NCBI GenBank assembly: GCA_947497245.1
Contig: CANMFO010000005.1
Location: 186,001 to 250,000 of the forward strand
Direction of reading: 5' to 3'
From: an uncultured Flavobacteriaceae bacterium
GTDB taxonomy: Bacteria > Bacteroidota > Bacteroidia > Flavobacteriales > Flavobacteriaceae
DNA length: 64,000 nt
The position numbers and the translations under genes were made by a program. This document shows positions 1-64,000 of the stretch, piece after piece (the stretch's first letter is position 1; every line of letters starts with the position of its first letter). Under the pieces are notes generated by a model. It did no database searches. It was given only the letters and a program-made list of their open reading frames with translations, and was not told the DNA's origin.

Positions 1-35
1 GGCAAAGCAAATGAATTCATTAAATAAAGGAACCT

Positions 36-908
36 ATGGGAAAGCAATCTCCATTACTAGTAAAACCGAAAACAGAATCGGCCGTTTATCACAGGATAAC
101 CCCTGAATCGGCCAATTGGAACTATTTATATTTTGAAGCGCGAAAAATGGCCCGCGGAGAAACATGGGAACACGATACCCAGGACAATGAACTGGTCATT
201 GTGCTGTTGGGCGGTAATTTTATGGTGGAAAGTGATAAGGGAAAGTGGGAGACCGTAAATGGCAGAAAGGATGTCTTTAGCGGTGTGGCACATACCCTTT
301 ACCTGCCCAGGCGGACAAAATTTACCCTGACCGCCACCAGTGATGCCCTGGATATTGCCTATGGCTGGAGCGGATCCGATGGGGACTTCCCCGCAAAATT
401 CGTTACTCCCGAGGAGACTCCAGTGGTTATTTTCGGAGGCGATAATGCGACCCGCCAGTTCAACGACTTGGTACCTCCCGGTTTCGGGTGCCATAGCATT
501 GTGGTAAGGGAGGTATACACCCCATCAGGGAATTGGAGTTCTTTTCCGGCCCACAAACACGACGAACGTATTCTGGCAGAGGACGGCACCGTGTTGGAGC
601 CCATCCAGGAAGAAACCTATTTCTATAAATTTCAAAAACCTGAAGCGTATGCCATTCAACAGGTGTATACCAAAGATCGGTCGCTGGACGAGATTGTAAG
701 GCCCCGGCACGACGATGTGGTCATGATTCCAAAGGGATTTCACCCTGTGGTGGCCGAACATGGTTTTCACTGCTATTACCTCAATTTTCTGGCGGGTACG
801 GATCAATGCCTGGCGAATACCACCGACCCCGATCACGAGTGGATATATGGTTCCTGGGCCTCTCAGGACAAAAGACTGCCCCTGGTTACCGCAGAGATGA
901 ATAAATAA
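36..908 (+). CDS. iolB: 5-deoxy-glucuronate isomerase (IolB)
   Basis: IolB isomerises 5-deoxy-D-glucuronate to 2-deoxy-5-keto-D-gluconate, the step after ring opening in cytosolic myo-inositol catabolism. The 290-aa protein has the duplicated cupin fold of the KduI/IolB family. The metal-binding cluster is visible in the second half: H173 and H175 in 'SSFPAHKHD', the E192/E193 pair before 'TYFYKF', and H236 in 'PKGFHPV'. Length is normal for IolB (about 270-300 aa). The ATG at 36 follows an AAAGGAA stretch at a plausible distance. It is the first complete gene of a same-strand iol operon, with iolC starting 8 nt after its stop. Promoter and any earlier genes lie outside the window. The family assignment is firm. 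Confidence 0.95.
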   Translation: MGKQSPLLVKPKTESAVYHRITPESANWNYLYFEARKMARGETWEHDTQDNELVIVLLGGNFMVESDKGKWETVNGRKDVFSGVAHTLYLPRRTKFTLTATSDALDIAYGWSGSDGDFPAKFVTPEETPVVIFGGDNATRQFNDLVPPGFGCHSIVVREVYTPSGNWSSFPAHKHDERILAEDGTVLEPIQEETYFYKFQKPEAYAIQQVYTKDRSLDEIVRPRHDDVVMIPKGFHPVVAEHGFHCYYLNFLAGTDQCLANTTDPDHEWIYGSWASQDKRLPLVTAEMNK

Positions 909-916
909 GACGACAG

Positions 917-1927
917 ATGGCTAAAAAATTTGATGTTATCACTTTCGGAAGGTCCTCAATCGACCTGTACTCCCAGAATATCGGTTCCCCCTTCAATGAT
1001 ATTCAAGGCTTCGATGCCTTTGTGGGCGGTTCTCCTTTGAATATTGCCGTAGGTTGCGCAAGACTGGGGGTGAAAACAAGCTTGCTCACCGCAGTGGGCG
1101 ACGATAAGGTGGGGGAATTTATTGTGAACTTTCTGGATAGGGAAGGGGTGAATACGGACTGTGTCCCGATAAAGGACACGGCCCGAAGCAGCGCGGTGGT
1201 ATTGGGGATAGAACCACCGGATAGGTTTCCCTTGGTATTTTACCGCGACAATGCCGCCGACAGTCAGGTCGATATCGATGATGTGGACAGGGCCAATATT
1301 CCGGAGCATCGGATCTTGCTGATCAATGGTACGGCCATGAACATGGAACCCTCAAGAAGCGCAACCTTCTATGCCGCGGAAGTAGCCGGAAAAAACAATG
1401 TCGGGGTAGTTCTGGACTTGGATTTCCGGGCGGACCAATGGCACGATTACAGGGCCTACGGAATAACGATGCGTGCAGTACTGCCACGGGTAAAAATAGC
1501 GATCGGCACGGAAGAGGAAATACTGGCCGCGACCATGGAGAATACCTCCCAGGTAACCATAAAGGATCAGCAAATATCGGCCCCGGAAATCAAAGGGGAT
1601 ATAGACGGATCCATAGAGCGTTTGTTGGCGACCGGAATAGAAACCTTGATAGTCAAAAGGGGAAAGGATGGTGCGAGCATCTACGGAACGGATGGTGCAA
1701 GGCAGGATGTACCGGGATTTCCCGTGGATATTTTGAACATTCTCGGCGCGGGCGATGCCTTTGCCAGCGGATTCCTCTATGGCGTTCTGCAAGGCTGGGA
1801 CCTGTACAAAGCCTGTCGGATGGGAAATGCCAGCGGGGCGCACGTGGTGACCCAGAAGGGATGTGCCAACTTCATGCCCACCTTGAAGGAATCTTTGGAT
1901 TTTATTGAAAAAAACGGCGGATTTTAA
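917..1927 (+). CDS. iolC: 5-dehydro-2-deoxygluconokinase (IolC)
   Basis: IolC phosphorylates 2-deoxy-5-keto-D-gluconate at C6 using ATP, ahead of aldol cleavage. The 336-aa protein is a PfkB/ribokinase-family kinase. It has the N-terminal substrate-binding 'GGSPLNIAVG' segment (residues 37-46) and the C-terminal anion-hole motif 'GAGD' at 277-280, where D280 is the expected catalytic base. There is no C-terminal DUF2090 aldolase-like fusion, unlike the longer proteobacterial IolC proteins. Neighbours iolB and iolD make the inositol role secure over a generic sugar kinase. Confidence 0.94.
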   Translation: MAKKFDVITFGRSSIDLYSQNIGSPFNDIQGFDAFVGGSPLNIAVGCARLGVKTSLLTAVGDDKVGEFIVNFLDREGVNTDCVPIKDTARSSAVVLGIEPPDRFPLVFYRDNAADSQVDIDDVDRANIPEHRILLINGTAMNMEPSRSATFYAAEVAGKNNVGVVLDLDFRADQWHDYRAYGITMRAVLPRVKIAIGTEEEILAATMENTSQVTIKDQQISAPEIKGDIDGSIERLLATGIETLIVKRGKDGASIYGTDGARQDVPGFPVDILNILGAGDAFASGFLYGVLQGWDLYKACRMGNASGAHVVTQKGCANFMPTLKESLDFIEKNGGF

Positions 1928-1939
1928 ATTATAGTTGAA

Positions 1940-3799
1940 ATGGATGTAAAAAAACTTACGGTGGCACAGGCCACCATAGAATATCTGAAAAATCAATATG
2001 TGGAACGGGACGGCGTGCAGAACAAGTTCTTTGCCGGGTGCTTTGGTATTCTTGGGCACGGCAACGTGGCCGGGATCGGCCAGGCACTGCACCAGAACCC
2101 GGACTTTCCCCTATTTGTTGCACGGAATGAACAGAGCATGGTACATACGGCGGCGGCCTATGCCAAGGTAAAGAACCGCTTACAGACCTTTGCATGTACA
2201 TCTTCAATAGGTCCCGGGGCCACGAATATGGTCACTGGGGCTGCTGCGGCCACGATAAACAGGATTCCGGTGCTGCTCCTACCTGGAGACATTTTTGCGA
2301 CAAGACATGTGGCTCCGGTCCTGCAACAATTGGAATCTGCTGCGACCCAGGACGTTTCCGTGAACGATTGCTTTAAACCCGTCTCAAAATATTGGGACCG
2401 GATAAATAGGCCCGAACAGTTGATTACCGCCTTGCCCGAGGTAATGCGGGTACTCACCTCTCCGGCAGAGACGGGCGCCGTAACCTTGAGCATTCCCCAG
2501 GACGTCCAGGCGGAAGCATTTGATTTTCCCGTGGAACTCTTTGAAAAAAGGGTTTGGCATATTGCCCGGACCATGCCGGACCAGAGCCTCCTGGCCAAGG
2601 CCATAGCGCAGATCAAGACGAGCAAAAGACCATTGATCGTCTCCGGCGGTGGTACCATTTATAGTGGGGCAACGGAAATACTGAAAAAAATGGTGAACCG
2701 AACGGGAATCCCGGTAACGGAGACTTTTGCGGGCAAAGGCTCCCTGAACTTTGATGAGCCCCAAAATTTGGGCGCCGCCGGGGTAACCGGAACCCCAGGG
2801 GCCATAGAAATTGCAAGAGAGGCCGACCTGGTTGTAGGTTTGGGTACGCGTTACAGCGATTTTACCACCATTTCAAAATCGGCCTTCCAAGATCCCGATG
2901 TGAAGTTCATCAACATTAATGTGGCTGAATTCGATTCCTTTAAACATGGAGCCCTGCCGCTGACAGGGGACGCGAAAGCAATTCTTGAAGAAATTGACGA
3001 ACAGTTGTCGGATTATGCGGTAAGCAAGGATTACCGGGAAAAAATAGAGGGATTCAACGCAAGCTGGGACGATTTCGTTTCCGGAATATATACGGAGAAA
3101 AACGAAACACCTGCTTTTCAGGGAGAGGTGATCGGAGCGGTCAACACTTTTTCAGACGCCGATGATATCATGGTGTGCGCGGCGGGAAGTCTTCCCGGGG
3201 ACCTTCATAAGTTATGGAGGACGAGAAACCCAAAAGGGTTCCATCTGGAATACGGATACTCCTGCATGGGTTATGAGATTGCCGGTGGGCTGGGAGCAAA
3301 AATGGCCCATCCGGATAACGAGGTCTATGTATTGGTGGGCGATGGCAGCTACCTGATGATGTCGCAGGAAATCGTTACCTCCATCCAGGAAAGACGAAAA
3401 TTGACCATAATCCTGTTGAACAACGACGGATACTCCAGCATTGGGGGTCTATCGGCCTCTTTGGGAAGTGAGGGCTTCGGCACCTACTATCGCTATCGAA
3501 ATGAGCGGACCAACCAGCTCGACGGAGGGCTGTTGCCCATAGATTATGCGGCCAATGCCGCCAGTATGGGTGCGCATGTCATTAAGGCTTCGAATGTGCA
3601 AGAACTCAATGCAGCCCTGAAAAAGGCAAAGACCATAGACCATACTACCCTGATCTATATTGAAGTGGATCGCAAAAAAGGGGTTCCCGGTTTTGCCTGG
3701 TGGGACGTTGCCGTGGCGGAGGTGTCGGAAAAAGAAGCGGTAGACGCCTCTTTTCAGGACTACCAGAAAAATAAGAAGACGCAAAAATATTATCTATAG
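1940..3799 (+). CDS. iolD: 3D-(3,5/4)-trihydroxycyclohexane-1,2-dione hydrolase (IolD)
   Basis: IolD is the thiamine-diphosphate enzyme that hydrolytically opens the diketo-inositol ring to give 5-deoxy-glucuronate. The 619-aa protein has the three-domain acetolactate-synthase-like layout. The PYR domain carries the ThDP-activating glutamate E64 in 'VARNEQSMVHTA', and the PP domain carries the metal/ThDP motif from 'GDGS' (467-470) to 'LLNNDGYSS'. The length matches IolD (about 620-645 aa). Acetolactate synthase is the main structural alternative, but the setting between iolC and iolA and the family-typical N-terminus favour IolD. It starts 12 nt after the iolC stop without a clear Shine-Dalgarno site. 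Confidence 0.95.
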   Translation: MDVKKLTVAQATIEYLKNQYVERDGVQNKFFAGCFGILGHGNVAGIGQALHQNPDFPLFVARNEQSMVHTAAAYAKVKNRLQTFACTSSIGPGATNMVTGAAAATINRIPVLLLPGDIFATRHVAPVLQQLESAATQDVSVNDCFKPVSKYWDRINRPEQLITALPEVMRVLTSPAETGAVTLSIPQDVQAEAFDFPVELFEKRVWHIARTMPDQSLLAKAIAQIKTSKRPLIVSGGGTIYSGATEILKKMVNRTGIPVTETFAGKGSLNFDEPQNLGAAGVTGTPGAIEIAREADLVVGLGTRYSDFTTISKSAFQDPDVKFININVAEFDSFKHGALPLTGDAKAILEEIDEQLSDYAVSKDYREKIEGFNASWDDFVSGIYTEKNETPAFQGEVIGAVNTFSDADDIMVCAAGSLPGDLHKLWRTRNPKGFHLEYGYSCMGYEIAGGLGAKMAHPDNEVYVLVGDGSYLMMSQEIVTSIQERRKLTIILLNNDGYSSIGGLSASLGSEGFGTYYRYRNERTNQLDGGLLPIDYAANAASMGAHVIKASNVQELNAALKKAKTIDHTTLIYIEVDRKKGVPGFAWWDVAVAEVSEKEAVDASFQDYQKNKKTQKYYL

Positions 3800-3824
3800 T
3801 CCAAAATAACCAATAACCGATCCA

Positions 3825-5420
3825 ATGAATACCGACCTGATCATAACCTTGGCCTCTTTCATCCTCTTCACCGGAGGTGTGGCCCTTTTTACTTGGTACA
3901 GCCTTAGAAAAACCAACCTGGGTTCCTCGGAGGGTTATTTTTTGGGAGGAAGAAGCTTAACGGGAACGTTCATCGCCGGTTCCATGTTGTTGACCAATAT
4001 TTCCTCAGAACATCTCATTGGCATGAACGGCAATTCCTATGTCAATGGATTCATAGTCATTGCCTGGGAAGTTACCTCGTCGATAGCGCTGGTGATCGCT
4101 GCCATATTTTTTGTTCCCAAATATTTAAAAATGGGTTTGACCACCATTCCCCAATTTTTGGAGAACCGCTTCGATGGCCTTACCCGAACCATGGTGGCGG
4201 CCATTCTGGTTTTTTCCTTTGTGGTCACCCTATTGCCCATCGTGTTGTATTCCGGGGCAATAGGTATTGAAAGTCTGTTCGGGATTTCCGATATCTTGGG
4301 GGTAGATCAGACCGAAGGGCTTTGGGTGACCGTGGTGCTCATTGGCGCCATTGGCTCGATCTATGCCATTTTTGGAGGGTTGAAGGCCGTGGCCTACTCC
4401 GATACCATTAATGGTCTGGGCCTACTGTTGGGGGGCTTGTTGATACCCATCCTGGCACTGATGGCCATTGGGGACAACAATATTGTGGATGGTTTGGTAA
4501 AGGTTTACGAATACGCTCCTGAAAAGTTCAATGTTATTGGTGCACCCGATTCCGTACTGCCGTTTGAGGTGCTGTTCACGGGCTTGATCATCAACCAACT
4601 GTATTTCTGGGGTATGAACCAAGCCATTATCCAAAGGGCATTGGGCGCCAAAAATTTAAAGGAGGCCCAAAAGGGCCTGTTGTTGACCGGACTTTTTAAA
4701 ATACTTATTCCCTTGATCATTATTCTCCCCGGAGTAATATGCTATTACTACTTCCAAGATACCTATTTTGACCAGCAGGATTCGGTTTATCCTCAATTGG
4801 TGAAAAAAGTATTGCCCGTGTGGTTGATAGGGTTCTTTGCCGCCGTGATCATGGGAGCTGTATTGAGTACGTTCAATTCGGTCTTGAATTCGGTCGCAAC
4901 CTTGTTCAGTGTGGATATCTATAAAAAGCACATTGCGAAAAATACCAGCGACAAGACCCTGGTCAAAATCGGTAAGGCGACTTCAGCAGTTTTGGCGGTC
5001 ATCGCTATTTTCACCGCACCCTTCGTTGCAAATGCCTCGGATGGACTATACCAATTGCTGCAGGAACTGAACGGTATCTTCTTTATTCCGATAGCATCCA
5101 TTTTATTGGCCGGGTTCTTTATGAAGAAGGTTTCCGCCCTGGGTGCAAAGGTTGCCTTGATATTTGGTTTGCTCTTTTACATTTTTATGACCTGGGGCTA
5201 TACCGGTCACAACATACACTTTGTGCACCTATGGGGAATCGAATTTGTGTTGAACGTCGCCATCATGTACGGGGTCTCCTATTTTTATCCCAGAAAGAAC
5301 ATGTACCAGGTCACCGATGTGGGGGCTGTTGATTTAAGGTCATGGAAATATACCAGGCCCATGTCGATAGGCCTGTGCGCGGTCACTATTTTGATATATA
5401 TACTGCTGGGAAGCAACTGA
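3825..5420 (+). CDS. SSS-family sodium/solute symporter, probable myo-inositol transporter
   Basis: This is an integral inner-membrane protein of 531 aa with about 13-14 hydrophobic segments. It begins as sodium:solute symporters (SSS, SLC5-like) do, with a periplasmic N-terminus and the 'YFLGGRSLTG' and 'LTNISSEHLIGMNG' signatures of the sugar/inositol branch. It lies inside the iol operon between iolD and iolA, so myo-inositol is the likely cargo; this is inferred from context. It would replace the IolT/IolF major-facilitator carriers of Bacillus. A second, distant SSS protein is encoded at 33797-35461. Confidence 0.88.
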   Translation: MNTDLIITLASFILFTGGVALFTWYSLRKTNLGSSEGYFLGGRSLTGTFIAGSMLLTNISSEHLIGMNGNSYVNGFIVIAWEVTSSIALVIAAIFFVPKYLKMGLTTIPQFLENRFDGLTRTMVAAILVFSFVVTLLPIVLYSGAIGIESLFGISDILGVDQTEGLWVTVVLIGAIGSIYAIFGGLKAVAYSDTINGLGLLLGGLLIPILALMAIGDNNIVDGLVKVYEYAPEKFNVIGAPDSVLPFEVLFTGLIINQLYFWGMNQAIIQRALGAKNLKEAQKGLLLTGLFKILIPLIIILPGVICYYYFQDTYFDQQDSVYPQLVKKVLPVWLIGFFAAVIMGAVLSTFNSVLNSVATLFSVDIYKKHIAKNTSDKTLVKIGKATSAVLAVIAIFTAPFVANASDGLYQLLQELNGIFFIPIASILLAGFFMKKVSALGAKVALIFGLLFYIFMTWGYTGHNIHFVHLWGIEFVLNVAIMYGVSYFYPRKNMYQVTDVGAVDLRSWKYTRPMSIGLCAVTILIYILLGSN

Positions 5421-5461
5421 TCTTCAAATAACACATATAATCAGGTTTAAGCAATAAGAAA

Positions 5462-6937
5462 ATGGACATTTTACAAAATTACATAGACGGACGTTGGACG
5501 AACAGCGCATCAAAAGAAACCCTTGATGTACTGAATCCCGCCAATCAGGAGGTCTTGGCAAAAGTGCCTTTCGGTGAGGACACCAAAACGGATGTGGAAC
5601 AGGCTACGCTTGCGGCTCAAAAGGCATTTCAGGAATGGAGCAAAGTACCGGTAATGAAACGGGTCCAGGTCCTCTATCATTTGAAGTCCCTTTTGGAGGA
5701 CAAACGGGAAGACCTGGCAGAAATAATTACCAATGAGTCGGGCAAGACCAAGGCCGAATCTTTTGGTGAGATACAGCGGGCCATTGAGAATGTCGAGGTT
5801 GCCTGTGGTACGCCCATGCTCATGGCCGGTGATGTTATCGAGGATATCGCCAAGGGAATAGACGAAATGATGATTCGTCAACCATTGGGTGTTGCTGCCT
5901 GCATCACCCCCTTCAATTTTCCAAGTATGATCGTATTTTGGTTCTTGCCCTATGCCATCGCGACGGGCAATGCCTTTATCATAAAACCATCCGAAAAGGT
6001 GCCTTTGACCATGATGAGGATTTTTGAGTTCATCGACCAATTGGATATCCCCAAGGGCTTGGTCAATTTGGTACACGGTGGCAAGGCCTCGGTGGATGCC
6101 ATTCTGGAGCATCCGCAGATCAAGGCCATCAGTTTTGTGGGCAGCACCCCGGTGGCAAGGTATATTTATTCCAAAGGAACGGCCAACGGAAAAAGGGTAC
6201 AGGCGCAGGGAGGAGCGAAAAACCCGGTGGTCATATTGCCCGACTCGGATATTGAGATGTCAACCAAAATTATTACAGATTCGGTCTATGGCTGTGCCGG
6301 GCAGCGTTGTTTGGCGGCTTCCACGATTATTACAGTAGACGATTCCAAAAGAGAAATAAAGGATGCCCTTTATGAAACGGTAAGGACAAGGACCACCGGA
6401 TACGGTTGGGAAGAGGGCGTAAACATGGGCCCTGTCATCACCCCTGAAAGCAAAAGTAGAATTGAAGGACTGATTCAGCAAGGTGTCGATGAAGGGGCAG
6501 AGGTGCTTCTTGATGGAAGGAACACCACTATTTCTGGATATGAAAAAGGGAATTTCATTGCGCCGACAATTTTGGAAAACGTGGCCTTGGACAAGGAACT
6601 GATCAAAACGGAGATCTTTGGCCCGGTAATGAGCTTGATCTCCATGAAAAATATCGAAGAGGCCCTATCGTTTGTCAATAGTGGAAACTACGGCAATATG
6701 GCCTGTCTTTTCACGGGTAGCGGAGCGAACGCAAGGAAGTTCAGAAATGAGGCGGACGCCGGAAACATCGGTGTCAATATCGGTGTTGCCGCGCCCATGG
6801 CACAGTTTCCCTTTAGCGGGTGGAAAGATAGCTTTTTTGGCGACCTGCATGGACAGGGGAAACATGCCATAGAGTTTTTCACACAGACCAAAGTGATCAT
6901 AGAGCGATGGCCCAACATATGGTCCCGTAAATTTTAA
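5462..6937 (+). CDS. iolA: CoA-acylating methylmalonate-semialdehyde dehydrogenase (IolA)
   Basis: IolA oxidises malonate semialdehyde (or methylmalonate semialdehyde) with NAD+ and CoA to acetyl-CoA (or propionyl-CoA), the exit step of inositol catabolism. The 491-aa protein is an aldehyde-dehydrogenase superfamily member with the MMSDH-specific segments 'ITPFNFPSM' and 'GGAKNPVVILPDSD'. The catalytic cysteine is C283 in 'GCAGQRCLAAS'. Length is typical. It begins about 40 nt after the symporter gene. The operon context favours the inositol rather than the valine pathway role, although the enzyme may serve both. Confidence 0.95.
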   Translation: MDILQNYIDGRWTNSASKETLDVLNPANQEVLAKVPFGEDTKTDVEQATLAAQKAFQEWSKVPVMKRVQVLYHLKSLLEDKREDLAEIITNESGKTKAESFGEIQRAIENVEVACGTPMLMAGDVIEDIAKGIDEMMIRQPLGVAACITPFNFPSMIVFWFLPYAIATGNAFIIKPSEKVPLTMMRIFEFIDQLDIPKGLVNLVHGGKASVDAILEHPQIKAISFVGSTPVARYIYSKGTANGKRVQAQGGAKNPVVILPDSDIEMSTKIITDSVYGCAGQRCLAASTIITVDDSKREIKDALYETVRTRTTGYGWEEGVNMGPVITPESKSRIEGLIQQGVDEGAEVLLDGRNTTISGYEKGNFIAPTILENVALDKELIKTEIFGPVMSLISMKNIEEALSFVNSGNYGNMACLFTGSGANARKFRNEADAGNIGVNIGVAAPMAQFPFSGWKDSFFGDLHGQGKHAIEFFTQTKVIIERWPNIWSRKF

Positions 6938-6948
6938 ATGAGCTTGGA

Positions 6949-7854
6949 ATGATCAAAATAGCAAATGCACCCTGTTCCTGGGGCGCCCTGGAATTTGATT
7001 TGGAGGAAAAATCGGAAGAAATCGGGTTTGAAAGGGTTTTGGACGAAATCAGGGAAACGGGCTACATCGGTACCGAACTGGGCGATTGGGGCTATATGCC
7101 CACGAATCCGAATCTTTTGCACACCGAAATCGACAAAAGGGGGTTGGAGTTGTTGGGAGCCTTCGTTCCGGTGGCCCTGGCCGATAGCAACGCACATGGA
7201 AAAGGGGTCGAAACCGCGCTGAGGGTTGCCGAACTGATGTACAGTGCCGGCTATGAAAATGCCTTTATCGTTTTGGCCGATGATAATGGGTCCGTGCCCG
7301 AACGAACACAGCACGCAGGAAGAATAACCCCTGAAATGGGACTTTCCGAAACCCAATGGAAAACCTATGCCGGGGGGGCTGAAAGGGTGGCCCGGGCGGT
7401 CAAGGACCAATATGGCCTACGAACCGTTTTCCATCACCATTGTGCCGGCTATGTGGAAACCCCGGAAGAACTGGACAGGCTCATGGCTTTGACCGATCCC
7501 GAACTGTTGGGGCTTTGTCTGGACATGGGGCATTACGCCTTTGGCGGGGGGGATCCCGTGCAGGCCCTACAGAAGCATTCAAACAGAATATGGCACGTAC
7601 ACTTTAAGGATTTTGATCCCGAAGCGGCCAGGGGTTCCAGAGAAGCGAATGGTGATTATTTCGATGCTCTGAAAAGAGGGGTGTTCTGTGAACTTGGAAA
7701 GGGTGCGGTGAATTTTCAAGCCGTAGTCGATCTGTTGAACGACAAGGGCTATTTCGGTTGGATCGTAGTGGAACAGGATATTCTTCCAGGTATGGGAGAT
7801 CCAAAGGCCTGTGCAAGGGCCAATAGGGATTTCATTAAAACTTTAGGACTATAA
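6949..7854 (+). CDS. iolE: Inosose dehydratase (IolE)
   Basis: IolE dehydrates 2-keto-myo-inositol (scyllo-inosose) to 3D-(3,5/4)-trihydroxycyclohexane-1,2-dione in the cytosol. The 301-aa protein is an AP-endonuclease-2-type TIM barrel. It opens with the IolE-typical 'IANAPCSWGALEFD' and contains metal-site regions 'CLDMGHYAFGGGDP' and 'WHVHFKDFDP'. The start at 6949 is chosen because an upstream ATG at 6938 runs only four codons before a stop. It lies 11 nt after iolA and 14 nt before iolG. Confidence 0.94.
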   Translation: MIKIANAPCSWGALEFDLEEKSEEIGFERVLDEIRETGYIGTELGDWGYMPTNPNLLHTEIDKRGLELLGAFVPVALADSNAHGKGVETALRVAELMYSAGYENAFIVLADDNGSVPERTQHAGRITPEMGLSETQWKTYAGGAERVARAVKDQYGLRTVFHHHCAGYVETPEELDRLMALTDPELLGLCLDMGHYAFGGGDPVQALQKHSNRIWHVHFKDFDPEAARGSREANGDYFDALKRGVFCELGKGAVNFQAVVDLLNDKGYFGWIVVEQDILPGMGDPKACARANRDFIKTLGL

Positions 7855-7868
7855 CTAATAGAATTCAG

Positions 7869-8876
7869 ATGAAAAAAGTAAAATTTGCGGTTGCGGGATT
7901 GGGAAGAATCGGAAAGATCCATTTGGAGAACCTACTTCAAACGCCCAACGTGGATGTAGTTGCCGCGACCGATCCCGATAAGGATTGTTTACAATACGCC
8001 AAGGATAGGGGCGTACCCACGACCACTGACACTTTTGAGGAAATGCTGGTCAGCACCCCAATTGAGGCCGTCCTGATATGTACCCCTACCGATACGCATG
8101 CCGATTATGTTGAACTGTCCGCAAAGGCCGGAAAACATATTTTTTGTGAAAAACCTTTAGATCTTTCCCTGGAGCGGGTTCTCGAAGTATTGGAAGTGGT
8201 CAAGAACTCCAATGTAAAGTTAATGCTTGGTTTCAACAGGAGGTTCGACAAGGAATTTCGAAAGGTGCGGGAATTGGTAAAGAACGATGCCGTTGGTCTT
8301 CCCCATCTGGTCAAGATCACCAGTCGCGATCCCGGTGCCCCGCCGGTAAGCTACATTGAAAAATCGGGAGGACTCTTTTTGGACATGACCATACATGATT
8401 TTGACATGGCCCGTTTTGTAGTGGCCAAGGAAGTCGAGGAGGTATACGCCAAAGGCGCCGTTTTGGTCGACCCGGCCATTGGTGAGGCCGGAGACATCGA
8501 TACCGCGGTGGTTACGCTCACCTATGTGGACGGTACAATGGCGATAATAGACAACAGTAGGGAAGCATCCTATGGCTACGACCAACGGGTCGAGGTTTTC
8601 GGGTCAAAGGGAATGGTACAGTCCAACAATAATTTCCACGACTCCCACACTTTATATAATGATCAGGGCATACATGCCGCCCTGCCACTGCATTTCTTTC
8701 TGGAGCGGTATCGGGAGGCCTATAAGACCGAATTGCTGGACTTTATCCAGGGGCTCGAAAACGGTACGCTGATGCCCGTGGACGGAAATGATGGATTGCA
8801 GTCCTTAAAAATTGGACTTGCCGCCCTTAAGTCCCTCAAGGAAAACAGGCCGGTAAAGATTTCCGAGATTGTATAA
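7869..8876 (+). CDS. iolG: Inositol 2-dehydrogenase (IolG), Gfo/Idh/MocA family
   Basis: IolG oxidises myo-inositol to 2-keto-myo-inositol with NAD+, the first catabolic step. The 335-aa protein has the N-terminal Rossmann motif 'GLGRIGKIH' (10-18), the 'EKPLDLS' motif with the catalytic lysine K95, and the downstream 'LDMTIHDFDMARF' segment holding the family's catalytic Asp/His. It lacks an export signal, unlike the Tat-exported relative at 60793-62172. It is the last recognised iol gene in the operon. Scyllo-inositol or a related polyol as substrate cannot be excluded. Confidence 0.92.
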   Translation: MKKVKFAVAGLGRIGKIHLENLLQTPNVDVVAATDPDKDCLQYAKDRGVPTTTDTFEEMLVSTPIEAVLICTPTDTHADYVELSAKAGKHIFCEKPLDLSLERVLEVLEVVKNSNVKLMLGFNRRFDKEFRKVRELVKNDAVGLPHLVKITSRDPGAPPVSYIEKSGGLFLDMTIHDFDMARFVVAKEVEEVYAKGAVLVDPAIGEAGDIDTAVVTLTYVDGTMAIIDNSREASYGYDQRVEVFGSKGMVQSNNNFHDSHTLYNDQGIHAALPLHFFLERYREAYKTELLDFIQGLENGTLMPVDGNDGLQSLKIGLAALKSLKENRPVKISEIV

Positions 8877-8934
8877 TATCCATGTTGGATCTACTACGTT
8901 CACCATTGGCCATCACAGAGTAAAAAAGAGGTTT

Positions 8935-9792
8935 ATGAAAACAAGGGTACTTCTGGCGCTACTGCCGATATTGGTATTTTCATCACTTTCATCGGCACAA
9001 AAAAATGGGCCCATTAATACCATGTCGTTCAATATACGATACGACAATCCAGAGGATGGACCTCAGAATTGGCAATATCGAAAGGAAAATGTGGTACGGA
9101 TGATCAACTTTTACGACCTGGACATCATTGGTATGCAAGAGGTTTTGGTGACCCAACTGAACTACCTGAAAGCGAATTTGCGGCAGTACGGAACTGTAGG
9201 CGTCGGAAGGGAGGATGGGAAGGAAAAGGGAGAGTTTTCACCCATCTTTTACAGGAAGAACAGGTTCAAAAAACTCAAAAGTGGTACGTTCTGGTTGAGT
9301 GAAACGCCGGCAAAAGTAAGTAAGGGTTGGGATGCCGCTTTGGAAAGAATTGCAACTTGGGTGGTGTTAAAGGACAAAACTACCGGAAGGGAACTTCTTT
9401 TTATGAATACGCATTTTGATCACGTAGGGGACCGTGCAAGGACGGAGAGCACCGTATTGTTAAAACAAAAATCAGAAGAACTGGCAAAGGGTTTGCCCTT
9501 GATCCTGACCGGTGATTTCAATCTGGTTCCGGAGTCCGAAGCCATAAAAACCTTGCTCGAACCCGATGGAAAGAACACCTTGATCAACACCAGCAGTGTG
9601 GCCACCTTTTCCTATGGACCGGAATGGACCACCTGCGGGTTCGATAAAAGGCCGTTTGGGGAACGGAAGGTAATCGACTATATTTTTGTAAAGCAGGTGG
9701 GGCGGGTAAACCGGTATGCCGTTCTTTCCGAAACCTTGAATGATATTTTCCTGTCAGATCACTGTCCGGTGTTTGCACAGATCCAACTGTAG
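8935..9792 (+). CDS. Exported endonuclease/exonuclease/phosphatase (EEP) superfamily hydrolase
   Basis: The 285-aa protein has a Sec signal peptide ('LLALLPILVFSSLSSAQ') and a full EEP/DNase I-like fold. Visible active-site elements are N33 in 'SFNIRYD', E69 in 'GMQEVL', H160 in 'NTHFDH', D194 and N196 in 'TGDFN', and H276 in 'SDHCP'. EEP enzymes cleave phosphodiesters or phosphomonoesters, and the superfamily includes inositol-polyphosphate 5-phosphatases and sphingomyelinases. Because it directly follows the iol operon, release of inositol from a phosphorylated or lipid-linked source is an attractive but unproven role. The start at 8935 follows 'AAAAGAGG'; a longer reading from 8869 overlaps iolG and would bury the signal peptide, so it was not used. 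Confidence 0.85.
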   Translation: MKTRVLLALLPILVFSSLSSAQKNGPINTMSFNIRYDNPEDGPQNWQYRKENVVRMINFYDLDIIGMQEVLVTQLNYLKANLRQYGTVGVGREDGKEKGEFSPIFYRKNRFKKLKSGTFWLSETPAKVSKGWDAALERIATWVVLKDKTTGRELLFMNTHFDHVGDRARTESTVLLKQKSEELAKGLPLILTGDFNLVPESEAIKTLLEPDGKNTLINTSSVATFSYGPEWTTCGFDKRPFGERKVIDYIFVKQVGRVNRYAVLSETLNDIFLSDHCPVFAQIQL

Positions 9793-9881
9793 CGATCTTG
9801 CAGGTGTACCGGACAACCCTCCTGAATCCCGGACCGTTTTTTCTAGTCGATACGGCATTATGGCCGAATCCATGTTCGGGC

Positions 9882-11825
9882 TCAATCTTTGAGGCGGGTT
9901 ACCTTCCCACTGTTCAGATCCATCCGAAAATGGTCAGAGGGTTCCCCGTTCATGAATTTACGGAACAGTTCCATCAACACGAGCATATTGGTCTTGGTGA
10001 GATCCTTGTCTTCCACTGAATGCCTCTGCTCCAAAAATGACTCCATGATGAGACGATATTGGTTCAATCGCTCCGTCCCGATATCTTTGAAGGCCAATTC
10101 GTCCGCACTTCTAAGCCGGTACAGGTCAAATACCAGATCGCCACCGGACCAATCGCCAAAATGGTCTAAGGTCAAATTGCTTTTGGCGGCACGTTTACGG
10201 GCTTCTGTCCATAAGATCGAAGTTTCGCCGCTATCCGCCCTGATTTTTTCCAAAGCATCCCCGAGGGATTCTTCAGATACCGATTGTGACAAGATCAGCA
10301 GTTCCTTCCCTGAAACATTCAAGAGAAAGCTTGCGAAATCGGACGGCCATTCGGAGGGCAGGAAGCGCAATCGCACCAGTTCCCTTAAATGGAACGTCGT
10401 AAATTCATGATAGTTTTTTGATGCCAAAATGTTCTGGTCCCAGATATTTTTGGCACCGATACTTTGCAAATAGCCATGCTCTTGTTCGTACAGATCGAAA
10501 AATTCGTTGAAATCCGGAACAGAATCCAGGGTTACTGTCTCCACATCCATAACTTCTTTCTCCCTTATGGTAAGCAGTTTGTATGCGGGTTTGTAAGCTG
10601 CCAGGGACGGTGCCTGGACGTTTATCAATGTATTTCCCTTCTCCGTGGTCGTAACTCCCGTATCGTTCATGTGCATATGGCCGCCGAAATGAAGTTTCAG
10701 CCCGGCATCCGCAAACATTTCGGCCACTTTTTCCTCGGGAACACGTTTCAACTGCATTTGCCCGGCAATCAGTAAATTGTCAATTTCCCGTGTTGCTCCA
10801 TTGGTAAAATCCACCATGGGGTAATGGCTAAAGGCCAAAAGTACTTTTCCGCGTTTTTCTGCATCTTGGACCACCCTGCGGACCCAATGCACCAAGTATT
10901 GCTTGTTTTCCAAGAGATTGTCATGTCCAATGCCCGTATTGGGATAATCTTGGGGAATACGCGTGTCGGTTGCCACTTTTTCTTTTTTAAGGTAGGTACT
11001 GGGATCTAGGGCAAGCAGCCAAAGTCCCTTGACGGGCTCTACCAAATAGCTGACATCGGGCAGGGGTATATCGTTCGTTGGGAACAGGTGGCTCCTGTTC
11101 TTCAAGGCAGCCTGTTTTTTGGCATTCTCGAAATCGTAGTTGTCGTAGCTATAACTGGAAAATGGGGATTCCCAATAGAGATCGCTCTTTTTTGGGAAAA
11201 ACCCAAAATCGCCCAAGACATTGGTAATCTCTTCATACCCCAAATTCTGTAGATCTTCCGAGATTACCACCGGATGCTCGGTGACCGTATCCGAGACGTA
11301 CATTTGCGGCTGCGACATTATGGGTTGCCGTTTCCCACCCTCTCCCAAAAAATCCAGCTTTCCATCCCTGTGGTTGAATGGCCGTACCACGTCGTGATTT
11401 CCGGTAATCAAGTAAAAGGAGATGCCGTGGTTTTTCGAATAATCTTCCAAAATCCTCTTTAATCCACGGATGTGAAGGGGTTGTCCGTCGTCCGAAAAAT
11501 CCCCGGGGAGCAGAATGTGTTTCACTTTCCTTTTGACCACATCGTCCAGAGCGGCTAAAAAAGCGAAGTAATTTTCGTTGAAGATTCGTGTGGAACGCAA
11601 CTGCCCCCCCATTGTTCTGATAAGCACGTATTCCCCAGTTTTAGGGTTCTTTATCCCTGGATATTTACTGTCCGCAAGGTTACCGTAAACATCTTGAAGA
11701 TGTATGTCCGCCATTACCGCAATTTGCAGTCCCCGGGGTTCGAGTTTTTTTTTGGAAGCACAGGAAGCCCCTACTAATAAAATAAAGAGAAGTATTGTAT
11801 GCCCTGTATTTCTGAAGAAGTCCAT
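9882..11825 (-). CDS. Metallophosphoesterase lipoprotein (calcineurin-like)
   Basis: This is a calcineurin-like phosphoesterase exported as a lipoprotein. The N-terminus 'ILLFILLVGASC' puts the lipid-modified Cys at residue 22 when translation starts at 11825. The binuclear metal motifs are in order: D40/H42 in 'MADIH', D109 in 'LLPGDFSDDG', N143-H144-D145 in 'TGNHD', then 'FSHYP' and 'GGHMH'. At 647 aa it is longer than the minimal domain (about 300 aa). The C-terminal half, roughly from residue 390, is not recognised. It follows the lactonase gene by about 100 bp on the same strand and converges on the EEP gene, so two exported phosphoesterases sit tail to tail beside the inositol operon. 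Substrate unknown. Confidence 0.84.
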   Translation of the reverse strand: MDFFRNTGHTILLFILLVGASCASKKKLEPRGLQIAVMADIHLQDVYGNLADSKYPGIKNPKTGEYVLIRTMGGQLRSTRIFNENYFAFLAALDDVVKRKVKHILLPGDFSDDGQPLHIRGLKRILEDYSKNHGISFYLITGNHDVVRPFNHRDGKLDFLGEGGKRQPIMSQPQMYVSDTVTEHPVVISEDLQNLGYEEITNVLGDFGFFPKKSDLYWESPFSSYSYDNYDFENAKKQAALKNRSHLFPTNDIPLPDVSYLVEPVKGLWLLALDPSTYLKKEKVATDTRIPQDYPNTGIGHDNLLENKQYLVHWVRRVVQDAEKRGKVLLAFSHYPMVDFTNGATREIDNLLIAGQMQLKRVPEEKVAEMFADAGLKLHFGGHMHMNDTGVTTTEKGNTLINVQAPSLAAYKPAYKLLTIREKEVMDVETVTLDSVPDFNEFFDLYEQEHGYLQSIGAKNIWDQNILASKNYHEFTTFHLRELVRLRFLPSEWPSDFASFLLNVSGKELLILSQSVSEESLGDALEKIRADSGETSILWTEARKRAAKSNLTLDHFGDWSGGDLVFDLYRLRSADELAFKDIGTERLNQYRLIMESFLEQRHSVEDKDLTKTNMLVLMELFRKFMNGEPSDHFRMDLNSGKVTRLKD

Positions 11826-11923
11826 ATCCCGATCAATTAAGGCCCCGTTCGCGGAAGACCACAATAAAAATACGGCTTATCGGCAGAGCGGGGCGGCGAA
11901 TCTTGTGCAAAGGTTTGCATGGG

Positions 11924-13084
11924 TCAGAACTTCAGACAGACCGGTTGCGCCAGTCTTATTTCGTTTCCGGTATAAGACAGCAATCCAGTGGATGGATCTA
12001 TTTTAAAAACGGTGATATTGTCCGATTTTTGATTGGCCACCAAAAGAAATGCCCCATCCGGGGACAGGGTAAAATTTCTGGGCCAATCCCCACGAACGGG
12101 CTCGGTGGTCAATAGGTTGAGGTGGCCGTCCTCCGAAACGGAAAAAATGGCTATGCTGTTATCGCCCCGGTTCGATGCATAAAGAAATTTACCATTGTGC
12201 CCCAGATGGATATCGGCACAAGCATTGTCGCCGTCAAAATCGGCCGGCAGTGTACTTTTCCCATCAATTCGTTCAAAGCGGCCCGTCCTCGGATCTACCA
12301 AGGCGGAGACTACCGTACTGGACAATTCATTGATGATAAAGGCCATATTTTTTTCGGGATGGAAGATCAAATGCCTTGGCCCGTCGCCCGGATTCATTTT
12401 TAAAGCCGTATGGGGTTTCCCTAAGTTCTTGTTGTCCGTAATGGGGTAAGCTACGATCTGATCTATGCCTAGATCTACAGCGTACAGAAAGTTACTTGGG
12501 GCATCGAACTTGACACAATGGGCATGGGCCGATTTTTGATTGGGATGTGGGCCCTTGCCCGAATGGACACTGCTTTGGGCACCCCCGATGATGTTTCCTT
12601 CCGTATCGATACTGTAGAGGGCGATACTTCCAGAACCGTAGTTGGCCACGGCAAGAAGGTTTTCTGTTCGATTCAATTCAATATAACATGCCCCGTCCCC
12701 AATGCTGGAATGATCGCTTAGGGTATTCAACAGATTTCTGTTGTCACCCCAATCATAGACCGAAATACTTCCGGGCTTTGTGGCGTTGGACGAAAAAACC
12801 CTTGACCTATCCTTCGATATACAAAGGTACCCCGGGTTCTCTTTTTCTATCAATAGCTTGGTATTGCCAATGGTACCAGTGTTTGGGTCAAAATCCAGCT
12901 TGTAGATCCCCCGACTTTCGCCATTGGTGAAAGTCCCGACCAAAAGCTCCAAATTTTCCGATTTCCCCTCCTTTTTCGATGTGGGGGACGCCTGGGTATC
13001 ACTGGACCGCTTGGGGTCGGATTTACACGCCAATGCAATCAGGAGACAGGAACAAACGGTTATGTATTTATGGGATGGTATCAT
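11924..13084 (-). CDS. Lactonase-family seven-bladed beta-propeller lipoprotein (PF10282-like)
   Basis: The protein resembles 6-phosphogluconolactonase YbhE/Pgl-type propellers. Repeating blades show motifs such as 'GIYKLDFDPNTG', 'SVYDWGDN', 'ALYSIDTEGN', 'GPRHLIFHPEKN', 'ADIHLGHNGKFLYASNRG' and 'PRNFTLSPDG'. Translation is placed at 13084 because this gives a lipoprotein signal ending 'LLIALAC' at residue 20; an ATG at 13120 gives a longer n-region and is also possible. An envelope location makes classical cytosolic 6-phosphogluconolactonase unlikely; hydrolysis of sugar lactones outside the cytosol is inferred. It lies between the LacI regulator and the metallophosphoesterase on the same strand. 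Confidence 0.82.
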   Translation of the reverse strand: MIPSHKYITVCSCLLIALACKSDPKRSSDTQASPTSKKEGKSENLELLVGTFTNGESRGIYKLDFDPNTGTIGNTKLLIEKENPGYLCISKDRSRVFSSNATKPGSISVYDWGDNRNLLNTLSDHSSIGDGACYIELNRTENLLAVANYGSGSIALYSIDTEGNIIGGAQSSVHSGKGPHPNQKSAHAHCVKFDAPSNFLYAVDLGIDQIVAYPITDNKNLGKPHTALKMNPGDGPRHLIFHPEKNMAFIINELSSTVVSALVDPRTGRFERIDGKSTLPADFDGDNACADIHLGHNGKFLYASNRGDNSIAIFSVSEDGHLNLLTTEPVRGDWPRNFTLSPDGAFLLVANQKSDNITVFKIDPSTGLLSYTGNEIRLAQPVCLKF

Positions 13085-13326
13085 TTTGGATAAGTGTTTG
13101 ATATGGAATATGGATTTCATTGCATTCGTTTGAATGGATTTATAATTGCCGATAAAATTGGAATACGGCAGCTGATGCGGAAGGGCAAACATCCGATGTG
13201 TTCCGGTGCTTTACCGATACTTTTGATCTGTCCTTTTACGGGATGGGGCATCGTTTCATTTTGAATGGTAGGGCCCGGCCATGGTCCGAAGGTATCAAAA
13301 CCGTGCTCCAAGCCTTGGGGATTTTG

Positions 13327-14343
13327 TCATTTTTCACTTCGAATTGAAGATTTTCTGATGTTCAATTCACCGTTCAGAACAATGGTTTCCTGTTCAAAGG
13401 AATCGTTTTCAATTTGTTTGATAAGCAGCTTGGCGGCACTTTTCCCCATTTCAAAGGTAGGTTGCTTAACGCTGCTCAGTTGGGGCGTTACCAATTCCGC
13501 CATTCTGGTTTCCGTAAATCCGATAACGGCAATGTCCTCCGGAACCCTATATCCATTGTCTTTGAGTTTTTTTATGGCACCCATGGCCACCAGATCGTTT
13601 TCGCAATAAAAGGCATCGGGAAGGTCGTGCTGGTATATTAAATCCTCTATTACCTCGATACCCTCTTTGGCCAATAGGCCGGTTTCGATGATCTTGTAGT
13701 TCTCTTTGGCGATTTTGTGCTTGTTCAGCGCTTTTCGAAAACCTTTTATCCGTTCATTGGAAACACATAGGTTCTTATGGCCGGCAAGATGATATATCTT
13801 TTTATACCCCTGTGAGATTAGATGTTCTGTAGCAAAAAAACTCCATTTTTGGTTGTTGAACAGCACTTTACTGGCGGGTACGGACTGCTCCACACGGCTC
13901 ATAAATACAATAGGATAATCATTTTTTACTTGCTTTAGATAATAGTCCATATTGTTGCTTTCGGTCGTTGGGGCGATAATGAGCCCATCGACCATGTTGT
14001 GTATTAGGGTCTTTACGTTTTTCAGTTCCAGGTCGGGATTTTCATCGGACTGCATCACCAGGACCTGGTACCCCTTGGATAGAAACACTTCTTGAATGGC
14101 GATGATGACTTCGGCATAAAATTCATTGACAAACTCGGGGACGACGACCCCGACATTAAAAGTTTTGCTTTGGCCCAGCTTTTTAGCAATGGGGTTGGGA
14201 ATGTACCCCATCTCTTCGGCGGTCCTTAAAATGAGTTCCCGGGTTTCCTTTCTTATATCGTATTTGTCGTTGAAAGCTCGGGAAACCGAGGAAATGGAAA
14301 CATTTAATTCCCTGGCCACATCCTTTATGGTAGTGCGTTTCAT
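13327..14343 (-). CDS. LacI/GalR-family transcriptional regulator
   Basis: The 338-aa protein has the canonical N-terminal LacI helix-turn-helix with hinge: 'TIKDVARELNVSISSVSRAFN' near residues 4-25, then 'AEEMGYIPNPIAKKL'. The periplasmic-binding-protein-like effector domain starts near 'VGVVVPEF' and includes 'DGLIIAPTT' and 'EDIAVIGFTE'. It is transcribed divergently from susC, and the shared intergenic region contains GGAAACGTTTCC-type palindromic elements, the classic LacI-family operator form. It therefore probably controls the SusCD locus, and possibly the lactonase and phosphoesterase behind it. The effector is unknown. Confidence 0.93.
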   Translation of the reverse strand: MKRTTIKDVARELNVSISSVSRAFNDKYDIRKETRELILRTAEEMGYIPNPIAKKLGQSKTFNVGVVVPEFVNEFYAEVIIAIQEVFLSKGYQVLVMQSDENPDLELKNVKTLIHNMVDGLIIAPTTESNNMDYYLKQVKNDYPIVFMSRVEQSVPASKVLFNNQKWSFFATEHLISQGYKKIYHLAGHKNLCVSNERIKGFRKALNKHKIAKENYKIIETGLLAKEGIEVIEDLIYQHDLPDAFYCENDLVAMGAIKKLKDNGYRVPEDIAVIGFTETRMAELVTPQLSSVKQPTFEMGKSAAKLLIKQIENDSFEQETIVLNGELNIRKSSIRSEK

Positions 14344-14768
14344 AGCGTTGCGTTTTCACATACACCTGCAAGTACAGGATCGATCATTGTTTCCGAAAAC
14401 TAGCAAATTTCAATGGATTAGAAAATAAATATAAAAAAAAGGAATGAGAAATACGTGGAAAGGCTTGGAATGGTCCAATGCCATGGTATCAAAATACCGT
14501 TCCAAACAAGACCTGGACAAAATCCCATGGTAAACTTACTCTGAATGCAACTCTCTGATATATAGATATAAATGGTTTTTTCTAAAAATGATGCGAGACA
14601 GTTGAAGGATATAATGGCCCTTAAGTGCGTTATTCAAAGTTTTTACGGAAACGTTTCCGGTAATTTAAAACGTTTCCGGTACCGTTTCCGGTAATTTAAT
14701 TTGTTGGATTTTGTCCTGGACCTGGCAAATGAGATACTTTTCAGCCTCAATAACTAACTGATAAATTT
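14344..14768. promoter_or_regulatory. Divergent regulatory region between the LacI gene and susC
   Basis: This 425-bp gap holds no gene. Besides the operator cluster at 14646-14699 it contains an imperfect inverted repeat at 14465-14505: an outer TTGGAA/TTCCAA pair and an inner GGTAT-CAAA-ATACC hairpin, but with unequal flanks, so its meaning is uncertain. The DNA is AT-rich on the LacI side. No exact Bacteroidota TAnnTTTG promoter element was identified, so transcription starts are not placed. Confidence 0.6.
14646..14699 (+). promoter_or_regulatory. Cluster of three LacI-type operator elements (CGTTTCCGG)
   Basis: A perfect 12-bp palindrome GGAAACGTTTCC lies at 14647-14658. Its right half belongs to a 17-nt direct repeat CGTTTCCGGTAATTTAA found at 14652-14668 and again at 14683-14699, 31 bp apart. 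A third copy of the core, CGTTTCCGGT, lies between them at 14671-14680. The palindrome with central CG is the usual operator form of LacI-family proteins. A LacI gene lies 300 bp away and susC starts 70 bp downstream, so binding by that regulator is the natural inference. Confidence 0.75.
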
Positions 14769-17700
14769 ATGGAAAGAAAGTATTTCTTAATGTTATTTTT
14801 AATGGCGTTCAGTACAATATTGGTCGCCCAGGAAAAAACAGTAAACGGTACGGTCGTTGACGGGCAGGGTGTTCCGTTACCGGGAACGAGTATTGTGGTC
14901 CAAGGTACTACCAACGGAACGCAGACCGATTTTGACGGAAATTATGCGATTGAGGTATCGGAAGGACAGGTTTTGGTCTTTTCCTATGTTGGTTTTGCCC
15001 CACAAAACATTACCGTTGGCGGCGCTTCTACTATAAATATTGTTCTACAGGAAGATGCTTCCCAGTTGAACGAGGTTGTCGTAGTGGGCTATGGAACCCA
15101 AAAAGTGGTCAACCTTACCGGTTCGGTAGAAACGATCAAGGGTACGGAACTGACGCGTCAACCGGTCTTTCAGACATCACAAGCACTGGCTGGCCTGGCA
15201 CCGGGCCTAGTGGCCACGCAAACTAGCGGGCAACCCGGTTCGGACGGTGCGACCCTTAGGATCAGGGGCATTGGAACTTTGGGGAACGGGAACAAGAACA
15301 ATCCGTTGATCTTGGTGGATGGCATTCCGGACAATATCAACGGAGTGGATCCAAACGATATTGAAAGTGTATCCGTGCTAAAGGATGCCTCCGCCGCGGC
15401 AATTTACGGATCCAGAGCGGCAAATGGGGTTATTATTATCACCACCAAAAGGGGCAAGGCCGGGAAAGTGAGTGTTTCCTATGATAGCTATGTAGGTTTC
15501 AATAAGGTGACCCAGAACCTGAACTTCTTGGATGGGTTGGGGTATATTGAAAACATAAATGTTGCCAATCCCGGTACCTATGATGACGCTTTTGTTTCCA
15601 ATTATGCAGTAAACCGGGGAACCGATGCGGCCCCCGATACCGATTGGGTCGATGAGGTGTTTTCGAGAGAGGGTTTTCAGCAATACCATCGCTTGAGCGC
15701 GAGCGGGGGTTCGGAGAAAGTAAGGGTGGCCACGTCCATTTCCTTTATGGATCAAGACGGCAATATCCCCAATTTCAATTTCAGCAGGTACAACGGTCGG
15801 TTCAATACGGATATCAAACTGAGCGAGAAGTTCGATGTAAATTTCGACCTGAACTTTAGGAGGTCCGAACAGCGCGACCCTTCTGCCGGACTTAACGAGA
15901 TTACCCGTCAGGCCTATCGAATACCCCCATTGTTTACCGCTGTTAACGAGGATGGGTCATTCGGTCCGGGATGGAACGGGCAGAACCCCGTTGCCGGAGC
16001 TTTGGTCGGGGGAACGGATTTTAGGCAGTTCAATTATTTTAGGGGACTGTTGAAAGTGAACTACAGACCGATCGAGGAACTGGTTGTTTCCATGTCGTAC
16101 GCCCCACAGCATACCGATAATTTTAGAAAGGACTTTAGGGCCCAATACGATTGGGTCGATCTGTCCCAAAGCGGAACCTTTCCGAACGAAAACCGACTTT
16201 TTCAAGAAAACTCCAGGGGTTTTCAGGACAACTTCAATGTAATTGCCAACTACGATAAAAGTTTTGGGGGTCATAGTTTTGGTGCGGTTCTGGGGTATGA
16301 ATTCTTAAAGAATACCTCTTCCAGCTTTGATGCGCAGCGGAGAAACTTCGTACTTCAGGAATTCCAGCAACTGGACAGTGGAGACGCCGACACCCAAGAA
16401 AATGGTGGGGAAGAGACCGTCAATGGACTGGAATCGGTGTTTGGAAGGGTCAACTACTCCTATAAGGATAAATATTTGTTCGAGGCCAACCTAAGGCGTG
16501 ATGCCAGTTCCCGTTTTGCTCCTGCTTTTAGGGCCGACTGGTTTCCATCGTTTTCTGTCGGATGGACCGTTTCCAACGAACCGTTCCTGATCGATTCCTC
16601 CACCCTGTCCTTTTTGAAGCTAAGGGCTTCCTGGGGGCAATTGGGGAACCAGAACATTTTTGACAATGATGGCAACCCCATAAATTTTGCGTATGTCTCA
16701 ATATTTGGGGTCGGAACAGAAAATCCGGTTATTGGCGGTGGTCCCATTACAGGCGGCGCACAGACCGTTTTGGCCAATAGGGCGATACGATGGGAAAGTA
16801 CTACCACTTCAAATTTTGCGGTGGACGCCAAGTTTTTGGACAATAGGTTGTCCCTTACGGGGGAGTACTACGTTCGTACAACCGATGACATCTTGCTGCA
16901 GGCCAGCACGGTGCCCTTGTCGGTTGGTTTCACCGCACCCGTTCAAAATGTGGGCAGCGTAGAAAACAAAGGATGGGATTTGGCACTGGATTGGCAAGAT
17001 ACGATCGGATCGGATTTTTCCTACGGCCTCAATTTTAATATTTCCGACTATGAGAACGAAGTCACTGATTTGGGCGAGCTCGATGAACTTCCCCCTGAGA
17101 ATGGTACCATTGTTAGGGTAGGGGAACCCATCAGTTCCATATTTGGCCTACAGAAAGTTGGCCTGTTCCAAAACCAGGAGGAGATCGATAATGCCCCCAC
17201 ACATGGTTTTGGACCTGTAGCTCCAGGAGATGTGAGGTATGCCGATACCAATGGGCGGGATGCCGATGGAAATTTGACGGGCCAGCCCGATGGACAGGTC
17301 AACAATGATGACCGGGCCATTATTGGAAATTCTTTACCCAGATTGAATTATGGATTGGACGTATCCGCCCGATATAAGGGATTGGATTTTTCCATTTCCT
17401 TTTTGGGGGTGGGCAAGCGCGACATCATACTTCAGGGAGACGCCGCTTATCCCTTTTTCAATGCGGGAAAGATACAGCAGTGGCAAACGGATGCCTGGAC
17501 GGCCCAAAATACCGGAGCGAAATATCCGAGGTATACTCCCGGGAGCAGCCATAGCAACTGGAGAACCAGTGAGCAATGGTTGTTCGATGCATCGTATTTG
17601 AGGGTCAGGAATATCGGCCTGGGGTACTCATTGCCGGACAAAGTGCTGGAAACGCTGAAAGTCAATAGTTTAAGGATCTATGTATCCGGACAAAATTTGT

Positions 17701-17813
17701 TCACTTTCGACAATCTTCCCGAAGGTATGGATCCCACTATTCCCAACTTCACCTCTGGTGGTTTTTACCCCATAACGTCTACCTATACTTTTGGATTGAG
17801 TGTAAGCCTATAA
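14769..17813 (+). CDS. SusC/RagA-family TonB-dependent outer-membrane transporter
   Basis: This outer-membrane transporter imports oligosaccharides or glycosides together with the SusD partner downstream, using TonB energy. The 1014-aa protein has a Sec signal ('LMLFLMAFSTILVAQ'), a carboxypeptidase-regulatory-like domain at about 24-100 ('VNGTVVDGQGVPLPGTSI'), a TonB-box-like 'NEVVVVGYGTQ', the plug domain with 'LRIRGIGTL' and 'LVDGIPDN', the SusC-typical 'SVLKDASAAAIYGSRAANG', and a large 22-strand-type barrel ending in 'TYTFGLSVSL'. Length is normal. The triple LacI-type operator stands upstream, and susD follows after 10 nt. Confidence 0.97.
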   Translation: MERKYFLMLFLMAFSTILVAQEKTVNGTVVDGQGVPLPGTSIVVQGTTNGTQTDFDGNYAIEVSEGQVLVFSYVGFAPQNITVGGASTINIVLQEDASQLNEVVVVGYGTQKVVNLTGSVETIKGTELTRQPVFQTSQALAGLAPGLVATQTSGQPGSDGATLRIRGIGTLGNGNKNNPLILVDGIPDNINGVDPNDIESVSVLKDASAAAIYGSRAANGVIIITTKRGKAGKVSVSYDSYVGFNKVTQNLNFLDGLGYIENINVANPGTYDDAFVSNYAVNRGTDAAPDTDWVDEVFSREGFQQYHRLSASGGSEKVRVATSISFMDQDGNIPNFNFSRYNGRFNTDIKLSEKFDVNFDLNFRRSEQRDPSAGLNEITRQAYRIPPLFTAVNEDGSFGPGWNGQNPVAGALVGGTDFRQFNYFRGLLKVNYRPIEELVVSMSYAPQHTDNFRKDFRAQYDWVDLSQSGTFPNENRLFQENSRGFQDNFNVIANYDKSFGGHSFGAVLGYEFLKNTSSSFDAQRRNFVLQEFQQLDSGDADTQENGGEETVNGLESVFGRVNYSYKDKYLFEANLRRDASSRFAPAFRADWFPSFSVGWTVSNEPFLIDSSTLSFLKLRASWGQLGNQNIFDNDGNPINFAYVSIFGVGTENPVIGGGPITGGAQTVLANRAIRWESTTTSNFAVDAKFLDNRLSLTGEYYVRTTDDILLQASTVPLSVGFTAPVQNVGSVENKGWDLALDWQDTIGSDFSYGLNFNISDYENEVTDLGELDELPPENGTIVRVGEPISSIFGLQKVGLFQNQEEIDNAPTHGFGPVAPGDVRYADTNGRDADGNLTGQPDGQVNNDDRAIIGNSLPRLNYGLDVSARYKGLDFSISFLGVGKRDIILQGDAAYPFFNAGKIQQWQTDAWTAQNTGAKYPRYTPGSSHSNWRTSEQWLFDASYLRVRNIGLGYSLPDKVLETLKVNSLRIYVSGQNLFTFDNLPEGMDPTIPNFTSGGFYPITSTYTFGLSVSL

Positions 17814-17823
17814 TAAAAAAAAA

Positions 17824-19623
17824 ATGAAAAAAACCAGTAAGATAATACCGTTTGTTTTGGCCCTGATTTCCATGGTGGCCTGTGAAGAAGAAGTTCTTGA
17901 TTTAAGCGATCCCGGGGCCCCTACCGATGTGGTCTTTTTTGAATCTGAAGATCAACTGGAGGTTGCTTTGGCCGGAATCTACGAAACCGTGAATTTTGAA
18001 CGAAGTGTCCCCTTTCCACAACATTTGGACCATACGACCGATTATGGCTTCAGTCGTGGCGATGTGGGGGGAACAGCTACCATAACCACCGGGGGCATGA
18101 CTTCCACCGACGGTTCTGCACGGGATCACTGGGCAAGATGGTACCAGGGCGTTCAACGCGCCAATAACCTTTTGACCAATATGGCAAAGGCCGAAGCGGT
18201 CTCCGACCCGGAAAGATTTGCCACGATACGAGCCGAGGCACTCGCTTTGAGGGCGTTTTGCTATGCCTATCTCACCGAACTTTTTGGTGATGTTCCGTAC
18301 CGGACCGAAATAGCCACCTCGTTGGAGGGTCTTGATGTGGGAAGGACCCCAAAATTGGAAATTGCGGCCAATATAATGGCCGATTTGGAAACCGCTGCAA
18401 ACGTGCTTCCGACAACATGGGGCGCCGGTGATAGAGGCAGGTTTTCCGCAATGGCGGCACACACCCTAAGAGCAAGGGTAGCACTGTACAACGAAAATTG
18501 GTCCGTTGCGGAACAATCCGCACAAATTGTAATGAACAGCGGCGCCTTTGGTTTGGACGCAAGCTATGAGGATTTGTTCACCGCCGGCGGAATCCAGTCT
18601 TCTGGCGAGGTCATTTTCGATCTTGCCTTCCAAAACGGTACCAACACGCACAATCTTGCACGACGTCAGGGAACCCGATTTGGTGGGTGGGCGCAGTTAG
18701 TGCCATCGCAACAGACGGTCGATTCCTATGAAACCACAAATGGATTGCCGATTGACGAGGATGCTGCATTTGATCCTGCCAACCCCTATGAAAATAGGGA
18801 CCCGAGGTTGAAGGCTTCGATTGTTGTGCCCGGTGAGGTCTGGACGAACCATATTTTTGAAACACATTCGGATAGCATAGCGACCACAAGAATTTCTGAT
18901 GGATCCAGGGTGTTGAACGTGAATTCTGCCGATTTTAGGGGAATTGCCAAGGTCGATCCCGTGAGCGGTCAGGAATTTACCACTTCGGGAGCCAATGAAT
19001 TTGGTGCCTATACGGGGTATAATTGGAAAAAATTCTCGGACGAACCCGCACTGATGGGAGATGGCAATGTCGACGCATCGGAACACCCGATTATCGTTAT
19101 GAGGTATGCCGAGGTACTTTTGATATTTGCCGAGGCCAAAATAGAAGCTGGCAATATAGATCAAAGCGTGTTGGACGCCATCAACGATGTCAGGGCCAGA
19201 GCCTATGGGACCACGCGCGGGGATATCGCCAACTATCCCTCCATAAGCAGCATGGATCAGACCGAATTGAGAAAAGTGCTACGGAGGGAGCGAAAAGTGG
19301 AATTTGCCAATGAGGGCCTAAGACTGTTCGATATTCGAAGGTGGCGAATTGCCGAGAAGGTTATGAACAGCACCTTATATGGATCCCCGGCCAATGGATG
19401 GGGCAATATTGGAGGTACCTTGAACTTTGTACCGAATATCGATGATGACGGTTTCATTGATTATAGCGGAGCTCCTTCCCAGCCCCGAAATATACTGGGC
19501 AACTTTGAATATAGGGAAGTTGAGGAACGGGTGTTCAATGCACAAAGAGACTATCTATGGGCCATTCCCCAGAGTGAGATCGACGCGACCAATGGGACCG
19601 TTGCACAAAATCCGGGATATTGA
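17824..19623 (+). CDS. SusD/RagB-family surface glycan-binding lipoprotein
   Basis: This is the lipoprotein that caps the SusC channel at the cell surface and binds the glycan. The 599-aa protein has a lipoprotein signal ending 'ISMVAC' (Cys20) and then acidic residues (EEEVLDL) that fit surface export. Typical SusD elements follow: 'FESEDQLEVALAGIYE', 'RANNLLTNM', 'EALALRAFCYAYLTELFGDV', 'EVLLIFAEAK' and 'LRRERKVEFANEGLRLFDIRRW'. The ATG is preceded by a ten-A tract and no Shine-Dalgarno site. It pairs with the SusC gene ending 10 nt before. The ligand cannot be read from sequence. Confidence 0.96.
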   Translation: MKKTSKIIPFVLALISMVACEEEVLDLSDPGAPTDVVFFESEDQLEVALAGIYETVNFERSVPFPQHLDHTTDYGFSRGDVGGTATITTGGMTSTDGSARDHWARWYQGVQRANNLLTNMAKAEAVSDPERFATIRAEALALRAFCYAYLTELFGDVPYRTEIATSLEGLDVGRTPKLEIAANIMADLETAANVLPTTWGAGDRGRFSAMAAHTLRARVALYNENWSVAEQSAQIVMNSGAFGLDASYEDLFTAGGIQSSGEVIFDLAFQNGTNTHNLARRQGTRFGGWAQLVPSQQTVDSYETTNGLPIDEDAAFDPANPYENRDPRLKASIVVPGEVWTNHIFETHSDSIATTRISDGSRVLNVNSADFRGIAKVDPVSGQEFTTSGANEFGAYTGYNWKKFSDEPALMGDGNVDASEHPIIVMRYAEVLLIFAEAKIEAGNIDQSVLDAINDVRARAYGTTRGDIANYPSISSMDQTELRKVLRRERKVEFANEGLRLFDIRRWRIAEKVMNSTLYGSPANGWGNIGGTLNFVPNIDDDGFIDYSGAPSQPRNILGNFEYREVEERVFNAQRDYLWAIPQSEIDATNGTVAQNPGY

Positions 19624-19695
19624 TCGTATATCATATTGTTTGTTAGTTTACATATGATTGGTTTGAGTTAGTTCTAGTTGACTAAGTTGCAGAAA

Positions 19696-19720
19696 GGGGG
19701 GTGGTCGTGAACTACCCCCC
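19696..19720 (+). terminator. Strong GC-rich hairpin after susD
   Basis: The left arm GGGGGGTGGT (19696-19705) pairs fully with ACTACCCCCC (19711-19720) across a 5-nt loop, giving ten pairs including one G-U. The T-rich tail is weak (GATTTGTCT). Because the following genes are co-directional, it could be an attenuator or mRNA-stabilising structure that keeps susCD expression above the downstream enzymes rather than a full terminator. Confidence 0.7.
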
Positions 19721-19751
19721 GATTTGTCTAATCTGAAAATAAAATGATCGA

Positions 19752-22700
19752 GTGGTAATAAAAAAAAAGGAAAGATCGGGTCTTTTTATTTGCCTGTCGT
19801 TACTATTGACGGCCTGCGGGAATCCGCCCATTGGTTCCTCCAACTCCATAAGCCTTAATGAACATGGCGATCCCTTACTTTTCGAAATATTGGACGACTC
19901 CTTAACCAAGATTTCCTTTAACAACAGAATAGATGAAAATGCCTTAATGAACGGTTTCAACTATGAATACCTGTACAACGGAGCGGGAGTTTCGGTAGCG
20001 GACCTCAATGGCGATGACCTGCCCGACCTTTATTTCACCGCCAATCTTGTGGATAACGAACTGTACCTGAATCAAGGCGATCTCATCTTCGAAAAGGTAA
20101 CGCAGCGGGCGGGAGTAGAGGGCGGTTATGGTTTTCACCAAGGTACGACCATGGTGGATATTAACCATGATGGCAGGTTGGATATCTATTTGTGCAAATC
20201 AGGTATTTTTGAAGATCCCGGGAAACGAAAGAATGAACTGTACGTGAACCAGGGCAACGATTCCTTGGGTATCCCAATTTTTAAGGAGGAAGCCCGGCAA
20301 TATGGACTGGATTTACCACATTATTCGACCCAAGCGGCATTTTTGGATTACGACAAGGATGGTGATTTGGATATGTTTCTATTGAACCACAACACGCAGG
20401 TTCGGGAAGTTCAGGAAAACATGGAACGCCTGCGCTTTGTAAAATCGGAATATACCAGTGATCGCTTGTTCAGAAACGACAATGGGCGATACGTGGATAT
20501 ATCGGATATGGCGGGGATTATCAATGACGGAATAGGATTTGGACTGGGCATTGCCATTGGCGATGTCAACAATGACAATTGGCCGGATATGATTGTGGGG
20601 CACGACTATACGGCAAAGGACAGAATGTACATCAATCAACGGGATGGAACGTTCAGGGAAACCATGAATCGGTCCACGGGTCATATCCCAACCTTCTCAA
20701 TGGGGAATGATATTGCAGATTTCAACAACGACGGTTGGCTCGATTTCATTTCTGTGGACATGGTATCGGAAGATAATTATGGAATAAAGGCCAGCATGAG
20801 CGGAATGAACCCCGAACAATTCAATTATTTGGTGGATGAGGGATTTCATCATCAATATATGTACAATACCGTTCAGCTCAATAACGGCGTTCCGAACCTC
20901 GAGGGCGATCCATTGTTTTCGGACATTGCTTTTTTTGCCGGGGCATCGAGCACGGACTGGAGCTGGGGGCCTTTACTTTTTGATATGGACAATGATGGCG
21001 ATAGGGACTTGTTCATATCGAATGGCATAAAACGGGACTTCAGAAATGTGGACTATGTAAAATACAAAAAGGCAAAAGAACAAGAGTTCGTGCAGAAAAT
21101 GGAAAAGGCCCCCGGCCCCCTTAAGGAAACATTGAAAAAAATGTTCATTGCCGAAATGCTTCAAAATATGCCCGCCAGGAAAAAGCACAATTATTTTTTT
21201 GAAAACTTAGGGAATCTTGAATTTTCCAAAAAAAACCAAGTTTGGGCCCTTGACAAGTTTACGGCCGCCAATGGAGCGGCCTATGCCGATCTGGACAATG
21301 ACGGCGATTTGGATATAATCACCAATAACATGGACGATAAAGCTTTTGTTTATCGCAACAACAGTATGGAACTTGGCACGGGGAATTATATCCGGTTTAA
21401 GCTGGAGGGACCAAAGAAAAATAGGGATGGTATCGGGGCAAGGGTACGGATCAGAACAAAAGAGGGGATACAGATGGCCGAGCAATACATGACCAGGGGG
21501 TTCCAATCGTCCATTGATCGAATCTTGCACTTTGGATTGGGCGGCGCCGAAACAATCCATGAATTGAAAATCACCTGGCCCGACGGCCTTAGCCAAGTTT
21601 TGACGGATATCGGCAGCAACCAGACCTTGACCTTGGAATACGGGAAGGCCTCAATGGCCCGCCAAAAAAAACAAAGTACCGTAAAAAGCCATTTTCGCGA
21701 CATCTCCGATCGTGTTGCCCTTGACCGTTCCTCAAGGGAAAATGAGTTCAACGATTTCTTGCGGGAAGCCCTTATGCCCCACAGAATGTCGGAAGAAGGC
21801 CCGGCCCTTGCCACCGGCGATGTGAATGCCGATGGTCTGGAAGATTTTTTTATTGGGGGCGCGATGGGCGAATCGGGAAAAATTTACCTGCAGTTGCAAA
21901 GCGGAAAATTTAAACCTTTGGACATGGCCAGCTTTCGGAGGGATCGACAATACGAGGATGTGGGCGCCGTATTTTTTGATGCGGACAACGACGACGATCT
22001 GGATTTATATGTGGTAAGTGGTGGGAACGAAAGCAAATTGGGCTCAGGCAACTACGAAGACCGGATTTATCGCAATACCAATGGCAGTTTCGACAGGGTG
22101 GTGCGGCCCTTTGTCGATGGAGTAGCCACAAGTGGTTCTGTGGTACGGCCTTTTGATTATGATGGCGACGGTGATTTGGATCTATTTGTGGGCGGGCGCC
22201 AAATACCGGGCAAATATCCATATCCAGCAACAAGTTTGTTGTTGCGCAACAATTCTGGAAAGGGTAAATTACAATTCGTCAACACCCGGGCAGACTGGTT
22301 GAAGGACCTGGGGATGGTGACGGATGCGAAATGGAGCGATATGGATGGCGATGGGTCGGGGGATCTGATCATCGTGGGGGAGTGGATGTCCCCAAAGATT
22401 TTTAGGAATACCAAGACCGGTTTTTTGGATGTGTCGGAAGCCTCAGGGCTGAACCACCTAACCGGCTGGTGGTTTAGTGTCGAGACGGCCGATTTCGATA
22501 AGGACGGTGATATGGACATGGTTGCGGGCAACCTTGGACTGAACAGCAAATACAGGGCCTCTCCGACCGAACCCTTTCAGATCTATGCAAAGGACTTCGA
22601 TGGTACGGGTTCTATGGACATTGTTCTTGGCTATCATCAAGAGGGAGATCTTTTTCCTTTGAGGGGAAGGGAATGCAGTTCCAACCAAATGCCGTTTATT

Positions 22701-23183
22701 AAGGAAAAGTTTCATACCTATCATGATTTTGCCTCAGCGAGCTTGGAGGAGGTATATGGAGCGGAAAATCTAGGAACGGCCCTTAGTTATGGGGCCACCA
22801 ATTTTTCCTCGAGCTATTTTGAAAACTTGGGAAGTGGTTTTTTTGAGCAGAGGGAACTGCCCCGACCCGCACAGTTGACCGCCATTACAAAAACGATTGT
22901 CGAAGATGTCGATGCCGACGGAAACCTCGATATGATCGTATTGGGAAACATGTATGGGTTTGAAGTGGAGACCCCGAGACAGGATGCCGGCTTGGGCCTG
23001 CTCCTCCTCGGAACGGGAAAAGGAACGTTTGATCCATCAATGGCCTTCGATAGTGGACTTTATATTGTGGGAGAGGTGGCAGATGCGGACCTGGTCAAGG
23101 GAGCGGATGGCAAAGAAGTACTTGTTGTGGCCAAAAAAAAGGACCGCATGCAGTTCGTTCAAATTAACAAGATCGGGAAGTAA
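19752..23183 (+). CDS. FG-GAP/VCBS-repeat lipoprotein with ASPIC/UnbV domains (CRTAC1-like)
   Basis: This 1143-aa exported lipoprotein (signal ending 'LLLTAC') has two arrays of FG-GAP calcium-binding repeats. The first array includes 'DLNGDDLPDL', 'DINHDGRLDI', 'DYDKDGDLDM', 'DFNNDGWLDF', 'DMDNDGDRDL' and 'DLDNDGDLDI', and is closed by an ASPIC/UnbV domain around 'GARVRIRTKEG' and 'LKITWPDG'. The second array includes 'DADNDDDLDL', 'DYDGDGDLDL', 'DMDGDGSGDL' and 'DFDKDGDMDM'. Such proteins are common beside SusCD pairs in marine Bacteroidota, probably acting in glycan or surface binding; function is not established. The start is a GTG at 19752, since the nearby ATG at 19744 hits a stop after four codons and no other in-frame start keeps the signal peptide. 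Confidence 0.87.
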   Translation: MVIKKKERSGLFICLSLLLTACGNPPIGSSNSISLNEHGDPLLFEILDDSLTKISFNNRIDENALMNGFNYEYLYNGAGVSVADLNGDDLPDLYFTANLVDNELYLNQGDLIFEKVTQRAGVEGGYGFHQGTTMVDINHDGRLDIYLCKSGIFEDPGKRKNELYVNQGNDSLGIPIFKEEARQYGLDLPHYSTQAAFLDYDKDGDLDMFLLNHNTQVREVQENMERLRFVKSEYTSDRLFRNDNGRYVDISDMAGIINDGIGFGLGIAIGDVNNDNWPDMIVGHDYTAKDRMYINQRDGTFRETMNRSTGHIPTFSMGNDIADFNNDGWLDFISVDMVSEDNYGIKASMSGMNPEQFNYLVDEGFHHQYMYNTVQLNNGVPNLEGDPLFSDIAFFAGASSTDWSWGPLLFDMDNDGDRDLFISNGIKRDFRNVDYVKYKKAKEQEFVQKMEKAPGPLKETLKKMFIAEMLQNMPARKKHNYFFENLGNLEFSKKNQVWALDKFTAANGAAYADLDNDGDLDIITNNMDDKAFVYRNNSMELGTGNYIRFKLEGPKKNRDGIGARVRIRTKEGIQMAEQYMTRGFQSSIDRILHFGLGGAETIHELKITWPDGLSQVLTDIGSNQTLTLEYGKASMARQKKQSTVKSHFRDISDRVALDRSSRENEFNDFLREALMPHRMSEEGPALATGDVNADGLEDFFIGGAMGESGKIYLQLQSGKFKPLDMASFRRDRQYEDVGAVFFDADNDDDLDLYVVSGGNESKLGSGNYEDRIYRNTNGSFDRVVRPFVDGVATSGSVVRPFDYDGDGDLDLFVGGRQIPGKYPYPATSLLLRNNSGKGKLQFVNTRADWLKDLGMVTDAKWSDMDGDGSGDLIIVGEWMSPKIFRNTKTGFLDVSEASGLNHLTGWWFSVETADFDKDGDMDMVAGNLGLNSKYRASPTEPFQIYAKDFDGTGSMDIVLGYHQEGDLFPLRGRECSSNQMPFIKEKFHTYHDFASASLEEVYGAENLGTALSYGATNFSSSYFENLGSGFFEQRELPRPAQLTAITKTIVEDVDADGNLDMIVLGNMYGFEVETPRQDAGLGLLLLGTGKGTFDPSMAFDSGLYIVGEVADADLVKGADGKEVLVVAKKKDRMQFVQINKIGK

Positions 23184-23202
23184 ACCAATGAATCGGGACT
23201 AA

Positions 23203-25413
23203 ATGGGAAATCGTAGGCTCTTTTATTTTTTTATACTACTGTTGGTGTCGTGCCAGTCCAAATCTCGATGGTCTGGAACTGCAAAAGAAGTCGATGGCAC
23301 CACCATTCGGGATGGCAATGTTTCGCTAAGGATAGTGGAGAAGGGATTTAAGTTTGGTTTTCATAAAAGGGACGGATCTGTCCAAGTACCTCCCCATGCC
23401 GTATCCGGATTATTTTTGGAGGGAAGACCAACGGAAGTGCAAAAATCTATGGGGACCGATAGGGAAAAAGTGTTTTTCGTGTCCAATTCCGATGGAGATA
23501 GGGCGAAGGTAACGGTATCTTTCGAAAACGGGGTGGCCGTTTTTAGAATAGCCCCTGAAAATAACGGACCGGCCACGATTTCCCTGAATTTGGGAGCTAT
23601 GCCTGTAGCCCATGGTTTGGGGGATGCCGCCGCCTACGGGGAGGCGTTCAATATCGTTGCGAACAAAGAAAGCACCTATGCAATGGAGAATGATGGAGGG
23701 GGCAAACGCTGGGCAAGCACATTCGCCATTTTCCCCCAGAACAATTTCGCGGGAGTGTTTTTCGATAAAGGCAAAAAAACGGTTACGCTAAGCGGGAAGG
23801 AGTATACCATGAATATTGTGAAGGGTGGTGAAGTTACTTTCTACTATTTCTTGGGCGACCCCAAAACCATTTATTCCAACTATAAAAGGGTACGGGAAAT
23901 GGAAGGGTACAAAGATATTGAGCCCAAATTCCGACTTTTTGAACTGGGTTGGGAATCCTGGGATGCCTTGGGATGGAACACCAATCAGGAAACGGTAAGG
24001 GAAATTTTGGAAAAATTCCATCGGAACAACTATCCCATTCGCTGGGCCGTAACTGGCTCCGGGTTTTGGGACCAGGGAGGAACTACCACGAGTTTTGGCC
24101 GATGGGGCAAAAAGTTTTCAGAAGCCGAATCCTTTAAAAATTGGATGCGCCAACAGAACATCCGGTGGATGATCGGCCTGCGGACCAATTTCATTCCCGA
24201 AGGCGGGCCATATTATCCCAAAACTAAAAAGAGGGACAAAAACTTGAAGGTAGATTCGTTTTACGGCAATGAACTTAGCTCGGAGGCAAAAGAAAAAGGA
24301 TATCTTGTAGTACAAGGAAATGGGAAAACCCTCAGCATGACCTCAGAAATTTTTCCAATTGTTCCCAGCAATCTTTTGGATGGCAATGCCCCAGGAGCGG
24401 CCCAATGGTATTATAAGCAGTATAAAAAATGGGGGGTCGATGGCATAAAGGAAGATACCATGATGAAACTCGATTCGCTCATCACTATTTACAATGAACC
24501 AATATCAGAAATTGCCACAAAGGGCGATTTGGTAATGGCGAGAAACGGAGCGTTTACCGCTCCAGGGACATTGTTAAGAATCAACGACACCGGCGTCGGT
24601 TCAATGGCCAAGAGGATCCCGATCAATTACCTGCAGTACGCGGCAAGCGGATTTCCCAATGTGTACTCCGATGTAGCCGCGGTACACAACATGGACAATG
24701 TAAACGAGTTGGACAAAAACATACGACATACTTGGTTACTGTCGCTTACCGCAGGATTGGCGGTGGGGGCCTATCCCGATAGGTGGCCCAAGGAAAAACA
24801 GGCCACTTTCAAAAAGGCCATTGATTTTCACTATGCCCTGGCCCCTTATCTGTTCAGCGCTGCATCCGATGGCTTTAGAACGGGCTATCCGTTGACACTT
24901 ACACCTTTGACCATTGCGTTCCCTGAAGACAAGGTGGTGGCCAATTTGGCCAATTTCCAATGGATGGTAGGAGAATCCCTATTGGCGGCCCCATTGCTCA
25001 AAAATGGCAAGACAGATGATATGGATATATACCTTCCCGAAGGAGTATGGTACGATTTCGAAAGCGGAAGGAAATATGCAGGCCCTACGATGCTGAAGGA
25101 TTTTAAAATGCCCTTGGATAAAACACCCTGTTTTGTCGGCGGTCAAGGGATAGTTGTGTTGAGGGAAGCGGATAATCTGCCATTGAAGGCCAGGGTATAC
25201 CCCATTGCAGAGGAAAAAACTTCACTTTCATTCACCCATCCTGATGGCATTGCAAAGAGTCTGATCAGCTATAAAAAATGGAACATTGATACAAAACTGG
25301 TCGTAATGGATGCCACGATTTATGAAAAGGTACCCTTTAAAATAGATTCGGCCAGTGGCAGTATAAGTTTTGAAATTATTCCCGATCACAATTACAACAT
25401 TATAGAAGAATGA
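23203..25413 (+). CDS. Glycoside hydrolase family 31 lipoprotein (first tandem copy)
   Basis: GH31 enzymes are retaining alpha-glycosidases (alpha-glucosidase, alpha-xylosidase, alpha-galactosidase and others). The 736-aa protein has a lipoprotein signal ending 'LLLVSC' (Cys17), an N-terminal beta domain, and the catalytic barrel. The predicted nucleophile is D418 in 'WGVDGIKED', and the predicted general acid is D490 in 'FPNVYSDVAAV'. A C-terminal beta domain starts near 'VWYDFESGRKYAGP'. It is clearly paralogous to the next gene, whose start codon overlaps its stop. Substrate specificity cannot be read from the motifs. Confidence 0.88.
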   Translation: MGNRRLFYFFILLLVSCQSKSRWSGTAKEVDGTTIRDGNVSLRIVEKGFKFGFHKRDGSVQVPPHAVSGLFLEGRPTEVQKSMGTDREKVFFVSNSDGDRAKVTVSFENGVAVFRIAPENNGPATISLNLGAMPVAHGLGDAAAYGEAFNIVANKESTYAMENDGGGKRWASTFAIFPQNNFAGVFFDKGKKTVTLSGKEYTMNIVKGGEVTFYYFLGDPKTIYSNYKRVREMEGYKDIEPKFRLFELGWESWDALGWNTNQETVREILEKFHRNNYPIRWAVTGSGFWDQGGTTTSFGRWGKKFSEAESFKNWMRQQNIRWMIGLRTNFIPEGGPYYPKTKKRDKNLKVDSFYGNELSSEAKEKGYLVVQGNGKTLSMTSEIFPIVPSNLLDGNAPGAAQWYYKQYKKWGVDGIKEDTMMKLDSLITIYNEPISEIATKGDLVMARNGAFTAPGTLLRINDTGVGSMAKRIPINYLQYAASGFPNVYSDVAAVHNMDNVNELDKNIRHTWLLSLTAGLAVGAYPDRWPKEKQATFKKAIDFHYALAPYLFSAASDGFRTGYPLTLTPLTIAFPEDKVVANLANFQWMVGESLLAAPLLKNGKTDDMDIYLPEGVWYDFESGRKYAGPTMLKDFKMPLDKTPCFVGGQGIVVLREADNLPLKARVYPIAEEKTSLSFTHPDGIAKSLISYKKWNIDTKLVVMDATIYEKVPFKIDSASGSISFEIIPDHNYNIIEE

Positions 25414-27722
25414 TCAAACATAAAGTCATAAAGAATATATGTAAAGGCATGTTTTTGACCGTAATCCTTTCATCTTCGGTGCAATGCAGACAAAGTGGGG
25501 AATTGGTTTCCGAAGATGATAAATTTATAAAAATCAACGTTGGTGATGCCTATTTGGTAATCCAAAAAAAAGGTTTTCGCTACGGCCTCATGAAACCCGA
25601 TGGGACTGTACAAGCTCCAGCCCATGCAATTTCAGGCTTGCAAATAAGAAATAAAGAAGGGGAACTTTTGGATGCGGTAGGGACCAAACTTGTTTCTGCC
25701 AGCGATGAATACTTGGATTTGGAAGTGAACTGTGCAAAAGATATTAAGGTCTCCCTTAGAATAAGGCCGTTGACCAATGCAATTAAAATATCGGTCATTC
25801 CGGAAGAAGTGGGTATATACGACATTACACTGCGAACCGGTGGAATTGGCCCCGCCTATGGAATGGGCGATCACGCTGCGTTCGATCCGAAAGCTGAATT
25901 CGGTACAGCTGGGGACGACCTAATGCTTCGCAATTTTGTCAGAGATCCCTTTGACCCCCTTACACATGGTCCTGTTCGTATGATAAGTAATTTTACCATC
26001 TTTCCGCAGCAAGGTATGGCCATGGTGAACATTGAACCCAGAGGCAAGTTGGTGCGAATTACTGAAGAGGAAGTGGCGCAGGGTTCGAAGAACGTTGGGC
26101 AAATGCCTTCTTTCTACTACTTTCATGGGAATCCTAAGGAAATATACAAGGCATTTTTAACTGCCAGAAATACCGAGGGATATCCTGTTCACCGGCCGAA
26201 ATATGAATGGTTCGGGATAGGGTGGGAAGCTTTTGGCGCCTTGGGTTGGAATACCGATCACAAGACGGTGACCGAGAATGTCGATCAATACTTGGAATAT
26301 GGCTACCCGCTGGACTGGATGGTCGTAGGATCTGGGTTTTGGCCCAGTGGAAAGGGGGAGTTTGATGAACACGGAACCCCATATAGCGCAAACACCAAAT
26401 CAGAGGAATTCGAGAAGTTACAGGCCACAACTACCTTCGGAAGGTGGAGTAAATCAAAATATCCAGATCCAAAGGGCTTCATCGATTATTTTCACAAAAA
26501 GGGGTTGATATTTACCATTGGATTGCGCATCGCCTTTATACCGGGTGGTCCATTCACTGATGAAGGTATTCAAAAAAGTTACTTCATTAAGGGAGAGGAT
26601 AATGAGGCCAGATTATTTAAACCTGGATTCCCAAGGGTTCCGGTTCATTTGCTGGATACACAAAATAAACAGGCCGTGGATTGGTATATTCTGCTATGTG
26701 AAAAGTGGTTGTCTTTTGGAGTGGACGGTTTTAAAGAAGATTTGTTCCACCACCCTGGATCTATGAGGGATGATTTGCTCAACCCTGTCAATGAAGCGCT
26801 AATGGACAAAGGAGTCCACATCATGGGACGCAACAACTATTTGGGGTCCCCGGCGGATATTCACAGATATGACGATTTTAACTACAATCATCCGCAGGAC
26901 AGAGGGCCCATAAATGGATTGGCTTATGCGTTTTCAGGTTTCCCCAATGTATATGCAGATATTGTGGGGGGAACCGGATTGGCAACCGATAGATGGGGAA
27001 GTGAATCCAAAGATAAATTGAGAATTTATCTTGTTCGGTATGCCCAATATGCTGCGTTGAATCCGTCTCTTTCTTTTGGTTATGGCCCTTGGAACTATGA
27101 TGAAGAAGTAAACCGATTGTGCCTAAAAGCGGCAAAATTGCACGACCGTCTTCACCCTTACCTGTACAGTAATGCTGTGAGGGCCTATAAAACGGGATTT
27201 CCATATACAATGACACCATTGCCTTTGGCGTATCCGCAGGACGGACAAACCTATAATCTAGCCAATACGACAAGAAGGAGTTATGAGTGGTTGATCGGCG
27301 ATGCGCTTTTGGCCGCACCATTATATGGTGCGGACTACCACAGCGCGACCTCAAGGGATATTTACCTGCCCGGGGGAAAATGGATGGACTACGATACAGG
27401 GGAGGAATATGAAGGGCCCGTGACACTCAAGAATTTTGATATCCCCTTGGATAAGGCGCCGCTTTTCGTTGGCGGCTCCGGACTGGTAATTGAGGAAATG
27501 GAAGAACAGCTCAAGGCCAGAATATATCCAATTGCCCAACAAGGCGAAACCATTTTTTACGGAAGGGATGGGGAAACCGAGAGTAAGATCGTCATTGATC
27601 GCGCCGATCGGGGACACGTCAAGGTATGGGATGAGACAAGCGAAGAGGAGGTAGTGGTCAAAAAAGTGCGTCACGCCTGGGAGTTTGATTTTGTGCTGGG
27701 ACATGATTATAACATACGGTGA
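25410..27722 (+). CDS. Glycoside hydrolase family 31 lipoprotein (second tandem copy)
   Basis: The 770-aa protein has a lipoprotein signal ending 'SSSVQC' (Cys26) and the same architecture as the preceding GH31. The predicted nucleophile is D444 in 'FGVDGFKED', and the general acid is D517 in 'FPNVYADIVGG'. It differs by an insertion near residues 310-350 (after 'MVVGSGFWPSGKG') that probably changes the substrate pocket. ATG overlaps the upstream stop as ATGA, implying translational coupling. The pair looks like a tandem duplication followed by divergence, possibly one enzyme for each of two linkages in the same glycan. Outer-envelope location is inferred from the signal. Confidence 0.88.
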   Translation: MIKHKVIKNICKGMFLTVILSSSVQCRQSGELVSEDDKFIKINVGDAYLVIQKKGFRYGLMKPDGTVQAPAHAISGLQIRNKEGELLDAVGTKLVSASDEYLDLEVNCAKDIKVSLRIRPLTNAIKISVIPEEVGIYDITLRTGGIGPAYGMGDHAAFDPKAEFGTAGDDLMLRNFVRDPFDPLTHGPVRMISNFTIFPQQGMAMVNIEPRGKLVRITEEEVAQGSKNVGQMPSFYYFHGNPKEIYKAFLTARNTEGYPVHRPKYEWFGIGWEAFGALGWNTDHKTVTENVDQYLEYGYPLDWMVVGSGFWPSGKGEFDEHGTPYSANTKSEEFEKLQATTTFGRWSKSKYPDPKGFIDYFHKKGLIFTIGLRIAFIPGGPFTDEGIQKSYFIKGEDNEARLFKPGFPRVPVHLLDTQNKQAVDWYILLCEKWLSFGVDGFKEDLFHHPGSMRDDLLNPVNEALMDKGVHIMGRNNYLGSPADIHRYDDFNYNHPQDRGPINGLAYAFSGFPNVYADIVGGTGLATDRWGSESKDKLRIYLVRYAQYAALNPSLSFGYGPWNYDEEVNRLCLKAAKLHDRLHPYLYSNAVRAYKTGFPYTMTPLPLAYPQDGQTYNLANTTRRSYEWLIGDALLAAPLYGADYHSATSRDIYLPGGKWMDYDTGEEYEGPVTLKNFDIPLDKAPLFVGGSGLVIEEMEEQLKARIYPIAQQGETIFYGRDGETESKIVIDRADRGHVKVWDETSEEEVVVKKVRHAWEFDFVLGHDYNIR

Positions 27723-27731
27723 GTTCGTCCA

Positions 27732-27920
27732 GTGGCGATTCTCGAAGTAACGCTCGAGGAGGAAGGAAAGTACCCAAAATACCTTAGCGGAACCCTTGCC
27801 ATGAAAAAAGGGAAGGTTCGGGCAAACGATGGGATACTTCAGTTCAGAAAAGGCGCTATTGTATGGACAGGCTACGAAATCGGGTATTTTGAAAAAAAGC
27901 CAGTTGATTGGGTCAGATAA
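27732..27920 (+). CDS. Possible small unknown ORF or gene remnant
   Basis: Within the 216-bp gap after the second GH31 gene is an open frame of 62 codons starting at GTG 27732 (an ATG lies at 27801). Its reading 'YLSGTLAMKKGKVRAND' to 'EIGYFEKKPVDWVR' has codon usage like the neighbours, but I recognise no family and no signal peptide. It might be a short real gene, the tail of a lost gene, or chance. The frame on the opposite strand is also open, which lowers confidence. Confidence 0.3.
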   Translation: MAILEVTLEEEGKYPKYLSGTLAMKKGKVRANDGILQFRKGAIVWTGYEIGYFEKKPVDWVR

Positions 27921-27938
27921 TAATAAAAAACAATAGGT

Positions 27939-29732
27939 ATGCAAAAAATACGGATGCTTTTATGGATGTTGTTGGTTTCCGGAAGTATGATGTCGCAAAG
28001 CGATGTGTATGTGGAAACTGAAAGTTTTATCGAAAAGGGAGGTTGGGTGGTCGACCCCCAATTTGTGGAGCAGATGGGCTCTCCCTACCTCATGGCCCAT
28101 GGATTTGGGGAGCGTGTTGAAAACGCGTCCACTTCCGTACATTTTGAAAATACCGGGGAGTACCATGTATGGGCCCGGACCAAAAATTGGGTACCTGGTA
28201 GTTGGGACCCGCCAGGTATGTTCAAAATAATGATCAATGGAAGGGAGCTCGAAAAAACTTTGGGTACTTCCCCGGGATGGTCCTGGGAATACCTGGGAAC
28301 GGTGGTTTTACAAAGTGGAACGGTAGGAATACAACTGGTGGACCAAACCGGTTTTAACGGAAGGTGCGATGCCATTTATTTTTCCACTTCGGATACCAGG
28401 CCCCCAAATTCATTGGAGAAGCTGATGGAGTGGCGCAAAAAGATTACCGCCAAACCCGATGTCCCGGAACAGGAACAACGGTACGATCTGGTCGTGGTCG
28501 GGGGAGGTATTGCCGGATGTGCCGCCGCCATCGCAGCGGCCGAGCAAGGCCTGAAAGTGGCCTTGATTCACGACAGACCTGTTCTGGGCGGAAATGCCAG
28601 CAGCGAGATTCGCGTGCATACCCTGGGCATTTACGGCCATTTCGAGCGCATACTAAAAAAACTGGATACGGAGCATTACCCCAATGGGTCGGCCGAGGCC
28701 AAAAAGGACCAGGAAAAGCGCGATAACAATGTCAAAAGTTACGCCAACATCGACCTGTACCTGAATTGGCGGGCTTATGATGCCGCAGCGGAAAATGATA
28801 CGGTACGCCATGTTGATGCGGCGAACACCAGTTCCGGTAAAAGAAAACGATTTTCCGCGCCCTATTTTGTGGATTCTACCGGAGACGGGTGGATCGGATA
28901 TTGGGCCGGGGCCGAATTTTCGTACGGCCGTGAAAGTATGGACACCTATGGCGAGGAATGGGAGGAGTGGGGAGAACTATGGAGCCCCAAAGAAGCAGAC
29001 AATGCCGTGATGGGGTCCTCGGTTTTATGGGGTTCGAAGGAAACCGAAACAAAACAGGATTTTCCCGAAGTTCCATGGGCCATGCCAGTGGCCAAGCAGC
29101 ACGAAGAGGTAAATGGGGAATGGCAATGGGAGTTCAGTCGAAACGACCTCAACCAGATCGATGATGCAGAAGAAATACGCGACCACATGCTCAGGGCGAT
29201 ATACGGATCCTTCGCCAATGCAAAAAAGAACCCTGAAAATGCCACGCGTAAGCTCGAATGGGTCTCTTATCTGGTGGGCAAAAGGGAATCGAGAAGATTG
29301 GTCGGCGATCATATATTTACCTTTAACGATGCAAAGGCCGGAACCAAGTTCCCCGATGCTGTCGTAATTGAGACGCGGGAGGTGGATGTACATTATCAGA
29401 CCGTTTTGGAAGATGCGGAAAACCCCGATTTCATCTCCGAGGCGCTATTTTACAAAACCCCGAAATATTACATTCCGTATCGGAGTCTTTACTCAAAAAA
29501 CATCAATAACCTCTTTATGGCCGGAAGAAACTTCAGTACCTCCCACGCTGGATTGGGAGGCCCGAGGGTTATGCGGACTACCGGCCAAATGGGTGCGGCA
29601 GTGGGTCTTGCAGCCTCGCTTTGTAAAAAATATGATGTCAACCCACGGGAAATTTATACGGGTTATCTCAACGAATACTTGAAGCTGATAGAGGCACAAA
29701 AATATGTTGGAATACCGGAATCCAAAAAATGA
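27939..29732 (+). CDS. Exported FAD-dependent oxidoreductase (PF12831-like) with N-terminal beta domain
   Basis: The 597-aa protein starts with a Sec-type signal ('LLWMLLVSGSMMSQ'; no twin arginine). A beta-rich segment at about 22-150 follows ('GEYHVWARTKNWVPGSWDPPG'), resembling carbohydrate-binding or golvesin-like modules. Then comes an FAD Rossmann domain with 'VVGGGIAGCAAAIAAAEQG' (G188-G193) and 'RPVLGGNASSEIRVH'. The C-terminal flavin motif is 'LFMAGRNFSTSHAGLGGPRV'. The family oxidises unknown substrates. Its stop overlaps the start of the flavinylation-motif gene by 4 nt, so the two probably work together outside the cytosol. The gene at 35494 is a cytosolic paralog. Confidence 0.8.
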   Translation: MQKIRMLLWMLLVSGSMMSQSDVYVETESFIEKGGWVVDPQFVEQMGSPYLMAHGFGERVENASTSVHFENTGEYHVWARTKNWVPGSWDPPGMFKIMINGRELEKTLGTSPGWSWEYLGTVVLQSGTVGIQLVDQTGFNGRCDAIYFSTSDTRPPNSLEKLMEWRKKITAKPDVPEQEQRYDLVVVGGGIAGCAAAIAAAEQGLKVALIHDRPVLGGNASSEIRVHTLGIYGHFERILKKLDTEHYPNGSAEAKKDQEKRDNNVKSYANIDLYLNWRAYDAAAENDTVRHVDAANTSSGKRKRFSAPYFVDSTGDGWIGYWAGAEFSYGRESMDTYGEEWEEWGELWSPKEADNAVMGSSVLWGSKETETKQDFPEVPWAMPVAKQHEEVNGEWQWEFSRNDLNQIDDAEEIRDHMLRAIYGSFANAKKNPENATRKLEWVSYLVGKRESRRLVGDHIFTFNDAKAGTKFPDAVVIETREVDVHYQTVLEDAENPDFISEALFYKTPKYYIPYRSLYSKNINNLFMAGRNFSTSHAGLGGPRVMRTTGQMGAAVGLAASLCKKYDVNPREIYTGYLNEYLKLIEAQKYVGIPESKK

Positions 29733-30847
29733 GGTACCAAGTCTGGATCATAGCATTGTTTTTTATGGCCACGGGTTTTTCCCAGTCTGGCCTCCCAACC
29801 GCTGTTTCCGATAGTTCCCGGAATAAAGGGCTGATCCGGAGACCGGAATTCTATATCCTGGATTGGAAGCGCGGGACACAACTAAAACGCAAACCGACCA
29901 CCATCTCCATCATAGTGGACTCCATTGGTCTGCAAGGGGTCGATGCACTTGTTGATGTGGCGGGCCGTCCCGTACTGTACGCCTCGGACATTTCCACTCC
30001 CGTTTGCGCGGATGGAGAATGCAGATTGATGCACATTCGATTGTACTGGACCTTATTGGGCCATTATGCCGGGTTCGACCATTATCCAAGCTTTCCGTTT
30101 ACCAAACACGATCACGACGAATTTCAATCTGCCGACTATTTGAAGTTGCACCAGCTGCTCATGGACAACAATTCCATACTAAAACGTAGGAAAGTGGAGG
30201 AACTGGTGGACAAGCCGATAGCTCCAAAAAAGGATGGAGCGGATGCCGTGGCCGGAGCTACCATAACAGAGGTCAAGGAATCGATCGTGACCGGGGCGCT
30301 CTATTCCTGCTATACGGCATGGCATTTGGTCCACGGAGGGGTTAGGGAGCAAATTAAGCGGCGCACCCTTTCGATGATGGACGACAATATGTTCCTGCGG
30401 ATGTTGGATTCCAATAATCCAGAGTACCAATTGTTCGCCCTCAAAAGGTTGAACAAAGAACAGTACGAAGAAAACTATAAGGTAATTGCCGAAGTTTTTG
30501 AATCGGGGATTCCCTTGGTACGCACTTTTATTATCAAAAACCTGCCAGCATCCTTTTGGGATTCCCAAGAATGGCAAAGACCCTTTTGGGAATGTTTTGC
30601 CAAAATTGATATCAACAGTCGTAGCCTGTTGCTGAATCACCTGGGCAAGTCTCCTGAAACCGTTTTGGAGGATATTTCCAAACAGCTTGGGGCAATGACC
30701 AAAAACCAATTGAAAGTGTTTTTGGGGCATTTGGCGTCCCTGGATGGGGTCAACCCCTCCATTTGGAACAATCTAAGGGCCTTTTCAAATTCCAAGGCTG
30801 AGGCCAACGCGTATATCGTGACCCATTTTTTGGAAGATCATGAATAG
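29729..30847 (+). CDS. Exported protein with FMN-binding/flavinylation-like motif
   Basis: The 372-aa protein has a signal peptide ('IIALFFMATGFSQ'). Residues 172-180 read 'DAVAGATIT', close to the D-x-x-(S)-G-A-T-x-T site where ApbE attaches FMN to a threonine in FMN-binding domains (here T178 or T180). The usual Ser before GAT is Ala. Residues 93-98 carry a Cys pair (C93, C98). Nearby are 'IRLYWTLLGHYAGF' and the His-rich 'TKHDHDEF', and after the motif comes 'SCYTAWHLVHGG'. The C-terminal 160 residues look helical and HEAT-like. It is translationally coupled (4-nt overlap) to the exported FAD oxidoreductase, so it may accept electrons from it. No apbE gene is in the window. Function is inferred. 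Confidence 0.6.
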   Translation: MRYQVWIIALFFMATGFSQSGLPTAVSDSSRNKGLIRRPEFYILDWKRGTQLKRKPTTISIIVDSIGLQGVDALVDVAGRPVLYASDISTPVCADGECRLMHIRLYWTLLGHYAGFDHYPSFPFTKHDHDEFQSADYLKLHQLLMDNNSILKRRKVEELVDKPIAPKKDGADAVAGATITEVKESIVTGALYSCYTAWHLVHGGVREQIKRRTLSMMDDNMFLRMLDSNNPEYQLFALKRLNKEQYEENYKVIAEVFESGIPLVRTFIIKNLPASFWDSQEWQRPFWECFAKIDINSRSLLLNHLGKSPETVLEDISKQLGAMTKNQLKVFLGHLASLDGVNPSIWNNLRAFSNSKAEANAYIVTHFLEDHE

Positions 30848-30867
30848 AAACAAAACATTCGAATACT

Positions 30868-32307
30868 ATGATTTCATTTTTACTTTCCATTGTTGTTCTG
30901 ATTCTTGGATATTTCCTTTATGGAAAGTTCATAGAAAAAATATTCGGGATAGACCCGGAAAGGGAAACCCCGGCCATACGTCTTAGAGACGATGTGGATT
31001 TCGTCCCCTTGCCAACTTGGAAGATTTTCTTGATCCAATTCCTGAACATTGCGGGCCTGGGGCCTATTTTTGGTGCAATTGCAGGTGCCATGTTTGGGCC
31101 AGCCGCTTTTTTATGGATCGTTTTGGGCAGTATCTTGGGGGGAGCGGTGCACGATTACCTGTCGGGAATGTTGTCCGTGCGGCACGACGGTTTGAGTATT
31201 AGTGAAATCGTGGGGATCTACCTCGGAAACAATATGAAGCAACTTATGCGACTCTTTACCATTGTACTTTTGATTTTCGTGGGCACTGTTTTTTTGATGG
31301 GCCCCGCTAAGATTATCGATGGCATGACGGCCAATATATGGAATCTTTGGGGATGGGTCGGCATTATCTTGGCGTACTATGTCCTTTCTACCTTGCTTCC
31401 CATTGATAAAATGATAGGAAAACTATACCCCATTTTTGGCGTAGCCATGCTATTGATGGCGGTAGGGCTATTGCTTGCATTGTTCTTTGGGGATTACCAA
31501 ATTCCGGAACTTGTTCCATCGAACCTTCGGAATATGACCACCGACCCGGAAACAACACCACTGTTCCCCATACTTTTTGTGACCATTGCCTGCGGTGCAA
31601 TATCGGGCTTTCACGCGACCCAATCGCCCTTGATGGCGCGCTGCATGAAGAATGAGCGTCTAGGAAGGAAGGTGTTCTTTGGAACCATGATCACAGAGGG
31701 TGTGGTTGCTCTTATTTGGGCCGCGGCCGCGATGACCTTTTTTGGAAATGTGACCGAACTGAACCAGGCAATGCTGGCCAATAATAATAATGCGGCCTGG
31801 GCGGCAAACGAGATTTCCCTGAATATGTTGGGCGGTTTTGGAGGTATTCTTGCCCTTTTGGGTATCGTGGCGGCCCCTATCACCTCGGGTGATACAGCAT
31901 TTCGTTCGGCACGCCTTATTTTGGGGGATGTTTTTAAAAACGATCAAAGCAGGGCAATGAACCGATTGATCATCAGCATTCCTCTTTTTTTAATAGCATT
32001 TGCACTTACCCAAATCGACTTCGGAATTATTTGGCGCTATTTCGCATGGAGCAACCAGACCTTGGCGACCGTGGTGCTTTGGACAATTACCACTTATTTG
32101 ATCCATGAAAATAAGGCCTATTGGGTTACTTTGTTTCCTGCCTTGTTTATGACCATGGTGTGCAGTACGTATATTTTGATTGCCCCGGAAGGGTTTCATT
32201 TGCCCAACAACATAGCCTATTTAATTGGGTCATTGGTGACCCTGGGCATCACGGCCCTATTTTGGATCCATATCGCACAAAAGAAAAAACTAATAGTAGG
32301 ACAATGA
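30868..32307 (+). CDS. CstA-family carbon-starvation carrier (short form)
   Basis: This polytopic inner-membrane protein of 479 aa has many hydrophobic segments and CstA (PF02554) signatures: 'FLIQFLNIAGLGPIFGAIAGAMFGP', quoted here in two parts as 'FLIQFLNIAGLGP' and 'IFGAIAGAMFGP', then 'GGAVHDYLSGMLSVRHDG', 'GFHATQSPLMARCM' and 'APITSGDTAFRSARLI'. E. coli CstA is about 700 aa; the shorter form without the C-terminal extension is common. CstA proteins transport pyruvate or peptides. Inside a glycan locus it may export or import a small organic acid product; this is inference. It overlaps the sulfatase start (ATGA). Confidence 0.88.
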   Translation: MISFLLSIVVLILGYFLYGKFIEKIFGIDPERETPAIRLRDDVDFVPLPTWKIFLIQFLNIAGLGPIFGAIAGAMFGPAAFLWIVLGSILGGAVHDYLSGMLSVRHDGLSISEIVGIYLGNNMKQLMRLFTIVLLIFVGTVFLMGPAKIIDGMTANIWNLWGWVGIILAYYVLSTLLPIDKMIGKLYPIFGVAMLLMAVGLLLALFFGDYQIPELVPSNLRNMTTDPETTPLFPILFVTIACGAISGFHATQSPLMARCMKNERLGRKVFFGTMITEGVVALIWAAAAMTFFGNVTELNQAMLANNNNAAWAANEISLNMLGGFGGILALLGIVAAPITSGDTAFRSARLILGDVFKNDQSRAMNRLIISIPLFLIAFALTQIDFGIIWRYFAWSNQTLATVVLWTITTYLIHENKAYWVTLFPALFMTMVCSTYILIAPEGFHLPNNIAYLIGSLVTLGITALFWIHIAQKKKLIVGQ

Positions 32308-33797
32308 ACGGACGCTTCGCCAAGAAGGGAGATTCCCGGGTTTTTTTAGCGGTACTGCAGCTGTTGCTGATTTCGGCCTGTGGCAGCACGGATGCCAAAA
32401 AGGTTGGGGCCACGGACAACCGCCCCAATATCATATGGATCATCGCCGAGGATCTGTCACCTGATCTGGGCTGTTATGGAAATAGGACCGTGCAGACCCC
32501 AAACCTGGACGATTTGGCCGGGCATGGAACTCGATATACCCATGCTTTTGCGACGGCACCAGCATGTTCACCCAGTCGTACTGCCTTGATTACCGGATAT
32601 TATCAAACTGGCATCGGGGCACACCACATGCGGTACCCGGATAGTTTAAGGCCAAGCCTGCCTACAGGTCTGGTCCCTATGCACGTACAATTGAAGAAGG
32701 GGGGCTATCAAACCGCAAATATCAAAACTTCGGACTATGGGAATGGAAAAACAGATTGGTTGTTCGATTATGATCCCGATACCTATGGAATGTCCCGATG
32801 GGAGGAGCTTCGAAGCGATAGACCTTTTTTTGCCAGAATTGCCCTAGGGCTGACCCATAGGGTATTTGGCAAGGATACGCTCAATCCGGTGGCCCCGGAC
32901 CAAGTGGAATTACCACCATATTACCCAGACCATCCCATAGCACGGCAAGATTGGGCCGGGTATTTGGAATCCGTACAGTTGCTGGATGGTCAGGTACATG
33001 GCATACTCGCGGATTTGAGGGAAAGGGATTTGTTGGAAAATACCTTGGTGTTCTTCTTTTCAGACCACGGACGTCCCATGAGCCGTGGAAAAAATTATTT
33101 GTACGAATCGGGACTTAAGATTCCTTTGATCATCGGCACTTTTGACCAAAAGGTAAAGGAAGAATTCTTAACGGACCAAAGGAAAGATGACCGGTTGATC
33201 AGTTTGATCGACTTAACCGCCACGACTTTGTCCTTGGCCGGGATCGACACTCGAAACTTGCAGGGAACCCCTTTTTTAAGTAGGCCCGAGTCCGAACAGC
33301 GGCAATTTGTCTATGGGGCGGTAGATAGAGTAGGTGAGATCTTTTTTAAATCCAGGAGTGTTAGAAACAGAAGGTTTAAATACATTAGGAATTTCAATCA
33401 CGGATTTTCGGTGAATTCTTCGGCCACGGCATATAGAAGAGCGAACCATCCCATTTACCATCTATTGGACATTTTGAACGGTCAGGGAAAACTTGACGAA
33501 CATCAGCTAAGATTGGTCCGACCCATGGAACCCGAAGAATTTTATGATCTGGAAAACGATCCCTATGAACTTCACAATCTCATAAACTCAACGGAGTGGA
33601 GCGGAGCGCTTACCGAGCTGAGATACGAGCTGAATTTGTGGATGGATGGCATTGACGACAAAGGAATGCTGGAGGACTCCCCGGAGGTGATTGCAGCGTT
33701 CAAGGCATATGGCGTGGCATCCCAGGAAAGTAGGGCTGAAGCCATTGACAGATTGAGAAAGGAAGTGGAAACGGGCCTGGAACAAAATGAACCATAA
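32304..33797 (+). CDS. Type I (S1 family) sulfatase lipoprotein
   Basis: Sulfatases of this family remove sulfate esters from carbohydrates. The 497-aa protein has a lipoprotein signal ending 'LLISAC' (Cys26). The metal-binding start 'NIIWIIAEDLSPDLGCYG' follows, then the formylglycine signature C-S-P-S-R with C88 ('ACSPSRTALITG'). Later comes 'FFFSDHGRPMSRGKNYLYE' with the Asp/His metal ligands and conserved Lys. C88 must be converted to formylglycine by a maturase not in this window. The start at 32304 overlaps the cstA stop as ATGA; a longer reading from 32121 overlaps cstA deeply and was rejected. The sulfated target is unknown. Confidence 0.92.
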   Translation: MNGRFAKKGDSRVFLAVLQLLLISACGSTDAKKVGATDNRPNIIWIIAEDLSPDLGCYGNRTVQTPNLDDLAGHGTRYTHAFATAPACSPSRTALITGYYQTGIGAHHMRYPDSLRPSLPTGLVPMHVQLKKGGYQTANIKTSDYGNGKTDWLFDYDPDTYGMSRWEELRSDRPFFARIALGLTHRVFGKDTLNPVAPDQVELPPYYPDHPIARQDWAGYLESVQLLDGQVHGILADLRERDLLENTLVFFFSDHGRPMSRGKNYLYESGLKIPLIIGTFDQKVKEEFLTDQRKDDRLISLIDLTATTLSLAGIDTRNLQGTPFLSRPESEQRQFVYGAVDRVGEIFFKSRSVRNRRFKYIRNFNHGFSVNSSATAYRRANHPIYHLLDILNGQGKLDEHQLRLVRPMEPEEFYDLENDPYELHNLINSTEWSGALTELRYELNLWMDGIDDKGMLEDSPEVIAAFKAYGVASQESRAEAIDRLRKEVETGLEQNEP

Positions 33798-35461
33798 TGA
33801 GCCAGATTGATTATATAACCATATTGGTATTCTCCCTTTTGATAGTGGGGGCCGGTTTGGCCTTTCGAAAAAGGGGAACGGATATGAAATCGTACTTTGC
33901 CGCCGGAGGGGCCGTGCCCTGGTCTTTTAGTGGTCTTTCGCTTTTTATGAGCTTTTTTTCCGCGGGAACCTTTGTTGTTTGGGGATCCATTGCCTATGAA
34001 TTGGGCATGGTGGCCATTGCCATACAATTGGGAATGTGCCTGGGCGGATTTTTGGTGGCGTACTTCATAGCACCCGCCTGGCGAAAGACCAATGCACTCA
34101 CGGCGGCCGAGTTTGTTCGAAAGAGGTTGGGCGTAGCAGCCCAAAAATTTTATACCTATGTCATATTGATCCTTTCCTTGGGTTATGCGGGATCATTTCT
34201 TTATCCCGTAGCAAAAATCATCAATGTTTCCACCGGATTCCCAATTGAGGTATGTGTAATCGTCCTGGGGCTGCTCATTTTGCTCTATACCGTAGTGGGC
34301 GGGCTTTGGGCGGTAATCATAACCGATGTACTGCAGTTTGTGATTTTGACCGCTGCGGTATTCATAGTAGTGTATCTGTCCCTGCAGGCCGTAGGTGGCT
34401 TTGCCAGCTTTGTGGACCGGGTGCCCGAAAATTTCTTTGATTGGACCAACAGGGAATATTCATGGCTTTTTATAATCACATATGCCTTTTACAACACTAT
34501 TTTCTTGGGAGGTAATTGGGCCTATGTGCAGCGTTATATGAGTGTCAAAAGCCCCAAGGATGCCAAAAAAGTCGGACTCACTTTTGGCTGGTTGTACCTT
34601 TTAAGCCCATTTATTTGGATGCTGCCCCCAATGATCTATAGGGTATTGAATCCATCATTGGACGGTTTGGAAAACGAAGGGGCCTATTTGCTAGCTTGTA
34701 AAGAGGTGCTCCCTTTGGGAATGTTGGGCCTTATGCTGGGCGGAATGGTGTTTGCCACGGCCAGTTCAGTGAATACTACGTTGAATTTGGCGGCTTCTGT
34801 GATCACCAACGATATTTTTAAGGTGATCAGGCCCCATTCCACATTGAAGACGACCATGCGGGTGGCAAAATGGTCCACGGTACTGTTCGGGATGGGCACC
34901 ATACTGGTCGCCTTGTTGGTCCCTGCAGCTGGGGGTATCGTCAATGTAGTGGTGACGATCGGTGCGGTAACGGGTTGTTCGCTGTACGGCCCACCTATTT
35001 GGGCCTTGTTCTCAAAACGCCATACGGGAAAATCAATATTATGGGTAACGGCAATTGGCCTCGCCATCAATCTTATTTTTCTTTTTTTGGCGGAACCCCT
35101 ACTGGGCAATGGATTGACCCGAGGTCAAGAAATGTTATTGGGGGCGACACTCCCCTTGGGATTATTGACGCTATACGAGCTTTATGCATGGTCGAAAAAT
35201 AAGGAAGACACAGAATATGCACCTATTGTTTTCAACGAGGAAGAACCCTTGAAGGCGATACGGGACAACGTTGAACAAAATTCGTTCGGAGCCAAGGTTT
35301 TGGCAATTACGATGGCGTTGGTGGGTGTTCTGGTAGTTGCCTTGGGCATTCTTGCAACGCGGTCCAACACCATTGTCATGATCGTGGGAATCATCATCAT
35401 ATCAGTTTCCATAGTGGTTCACCCGTCCATTCGATTGGACCGTACAATGGAGCAAAATTAA
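33797..35461 (+). CDS. SSS-family sodium/solute symporter (second copy)
   Basis: This 554-aa integral membrane protein of the sodium:solute symporter family has 'RGTDMKSYFAAGGAVPWSF', 'LSLFMSFFSAGTFVVWGSIAYELG' in two segments, 'GLWAVIITDVLQFVIL' and 'ASSVNTTLNLAASVITNDIF'. It is distant from the iol symporter at 3825-5420. The start codon shares one base with the sulfatase stop (TAATG), implying coupled translation. It probably imports the monosaccharide or acid released by the GH31 and sulfatase enzymes; the cargo is inferred from context only. Confidence 0.86.
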   Translation: MSQIDYITILVFSLLIVGAGLAFRKRGTDMKSYFAAGGAVPWSFSGLSLFMSFFSAGTFVVWGSIAYELGMVAIAIQLGMCLGGFLVAYFIAPAWRKTNALTAAEFVRKRLGVAAQKFYTYVILILSLGYAGSFLYPVAKIINVSTGFPIEVCVIVLGLLILLYTVVGGLWAVIITDVLQFVILTAAVFIVVYLSLQAVGGFASFVDRVPENFFDWTNREYSWLFIITYAFYNTIFLGGNWAYVQRYMSVKSPKDAKKVGLTFGWLYLLSPFIWMLPPMIYRVLNPSLDGLENEGAYLLACKEVLPLGMLGLMLGGMVFATASSVNTTLNLAASVITNDIFKVIRPHSTLKTTMRVAKWSTVLFGMGTILVALLVPAAGGIVNVVVTIGAVTGCSLYGPPIWALFSKRHTGKSILWVTAIGLAINLIFLFLAEPLLGNGLTRGQEMLLGATLPLGLLTLYELYAWSKNKEDTEYAPIVFNEEEPLKAIRDNVEQNSFGAKVLAITMALVGVLVVALGILATRSNTIVMIVGIIIISVSIVVHPSIRLDRTMEQN

Positions 35462-35493
35462 AAGGAGTCTGTACAAACACGAATCAACCAAAA

Positions 35494-37776
35494 ATGATTA
35501 AAAAAGGATTTGAATCAAATAGAAGTAACAAAACCATTCAACTTAATGGAGATTTCATAGTTGTGGGAGGAGGGTTGGCCGGCGTTTGTGCCGCAATAGT
35601 CGCGGCGAGGGAAAACCTTAGGGTGATTTTGGTACAGGACAGGCCCGTTTTGGGAGGGAACGCTTCGAGCGAAGTGCGCTTATGGGCCCTTGGCGCCACT
35701 TCCCATATGGGAAACAACAACAGGTGGTCTAGGGAGGGAGGCCTTATCAACGAAATACTGCTGGACAACTTAAAACGGAACAAGGACGGGAATCCGCTAA
35801 TTTTCGATACCATACTTCTGGAAAAGGTATATCAAGAAGATAAGCTCACCCTACTGTTGAACACCGCGGTCTATGAAACCATTAAATCCGAAGAAAAGAA
35901 GATTGGATCGGTAAGGGCGTTCAATAGCCAGAACTCCACATCCTACCATTTAAGTGCTCCGTACTTTTGCGATGCTTCCGGGGATGGAATTGTGGGGTTT
36001 CAGGCCGGGGCCTCCTTTAGAATGGGAGCTGAAACCGCGGAAGAGTTCGATGAGCGGTTTGCGCCCAATATCGAGGACTATGGAAATTTATTGGGGCACT
36101 CCCTCTATTTTTACTCGAAAGATGCGGGAAAGCCGATCACCTACGTTCCTCCTTCATTTGCCATCAAAAACGCAGCGGATTTGCCCCGTATCCGGAATTA
36201 TCAACTCCATGAACACGGGTGCCGGTTGTGGTGGGTGGAATATGGCGGGCGATTGGATACGGTACACCAATCCGAGGATATCAAATTTGAACTTTGGAAA
36301 GTGATATATGGGATATGGGATTATGTGAAGAACAGTGGAAAATATCCCGAGGCGGAAAACCTGACGCTTGAATGGGTCGGGACCATTCCCGGGAAAAGGG
36401 AAAGCAGGAGATTTGAAGGGGATTTTATATTGACCCAAAAAGACATTGTCGAACAAAGGGACCATTACGACCGGGTGTCTTTCGGAGGTTGGGCCATGGA
36501 CCTTCACCCGGCAGATGGGGTGTACAGCAAACACAACTCCTGTACCCAATGGCACAGCAAAGGGGTCTATTCCATTCCCTACCGCTGTTATTACAGCAAG
36601 GATATTGATAATCTGTTCCTAGCGGGCCGGATCATAAGCACATCGCATGTGGCCTTCGGCTCCTCCAGGGTAATGCTTACTTGCGCACATGGGGGGCAGG
36701 CTGTCGGAAAGGCGGCGGCGCTGTGCCATAGCAATCAATGGAGCCCGAGAACACTTGCCCACCAAGATAACATAAGTAAACTACAGCTCGCATTGAATCG
36801 GGATGGACAGGGAATTCCGCGCTTGGACCTGTTCGATTCCGAGGATCTGTCAAGCTCCGCTACCATTTCGGCCACATCCGAACTGGAACTTGGAAAAATG
36901 GATTTGGATGGCGAATGGATGCCATTGAAGGACAATACGGCGCAATTGCTCCCATTGGCCCAAGAACATCAATACACTTTTAAAATCAGTGTGAAGGCGG
37001 CCAAACGAACCAAATTGACCGTTAAATTGAAAAGCAATTCCATGGATACGCATTTTACCCCGGATCGGGAAATGCAATCCACAACATTTGAGATCGGTGA
37101 GGGGGTGCAGCACGTTCAATTTGATATGAATCGGAAACTGGACAAAAACAGTTTTGTGTACTTGTGCTTCATGAAAAATAGCGACCTAAGTGTCCCTTGT
37201 TCAAAGGAACTCTATTCTGGGGTCAAATTGGTGTTTCAAAAGGAAAACCCCGCAGTATCGAATTTTGGTACCCAAGATGCCCCTGACGATATTGGGGTGG
37301 ATTCTTTTGAATTCTGGACCCCCCAGAGGATCCATAAAAATATCGCCCTCGAAATTGAACCTGCCCTGAACAGCTTCTCCTTTGAAAATTTGAAAAATGG
37401 CTATCTACGCCCAACTGCGAACGGTCAGGTGAACGCATGGGTGGCCAAACTGGAGGACACTTCCCCCAAACTTACCCTAAAATGGGAATCCGAAAAAAGC
37501 ATAGGACGGGTGCGGTTGTTTTTCGATCCCGACTACGACAATGCCCTGGAATCCATTTTGAAAGTCCACCATGAACCGGTTACAAACTTCCTTGTGGAAC
37601 GATATAGGGTGTACGACGACAGGAACAATATGATTTTTGCCAAGGAAGATAACCACCAGGCAATCAACGACCTCTATCTGGACGATGCCATAACGACCAA
37701 ATCATTGACCTTTGAATTCGATAAACCCAACGAGCATGTACCCGTTTCCGTTTATCGCATTGCACTATATCCCTGA
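35494..37776 (+). CDS. Cytosolic FAD-dependent oxidoreductase (PF12831-like) with C-terminal beta region
   Basis: The 760-aa protein has no signal peptide and carries the FAD motif 'VVGGGLAGVCAAIVAAREN' (G25-G30), the family element 'DRPVLGGNASSEVRLWALG', and the C-terminal 'LFLAGRIISTSHVAFGSSRV'. Residues from about 430 onward form an extra beta-rich region absent from the exported paralog at 27939-29732 and not recognised by me. Two members of one oxidoreductase family, one exported and one cytosolic, in a single locus suggest sequential or compartment-specific oxidation of the same substrate class. It starts 32 nt after the symporter gene. Substrate unknown. Confidence 0.8.
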   Translation: MIKKGFESNRSNKTIQLNGDFIVVGGGLAGVCAAIVAARENLRVILVQDRPVLGGNASSEVRLWALGATSHMGNNNRWSREGGLINEILLDNLKRNKDGNPLIFDTILLEKVYQEDKLTLLLNTAVYETIKSEEKKIGSVRAFNSQNSTSYHLSAPYFCDASGDGIVGFQAGASFRMGAETAEEFDERFAPNIEDYGNLLGHSLYFYSKDAGKPITYVPPSFAIKNAADLPRIRNYQLHEHGCRLWWVEYGGRLDTVHQSEDIKFELWKVIYGIWDYVKNSGKYPEAENLTLEWVGTIPGKRESRRFEGDFILTQKDIVEQRDHYDRVSFGGWAMDLHPADGVYSKHNSCTQWHSKGVYSIPYRCYYSKDIDNLFLAGRIISTSHVAFGSSRVMLTCAHGGQAVGKAAALCHSNQWSPRTLAHQDNISKLQLALNRDGQGIPRLDLFDSEDLSSSATISATSELELGKMDLDGEWMPLKDNTAQLLPLAQEHQYTFKISVKAAKRTKLTVKLKSNSMDTHFTPDREMQSTTFEIGEGVQHVQFDMNRKLDKNSFVYLCFMKNSDLSVPCSKELYSGVKLVFQKENPAVSNFGTQDAPDDIGVDSFEFWTPQRIHKNIALEIEPALNSFSFENLKNGYLRPTANGQVNAWVAKLEDTSPKLTLKWESEKSIGRVRLFFDPDYDNALESILKVHHEPVTNFLVERYRVYDDRNNMIFAKEDNHQAINDLYLDDAITTKSLTFEFDKPNEHVPVSVYRIALYP

Positions 37777-37837
37777 TCGTTTGATTCATTTACATACCCT
37801 TTGAACCGATAATTAGAATTCTTAAAATCGATTGAAA

Positions 37838-39409
37838 ATGAAAAAAATCACTTTCTTGATCCTACTTCTTTCCGCTCTGGAAATTCACGCCCAGGGTACC
37901 GATCCGGTCTTGATCGTAAAAAAGGAATCGAAGGACCATTGGTGGGCCGGAATTATAAGGGAGGGCCACAAGATGCCACTTCGAATTGGTTACGAAGCCG
38001 ACTTGTACGGGAATTGTTGGAGGAATCAACTGCAGCCCTTGCTCCTGTCATCGAATGGAACGCTTGTCTGGTCGGAAGAGCCTTTTAAGTTTCGGGTCGA
38101 TGAGGGAGCGATAGTCTTTGACCAGGCCCGCGACAGCCTACACCACAAAAAGGCGGGAAGAAACTTGAGGGAGGCCTACCTATATGCAAGCAAGAATTAT
38201 TTTCCCCCATCGGGCAAAATGCCCCCTGAACTGTTCTTTTCCGCACCTCAGTACAATACCTGGATAGAATTGACCTATGATCAGAACCAAGTGGACGTAA
38301 TGAAATATGCCCGCTCGATCATAGACAAAGGAATGCCTCCCGGAATTATAATGATCGATGACAATTGGCAGGAAGATTATGGAAAATGGAACTTTCACAA
38401 GGCGCGCTTTCCGGATCCAAAGACCATGATGAAAGAATTGCACGACTTAGGGTTCAAGGTCATGCTTTGGGTATGCCCCTTTGTAAGCCCTGATTCCGAT
38501 GTTTATCGTGATCTGGAGGCAAAAAAGGCCTTTATGACCGATGAAACGGGAAGGCCGGCAATGGTGCGTTGGTGGAACGGGGTGAGTGCCGAGTTGGATC
38601 TCACCACGGCCGAAGGCGAACAGTGGTTCAAGGGAAAATTGAACGGCCTCATGGAAGAATACGGAGTGGATGGCTTTAAGTTGGATGCCGGCGACTCCCG
38701 TTTCTATACCAGTGCCAATGCTTCAAAAAAAATAAGTCCAAATGGGCATACCGAACTTTTTGCGAAAATCGGGCTATCGTATCCATTTAATGAGTACCGG
38801 GCAACTTGGAAGATGGGTGGACAACCCCTGGTACAAAGATTGCATGATAAAAACCATGACTGGGACGACCTGAAAAAATTGGTCCCACATATGCTTCTGG
38901 AGGGCATAATGGGCTATCCTTTTAGTTGCCCTGATATGATTGGTGGTGGACAGTTCACCTCGTTCTTGGAAGGGGCCGTCATCGACCAGGAACTGGTGGT
39001 CCGCTCAACACAGGTCCATGCATTGATGCCCATGATGCAATTCTCGGTAGCACCTTGGCGTATTTTGGACGAAGAACACTTCAATGCCGTGTTGGATGCG
39101 GTAAAACTAAGGGAAAATTTCAAAAGCAAAATTTTGGGCTTGGCGAAAGAGGCCGCATTGAGCGGGGAACCCATTGTCCGACCGCTCGAGTATGTGTTCC
39201 CCCATCAAGGATTTGCCACAGTGGATGATCAATTCATGTTGGGCAAGGAGGTATTGGTGGCCCCTTTTCTAAAAAGCGGTCAAGGCAAGCGAAGGGTGGT
39301 CCTGCCCAAGGGAAAATGGAAATCCGATAGGGGCAAGATATACAGGGGCCAACGAACCATCGAAATTGAGGTCCCCTTGGATCGTTTGCCCTATTTTGTC
39401 AAAATTTAA
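37838..39409 (+). CDS. Exported glycoside hydrolase family 31 enzyme (third, divergent)
   Basis: The 523-aa protein has a cleavable Sec signal ('FLILLLSALEIHAQ') rather than a lipobox. It is shorter than the two tandem GH31 proteins and more like the compact MYORG/alpha-galactosidase branch. The barrel begins near 'WIELTYDQNQ', with 'IIMIDDNWQEDYGKWNFHKA'-type elements (positions about 170-190). The predicted nucleophile is D283 in 'GVDGFKLDAGD', and the predicted acid is D366 in 'CPDMIGGGQ'. The ATG at 37838 is preferred to a TTG at 37832. It is the last gene of the train. An alpha-galactosidase or sulfoquinovosidase-like activity is possible but not shown. Confidence 0.85.
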   Translation: MKKITFLILLLSALEIHAQGTDPVLIVKKESKDHWWAGIIREGHKMPLRIGYEADLYGNCWRNQLQPLLLSSNGTLVWSEEPFKFRVDEGAIVFDQARDSLHHKKAGRNLREAYLYASKNYFPPSGKMPPELFFSAPQYNTWIELTYDQNQVDVMKYARSIIDKGMPPGIIMIDDNWQEDYGKWNFHKARFPDPKTMMKELHDLGFKVMLWVCPFVSPDSDVYRDLEAKKAFMTDETGRPAMVRWWNGVSAELDLTTAEGEQWFKGKLNGLMEEYGVDGFKLDAGDSRFYTSANASKKISPNGHTELFAKIGLSYPFNEYRATWKMGGQPLVQRLHDKNHDWDDLKKLVPHMLLEGIMGYPFSCPDMIGGGQFTSFLEGAVIDQELVVRSTQVHALMPMMQFSVAPWRILDEEHFNAVLDAVKLRENFKSKILGLAKEAALSGEPIVRPLEYVFPHQGFATVDDQFMLGKEVLVAPFLKSGQGKRRVVLPKGKWKSDRGKIYRGQRTIEIEVPLDRLPYFVKI

Positions 39410-39423
39410 TGGCTCATTTCCGA

Positions 39424-39463
39424 CTACCCTGTCCATTCCTCGGGTAGGCCAATACCATTTTTT
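39424..39463 (+). terminator. Candidate terminator after the third GH31
   Basis: CTACCC (39424-39429) can pair with GGGTAG (39442-39447) across a 12-nt loop, with a six-T run at 39458-39463. The stem is short and the T run is displaced by ten bases, so it is a weak candidate at the expected end of the long plus-strand train. Confidence 0.3.
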
Positions 39464-39544
39464 CCGGACCTTGGGGGTTTCGCGATCCAATTCATGGAAT
39501 GGAACAGGATCGGAAGGGCACAGGGCGGGTGCTTTTAGCGCATG

Positions 39545-40345
39545 CTAATTTGGATCAAGAAAGCTTAGCTTGCGCAAAATACCCCGAATCAAGCGGAGAG
39601 TCTCAACACTCCCGAAATGGGTGCCTTTTTCAAAATCACCTTCGTTTTGGGCCATAGTATTGGTCAAGTGCGCAAAACAGATTACCTTCCTATTTTTGGC
39701 CTTTGCAAATGCGTACAAGGCGGACGCTTCCATTTCCACACAGTTTACCTTCCTTTTTTGCATTTCACGAATGGAACTGGATGTTTCCCTATACGGAGCA
39801 TCCGTTGTCCAACTTTTGGCATCGAACCATAAAGCATTTTTTGATGGATCCCGCAGCAGTCCATAAAGTAGTTCGTCCAACGTTGCAGGGACTTCCTTGG
39901 GAAGATAATGATAACTTGTTCCTTCGTCCCGAATAGCCTCCGTTATCAATGCAAAACGTTTTTTTATGGAAGGTTTATTGATTATTCCCGCGGAGGTAAC
40001 ACTGATCAAACAGGTACAGCCCGAGACAAAAAGTTGCTCTGCCACCAAAACGGCATAGGACGCACCTACAATATTGGGTACTATCCCAACGGTCACCTGA
40101 TCCATTTGAAAGGTATACAGCTTGGAATGGTAGCATGCCCAACAATTGTTCATTTGAGCCTCCCCTTCCCCTAAAAGATATCTCAACAGATCGCCATCTG
40201 GGTCAAGCACGCATATTTGGGGGACATCGCAATTTTTTAGATTTTTTTGTCTTCTGGCTTCCCTTAAAAGGTTTTCCGGTAAAAAAACGGAAGGTTCACC
40301 ATACTTCTTATGGTCAATTATTGGTGCTACCTTTTCCTGTGGCAT
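39545..40345 (-). CDS. Nucleoside phosphorylase (purine/uridine phosphorylase family)
   Basis: The 266-aa cytosolic protein belongs to the PNP/UDP phosphorylase family (PF01048), which cleaves nucleosides with phosphate to free base and (deoxy)ribose-1-phosphate. Visible elements are 'VGIVPNIVGASYAVLVAEQL', 'GCTCLISVTSAGII', 'SWTTDAPYRET' and the ribose/base-site signature 'NCVEMEASALYAFA'. The size and the last motif are closest to uridine phosphorylase, but base preference cannot be fixed. It converges on the GH31 train and stands apart from its neighbours. Confidence 0.85.
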   Translation of the reverse strand: MPQEKVAPIIDHKKYGEPSVFLPENLLREARRQKNLKNCDVPQICVLDPDGDLLRYLLGEGEAQMNNCWACYHSKLYTFQMDQVTVGIVPNIVGASYAVLVAEQLFVSGCTCLISVTSAGIINKPSIKKRFALITEAIRDEGTSYHYLPKEVPATLDELLYGLLRDPSKNALWFDAKSWTTDAPYRETSSSIREMQKRKVNCVEMEASALYAFAKAKNRKVICFAHLTNTMAQNEGDFEKGTHFGSVETLRLIRGILRKLSFLDPN

Positions 40346-40426
40346 ATAAATTTGGCGTTGTTTAGGACGATGCGGTTCCTAAAATTACGGAAAATAACAT
40401 TTCGGCCGGTATTCGTGTTTTTCCAT

Positions 40427-41002
40427 TCAGTTTTTCCTTTTCCTTTTCCATTTGGATTTGCCCATGTGCAGGCGGACCCGTGATAGAACCACACGGGAAC
40501 CAATGGCCATTGTCACCGCTATACCATTGAACAGTATGTCCCATGGATCGAAAACCCGATGGGGCAAAAATAGCTGGATACATTCATCGAGCAGTCCGAT
40601 CAAGAAGGTAATGACAAGGGAAAGCAAGGCAGGTCTTTGAATTTGCCTCCCTTGATCTTTACGTTCGGCAATGGCTTTGTGAACAAAAATGGCCAACACG
40701 CTGTATTCTATGAGGTGGCTGCGTTCCGCCATCCCCAATCGAAGAAAAAACATAGTGTAGACCGCAGCTATCCCGAGCCATGTCACCGCTTCGATCTTGC
40801 TTGGTTTCGCCTGAAGTGAATGTACAAGAATGGCTGCCCCGATCAGAAGCATGGCCATCAGAAAGATGACGGCTTGTACATCTTGGTTGCCCAACAATCG
40901 CGCAAGGGGCCGTCCAATAAAAAGCGTCGAAAAAATAGAAACGAAAACCAAAAATGCCCACACCCAAAGATGCTTCTCGCGCGATGAGGTAAAAAGAGGC
41001 AT
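40427..41002 (-). CDS. VanZ-like membrane protein
   Basis: The 191-aa protein has about five membrane segments. The VanZ-family core is in the second half: 'RSHLIEYSVLA' and 'GLLDECIQLFLPHRVFDPWDILFN', in which the acidic and His residues are family-typical. VanZ relates to teicoplanin resistance in enterococci, but most homologs have no known role. The C-terminus is very basic (KSKWKRKRKN). It follows the 141-aa membrane protein on the same strand by about 150 bp. Confidence 0.78.
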   Translation of the reverse strand: MPLFTSSREKHLWVWAFLVFVSIFSTLFIGRPLARLLGNQDVQAVIFLMAMLLIGAAILVHSLQAKPSKIEAVTWLGIAAVYTMFFLRLGMAERSHLIEYSVLAIFVHKAIAERKDQGRQIQRPALLSLVITFLIGLLDECIQLFLPHRVFDPWDILFNGIAVTMAIGSRVVLSRVRLHMGKSKWKRKRKN

Positions 41003-41153
41003 GATCTATTATGTTCTATGGTTTACACTTTTTCGTGATCTTGGGCTTTTAGAGCTACCACCCTCTTGTTTTTCCGCAGTACAGTGTTTTCCTTGGATGT
41101 CCGTATCCGCGGTATTGGTTCGTTGCGGGCCCGGTTTTTCTATTTACTGAATT

Positions 41154-41579
41154 TTATTGGGTGCCTTTTGACAACCTCTTGGCTATTTTTCCTCCGACCC
41201 ATGCCATGGGAATATAAGCGAAAAGAATATCCGTGGCGGCAAACCATGTTGGTCCGGGCAAGATGTAATTGACCATGATGCCTCCCAGTAGGAACAGGGC
41301 ACCGATGCCCAACGAAAATTTCATTTTGTGGTGCACCGCTATCAAACCGGCAATGGCCGCTCCAACCAAGGTACCCAAGGCGTGGGCCAAAAAGGGAAAA
41401 ATGAAATACTCAAATCCCAAAGTGGGCATAACCGCTGCTAGGGCATCCATATCATTGGGATCAACACCAGCTATTGGAATGGACATATGGCCAATTTGTA
41501 CGAGTCCCATGTTGACCAAGCTACCACCCAACCACCCGATGATCACCGCTAAAATATTCCTGATTACAGTACGCATCAT
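41154..41579 (-). CDS. Small four-helix integral membrane protein, unknown
   Basis: The 141-aa protein has four predicted membrane helices: 'NILAVIIGWLGGSLVNMGLV', the 'FPFLAHALGTLVGAAIAGLIA' region, 'LGIGALFLLGGIMVNYIL' and 'ATDILFAYIPMAWVGG'. Homologs annotated only as hypothetical membrane proteins are common in Flavobacteriaceae. Two consecutive Met codons (41579 and 41576) make the exact start ambiguous. I do not recognise a function. Confidence 0.7.
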   Translation of the reverse strand: MMRTVIRNILAVIIGWLGGSLVNMGLVQIGHMSIPIAGVDPNDMDALAAVMPTLGFEYFIFPFLAHALGTLVGAAIAGLIAVHHKMKFSLGIGALFLLGGIMVNYILPGPTWFAATDILFAYIPMAWVGGKIAKRLSKGTQ

Positions 41580-41696
41580 TGCTTTTTGGGTAAGTGGGGA
41601 AATATGACAACTGAACGGGACTACCTCGATGGTCCCTTGGATACTGTACTAAGGTAATCAATCCCGTGCGTTTTTAAAATATTTTGGGATAGGGAC

Positions 41697-42175
41697 CTAA
41701 ATTTCGACGGTTTCCCCTCTTGGGTCTCTATGGTTGGCCACTGCGAAGACCTCTTCCCGGCCACTGAAATCTAGGATTCCCCCTATCATAAGGAAATACA
41801 GCACATGGGCTGTTGGGTCCCTTTTGGAATCGCTTTCGATCCTTTTGATGCCATGGGGCCAATATAGGGTGGTGCGAGTATCGAAATGGGCAGTAAGATC
41901 AACTCCACGGCGTTTGGGTCCATTCGCACATGGTCGACGTCAAATCTACGGCAATGCGATGATCGGGAAAACCATCGGGAATCAAAAGATGCAGGAATAA
42001 GGACAACCCCGCGAAAGCCGGGCCCATATACCATAGCTGATCTTTCTTGATAAAAGGGACTGCGCTTGGCGATGCACTAAGTGGACGCTGCCCGGCGATG
42101 TATTGATTTCAATTTGTACGGATGGGGGATATTCGAACAAATCAATGGGCACCCACTAGTAACAAACCGCACGGG
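41697..42175 (-). pseudogene. Probable frameshifted gene remnant
   Basis: No intact gene lies between 41580 and 42198, but the minus strand reads like degraded coding sequence. From about 41920 down to a TAG at 41697-41699 one frame gives 'VDLTAHFDTRTTLYWPHG' and 'VLYFLMIGGILDFSGREE', ending 'NHRDPRGETVEI'. The adjoining upstream part is coding-like in another frame ('LIPDGFPDHRIAVDLT'), and still further upstream 'WVPIDLFEYPPSVQIEINT' appears in yet another. This needs at least one or two frameshifts. I do not recognise the family. An assembly error or chance open frames are the alternatives. Confidence 0.45.
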
Positions 42176-42198
42176 TATCGTAATTTTCGCTCCAAACG

Positions 42199-44085
42199 AT
42201 GGTTATGGAACGGCTCTTTCGGTTTTCACTTGTTCTAAGTTTTGTCTCTAGTTCTTGCCTATCGGACCTTTCCGTCAAAAACACATGCCAGGATACGCAA
42301 GGCCTGCTTCGTCTGACCACAGATCCAGGGGACCAATACAGCCCTAAATTTTCGAACCATGGGCGGTACCTGGCCTATATCTCAACGGAACACAATCATC
42401 AGGATATCGTTATCTATGATTTCCAAGAAAAAGAAAAGGCAAGAGTGACCAATTCGGCGGATGACAATGAAGATATCGAATGGTCCCCGGACGACAATCT
42501 CCTTTCTTTCACCTCCTATTCCAAAGGTATTCCCAGCGTTAAGATGTACCGTTTATCCGATGGTACGATCACCACTGTAAGCGACGCGGAACAAAGGGCA
42601 TCCGATGCCAAATGGTCGCCCGCTGGGGACCAGCTCGTAATGGATTTCAACCTTGACGGGAAAGACCTATGGCTGTTCGACCTGGCCTCTTCCGAGTTCA
42701 CCCAACTGACCCTGATGAAGGGCGACGAGCGGAATTTTGGTTTTTCCCAAGATGGTGATTGGGTGGGGTTCTCTTCCAGGGGTTCTGATTTCCCCCATCT
42801 TCAGGCATACCATTTAAAAACAGGGGAAATTAGGCAACTTGTCGGGAACGAATCTGGATTTGAGTGGCATCCGGTCTGGTCCAAGAAAAGGTTCGAAGTC
42901 TTATTTTACAGCACTTGGAACAATGAGATGACCGATGTTTGGGTAACCTCTGGGGCTGCGGAAAACTTACAAAGAATAACCTATAAAAATATCGAGGAAT
43001 TTGGTCCAGCTTTCAATCACGATGAAGACCTTATTGCCTATTTTTCATGGGAAGAAGCCAACGATATCAGAATATATGATCGCATTTCAGTGGAATTTAA
43101 GGACCTGGAACTGCGCCGTGATCTGATCGTTAAATGGAATCCGTTGAGTTGGTCCCCCACCCGTAATACGCTGGCGTTTGTAGGGGTGCATGAAAAAGAT
43201 CGTCTATATCAGGTTTCCTTGGATGGAGGAGCGCAGAAATTGTTCCTTCCTGAAAGGCCCGAAAATTATGAGACACATCCGGATATTGATGCCAGTGGGG
43301 ACTGGATGGTCTTTAGCGAAAACAAGAACATTGTGGTCCGTGGCATCAACACTGGCAATGAAGTAGTCATTGCCCCGGCCAAGGATTATCAATCCGATAT
43401 CTTTCCAAGCTGGGTCCCGGGGCTTCCGGATAAAATTGCCTTTCTCCATGGGGAAGGCGGGGCTTCCGATACCAACAACATCTGGATAATGGACCAGGAC
43501 GGTGGTGATAAAAGACAGCTTACCGATATAGGGGGGATTGTAGATTATTGCTGGATAGACCATGATAATCTTGTTTTTTCCTATGACCCTACGACCAGTT
43601 ATGGTAACTACGATATCTGGACCTTGGAAATAAGTTCCAATACCTACCGGCCCTTGGTACAGGATGCCGGGGCCACGCTCCATGCGTCCAGTGTTTCCCC
43701 TGATGGTAAGGTACTCCTGTTTTCGGGAGATTTTGACGGTACTGATAAAATATATAAAACAAACTTGGACCGGCCAGGGAACCATGAAGAAATTGTAGGC
43801 GCAATGAACGGTGGAAGTGAACCGACCTTCTCAAATTCAGGAAAAATGATTGCCTTTTTATCCAATCAAAATCATGAAAAGTACCACGATGTTTACGTCA
43901 TCTCCGAAAGGGGAGGGGAAGCAAAGCGGATTACCAATTCCCCGGAAAGGGAATATGGCATCCGATGGATGCCGGGCGACGCCAGTTTATTGTTTTCTGC
44001 GAATAAGGGAAACAACGATATATATCTTGTCGATATCGATAAAAGGTTGAAAAAAGACGATCTGCAGTCCGCAAATCTTCAATAG
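42199..44085 (+). CDS. TolB-like beta-propeller lipoprotein (PD40 repeats)
   Basis: The 628-aa exported protein has a lipoprotein signal ending 'FVSSSC' (Cys20) and repeated PD40/WD40-like blades: 'YSPKFSNHGRYLAYIS', 'DIEWSPDDNLLSFTS', 'DAKWSPAGDQLVMDF', 'EPTFSNSGKMIAFLS' and 'GIRWMPGDASLLFSA'. Such propellers bind proteins or ligands in the periplasm; no catalytic domain is visible. It is followed 22 nt later by a second TolB-like gene, so the two are likely co-transcribed. A second Met (42205) is an equally good start. Confidence 0.82.
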   Translation: MVMERLFRFSLVLSFVSSSCLSDLSVKNTCQDTQGLLRLTTDPGDQYSPKFSNHGRYLAYISTEHNHQDIVIYDFQEKEKARVTNSADDNEDIEWSPDDNLLSFTSYSKGIPSVKMYRLSDGTITTVSDAEQRASDAKWSPAGDQLVMDFNLDGKDLWLFDLASSEFTQLTLMKGDERNFGFSQDGDWVGFSSRGSDFPHLQAYHLKTGEIRQLVGNESGFEWHPVWSKKRFEVLFYSTWNNEMTDVWVTSGAAENLQRITYKNIEEFGPAFNHDEDLIAYFSWEEANDIRIYDRISVEFKDLELRRDLIVKWNPLSWSPTRNTLAFVGVHEKDRLYQVSLDGGAQKLFLPERPENYETHPDIDASGDWMVFSENKNIVVRGINTGNEVVIAPAKDYQSDIFPSWVPGLPDKIAFLHGEGGASDTNNIWIMDQDGGDKRQLTDIGGIVDYCWIDHDNLVFSYDPTTSYGNYDIWTLEISSNTYRPLVQDAGATLHASSVSPDGKVLLFSGDFDGTDKIYKTNLDRPGNHEEIVGAMNGGSEPTFSNSGKMIAFLSNQNHEKYHDVYVISERGGEAKRITNSPEREYGIRWMPGDASLLFSANKGNNDIYLVDIDKRLKKDDLQSANLQ

Positions 44086-44107
44086 CATATAAATAGTTTC
44101 CAATCAA

Positions 44108-45664
44108 ATGGAATTCACCACTATGACTAAATATTTTCTTGGGGCAGTAAGTATCCTGTTCGGCCTATTTCCCTTAAACGCCCAGCAGCTCGAACCCATT
44201 GATTGGTATGAAGACTATGAGCCGATCTGGTCTGCCGATGGGCAAAAGATCGTATACTGTTCAAGCATCGGCAATCACCCTACGCAGAATATCTTCATGA
44301 TGCGGGCCAATGGTAGGGAAGTCAGACAATTGACTTTCTCAAAATCGGGCTATGGGAACTGTTTCCCAAGTCCATCCCCCGATGGCCAACATATAGCCTA
44401 TGTCAGCGAGAAAGACGGGAATAGGGAGATATACCTCATGGATGTCGACGGCTCTAATCACAGAAGGTTGACCAATCATCCTTCATGGGACGGGGAACGT
44501 GTGGGCTGGGCTTCCGACAGTAGATCCTTTGTTTTCCACAGCGATCGCGATGGAAATCTTGAACTGTACCAGTATGGTCTTGAAACCGGGCAGATTGAAA
44601 GGCTGACAAATAATGGTTCGGCCGATAGGTGGGGCAGCTTCAGTCCCGATGGGAAACGGCTGGTATTTGAATCTTCACGGGAAGGCAATGCGGAGTTATT
44701 CTTAATGGATTTGACCGATTTGGCGAAAACAAGGTTGACCGATCACTGGGCGGACGACGGTGGACCCGCATGGAGTCCAGATGGGGCGGAAGTTTATTTT
44801 TATAGCAATAGGGATGATGTTAATTACGAAATTTACGCACTGGATGTGGCCACCAAAGAAGTACGTCGGATTACCCATTCCCATAACTGGGATTTGGATG
44901 CCACAATCGCTCCGGACGGAAAGAAAATGGTCTGGCATTCCAGTAGAAATGGACATTATGGTGTGGTTGTATCCAACATTGACGGTTCGGGACGGCAACG
45001 GCTGACCAACCATGTCCAAAGCGATTTTTACCATTTGGTATTGCAAAAGGGATGGGACCATGCTTTGAACACATTGGGGAATAGCCAATTGCTGCACCCA
45101 AAAGACCGGTTCTTTTTGGAGGAAGAACTTGTAGATTTAATGCACATTCTGGCATTCACCGAAAAGCCAAATGAGGCACTCTCCGTTGGTCGTTATCTCA
45201 TGGGGCATGGTACCCATAAAGGTTATGCATGTTCCAGAACGGCAGAACTGTTACAACAATTTGGGCATTGGGCGCCACCGACCCAAAGCCAATTTTTCGA
45301 TCTGTTGTCGAAGGGTGAATTTGACAGCGCCATGAAGGCTTATGAACAAAGCAAACAGCTTGATCCCGATTGGTTGCTTTTTGAAAAATGGGAGCAGTTC
45401 ATCCTATTGCAAATCATCTGGAAAAAATTCTACCAAAAAAAGGCTTTCAAAAAGGCCATTCAACTCTATGGGATTGCCTTGGACTACTATCCGGACTCCT
45501 ATGGAGCGTATCATGACATGGCCAATTGTTACCTGGCATTGGAAAATAAGGAATTGGGGCTTGAATTTCATAGAAAGGCCTTTGAACTCGATCCAAATGG
45601 TTGGTATGGGAAGGACTCAAAGCAAATTCTGGAAAAAATAAAGTACGATCCACCCACAGATTGA
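44108..45664 (+). CDS. TolB-like beta-propeller protein with C-terminal TPR region
   Basis: The 518-aa exported protein has a Sec signal ('FLGAVSILFGLFPLNAQ'), which suggests translation might start at 44123 instead. Residues about 30-305 are PD40/TolB blades ('YEPIWSADGQKIVYCSS', 'FPSPSPDGQHIAYVSE', 'WGSFSPDGKRLVFESS', 'GPAWSPDGAEVYFYS'). The C-terminal 200 residues are helical with TPR-like spacing ('FKKAIQLYGIALDYYPDS', 'LGLEFHRKAFELDPN'). The propeller plus TPR layout suggests a protein-protein scaffold in the envelope. It probably forms an operon with the upstream propeller gene. Confidence 0.82.
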   Translation: MEFTTMTKYFLGAVSILFGLFPLNAQQLEPIDWYEDYEPIWSADGQKIVYCSSIGNHPTQNIFMMRANGREVRQLTFSKSGYGNCFPSPSPDGQHIAYVSEKDGNREIYLMDVDGSNHRRLTNHPSWDGERVGWASDSRSFVFHSDRDGNLELYQYGLETGQIERLTNNGSADRWGSFSPDGKRLVFESSREGNAELFLMDLTDLAKTRLTDHWADDGGPAWSPDGAEVYFYSNRDDVNYEIYALDVATKEVRRITHSHNWDLDATIAPDGKKMVWHSSRNGHYGVVVSNIDGSGRQRLTNHVQSDFYHLVLQKGWDHALNTLGNSQLLHPKDRFFLEEELVDLMHILAFTEKPNEALSVGRYLMGHGTHKGYACSRTAELLQQFGHWAPPTQSQFFDLLSKGEFDSAMKAYEQSKQLDPDWLLFEKWEQFILLQIIWKKFYQKKAFKKAIQLYGIALDYYPDSYGAYHDMANCYLALENKELGLEFHRKAFELDPNGWYGKDSKQILEKIKYDPPTD

Positions 45665-45784
45665 CATATGCTTTCCTAGTGCCCTGTATTCGTGAAGTCG
45701 GTATTTGTCATCGGCTTTGTCATATGTCCGATTTGGACGGTTCCATCTTGATGGTACCTGCTCCCAACCATTCCATGGCTACTG

Positions 45785-47059
45785 CTAACGGTGATGCCTT
45801 GCCAAATGTTGTTTTAGATAATCTTTCCCATAGTCGTTGCCATTGGGGGTCCTTACTATGGTATGGATGTGGTTCCGGGTCGGATTCCTATCCTTTCCCT
45901 TGATCCCGATTGGTCCTTGATGGTCAAATTCAATTAAGACTACGGGACTGTGGAGCCTGTAGTAAAAAACGGCGTCATCCGCCGTGTTGCCCCGCCAGCC
46001 AAAATACGTGTCGTCAATGTGTTTTTCGACCTCTTCCATTTTAACTTTTGCATGCCCTTCCTTCATATTGTTGATGTATTGAGAGGCCAAATACAAGAGG
46101 TCTTCCTTTTGGCCCAGGGCCATTTCAGAAACTTTTATGCCCTCAAAATCTACCACTTCATTGTCTGAAAACGCTTCTGCTTCTATATTGTTTCCGGTTT
46201 TTTGAAGTGATAAAGTGGCCTTCCTTTGCTGCTCGGCGTTTAAGGATTGCATAAATTTTAAACCCAGGTTCTGCTCGTCCTGAAAAATAGTATTCCCCTT
46301 GTACTTTCCTGTTGTGGTAATTATGGGTTCCCCTCCCATAAAGGTTGGGGTCATCACCACCTGACTGCCTAAAATGAAATAGTTTATGACCAAATGGTGT
46401 CCCTCGAACTGAAATCCCCAAGGTTCGGTGGAGGAAGGGATTCCCATGACCGTAAGAAAATACAGCTCTTCATCAAATTTGGCATCATCATTGTTCAATT
46501 CGCGCAGGGTTTGGTCCGTTTTCATAATGTCCTTGGCAAGCCGTAGGCCCTTGGCACTCAAAGCCTCCTGCAATAGACCAAAGGCCAGTCTACGTTGTTC
46601 CCGGTCCATGTCCTTGATACTGATTCCCCTTCTGGTGAACATACCGTTGTCCACATTGGCCCAATGCCGCCATTCCTTGTCGGTCAAGGCAAATGAGACT
46701 GTGCTTCGTTCCTCTTCCGATAGGGTGCCTAAGAAAGCGTTTGCGGCATCTACAATAGCTTGGGTCGGCACCCCTGTTGATTTTAGGGGGAACAGTCCGT
46801 CTTGTTTACCTTTGGATGTAAAAACACCTATGTATTTTTCGGCCAGTTTTTTTTCCACCATGGCACTAAAGCCCCCACCTCGGTGGGGTATTTCTACCTT
46901 GGCTTTCGGTGCGACCTGTGTCGGGGTTCGGGCGGCAGAGGGCTGTGTTTCCTTGCAACCAATGAACGTGGTTATCACAACAAGCAATAGCAGTTTGGAC
47001 CGTACTTTTATGGGAATGGCTTTAAAGGTTGGATTTTCGATTTTTTTGTACTGTCCCAT
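45785..47059 (-). CDS. DUF3500-family lipoprotein
   Basis: The protein matches the pattern of DUF3500 (PF12006): 'AANAFLGTLSEEERSTVSFAL', quoted as 'AANAFLGTLSEEE' and 'RSTVSFAL', 'EWRHWANVD', 'REQRRLAFGLLQEALS', 'FTVMGIPSS'-type text near 'YFLTVMGIPSSTEPWG', 'FEGHHLVINYFI' and the C-terminal 'RNHIHTIVRTPNGNDYG'. The start at 47059 gives a lipoprotein signal ending 'TTFIGC'; an open reading upstream to 47275 lacks signal features. The family is uncharacterised; the conserved His residues suggest a metal site, which is a guess. It converges on the TolB pair. Confidence 0.82.
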   Translation of the reverse strand: MGQYKKIENPTFKAIPIKVRSKLLLLVVITTFIGCKETQPSAARTPTQVAPKAKVEIPHRGGGFSAMVEKKLAEKYIGVFTSKGKQDGLFPLKSTGVPTQAIVDAANAFLGTLSEEERSTVSFALTDKEWRHWANVDNGMFTRRGISIKDMDREQRRLAFGLLQEALSAKGLRLAKDIMKTDQTLRELNNDDAKFDEELYFLTVMGIPSSTEPWGFQFEGHHLVINYFILGSQVVMTPTFMGGEPIITTTGKYKGNTIFQDEQNLGLKFMQSLNAEQQRKATLSLQKTGNNIEAEAFSDNEVVDFEGIKVSEMALGQKEDLLYLASQYINNMKEGHAKVKMEEVEKHIDDTYFGWRGNTADDAVFYYRLHSPVVLIEFDHQGPIGIKGKDRNPTRNHIHTIVRTPNGNDYGKDYLKQHLARHHR

Positions 47060-47296
47060 GGCGAATCGGTTTGTTCCGGTCACAAAATTGGGAATATGTA
47101 CTGTCCCCAAAAAAAGAACCCGGTGAACCACGGAAGTACGCCCCTGAACGACAAAATTATGCTTCCATGCCAAACCCCTGACCGTTTGGATCCGACACTT
47201 TAGGGACGCGGGACCTTCAATTCGCTTACGGAATGGACTCCAGGCAATCGAAAAGGTGGACGTTGAACCGTTCAAATACCGGTAGTATTTCGTTCG

Positions 47297-47863
47297 TCAA
47301 TAATATTTATCAATTCCCCCGAACCCCTTTATCAGTTTGTTTTCCCTCGTTTTGGCCATAAAGTTCAATATACGCTTTCTAAATTCTTCCGGTCGTTTTC
47401 GGGCACTATCGATATAGGCGATTCGGATTCTTCTATAAGAGTCGGAAAGTTCTTGATAGTTTTTCCAAACTACGGGATCTTTCCTTATTTCATCCAATAT
47501 GTCGGTTGGAAAATCAAATTCTTGCCCAATGACGGCCTGGACCTCTTTTCTGATCGAAACATGGACCTTGTTCTGGTTGAACAACCGTTTCAGCCTTTCC
47601 TTATTTGCTTGGGAATAGCCGCTTTTGGCCCTTCTTTTTGTAAACCGCTGAATGGTGTGGTCGTCATCAAGCGATTTCACGGTACTGTCGATCCAACCAA
47701 AGCACAAAGCCTCCTCTACAGCGGTATTGTATTCAATTCTAGGTTTTCCGGAAGATTTTTTTGGGTAAACCAACCAAATAGCGTTCTCTTTGTCAAAGTT
47801 TTCCCGAAGCCATTTCCTCCATTCCTTTCTTTCCGTTAGATATAATGTTTCCAATTCTTTCAT
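47297..47863 (-). CDS. YdeI/OmpD-associated family protein (OmdA, PF13376)
   Basis: The 188-aa cytosolic protein has the YdeI/OmdA pattern: 'ERKEWRKWLRENFDKENAIWLVY', given here as 'EWRKWLREN' and 'AIWLVYPKKSSGKPRIEYN', then 'VEEALCFGWIDSTVKSLDD', 'FTKRRAKSGYSQANKERL', and the C-terminal 'RKRPEEFRKRILNFMAKT'. The ATG at 47863 is preferred; the reading from 47884 uses TTG. Family members are linked to bacteriocin or peptide protection in a few species, but the biochemical role is unknown. Isolated gene. Confidence 0.82.
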   Translation of the reverse strand: MKELETLYLTERKEWRKWLRENFDKENAIWLVYPKKSSGKPRIEYNTAVEEALCFGWIDSTVKSLDDDHTIQRFTKRRAKSGYSQANKERLKRLFNQNKVHVSIRKEVQAVIGQEFDFPTDILDEIRKDPVVWKNYQELSDSYRRIRIAYIDSARKRPEEFRKRILNFMAKTRENKLIKGFGGIDKYY

Positions 47864-48059
47864 TTCACGGTACACAAAGGGCAATATGCAATTCTACGGG
47901 CAACTTTTGCCTGTACTAAGATAATAAATCTCTTGGTCCCATGCTTTTGTCAGATATCGATGAAAATCCCGATATTGGGCCTAACTTTTGATAAAAAAGG
48001 AGATGCGCCCATCGGGCGGAAGGGAAAAACGGGAACAAACCATTGATAATCGACGAAAA

Positions 48060-50504
48060 ATGAGATATACTATTTTAATCGCCGGATTTGTAGCGGCAAA
48101 TCTACTGGGTTCCTGTAGCTCGGAACAACCGGATTCCGATCGGTCCGATTTAAAACTATGGTACGACCGCCCGGCAAAGGTCGTTACCGAAGGTTCTTCT
48201 GAATGGTTGAAGGCGATAGAGGAACGAGATCAGATGGCCATACCGGACCATTGGAAGGACGATCCCGAATGGTTGGGCGCCCTTCCCTTGGGCAATGGTT
48301 CATTGGGGGCAATGGTGTATGGGGATGTCAACAGGGAACGCATACAACTGAACGAGGAAAGCATGTGGTCCGGAAGTCCGGATGACAATGACAATCCGGA
48401 CGCCTTTCCCGCACAGCAGAAAATTCGACAATTGCTTTTCCAGGGCAAATACAGGGAAGCGACCGAGCTTACGAACAGCACCCAAGTATGTAAGGGAGCG
48501 GGATCGGGCCATGGTAACGGGGCCGAAGTACCTTTTGGGTGTTTCCAGACCCTGGGAGATCTATGGATAGACAACCAAAGTGAGGCACCTTATGAAAACT
48601 ATCGGAGGGAACTGGATTTAAGTGACGCGATGGTCCGGGTGAGCTACACGCAAAACGGGGTGAACTACCGGCGTGAAATATTTACGAGCCAGCCGGATCA
48701 GGTAATGGTGGCCCGTTTTACGGCCGATCAAGCTGGAAAGATATCCTTTACGGGAACAATGACCCGTCCCGAGCGTTACAAAACCTATGTTGGGAAGGAC
48801 CAACTCATCATGTCAGGGGCGTTGTCGGATGGCAAGGGCGGGGACAACCTTCAATATATGGCCCGATTAAAAGTGGCCAATACGAACGGAACCTTGAAAT
48901 ATGGAGCGTCCAAATTTACGGTCGAAAACGCCGATGAGGTCGTCCTCTACCTCTCCGCTAGCACGGATCATGTTCTGGAATACCCCGACTATACGGGGCG
49001 CGACCACATTGGAATTACCAATCAGAATATTGGGCGGGCCGCTGAAAAGGGGTTCGATTCACTGCTTCGTTCCCATTTGAAGGAATACCAGTCCTATTTC
49101 GACCGGGTGGCATTTGATATCACCCCCGAAGAGACGCCCGATCTGCCCACCAGCACCCGACTTGAAAACTATACAAAAACAGCCTCTGACCTCCATCTTG
49201 AGGAGTTGATATTCCAATACGGTCGGTATTTGTTGATTTCCTCGTCACGACCTGGGACCCTTCCGGCAAATCTCCAGGGAATATGGGCAAACAAGATTCA
49301 GACTCCCTGGAATGGCGATTACCATACCGATGTCAACGTAGAAATGAACTATTGGGCCGCTGAGGTGACCAATTTATCGGAGATGCACATGCCGCTTTTT
49401 GATTTGATCGAATCCTTGGTGGAACCGGGAAAAGAGACCGCCGCGGTCCAATATCGGAACGAGGGCTGGGTCGTGCACCCCATCACCAATGTATGGGGGT
49501 ATACCTCTCCCGGGGAAAGCGCCCACTGGGGAATGCATACCGGGGCGGGAGCCTGGATTTCCCAGCATATAGGGGAACATTATGCCTTTACCGGAGATCG
49601 CGAATTTTTAAAAAGAATGTATCCCGTGCTCAGGGAATCTGTACAGTTCTATATGGATTGGCTCGTGGAGCATCCCAGAACGGGAAAATTGGTATCCGGT
49701 CCGGCCGTGTCCCCGGAGAATACCTTTATCGCTCCCGACGGGAGCAAAAGCCAGATCAGTATGGGGCCGGCCCACGACCAGCAGGTAATCTGGCAACTGT
49801 TCACCGATTTTTTGATGGCGTCCCATGCTTTGGATAGGGCCGATGAATTTACGGCCGAGGTAGGGGATGCCCTGTCCAAACTGGCAGGCCCCCAAATAGG
49901 CGCTGATGGGAGGTTGATGGAGTGGGCCGAGGAATTTGAGGAAGTGGAGCCCGGACATCGGCACATATCCCATCTCTTCGCTGTGCACCCCGGATCACAG
50001 ATCACCACCCTGAAAACCCCTGAACTGGCCATGGCAGCCAAAAAATCGTTGGACCACAGAATTAAAAATGGAGGCGGGCACACGGGTTGGAGCGCCGCTT
50101 GGCTGATCAACCAGTACGCCCGGTTGAAGGATGCGGCCCAGGCCAAAAAAAGTTTGGAGGTGGTACTGTCCAAAAGCACATCGCCCAATCTATTTGGCCA
50201 ACATCCCCCATTTCAAATGGATGCCAATTTTGGAGTTACGGCAGGGATTGCCGAAATGTTGATACAAAGCCATTCCGGTCTTGTTGAGCTACTACCTGCC
50301 CTTCCCAAGGACTGGCCAACAGGAATGGTACGGGGCCTACGTGCCCGAGGGGGATTTACTGTGGACATGGAATGGGAAAACGGTCTGCTGAAATTTGCTG
50401 ATGTCACAGCCTCCAACAAAGGTGAGATACAGGTAAAATATGGCGACAAGGAAGAACTTGTGGTTATCGGGAAGGGCGAAACCCATAGATTTGAGGGCCC
50501 CTAG
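48060..50504 (+). CDS. Glycoside hydrolase family 95 lipoprotein (alpha-L-fucosidase type)
   Basis: GH95 enzymes are inverting alpha-1,2-L-fucosidases, with some alpha-L-galactosidases. The 814-aa protein has a lipoprotein signal ending 'NLLGSC' (Cys19). The N-terminal beta domain follows ('LPLGNGSLGAMVYG', 'LNEESMWSGSP'), then an (alpha/alpha)6 barrel with 'LPANLQGIWANKIQTPWNGD', the catalytic-Asn region 'DVNVEMNYWAAEVTN', the 'GPAVSPENTF' segment with the expected catalytic Glu, and 'FQMDANFGVTAGIAEML'. The start at 48060 is chosen because it gives a normal signal peptide; the reading from 47988 adds a charged leader. It converges on the mutarotase-like gene. Fucose versus galactose specificity is not resolved. 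Confidence 0.92.
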   Translation: MRYTILIAGFVAANLLGSCSSEQPDSDRSDLKLWYDRPAKVVTEGSSEWLKAIEERDQMAIPDHWKDDPEWLGALPLGNGSLGAMVYGDVNRERIQLNEESMWSGSPDDNDNPDAFPAQQKIRQLLFQGKYREATELTNSTQVCKGAGSGHGNGAEVPFGCFQTLGDLWIDNQSEAPYENYRRELDLSDAMVRVSYTQNGVNYRREIFTSQPDQVMVARFTADQAGKISFTGTMTRPERYKTYVGKDQLIMSGALSDGKGGDNLQYMARLKVANTNGTLKYGASKFTVENADEVVLYLSASTDHVLEYPDYTGRDHIGITNQNIGRAAEKGFDSLLRSHLKEYQSYFDRVAFDITPEETPDLPTSTRLENYTKTASDLHLEELIFQYGRYLLISSSRPGTLPANLQGIWANKIQTPWNGDYHTDVNVEMNYWAAEVTNLSEMHMPLFDLIESLVEPGKETAAVQYRNEGWVVHPITNVWGYTSPGESAHWGMHTGAGAWISQHIGEHYAFTGDREFLKRMYPVLRESVQFYMDWLVEHPRTGKLVSGPAVSPENTFIAPDGSKSQISMGPAHDQQVIWQLFTDFLMASHALDRADEFTAEVGDALSKLAGPQIGADGRLMEWAEEFEEVEPGHRHISHLFAVHPGSQITTLKTPELAMAAKKSLDHRIKNGGGHTGWSAAWLINQYARLKDAAQAKKSLEVVLSKSTSPNLFGQHPPFQMDANFGVTAGIAEMLIQSHSGLVELLPALPKDWPTGMVRGLRARGGFTVDMEWENGLLKFADVTASNKGEIQVKYGDKEELVVIGKGETHRFEGP

Positions 50505-50551
50505 GCCAATTTCGTGACAATGGTCTTTTGATAGATCACTCCGGACATGGG

Positions 50552-51820
50552 CTACAGTTTAATTTTTTCCAAGGGAAGCCCGAACAGCTGGAGGGCAATG
50601 GCATCCAACAATGTCTTTTCGCCTTTAAAATGAAAGGTACGGTGCACATGGGTAATCGATTCATCGGGAGCCAAGTGGGCCGCAGGGGAAGAACTCTCCA
50701 ATTCGTAAAACGGACCCAACTGCTCGTTGTTTTCCAATGGTCCGTCGTTATAGGAATTCACCGCATCACCGGCAAAGGGGGCATCCTGTATTTCCCATAA
50801 GGAGTTTACGTAGTCCGTAATCCCTTCGGGTAAAGAAAAGGCCGCTACGGTCAGGACTTCGTTTTCAGCATCATAACTTCCGGCAAAAGGTAAAGCCCTT
50901 TTTGGGGAGATACCTATTTTGCCACGTTCCCGGCCGTCCGCTTTGAACAGGACCACACTATCCAAAACCCTCAATCTATCAGGGGAAATCTTTCCCTTTC
51001 CAAAATGATAGTCCGTCACGATTTCACCCAGGACCTCCGTATCCCCGGTCCGGAACGGAACGATCACCGTAGTGCCATCGCTTGGGTTAAGCATACTAAG
51101 TATCCAGATGGACAGCATACCCGTAGTTTTGTCCCAGGCCGTCCCCCCCGTATTGGTGACCGTATTTTCCGTTTCAAAACCGACCATACGGAGATCATCG
51201 GCAAATTCAACCCCCAAAAGGCCCATGGCCTCCTGTCTGCCCAATAGTTTTACCGTTCTATCCACCTTTAGGTCAAAGGGAGTCCCGGAATGATTGAGCA
51301 GTTGCATATGTTTCTTGAACCGTGCTGTGGTATCGGTTTTGTCGATCAAGTCAAAAGGTTCGGTATCCAGTTCCTTCGGAACATACCAATTGTCGAATTC
51401 GAAAGAGGTCCCCGGCTTAAAATAAATGGAATACTGCCCTCCCTCGGGCCCTAGCCAAAAGCGTTCCTCGCCCCCGATCGGATTAAAATGTTCTTTGACC
51501 TCGCCCGATTCGATCAATTCGTAATTCAGCCAGCCGAAACTTTGCCCTGCAGGACCTTTTGCCGTACTGGTCATTACCCTACCCTGTAGGGCAGGGGCGA
51601 TAGCAACCTTGGCAGTGTTGGAAGAATCGGAGAGTTCTATAATCTCCATGTACTTCGTCAAGAAAGCGATGGCCTCCCCATAGTTTTGTGGTCTTTCCAT
51701 AGTTTGCGCTGTTTCATCTTCAATTGCCTTCTTGTTTTTGAACTGACAGGCCACCAGTAACATGGTTACAACAACCATTGGTATTTTCCATTTGCCTAGA
51801 TTGCCTCTGGTGCGTTTCAT
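50552..51820 (-). CDS. Exported lipoprotein, mutarotase-like/DUF6786-type, unknown function
   Basis: The 422-aa protein has a lipoprotein signal ending 'MLLVAC' (Cys25). The body reads as a beta-sandwich: 'AIAPALQGRVMTSTAKG', 'SFGWLNYELI', 'FNPIGGEERFWLGPEGG', 'SIWILSMLNPSDGTTVIVP' and the C-terminal 'ELESSSPAAHLAPDESITHVH'. The last segment recalls the ligand site of aldose-1-epimerase-like proteins (galactose-mutarotase fold), and I believe it belongs to the uncharacterised DUF6786 group; this recall is not verified. It lies between the GH95 gene (convergent) and the Nudix-type regulator (divergent). Confidence 0.6.
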   Translation of the reverse strand: MKRTRGNLGKWKIPMVVVTMLLVACQFKNKKAIEDETAQTMERPQNYGEAIAFLTKYMEIIELSDSSNTAKVAIAPALQGRVMTSTAKGPAGQSFGWLNYELIESGEVKEHFNPIGGEERFWLGPEGGQYSIYFKPGTSFEFDNWYVPKELDTEPFDLIDKTDTTARFKKHMQLLNHSGTPFDLKVDRTVKLLGRQEAMGLLGVEFADDLRMVGFETENTVTNTGGTAWDKTTGMLSIWILSMLNPSDGTTVIVPFRTGDTEVLGEIVTDYHFGKGKISPDRLRVLDSVVLFKADGRERGKIGISPKRALPFAGSYDAENEVLTVAAFSLPEGITDYVNSLWEIQDAPFAGDAVNSYNDGPLENNEQLGPFYELESSSPAAHLAPDESITHVHRTFHFKGEKTLLDAIALQLFGLPLEKIKL

Positions 51821-52279
51821 TTTTTCTGGTTTAGATTACCTGATGGGGTTTGGCGACCCCAAACCGTCCGTTACCGGACCTCTTTTTGAGGTCGTATAAA
51901 TTTACGGCTAATATTGCAGTTTTGGGCACTGCTTTTTTTAGGGCACCTATCGGGCTGCCCGAGCAGGGAACCCGGGCCGCAAGGAAGGTGAAAGCGATCA
52001 GCCCAGGTGCTTCGAAGGGCTGTGCGGTTACTACTGTCCCCGGATGGTTTTTGTGCGGTGTGGAAAATCGTTTTCGATTTGGAAACGAAATTTTGGACCG
52101 ACATTCGGTGGAAATCGCAAAAGATGCTCACTTTTTGTGGCGAAAAAAGAAAAAATCAACTTATTGTCTCAATTTGTGACAATAATATTTTGTTTTTACG
52201 GATTTTTAACTTTCATTTGAAAAAAAATCATTTTTTGGAAGGAAAAGGAAACCGGAAATTGCCATCCAGGGAGGAGTTT
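51821..52279. promoter_or_regulatory. Divergent intergenic region upstream of the Nudix-type regulator
   Basis: The 459-bp gap between the mutarotase-like gene (-) and the regulator (+) holds no recognised gene. Open frames at 51850-52179 and on the opposite strand resemble nothing known. The right third is AT-rich and carries the perfect inverted repeat at 52161-52185 with 'AATATTTTGTTTT' after it, a near match to the Bacteroidota -7 element TAnnTTTG. It probably contains promoters in both directions. Confidence 0.55.
52161..52185. promoter_or_regulatory. Inverted repeat, probable operator of the Nudix-type regulator
   Basis: TTATTGTC (52161-52168) and its exact reverse complement GACAATAA (52178-52185) are separated by 9 nt, a size suited to a dimeric winged-helix regulator. 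The site is about 95 bp upstream of the regulator's start, so autoregulation is likely if it is the cognate operator. Binding is inferred, not shown. Confidence 0.6.
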
Positions 52280-52957
52280 ATGCCACATTTGGCCTATGAT
52301 TCCGTCATTTTTGGCTTCAATGGGAAACAGCTTAAAATTTTGATTTTGGAATACCACAATACTGGATTTTTTGCACTCCCGGGAGGTTTTGTAAAGCGCA
52401 ACGAAAATTTAGACGAAGCAGTGCAAAGGGGACTTACTGAACGCACGGGACTGAAGGAAATTTATTTGGAACAGTTCCATACCTTCGGGGATACCCTCAG
52501 GGCAGCCCCCGATGTAATGCGAACCATCTTGGCGGCCAATGGTTTTGAAGTGGCGGATGACCATTGGTTGTTGTCACGGTTTATATCGGTCGCCTATTAC
52601 GCCCTTATCAATTACGACGAGGTAAGTCCCCGGCCCGACGAACTTTCCGATTCCATCAATTGGTACGCCCTGGATGAATTGCCCCCCTTGATGATGGACC
52701 ATCGAAGGATAGTGGAAAAGGCCTTGGAAACCTTGAGGGGAAACCTGGACAGAAAATTGATCGGCATGAACCTTTTACCGGTGAAATTTACTATGAAAAC
52801 ACTGCAACAGGTATATGAAGCGATTTTGGGAGAAAAATTGCGTCGTACTACCTTTCAGCGAAAAATGCTGGGAATGGACATTTTGGAGCGCCACGAAAAA
52901 TGGTTTACCGGAGGTGCCCACAAGGCCCCTTACCTCTATAGCTTCAAAGCAGGGTAA
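52280..52957 (+). CDS. Nudix-derived transcriptional regulator (NrtR/AraR type)
   Basis: The 225-aa protein joins an N-terminal Nudix fold ('YDSVIFGFNGKQLKILIL', 'FFALPGGFVKRNENLDEA') to a C-terminal winged-helix region ('LLPVKFTMKTLQQVYEAIL', 'TTFQRKMLGMDILE'). The Nudix box is degenerate: where REUXEExGU is expected the sequence is 'RGLTERTGL', so the catalytic glutamates are lost. This fits the NrtR family, in which Bacteroidota members such as AraR sense sugars and control sugar catabolism. The start at 52280 is supported by GGGAGGAG just upstream; the frame is open back to 52007, but that extension looks non-coding. Targets could include the divergent lipoprotein and the downstream esterase. 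Confidence 0.85.
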   Translation: MPHLAYDSVIFGFNGKQLKILILEYHNTGFFALPGGFVKRNENLDEAVQRGLTERTGLKEIYLEQFHTFGDTLRAAPDVMRTILAANGFEVADDHWLLSRFISVAYYALINYDEVSPRPDELSDSINWYALDELPPLMMDHRRIVEKALETLRGNLDRKLIGMNLLPVKFTMKTLQQVYEAILGEKLRRTTFQRKMLGMDILERHEKWFTGGAHKAPYLYSFKAG

Positions 52958-53036
52958 ACTGCACATGGCAATGCACAGGGAAGGGAATCGATGGGCGTAA
53001 TCCTTTGTTGAAAACGCATAACAGATTAAAAATAGG

Positions 53037-53056
53037 GCCCAAGCGACTTGGGCTTT
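53037..53056 (+). terminator. Hairpin between the regulator and the esterase gene
   Basis: GCCCAAG (53037-53043) pairs perfectly with CTTGGGC (53047-53053) over a 3-nt loop, then TTT. It has the shape of a small intrinsic terminator, though the T tract is short. It would separate the regulator transcript from the esterase gene starting 35 bp later. Confidence 0.5.
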
Positions 53057-53088
53057 ACGAACAAACCTTATAAATCAATACTGAAATC

Positions 53089-54705
53089 ATGAAAAAAAGT
53101 ATCTATTGTCTTTTGATTCCGGCACTCTTGCTCTCCTTTACCAAAAGCAGCGGCCAAGAAGTCATAACCGGGGAAAATGTTGCAGTCACCCATACGGAAT
53201 CGGGAAAAGTTCGTGGTTATGTCCACGATGGGACCTATATCTACAAGGGAATACCCTATGCCAAGGCGGAACGCTTCATGGCCCCTTCAAAGCCCGATTC
53301 GTGGGAAGGCGTTAGAAGTTCAACTATGTACGGTCCCGTGGCCCCTTTGATGACGCCGACCACGGTCGTACAGGACGAGCCCGAGTTTGTTTTCGACCAT
53401 GACTGGGGCTATACCAATGAGGATTGCCTCCGAATCAATATCTGGACACCGAGCATCGATGACGATAAAAAAAGACCGGTTCTGTTTTGGATCCATGGTG
53501 GAGGTTTTACAGCTGGCTCAAGTCAGGAACTGCCTTCCTATGACGGTGAAAATCTAAGTAAAAAGGGTGATGTGGTGGTGGTTTCCATCAATCACCGGCT
53601 CAACATATTGGGCTTTTTGGACCTATCGGCATATGGCGATAAATACCGGCATTCTGCCAATAACAGTATTCTTGATATGGTGGCGGCCCTCGAATGGGTC
53701 CGGGGCAATATCGAGAATTTCGGAGGAGACCCTGCCAATGTTACCATTTACGGACAGTCGGGTGGAGGGGCCAAAGTGAACACGCTAATGGCCATGCCAA
53801 AGGCCAAGGGCCTTTTCCACAAAGCGATCAACCAAAGCGGTTCTTTTCGGATGGCCATGCTGGAAAAAAGCGAGACCCAGGCCATTGGTGCCGAGGTAAT
53901 GGCGAATCTGGGACTGAGCGCCAATGAAGTGGATAGCATACATAATATTCCATTTGAAACTTTGAGTGCGGCCGGTACCAAGGCCCTAAAAAAGATAGAG
54001 GAAAAAATGAAGTCGGAGGGAAAACCGATCTCCGGATTCGGATTGAACTGGGGCCCGAGCCGAGATGGGGAGGACCTGCCCTATCAACTTTTTTCAGAAG
54101 ACGCTTTTTTGCTTTCGAAGGCTGTGCCCCTATTGATCGGTACTACCAAAAACGAGTTTACGCCCTTTGTTAATGGGCGGTTTTCCAAGGCGTCCGAATC
54201 GGAAGTTTTAGCACATATCCGGGAAACCTATAAAGATAAGGCCGACGCCTATTTGGCCGCTGTGAAAAAGGCCTACCCGATGGATACCAAACCTTCCGAT
54301 CTGTTGGATGTCGATACCATGTTCCGACCTGGTGCGGTGGTCCAGGCCAATGAAAAATCGGCCTTGGAAGGCGGTGCCTCGGTGTATATGTATCTTTTTA
54401 CCTGGCAATCGCCGGTGTTTGACGGCAAGTACAAATCACTGCACTGTATGGAACTTCCTTTCGTTTTTGACAACGTCGATCGGGCCAGAAATATGACAGG
54501 AGGTGGTCAGGAAGCCCATGCCCTTGCGGCTAAAATGAGCCAGGCCTGGCTAAATTTTGCCAAGACCGGAAACCCGAACCATTCCGGTTTGCCGGAATGG
54601 CCCGCCTACACCCGCACCAATACGGCCACCATGCACTTTGATACCGCATGTGGGGTAAAACCGCAGTTGGACAAGGAATTGTTCGATCTGTTGACCAATC
54701 GATAG
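53089..54705 (+). CDS. Exported type-B carboxylesterase
   Basis: The 538-aa protein has a Sec signal ('LIPALLLSFTKSSGQ') and the carboxylesterase/para-nitrobenzyl-esterase fold (PF00135): 'YKGIPYAKAERF', 'EDCLRINIWTP', the oxyanion hole 'FWIHGGGFTAGS', the nucleophile elbow 'GQSGGG' with S224, and the catalytic-His region 'LHCMELPFVFDN'. The family's elbow is usually GESAGG; Gln and Gly here are deviations that keep the serine. The acid member is probably the Glu in 'TTKNEFTPF'. It hydrolyses an ester substrate outside the cytosol, possibly acyl groups on plant or algal glycans; this is inference. Confidence 0.9.
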   Translation: MKKSIYCLLIPALLLSFTKSSGQEVITGENVAVTHTESGKVRGYVHDGTYIYKGIPYAKAERFMAPSKPDSWEGVRSSTMYGPVAPLMTPTTVVQDEPEFVFDHDWGYTNEDCLRINIWTPSIDDDKKRPVLFWIHGGGFTAGSSQELPSYDGENLSKKGDVVVVSINHRLNILGFLDLSAYGDKYRHSANNSILDMVAALEWVRGNIENFGGDPANVTIYGQSGGGAKVNTLMAMPKAKGLFHKAINQSGSFRMAMLEKSETQAIGAEVMANLGLSANEVDSIHNIPFETLSAAGTKALKKIEEKMKSEGKPISGFGLNWGPSRDGEDLPYQLFSEDAFLLSKAVPLLIGTTKNEFTPFVNGRFSKASESEVLAHIRETYKDKADAYLAAVKKAYPMDTKPSDLLDVDTMFRPGAVVQANEKSALEGGASVYMYLFTWQSPVFDGKYKSLHCMELPFVFDNVDRARNMTGGGQEAHALAAKMSQAWLNFAKTGNPNHSGLPEWPAYTRTNTATMHFDTACGVKPQLDKELFDLLTNR

Positions 54706-54775
54706 GAGAAAGTAAATTGGGTCCGTGAAATAGGGTTGGTTCAAGCAGCTACGGGCGATAGGGTGTCTTGTACGG

Positions 54776-55501
54776 TTATAGACCCAACAAAGAAAAAAAT
54801 TCGGCCTTATGACTTTCCCCTATGGGAATCCTGACGTCGTTTATCACAATGCGGTTTCTTTGGATCCTTTTGATGAAGTTCACGTTTACAATAAAGGATT
54901 TATGAACCCTAAAAAATTGATTTGCGGGAAGTTTGTCCAAAATCTCCCCGAAACTCATTCGCGTGAGTATCGTTTTGTTGGTATTGACCACGTGAATTTT
55001 CAAATAGTCCTTTAGCCCCTGAATATATTCGATATCATCCAGATTTATTTTTACACTTTCATATTCCGCTTTTACAAAAACAAAATGCTGGGCATCGCCG
55101 GCTTCCCCATAGGATGAAAAAACATTGGCCTCCACAGCCTTTTCTTTACTGGCGAACAGTTCCTTGGCCCTGGAGACCGCTTTGATAAAGCGATTGTAGG
55201 GTATGGGCTTTACCAGGTAATCCACTGCGTTTAGATCAAACCCTTCGACGGCGTATTGTGGGTAGGCGGTGGTAAAAATGAACAAGGGCCGGTTGTCCAG
55301 GGAACTGATAAAATCTATTCCACTGATTTGTGGCATTTCAATATCACAGAAAATGAGGTCCACCCGTTTTTCCTTGATCATGGAGATGGCATCCAGCGGA
55401 TTGGTAAAAGTGGCCCCCAACTCCAAAAAATCCATTTTGCCACAGTAACCTGTCAGAACATCTATGGCCAGAGGTTCGTCATCGATGATTATATACTTCA
55501 T
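54776..55501 (-). CDS. LytTR-family response regulator
   Basis: The 241-aa protein has a CheY-like receiver with acidic pocket D7/D8, phosphoacceptor D53 in 'FCDIEMP', and K98 in 'DYLVKPI'. A LytTR DNA-binding domain spans residues about 140-241 ('VKINLDDIEYIQGLKDYLKI', 'RVHKSFIVNVNFIKRI'). It lies 4 nt after its histidine kinase, and the two form a complete LytS/LytR-type two-component system. The targets are probably the adjacent envelope genes, inferred from clustering. Confidence 0.94.
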   Translation of the reverse strand: MKYIIIDDEPLAIDVLTGYCGKMDFLELGATFTNPLDAISMIKEKRVDLIFCDIEMPQISGIDFISSLDNRPLFIFTTAYPQYAVEGFDLNAVDYLVKPIPYNRFIKAVSRAKELFASKEKAVEANVFSSYGEAGDAQHFVFVKAEYESVKINLDDIEYIQGLKDYLKIHVVNTNKTILTRMSFGEILDKLPANQFFRVHKSFIVNVNFIKRIQRNRIVINDVRIPIGESHKAEFFSLLGL

Positions 55502-55505
55502 GATC

Positions 55506-56528
55506 TCATAGTTTTAGGGTCAGGTCCACCGAATAGGTTTCTCCATCGTTGTTGATCTCGAGCTCATGGGAGCCAGGATAAAGCAATGACAATCTGTTTC
55601 TAATGTTTTCCAGGCCCACCCCGGAGCTTTTCGATTTTTTTTTAAAGGCCCCTATGGCATTCAGCACGTGTAGATGTATAGACTGCTCTTTTATGGAAAG
55701 GTTTATTCTGACATTGGTTTTTCCCTGGTAATCCGTTCCGTATTTGAAAGCGTTCTCAATAAAGGAGATGAACAACAAGGGAGGTATCGCCTTCCCTTTG
55801 TCCTGTCCCGAAATTTTCAAACTTACGTTCTCCGTATCGGACAACCGCAAGCGCTGCAATTGGACGTAGTTTTTGATGTATTCTATTTCTTTGTTCAAGG
55901 GCACAAAATCCTTGTCGGCCTCGTATAGCATGTAGCGCATCAATTCGGACAAATTGATAATGGCCTCGGAGGTATCGGGCGATTTCTTAACGGAAAGGGA
56001 GTAGATGGCGTTCAAGGAATTGAAGAGAAAATGGGGATTCAACTGCGTCTTTAAAAATTGCAGCTCCGAATGCACCTTTTCGTTCTCGACAATTTTTCTG
56101 AGATCCTCGTTTTTTTTCCATTCCACATAAATTCTCAAGCCCGCGCTGAGAACAAATGGTACGCCAAGAATAATGGTGGATATAAAGAAGCGCCCCAAGA
56201 GCAGGTTTCTTGGCTTGTCCTGGACCATGGGTTGCATGCCATCGGGGAACGGGGTGGGGAAGCAAAAGTTGATGATTGTGGAGGCCAGTGCAATGATCAG
56301 TAGGGAAGCGACAATATAGACCGATATATCCTTTTTGAGCAACAGCTTGGGCACAAGATAAAAATAGTTGAAATAGAACAGGACGGCCGTTAAAAGGAGC
56401 CGGATCGGCAGATCCGAAGGAATGGGCCTCAGTCGAAACACAAAAGGAGACAACATGAGACCGTAAAAACATAGCCATAGAAACACATGGAGGGAAAATT
56501 GTTGGATGTATCTTTTCTTCAAGGTCAT
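55506..56528 (-). CDS. LytS/YehU-type sensor histidine kinase
   Basis: The 340-aa protein has four membrane helices in its first 135 residues, no large extracytoplasmic sensor domain, a short coiled coil, and a His_kinase domain (PF06580) with the phosphoacceptor H166 in 'LKTQLNPHFLFNSLN'. The ATPase region has N-box 'SFIENAFKYG' and 'GVGLENIRNRL'. It is followed 4 nt later by the LytTR regulator and preceded 11 nt upstream by the DUF4907 gene, indicating one operon. The signal sensed is unknown. Confidence 0.93.
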   Translation of the reverse strand: MTLKKRYIQQFSLHVFLWLCFYGLMLSPFVFRLRPIPSDLPIRLLLTAVLFYFNYFYLVPKLLLKKDISVYIVASLLIIALASTIINFCFPTPFPDGMQPMVQDKPRNLLLGRFFISTIILGVPFVLSAGLRIYVEWKKNEDLRKIVENEKVHSELQFLKTQLNPHFLFNSLNAIYSLSVKKSPDTSEAIINLSELMRYMLYEADKDFVPLNKEIEYIKNYVQLQRLRLSDTENVSLKISGQDKGKAIPPLLFISFIENAFKYGTDYQGKTNVRINLSIKEQSIHLHVLNAIGAFKKKSKSSGVGLENIRNRLSLLYPGSHELEINNDGETYSVDLTLKL

Positions 56529-56539
56529 TTGGAACCGTA

Positions 56540-56884
56540 CTATTTCTCCAAGATAGGGATATTTAGATCGTGCAACTCTTGGAGAACCAGTACCGGACTG
56601 GCCCCCTTTCGCATCTTGTCCATGACCAGGTCGGCCACAAGTCTTGCATCTTTAGCGGATGGGAACGTTTTTTTACCGGCAACTACCGGGATGAAATCCT
56701 GTTTTATGAGCGGTTGGTCACCGTTCAGGATCATATAACCATAGCCATCGTTTACCGGATATATGCTGCAGTGCAGCTTTGGTCTGGAGGTTTCGGGTTC
56801 CCCGGTGAAATTTGAAAGGTAATGGCACCACAGCGCTGAGAACAGTCCCAGGGCCAAAATCCCGATAAAAGTCTTATTTCCCAT
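56540..56884 (-). CDS. DUF4907-family small exported protein
   Basis: The 114-aa protein has an N-terminal hydrophobic signal ('FIGILALGLFSALWC') and a DUF4907-like body: 'DGYGYMILNGDQPLIKQDFIP', given as 'YGYMILNGDQPLI', then 'VVAGKKTFPSAKDARLVADLV' reduced to 'GKKTFPSAKDARLVADLV'. The pattern of a short beta unit followed by a helix is typical of the family. The start at 56884 gives a better signal than the upstream Met at 56926. It lies between the Kelch lipoprotein and the kinase genes. The family has no known function; Kelch-DUF4907 neighbours recur in Bacteroidota (recalled, not checked). Confidence 0.75.
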   Translation of the reverse strand: MGNKTFIGILALGLFSALWCHYLSNFTGEPETSRPKLHCSIYPVNDGYGYMILNGDQPLIKQDFIPVVAGKKTFPSAKDARLVADLVMDKMRKGASPVLVLQELHDLNIPILEK

Positions 56885-56958
56885 AATTCCAATTTTAATG
56901 GGGCCGTCAAAGAGGTACGGCCCCATTGATCAACAAAAACAATCAACCATTCCAAATC

Positions 56959-57957
56959 CTAATCTTCCTCGTCGTATTCCTGAAAGGGATAAAACTCGTC
57001 CAGGTCATCCAGGTACAAACTTCCTGTTCTACCCAGCCCAACAAAGGCTTTGGACGAGTTTGAAAAAGCGATCGCATCCTGCCTTGTGGCCCCTTCAAAG
57101 GCCGTTTTTGAGTCCCAGGTATCCGTCGATGGGTCGTACTGCCAAACCGAACCGGTGGATCCTGTCCTTTCACCACATGCAATGTATCCATACCCATTGA
57201 CCGAGAACCCCACGGCACCACTTCGGGCGATCGCGTAGTCATCCTCCTCGTCAAGGTCCAATAAACTTGTCCAAGTTTCCGTAGCGGGGTCAAAAACCCA
57301 AAAATCTTCCAAATAGCTTCCGTTCGATATCCCGGTGCCCAGGTACACCTTGGAATCGATGGTAAAGGTGGTCGCCGCCCTTCGTTTGTCTCCCCCGAAC
57401 CCTACTAGTTCTGTCCAAGAATCGGTTGAAGGGTCGTATTTCCAGAAATCCTTGCGGTCGTTGTCCCCATCGAAGCCCGTACCAAAATATCCATACCCGT
57501 TGATGCCGAAAGCTATGGCACTTCGTCTTGGTGTCGAGGGGAAAGGCGCAATTCCCGTCCAAGAATTGGAATCGGGGTCATAACTGTAGAAGTCCCCGAG
57601 TTCATCTACCCCATCATAGCCCGATCCGATATACCCGGTACCATTTATCTCGAAGCCGACTGCCGCGTTTCGTGCCGTTCCGGGAAAATCTGCCTTTTGG
57701 GACCAAAAGTTCCCATCCATATCATAGGCCCAAAAAGAGTTCAGGTAATCATCACCATCATAGCCCACGCCCATGAACCCGATATTGCCAATGGTAAATC
57801 CGGAGACCGAACTTCTGGGGCTGCCATCAAAAACGGATCTGTCGACCCAATTGCCTATTTCTTCGTCTTCATCATCATCGTTGGAACAAGCGGTCAACAG
57901 CAGTAGGGGCAGCCCCAGTGCCAACATAAATTTCAAGGGATATAGGAATTGTCTCAT
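56959..57957 (-). CDS. Kelch-repeat beta-propeller lipoprotein
   Basis: The 332-aa protein has a lipoprotein signal ending 'LLLLTAC' (Cys24) followed by an acidic stretch (SNDDDEDEE), as seen for surface-exposed lipoproteins. Six or so Kelch-type blades follow, each with 'G(Y/F)xGxGxD' and 'FxxYDPxxxxW' motifs: 'FWAYDMDGNFWSQ', 'FYSYDPDSNSWTG', 'FWKYDPSTDSWTE', 'FWVFDPATETWTS' and 'VWQYDPSTDTWDS'. It is probably a binding protein, with no catalytic residues apparent. It is the first gene of the Kelch-DUF4907-kinase-regulator operon and divergent from the DUF4270 gene. Confidence 0.88.
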   Translation of the reverse strand: MRQFLYPLKFMLALGLPLLLLTACSNDDDEDEEIGNWVDRSVFDGSPRSSVSGFTIGNIGFMGVGYDGDDYLNSFWAYDMDGNFWSQKADFPGTARNAAVGFEINGTGYIGSGYDGVDELGDFYSYDPDSNSWTGIAPFPSTPRRSAIAFGINGYGYFGTGFDGDNDRKDFWKYDPSTDSWTELVGFGGDKRRAATTFTIDSKVYLGTGISNGSYLEDFWVFDPATETWTSLLDLDEEDDYAIARSGAVGFSVNGYGYIACGERTGSTGSVWQYDPSTDTWDSKTAFEGATRQDAIAFSNSSKAFVGLGRTGSLYLDDLDEFYPFQEYDEED

Positions 57958-58191
57958 AAGTTTGAATGTGTTTGATTTTATTGGTATCGAAAGTATACAT
58001 GCTGCGGTACAGTGTAAAATGGAATATATGAAGCCGGATTTTTAACATACCAAAAGGGAAATTTCAGCCATGAACGGGGAAACCCAATTGGTCTCAAAAA
58101 AGGAGTGTTTCGCATCTTAAAACCTGCGGTAGGTCTATTGCCGTTTCAATCTTTTTTAACGGCCAGTACATTTATGTCAAAGTTGATCAAG

Positions 58192-59508
58192 ATGAAAAAA
58201 ATAATGGTCTTTGTCGGTGCGTTGGGCGCATGTCTCTGTTCCTGCAATGGCGACAATCTGAACGAGTCCGATTTTTTGGCAGGGGATTCCTTTACCGACA
58301 GCAATATACGGGTGCTGCGCATCGATACCTTGTCGGTGGCAAGTTCAACCATGAAGTTCGATAGTGTTATCACATCCGTCGCCTCCAGAATATTGGTGGG
58401 CAAATACACCGATCCCATTTTTGGACAGGTGGCCGCCTCAAATTTTTTCGGAATACTACCGTCGACATATGCCATAGATTCGGAGGCTGAATACGATAGT
58501 GTTGTGCTGTTTTTAAATTATGACGGCTATTTCTACAACGATACCCTTCAGGAAAATATCATTCGGGTAAAACAGTTGCGTGAAAAGTTGGTACCTGCTG
58601 AGGGCGATTATTTTTACAATACCAGCAGGATACCCTACTTTGAAAATGATCTGGGCGTACTAAAATACAGCCCGAGGCCGGCTGGTATGGACAGTCTGGA
58701 AGTCAGATTGTCCGATGGTTTCGGAGCGGATATCTTTAAAAAGTTTCAAGAAAACGAAATCGCCAACATCGATGAGTTCAAAGCGTATTTCCATGGGATA
58801 TCCCTTCAGGGCGGAGTGGACGATGATGGCTCGATCATCGGGTTTTCTTCCGCGGCATCGGAAAGTTACATGCGTTTGTACTTCTCCGTTTCGGAGGCCG
58901 ACCAAAGCGTTCAAAGTTATATTGATTTTACCCTTGATCGGGTCAGTTCCCCCATTCCTTTTTTTAACCAGATCACGGCACTATCACCTATAGGGCATTT
59001 GAACCTGCTCACCGATAAGGAAGTGAACTTGTACAGTTCCGATGCGGAAAACCGAACCTACGTACAGTCGGGGACCGGTATCGCGACCAGAATCCAGTTC
59101 CCCACGGTGAAATCGCTTTATGACCTTCCAGGCGAGGGAACCATCCTTGATGCCGTACTAAAAATAAAACCCTCCAAAGAATCGTACGACGGACAACTCG
59201 TGCTAAAGGATACCCTGGAGGTATATGTCGTTGACCGGAACAATGATATTACGGAACAGTTGTACACGGACGGGGTGCCCGTAAGGGGCATTTTGAACAG
59301 GGACAATGAGGCGTTTAACGATGTCTATTACGAACTTCCATTGGGAACCTATATCGAAAAACTACTTCTTGCCGAAAGCAGTACGGACGAAGCGCTTATT
59401 CTCTTCCCGCCGAACTATACCTCGACCGTGGACCGGTTTGTCCTGAACGGGGAGGGAGGGTCGAACTATGGAACCACCCTGGAACTAACCTTTGCCATAT
59501 ATGATTGA
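58192..59508 (+). CDS. DUF4270-family lipoprotein
   Basis: The protein (438 aa from 58192; 58174 is an alternative Met) has a lipoprotein signal ending 'GACLCSC' and matches DUF4270 (PF14092): 'TDSNIRVLRIDTLSVASSTM' region, 'SRILVGKYTDPIFGQVAAS', 'YDSVVLFLNYDGYFYND', 'RIPYFENDLGVLK', and a C-terminal beta domain with 'LKIKPSKESYDG'. Family members are surface or outer-membrane lipoproteins of unknown role. Its stop lies just before the outer-membrane barrel gene, and it is divergent from the Kelch operon, giving a six-gene module. Confidence 0.85.
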   Translation: MKKIMVFVGALGACLCSCNGDNLNESDFLAGDSFTDSNIRVLRIDTLSVASSTMKFDSVITSVASRILVGKYTDPIFGQVAASNFFGILPSTYAIDSEAEYDSVVLFLNYDGYFYNDTLQENIIRVKQLREKLVPAEGDYFYNTSRIPYFENDLGVLKYSPRPAGMDSLEVRLSDGFGADIFKKFQENEIANIDEFKAYFHGISLQGGVDDDGSIIGFSSAASESYMRLYFSVSEADQSVQSYIDFTLDRVSSPIPFFNQITALSPIGHLNLLTDKEVNLYSSDAENRTYVQSGTGIATRIQFPTVKSLYDLPGEGTILDAVLKIKPSKESYDGQLVLKDTLEVYVVDRNNDITEQLYTDGVPVRGILNRDNEAFNDVYYELPLGTYIEKLLLAESSTDEALILFPPNYTSTVDRFVLNGEGGSNYGTTLELTFAIYD

Positions 59509-59518
59509 AACCGTAAGA

Positions 59519-60757
59519 ATGAAATCCATAATAATGATCGGTACTTCCTTGTTCCTTGTGGGGGTACGGGCCCAATCAGAGGCATTGACAAGTTCCCCCT
59601 ATTCCCTTTATGGATTGGGAGTGATAAATCAGACGGGTATAGGGGCTTTCAACGGCATGGGCTACTCCGGCATAGGGTTCAAAACAGATAGTGAGATCAA
59701 CAGCTTGAATCCGGCCAACTACGGCTTGATTCCCGAAAACTCTTTTTTTTATGATGTGGGTGTAAGGGCCCAGTACAACACCTACGGGAACATTACGGAC
59801 AGTGAGGCAAAGACCAACTTCAATTTTTCAAACTTGGCGTTGGCATTTCCATTGACCGACGGCCTGGCTGCCGGAATAACGATGGTGCCGTATAGCGATG
59901 TGGGCTATTCCATTCTAGGGATACGGACCAATATTGAGGGCTCCAATGAAACTTTTGAAAGCAATGTTACCGGTTTGGGCGGACTGAGCGACCTTAGGAT
60001 CAATATCGGATACCGGATGACCGACGGGCTCAGATTGGGAATCGGGACTTCCTTTTTGTTCGGGGCCATTGAGGAGAGCGAATCGTTTGCTTTGGACGGC
60101 AGTACTTTTGAACTTAATGAAAAGACCGGCTATAGTGGAGTTCGACTTGGTATGGGGTTGCAGATAGACCTTACCGATGCAATTACCTTGGGCAGCACCA
60201 TACAGTTGCCGACCCGCTTGAATGGAAATTTAAAACAATCGGTGGTCAAAAATCTCGCAGGTTCCGAGATTACCGTTGAGGAGGATCAAGCTTCAAATGC
60301 GTCCGATTTCAAAATGCCCATGGAACTGGGGTTTGGAATAGGGGCTAGGTTCTTTGGCAATCTGGCCTTAAATGTAGATTACAAAAAGAACTTCTGGAAT
60401 GCCACGGACCAAAACGAGAATTTGGGCCGATATGTGGACCAAGATATCCTTGCGCTGGGCGCGGAATACCTTAAAAACCGTACCAGTTATAAGTACTGGG
60501 AGCGTGTAAGGTATCGGGCGGGCTTTAACTACGACAACGGATATTTGTCACTGAACGGCCATAAAATAGAGGGGTACGCCCTTACCGCTGGCATAGGTTT
60601 TCCCGTCGGCACGAGAAGCGGTTCCTTGATCAACCTGTCCTATAGTTATGGAGCAAAAGGACAAGTACAAAATGTACTGATTCAGGAAAAGTACCATCTT
60701 CTGACCCTGAACATAAGTTTGGAGGACATGTGGTTCCGGAAAAGAAAGATCAACTGA
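59519..60757 (+). CDS. Outer-membrane beta-barrel protein
   Basis: The 412-aa protein has a Sec signal ('SIIMIGTSLFLVGVRAQ') and alternating amphipathic strands typical of an outer-membrane barrel related to OmpP1/FadL-like proteins: 'NSLNPANYGLIPENSFFYDVG' region, 'GLRLGIGTSFLFGAIEES', 'LGMGLQIDLTDAITLGSTI' and the C-terminal strand 'YHLLTLNISLEDMWF'. The start at 59519 is preferred; an ATG at 59501 overlaps the DUF4270 gene. It is probably co-transcribed with that gene. FadL-like transport is a guess; a structural or accessory role is equally possible. Confidence 0.78.
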   Translation: MKSIIMIGTSLFLVGVRAQSEALTSSPYSLYGLGVINQTGIGAFNGMGYSGIGFKTDSEINSLNPANYGLIPENSFFYDVGVRAQYNTYGNITDSEAKTNFNFSNLALAFPLTDGLAAGITMVPYSDVGYSILGIRTNIEGSNETFESNVTGLGGLSDLRINIGYRMTDGLRLGIGTSFLFGAIEESESFALDGSTFELNEKTGYSGVRLGMGLQIDLTDAITLGSTIQLPTRLNGNLKQSVVKNLAGSEITVEEDQASNASDFKMPMELGFGIGARFFGNLALNVDYKKNFWNATDQNENLGRYVDQDILALGAEYLKNRTSYKYWERVRYRAGFNYDNGYLSLNGHKIEGYALTAGIGFPVGTRSGSLINLSYSYGAKGQVQNVLIQEKYHLLTLNISLEDMWFRKRKIN

Positions 60758-60792
60758 TCGATTTCCTTGGGCCATTTTCGAAAACCGGACAA

Positions 60793-62172
60793 TTATTCGA
60801 ACATCTCGGGTGTCGGGTGCTCCCATCCCTGGCGATAGTCACGTCGCAATCGTTCCGTGGCCTCGAGATCGCCCACTACGGTTCGGGTCTTGGGGTCGTA
60901 TACCAGGGGCCGCTTTAGATCCATTGAAAGGTTGGCCAGGATACAACTTGAAGAGGAGATGTGCCCCTCTTCAATATCGGCAATGGGCCGTGTGTTGTTT
61001 TTGATCGCCGCAAGGAAATCCAGCATATGCCGTCGCGTCGCCGGTGCGGCATTGAGCTCGTTGTCCTTTTCAATCAGATCTTCCGGGTATTTTTCCTTTT
61101 CGTAAAGGACGTCAAAGTGGATCGGTTCCACATTTTTGTCGTAAGGGGTGAAATCGGCCTGCATCGTACTGCCTGCCAAAGTTCCCTTTTCCCCGAACAA
61201 TTTAAAGGACCATGGGTATTCCGGATCCGCTGGGGTGCCCCATGATCGATGTTGCCAAACGCAGTTCAAACCATCATATTCAAAAATGGCCGATTGCGTA
61301 TCCGCAATGTTCGATTTGCCCTCTGTCTGCACATAGATGCCACCGGTCGAGGTGATTTTCGATGGCCATCCCAAATCGAGCATCCAGCGCACTGTGTCCA
61401 ACATATGAACACACATGTCGCCCATGATGCCATTGCCATACTCCATAAACGTACGCCACCACCTTCTGTGCGGCAATCCGTCATAGGGTCGCAACGGCGC
61501 AGGGCCCGTCCACATTTCATAATCCAAATAGTCAGGGACCGTTTCCAAAGGCGGGTTGCCATTCGCCCGCATATGGAAATAACAGCACATTTCCACATGG
61601 GACACTTTGCCAAGAAGCCCGGAGTCGACAATGGTTTTTTTAACATCGATCAAATGCGGTGTGCTCTTGCGCTGTGTTCCAACCTGCACCACCTTGTTGT
61701 ATTTACGGGCTGCGGCGACCATGGCCTCGCCCTCGATCACATCAACGCTTATGGGTTTTTGTACATAAACATGGGCACCCGATTTTAGGGCATCGATGCA
61801 TTGCAGCGCATGCCAGTGGTCGGGAGAGCCGATCAGCACGATATCCAGTTTGCTTTCCTTCAACATCTTTCTATAATCCCCGTACATTTTTGGCTTTTTC
61901 TTGGACTTTTGGCGTTGCGCCACCTGTTCCGCCGTGCTGTCCATAAACTTGCTGTCCACATCACAGACCGATATTACCTCCACATCGGTCACCTGGATCA
62001 ATTTGAACAGATCACTGGTGCCGTACCATCCGCAACCGATGAGTCCAACCCGCCACGGTTTGTCCCTGTACATGGTTTCGAAGCCATAGGCCCCGAACGA
62101 GCTAAGGGCCAGTGCGGCAGACGTTCCTTTTATAAAATGGCGGCGATTGAGTTTGAAGTTTTTGTTTTCCAT
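60793..62172 (-). CDS. Tat-exported Gfo/Idh/MocA-family oxidoreductase
   Basis: The 459-aa protein begins with a twin-arginine signal ('NRRHFIKGTSAALALSSFG'), so it is exported folded with its NAD(P) cofactor. The Rossmann motif is 'VGLIGCGWYGT' (42-52), and the 'VQKPISVDV' motif has K139 at the family's catalytic position. The second domain includes 'GNGIMGDMCVHMLDTVRWML' with the Asp/His pair. Proteins of this type act on glycosides or aminosugars; the exported ones include glycosidases with an NAD-dependent oxidation-elimination mechanism (GH109 type), but the deciding residues were not checked. Divergent from the sialate O-acetylesterase by about 110 bp. Confidence 0.88.
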   Translation of the reverse strand: MENKNFKLNRRHFIKGTSAALALSSFGAYGFETMYRDKPWRVGLIGCGWYGTSDLFKLIQVTDVEVISVCDVDSKFMDSTAEQVAQRQKSKKKPKMYGDYRKMLKESKLDIVLIGSPDHWHALQCIDALKSGAHVYVQKPISVDVIEGEAMVAAARKYNKVVQVGTQRKSTPHLIDVKKTIVDSGLLGKVSHVEMCCYFHMRANGNPPLETVPDYLDYEMWTGPAPLRPYDGLPHRRWWRTFMEYGNGIMGDMCVHMLDTVRWMLDLGWPSKITSTGGIYVQTEGKSNIADTQSAIFEYDGLNCVWQHRSWGTPADPEYPWSFKLFGEKGTLAGSTMQADFTPYDKNVEPIHFDVLYEKEKYPEDLIEKDNELNAAPATRRHMLDFLAAIKNNTRPIADIEEGHISSSSCILANLSMDLKRPLVYDPKTRTVVGDLEATERLRRDYRQGWEHPTPEMFE

Positions 62173-62280
62173 GTTGGTATTCTTTTAGTTAGGCAGTTCT
62201 AAAGATATTGAAAAAAAGTTTTTTTAATGGACAAACCACTAAATCAGTATATTTATGCATCAACCTATTAAATATTTTCC

Positions 62281-63660
62281 ATGGTTTCCAAACTTTTCTT
62301 GATCTTGCTCTTCCTGGTTTTTACCGTTCACTCCGCCTTTGCAAAAATTGTATTGCCGAACATCTTTTCGGACCATATGGTGCTCCAAAGAAACACCGAA
62401 CTGCTATTTTGGGGCTGGGGCGCACCTGGGGAGGGCCTGACCGTAGTGACGGGTTGGGATGGACGGGCATACGACCTGAAAACGGGGAACGATGCGCGAT
62501 GGGAGCTAAAGGTGAACACGCCCGGCGCCGGTGGCCCTTTCCTTATCCAGTTTAGGGGAAGTTCGAATGAGGTCACTCTCGATGATGTTTTGATCGGTGA
62601 GGTATGGCTCTGCTCCGGCCAATCGAACATGGAATGGAGCGCCAACCACGGGATAAATCGTGCGGAGGAGGAGATAAAGAACGCGGATCACCCCAACATT
62701 CGATTGTTCAGTGTGGATAAAAGAACTTCTGCCAGCCCGCAGGACGACCTGTCGGGGACTTGGGAGGTCTGTACCCCGAAAAGCATGCAGGACTTCAGCG
62801 CAGTGGCTTATTTTTTTGCCAGAAAACTCCAGCGGGAGATGAACGTTCCGATAGGAATGATCGATTCCTCATGGGGAGCCACCTGTGCCGAGGTGTGGAC
62901 GCCCGCACCCATTTTTGAGGAACACGGGGACCTAAGGGCGGCCGCGGCACAGATACCCCCAAATGAATGGGTCACCACCACACCCTCGCGTCTGTACAAC
63001 GCCATGATCGCCCCGCTGACCCCGTTTCGGATAGCCGGAACCCTTTGGTACCAAGGAGAATCCAACACCGCCAATGCCTCGACCTACGAGAAGATGTTCG
63101 AGACCATGATCGGTTCCTGGCGCGATCGCTGGGGATATGATTTCCCATTTTACTATGTGCAGATAGCCCCTTTTAACTACGGAACGCCCGAGGTAGGGGC
63201 CATGGTCAGGAACCAGCAGCGCTTGGCAATGGATTTTCCCCAAACCGGGATGGTGGTGGTAAGTGATATTTGCACGGTCGATGACATCCACCCACAAAAC
63301 AAACAGGATGTGGGCCTGCGCTTGGCCAATCTTGCGCTGAAGGAACACTACAGAAAACTGGATACGGAGGTTTATGGGCCCCTGTACCGGGAAATCAAGA
63401 TCATCGGCAAGAAAGTTGAGGTCTTTTTCGACCATGCCGAGGGGCTCCGGTCCGAAGCAAAAAAAATTACCCAATTTGAAATGGCGGGTGAAGATGGAAT
63501 CTTTTATCCCGCAAAAGCCACACTGAGGAAAGACCGGGTCGTCCTGGTTTCAAAAGAGGTCGAACTGCCCCGGAAAGTCCGCTTTGCCTGGGACAATACG
63601 GACCTTGCCATCTTGTTCAATGAGGCTGGCCTGCCCGCTTCCAGTTTTATCAGCGATTAG
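62281..63660 (+). CDS. Sialate O-acetylesterase-type SGNH esterase
   Basis: The 459-aa protein has a Sec signal ('LILLFLVFTVHSAFA') and the SASA/SGNH hydrolase layout: an N-terminal beta domain ('LPNIFSDHMVLQRN'), the nucleophile motif 'CSGQSNMEW' with S115, 'GMIDSSWGATCAEVWTP', the second block 'GTLWYQGESNT', and the catalytic Asp/His in 'TVDDIHPQNKQDVG'. It removes O-acetyl groups from carbohydrates. Sialic acid is the namesake, but in Bacteroidota many homologs deacetylate plant or algal glycans; no sialic-acid catabolic gene is in the window. Confidence 0.9.
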   Translation: MVSKLFLILLFLVFTVHSAFAKIVLPNIFSDHMVLQRNTELLFWGWGAPGEGLTVVTGWDGRAYDLKTGNDARWELKVNTPGAGGPFLIQFRGSSNEVTLDDVLIGEVWLCSGQSNMEWSANHGINRAEEEIKNADHPNIRLFSVDKRTSASPQDDLSGTWEVCTPKSMQDFSAVAYFFARKLQREMNVPIGMIDSSWGATCAEVWTPAPIFEEHGDLRAAAAQIPPNEWVTTTPSRLYNAMIAPLTPFRIAGTLWYQGESNTANASTYEKMFETMIGSWRDRWGYDFPFYYVQIAPFNYGTPEVGAMVRNQQRLAMDFPQTGMVVVSDICTVDDIHPQNKQDVGLRLANLALKEHYRKLDTEVYGPLYREIKIIGKKVEVFFDHAEGLRSEAKKITQFEMAGEDGIFYPAKATLRKDRVVLVSKEVELPRKVRFAWDNTDLAILFNEAGLPASSFISD

Positions 63661-63725
63661 GACCGACCAGATTTGAAATCGTTCTTGCGGTTAAAAGTCG
63701 TATTTTCACGGGATAAAAATTGACT

Positions 63726-64000
63726 ATGATCTCCCATCCGACCTATTCTATCAAATTGTTGTTGGCCATTTCCTTGGTTTTGGCCATTTCCTGTGGGGAA
63801 GCCGAAAAAAAACAAGATTCCGAACACAAGTTCACGAACGCCCTTGCTGAGGAAACCAGTCCGTATCTGTTGCAACATGCCCACAATCCGGTCCATTGGC
63901 GGTCCTGGAGTCCTGAGGCCTTTGAAGATGCCAAAAAAGAGGATAAGTTGGTACTGGTGAGTATTGGCTATTCCTCCTGCCACTGGTGCCATGTTATGGA
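63726..64000 (+). CDS. DUF255/thioredoxin-domain lipoprotein (YyaL/SPATA20-like), 5' part
   Basis: The gene runs off the window; about 91 codons are visible. The N-terminus is a lipoprotein signal ending 'VLAISC' (Cys23). It is followed by the family's diagnostic start '[17 protein letters not shown]', then '[21 protein letters not shown]', here split: '[13 protein letters not shown]' and 'SCHWCHVM'. The C-H-W-C pair is the thioredoxin-like active site of DUF255 (PF03190) proteins, normally about 680-700 aa with a C-terminal (alpha/alpha)6 barrel. The function is unsettled; a lipoprotein signal on this family is less usual. Confidence 0.88.

Follow-up and report, generated by a model that had tools for sequence, protein, structure and literature searches.

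P0002 is probably an ApbE-flavinylated redox partner of the adjoining FAD oxidoreductase P0001, a reading to which we assign a probability of roughly three in four. Our best reading of the protein itself is that it founds an undescribed family of ApbE substrates, in which an FMN carrier, built on a HEAT-like scaffold, serves exported PF12831 enzymes of sugar loci. The relevant features of the window (the whole 64,000-nt stretch of DNA analyzed) are the following.

14769-17813, + strand: SusC-like TonB-dependent receptor with plug, in the same gene run as P0001 and P0002
17824-19623, + strand: SusD, in the same gene run
27939-29732, + strand: P0001, PF12831 FAD oxidoreductase, 597 aa, predicted exported (profile search, ORF)
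27939-27998, + strand: P0001 signal, about 20 residues, Sec-type, no twin Arg (hydropathy and eye)
28017-28349, + strand: P0001 N-terminal domain, weakly Golvesin_C-like (weak PF25275 match)
28485-29669, + strand: P0001 catalytic domain, FAD_oxidored, PF12831 (Pfam match)
29729-30847, + strand: P0002, 372 aa, unnamed family, predicted FMN-carrying partner
29951-30358, + strand: P0002 conserved motif domain, residues 75-210 (116 domains aligned, 81 non-redundant)
30005-30022, + strand: Cys pair C93 and C98 of P0002, kept in 116/116 relatives
30242-30268, + strand: DAVAGATIT flavinylation motif of P0002, residues 172-180, predicted acceptor T178 at 30260-30262
30368-30844, + strand: P0002 C-terminal all-helical HEAT-like repeat domain, residues 214-372 (AlphaFold, fold match)
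30868-32307, + strand: CstA-family transporter directly downstream of P0002, of a family found in 17/111 loci

Under this reading, a polysaccharide-utilization locus would encode an extracytoplasmic redox unit of two proteins, P0001 and P0002. P0001 would be exported, take up FAD in the periplasm, and act on a sugar or a fragment of a glycan, most likely by oxidizing it; as a claim standing by itself, the oxidation of a carbohydrate by P0001 is about evenly balanced. P0002 would be exported as well and would receive FMN covalently on T178 from ApbE, which this genome would provide in trans and some relatives from an apbE gene of the same cluster. Electrons would then pass from the reduced FAD of P0001 to the FMN of P0002 and from there to the respiratory chain; the HEAT-like domain may serve for docking. 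An earlier, sequence-only reading of this DNA had inferred such an extracytoplasmic flavin relay, and the idea gains support from the conserved pairing of the genes, from apbE genes in the same clusters, and from a closely similar motif in a host FMN_bind protein, each described below.

The exported FAD oxidoreductase and its gene pair

Judged from its sequence, P0001 is an ordinary member of the FAD_oxidored family. The PF12831 profile matches residues 183-577 over positions 1-412 of its 416 (E 5.8e-67, 227 bits against a cut-off of 27) and thus covers the whole catalytic domain. This is unlike the match to PF00890, which exceeds its cut-off (37.1 versus 20.4 bits) but spans only residues 183-220 and profile positions 1-38 of 414. 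No PF04205 match was found in P0001 by Pfam search. The N-terminal domain resembles PF25275 at a level below the cut-off (E 0.014, 15.9 versus 31.6 bits), and 9 of 16 relatives of this domain match the same family at E up to 1, the best at 0.0029. Three matches to solved structures (E 0.39-0.71) were not convincing. On sequence grounds, it is possible that this domain is a glycan-binding module.

The sequence-only reading regarded P0001 as a Sec-exported enzyme, and its hydrophobic, signal-like start, which lacks a twin arginine by eye and by hydropathy, agrees with this view. The trait belongs to the whole size class: none of the 61 partner enzymes in the size class of P0001 (L067 among them, with a miscalled start) has an RR within the first 40 residues, versus 46 of the 47 enzymes in two Tat-like partner classes.

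The two ORFs share four bases, ATGA, such that the stop of P0001 overlaps the start of P0002, as had been observed. Whether the pair co-occurs in other genomes was a check set beforehand, and a same-strand PF12831 gene indeed adjoins 110 of 116 distinct P0002 relatives, 109 of them at a gap of no more than 350 nt, plus L089, whose start is miscalled. HEAT-only or weak matches (G513, G540; G917, G884, G925, G856, G910, G872, G938) had been dropped before counting, as had G963, G1046, G1048, a weak G1043 place, and a second piece beside a G923 gene. The FAD gene lies upstream of the P0002 relative in 74 of the 109 pairs and downstream in 35, and adjacency is kept at 21-34% identity and with reversed gene order. 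In the genome carrying the window, PF12831 has 15 matches but just three full-length genes, which makes chance adjacency negligible. Enzyme and carrier distances also correlate over the 109 pairs (r 0.82, 0 of 2000 permutations), a relationship to which shared descent of the hosts contributes. No PF12831 gene is in view near L020 and L087 (two short forms) or near L229, and for L211 the nearest lies 3.1 kb away.

Other Bacteroidota have relatives of the pair as well, and the enzyme partners in five close relatives are 72-78% identical to P0001. Two plasmid records carry relatives, from Flammeovirga and Persicobacter. On plasmid p1 of Flammeovirga kamogawensis, a gene annotated 'FAD-dependent oxidoreductase' is followed at the next base by a 'hypothetical protein' and then by a sulfatase. 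Among viral contigs, four stretches fit the search pattern, none of which is a relative.

Sugar loci and the direction of electron flow

P0001 and P0002 lie within a run of genes on one strand that extends from 14769 to 39409 and in which no gap exceeds 216 nt. Besides the SusC-like receptor and SusD, this run holds GH31 enzymes and a sulfatase, in keeping with the SusCD setting proposed earlier. Across 111 loci of 4-22 kb, the SusC-type cluster occurs in 57, the SusD-type in 55, and the sulfatase-type in 37 (clusters named by eye). The commonest neighbor clusters of these loci include no conspicuous electron-transfer gene. Likewise, a scan of the 111 loci for CXXCH in ORFs under 1300 aa returned 14 of 930, four of them in FAD460-P2-type clusters, and such proteins give no general acceptor for the pair. 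An electron acceptor for exported PF12831 enzymes of sugar loci was not found in the literature searched. Among the PF12831 proteins of Bacteroidota sugar loci P0001 is ordinary, and the new element is its partner.

The closest known parallels are the flavinylated fumarate-reductase-like systems (fumarate, urocanate, and methacrylate reductases), which likewise combine an extracytosolic FAD enzyme with ApbE-attached FMN, the latter being predicted for P0002. According to a published survey, an FMN_bind domain is encoded within two genes of a PF00890 enzyme in 189 gene clusters (PMC8238504). However, their enzymes belong to PF00890, whereas P0001 is best matched by PF12831 and is found in SusCD loci. 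P0002 also differs in scoring below the PF04205 cut-off and in carrying an invariant Cys pair, and a C-terminal helical domain is usual among its relatives.

These parallels raise the prospect that electrons run the other way, with P0002 bringing them from the membrane to P0001, which would then reduce an extracytoplasmic substrate as the flavinylated fumarate- and urocanate-reductase-like enzymes do. The flavinylated PF00890-kind FAD enzymes described in that survey are reductases fed by the respiratory chain (PMC8238504), and P0001 has a nucleotide-binding stretch, residues 180-221, in common with flavocytochrome c3, though only that. Nevertheless, the loci are sugar-catabolic, with SusCD, GH31 enzymes, sulfatases, and an SSF transporter, and oxidation is the simpler reading of such a setting, although it does not fix the direction. 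The same holds for two clusters that continue with a cytochrome c protein bearing DUF7133 and HEAT repeats, and for some that continue with an AP_endonuc_2 protein. We consider reduction by P0001 unlikely, while granting it a real share of the probability.

Motif, fold, and apbE linkage of P0002

P0002 also begins with a hydrophobic, signal-like stretch (eye and hydropathy), which is consistent with the export ascribed to it in the sequence-only reading. Its motif domain holds C93 and C98, the cysteine pair already recognized there, as well as W107, G111, F132, and the flavinylation loop followed by a helix. The seven-residue flavinylation motif as given in one published account is D-x-x-[S/T]-G-A-[S/T] (PMC12052999), and DAVAGAT fits it except for A at position 4 in place of S/T. 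The same residue is present at this position in 28 of the 116 relatives, P0002 included, and in each of the genome's three FMN_bind proteins. One FMN_bind protein of the host, encoded in an nqr-type cluster, carries DALAGATIT, which is near-identical to the DAVAGATIT of P0002, and A before GAT is thus normal for this lineage. By our own arithmetic with assumed ordinary residue frequencies, about 0.003 occurrences of D-x-x-[STA]-G-A-[ST] would be expected by chance in 372 residues.

Either T180 or T178 had been suggested as the acceptor. The column of T178 holds T in 115 of 116 relatives and S in the remaining one, whereas T180 is matched by T in only 12, and only T178 is retained as the candidate. 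The motif D is retained in 115 of the 116, and the G is replaced by S in 15 and by A in one.

Searches of Pfam (E 10) and NCBIfam (E 1) assign P0002 to no named family. It gives no match to PF04205 (FMN_bind) even at E 10 and so falls short of the curated membership cut-off of 22 bits. Weak PF04205 matches occur in 27 of 81 non-redundant relatives (best E 0.0088), the next commonest family being matched by three. Out of ten relatives, the five seen in detail score 13.5-15.8 bits, all below the cut-off, and in three of these five the match extends upstream of the motif (profile positions 22-62, 35-65, and 38-62 of 77). When 34 relatives were compared with NCBIfam, 21 families appeared with one member each, including RnfG- and NqrC-type models at E 0.12. 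Profile-profile comparison with the FMN_bind proteins of the host group (21 of 32 proteins looked for) aligned 16-18 columns around the motif with a probability of 75-83%, versus under 1% for reversed controls. P0002 thus shares with FMN_bind proteins such as NqrC, RnfG, and NosR a seven-residue motif followed by a helix, but the inspected relatives lie below the PF04205 cut-off and the likeness is almost confined to the motif. Because only the motif aligned, common descent of P0002 and PF04205 is not claimed.

Structure prediction (four sequences per run) gave a mean pLDDT of 43 for the motif domain alone, and in the model of the whole mature protein its blocks stayed below 45. The low-confidence model has a strand-strand-strand-helix-loop-helix order, and Foldseek returned for it a best E of 0.86, nothing at E of 0.001 or below, and no FMN_bind title among the best 50 of 235 matches. 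A search of solved structures with the motif domain placed 8p2b ('Clostridiaceae bacterium FMN4 domain 1') third, at E 0.19 over the motif region. Two others, Ika8 (E 0.0088) and Ika4 (E 0.06), are repetitive and look like chance, and they were set aside. For the C-terminal domain, block pLDDT values are 80-91 across residues 240-372 and 65-71 across 220-239. Its best fold match is alphaRep (E 0.008, with none at E of 0.001 or below), and a sequence search found 2db0 at E 0.0089. As modeled, this domain is helical and HEAT-like.

A same-strand apbE gene lies no more than 3 kb away from 26 of the 116 relatives (24 loci), in several layouts that include P2-FAD-apbE, FAD-P2-apbE, and FAD-apbE-P2. 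PF02424 matches are found at these apbE places in the 23 genomes searched, 17 of which have no PF04205 match at all. Nearly all of this linkage falls in family f24, where 25 of the 52 examined genes show it, against one gene elsewhere. In the same family, apbE is also present in 12 of 14 genomes that have no P0002 match, and the gene must therefore have other substrates. There is no apbE beside P0001 and P0002 in the 64,000-nt window, and the genome has two such genes, one by nqr-type genes and one in a Rieske-thioredoxin-DUF3570 cluster.

If the motif were not flavinylated, P0002 might be a structural or regulatory subunit whose T-loop has another role. Such a view would accommodate the absence of a significant PF04205 match and of fold support, the lack of an adjoining apbE in the window, and the concentration of linkage in one family. 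It appears improbable, however, given the T or S at the acceptor position of every relative, the near-invariant D, and the in-cluster apbE genes, most of them in genomes that offer no FMN_bind protein to the search. There is also precedent for a substrate of this kind in DUF2271 and DUF3570, unnamed domains with [S/T]GA[S/T] and linked apbE for which flavinylation has been demonstrated, according to the same survey (PMC8238504). P0002 has no Pfam match to either at E 10, and the partners differ. It is very unlikely that a flavinylated P0002 serves as an assembly or FAD-delivery factor and carries no electrons. An enzyme class without RR, and so probably using Sec, must gain FAD outside and could be helped by a flavin-bearing partner, but Tat-like enzymes, which should already have folded around FAD when they are exported, are paired equally closely: they make up 47 of the 109 adjacent pairs, 46 of them with RR. 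The FMN part of FAD is moreover attached by ApbE irreversibly (PMC8238504).

Implications

P0002, as an ApbE-flavinylated partner of P0001, would give exported FAD oxidoreductases of sugar loci a dedicated, probably flavinylated acceptor, and the pair looks like an undescribed route for electrons outside the inner membrane. The candidate family would have been overlooked by surveys that rely on PF04205 only, and its Flammeovirga member is annotated as a hypothetical protein. Clusters that combine enzyme, carrier, and apbE are ready-made expression units, and the notion that glycan breakdown feeds the respiratory chain outside the cytoplasm becomes directly testable.

More tentatively, and with the odds leaning against so broad a claim, many Bacteroidota sugar loci might encode a modular extracytoplasmic dehydrogenase. 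Its exported PF12831 enzyme would oxidize glycans, or sulfated or keto derivatives of them, ahead of their uptake, electrons would flow through a covalently flavinylated HEAT protein into respiration, and the motif domain would represent a new ApbE-substrate fold. If this periplasmic dehydrogenase reading is true, glycan foraging would conserve energy already in the periplasm.

Gene run and family of the pair

Both overlapping ORFs proposed in the sequence-only reading are present in the window, with the stop of the first and the start of the second sharing the bases ATGA.

27939-29732, + strand: P0001, exported PF12831 FAD oxidoreductase, 597 aa
29729-30847, + strand: P0002, its partner protein, 372 aa
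30868-32307: CstA-family transporter
35494-37776: second PF12831 protein, 760 aa

The proposed identity of P0001 is borne out by a full-length PF12831 match (E 5.8e-67), and the suggestion of Sec export agrees with a hydrophobic N-terminal signal that lacks a twin arginine. P0002 likewise has the features ascribed to it, including a signal, the motif DAVAGATIT at residues 172-180, and the Cys pair C93/C98. The SusCD setting also holds, given that a TonB-dependent receptor and SusD are encoded in the same one-strand gene run (14769-39409). This run begins with the receptor, SusD, an FG-GAP/ASPIC protein, two GH31 proteins, P0001, and P0002, and continues with the CstA-type transporter, a sulfatase, an SSF symporter, the second PF12831 protein, and GH31. 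Its widest gap (216 nt) lies just 5′ of P0001. The transporter gene adjoins the pair, and its cluster is found in 17 of 111 loci. The second PF12831 protein lacks a signal peptide and is 34% identical to P0001; no P0002-like neighbor of its own was seen.

P0002 yields no match in Pfam at E 10 or in NCBIfam at E 1. Among 81 non-redundant motif domains (residues 75-210 of P0002), FMN_bind (PF04205) is the weak top Pfam family, with 27 members and a best E of 0.0088, and the runner-up has 3 members. PF04205 was seen in five of ten inspected motif domains at 13.5-15.8 bits versus a cut-off of 22, and three of these five matches reach upstream of the motif. AlphaFold, run with four sequences, predicts a confident helical C-terminal domain whose best fold match is an alphaRep (E 0.008), and its motif-domain model, from four sequences only, is too poor for use. 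Because PF04205 scores are below cut-off, the hhalign alignment to FMN_bind is confined to the motif, and the motif model is unusable, P0002 is not filed as an FMN_bind member. It is probably an ApbE substrate of an unnamed family.

Conservation of the pairing and export route

The neighborhoods taken in were all 46 places from a search of 397 same-family genomes, L011, five new places from a phylum-wide draw, and 60 stretches (64 genes) of roughly 114 strong places (E <1e-50, our count) in two further families, f24 and f19. Among the resulting 116 distinct P0002-type ORFs, 109 have a same-strand PF12831-type gene within 350 nt, and locus L089 (gap of 22) raises the adjacent pairs to 110. The gene pair thus co-occurs in other genomes, where the PF12831-type call is a match to a profile of eleven partners (A2), with Pfam run on part of the partners. 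Among the 109 pairs, the enzyme gene precedes the P0002-type gene in 74 and follows it in 35. Distances of the two proteins correlate at r 0.82 across these 109 pairs and at r 0.86 across 60 pairs in the class of P0001; in neither test did any of 2000 permutations reach the observed value, and host phylogeny explains part of the correlation. At L182 and L197, one apbE (flavin-transferase) gene is common to two pairs of different classes in a single cluster.

Six P0002-type ORFs lack an abutting enzyme gene. The ORF of L011 starts at a contig edge, the single intervening gene at L135 is apbE, the enzyme gene at L211 is 3.1 kb away, and no PF12831-type gene was found in the L229 neighborhood. 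The other two, L020:7840-8706 and L087:2916-3770, encode short relatives that lack both the C-terminal domain and a PF12831 neighbor. Their neighbors, directly or with a single gene between, are CXXCH (haem c type) proteins, and a di-haem oxidoreductase (PF06537) is nearby in L020 and a DUF5777 beta-barrel in L087. It seems likely that the predicted carrier domain has another partner at these loci.

The enzymes fall into size classes. An RR occurs within the first 40 residues in 22/22 partners of 450-490 aa and in 24/25 of 626-670 aa, the exception (L218) resembling an extended enzyme from the class up to 625 aa. That class, which includes P0001, has RR in 0/61, with the start of L067 miscalled; one remaining partner is longer than 626-670 aa. 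Therefore, the unit is apparently exported by both Tat and Sec. Judged by these N-termini, P0001's class looks like the Sec-exported one and the 450-490 and 626-670 aa classes look Tat-like.

Relatives of P0002 were found by single-sequence search in 9 of 99 near genomes (its own counted), and a profile search within the same family recovered them from 39 of 397 genomes. With weak matches to the helical region only removed, they occur in 8/395 genomes of the phylum-wide draw, 50/150 of f24, and 15/150 of f19. Hosts include Kriegella aquimaris, an Ulvibacterium MAG, a Flavobacteriales MAG, and Flammeovirga kamogawensis, as well as Persicobacter, known from a search match alone. The distribution is patchy, because the single-sequence search matched none of the nine other genomes of the window's genus. 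Coverage beyond the phylum comprised genome contigs for close relatives only, viral contigs, and plasmids.

Flavinylation motif and apbE linkage

Across the 116 motif domains, both Cys are kept in every case and the motif begins with D in 115. The fourth position is S (66), A (28), or T (22), the fifth G (100), S (15), or A (1), the sixth A in 112, and the predicted acceptor T (115) or S (1). According to PMC12052999, the minimal motif is D-x-x-[S/T]-G-A-[S/T], and these seven residues are enough; T to A abolishes flavinylation, a G or A change lowers it, and a D change matters little. All three FMN_bind proteins of the window's genome carry A at the fourth position (DALAGATIT, DGIAGAT, DAIAGAT).

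An apbE gene lies in the cluster (same strand, within 3 kb) for 26/116 P0002-type genes at 24 loci, namely 25 of 52 examined in f24 plus L135. The apbE genes of L134 and L135 were verified by hmmscan (E about 1e-78), and PF02424 matches fall at the linked places in 23/23 genomes searched (of 24). Because the 22 f24 genomes with linked apbE hold 2-6 apbE matches each, we estimate chance linkage at well under 1% per gene. A PF04205 search of the 23 genomes gave no match in 17. Exclusivity is contradicted by f24 genomes that gave no P0002 match: 12 of these 14 also carry apbE, so ApbE has further substrates in this family. These data establish the gene coupling, the conservation of the motif, and the linkage to apbE.

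In the window's genome, apbE is supplied from outside the pair's cluster. One copy is beside nqr-type genes (named by eye). The other is in a cluster (L253:7418-11628) that also encodes a Rieske protein, a thioredoxin-like protein, and DUF3570 and that closely resembles the DUF3570/thioredoxin clusters reported in PMC8238504.

Proposed electron route

From this context we infer electron transfer from P0001 to P0002, its direction, and a carbohydrate substrate. Most likely, P0001 would act in the periplasm, oxidizing a sugar or a piece of glycan, its FADH2 would be reoxidized by FMN on T178 of P0002, and this FMN would pass electrons onward to the respiratory chain. Two clusters of the layout FAD460-P2-apbE (enzyme gene, P0002-type gene, apbE) have as their next gene L187:8714-11824 and L193:8661-11768 (1035-1036 aa), whose products each combine a cytochrome c domain with DUF7133 and HEAT repeats (Pfam). 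This protein is a possible next electron acceptor there.

AP_endonuc_2-type proteins stand near the pair in four loci, including L195 (Pfam) and L187 (by eye). Sugar isomerases and 3-keto-glycoside lyases both belong to this fold, and the xylose-isomerase-like protein of L195:1377-2315 could act on an oxidized sugar.

A term search of the main text of the 2021 eLife survey (PMC8238504) finds neither PF12831 nor FAD_oxidored, and the substrates described in a 2024 mSystems paper are others. Among the titles and abstract starts listed from open-access literature on ApbE flavinylation, PF12831, and PULs/SusC/SusD, such a pair is untreated. The P0001-P0002 type is a real, conserved two-component unit, and genome context strongly supports the prediction that it represents an apparently new form of ApbE-dependent electron transfer outside the cytosol.
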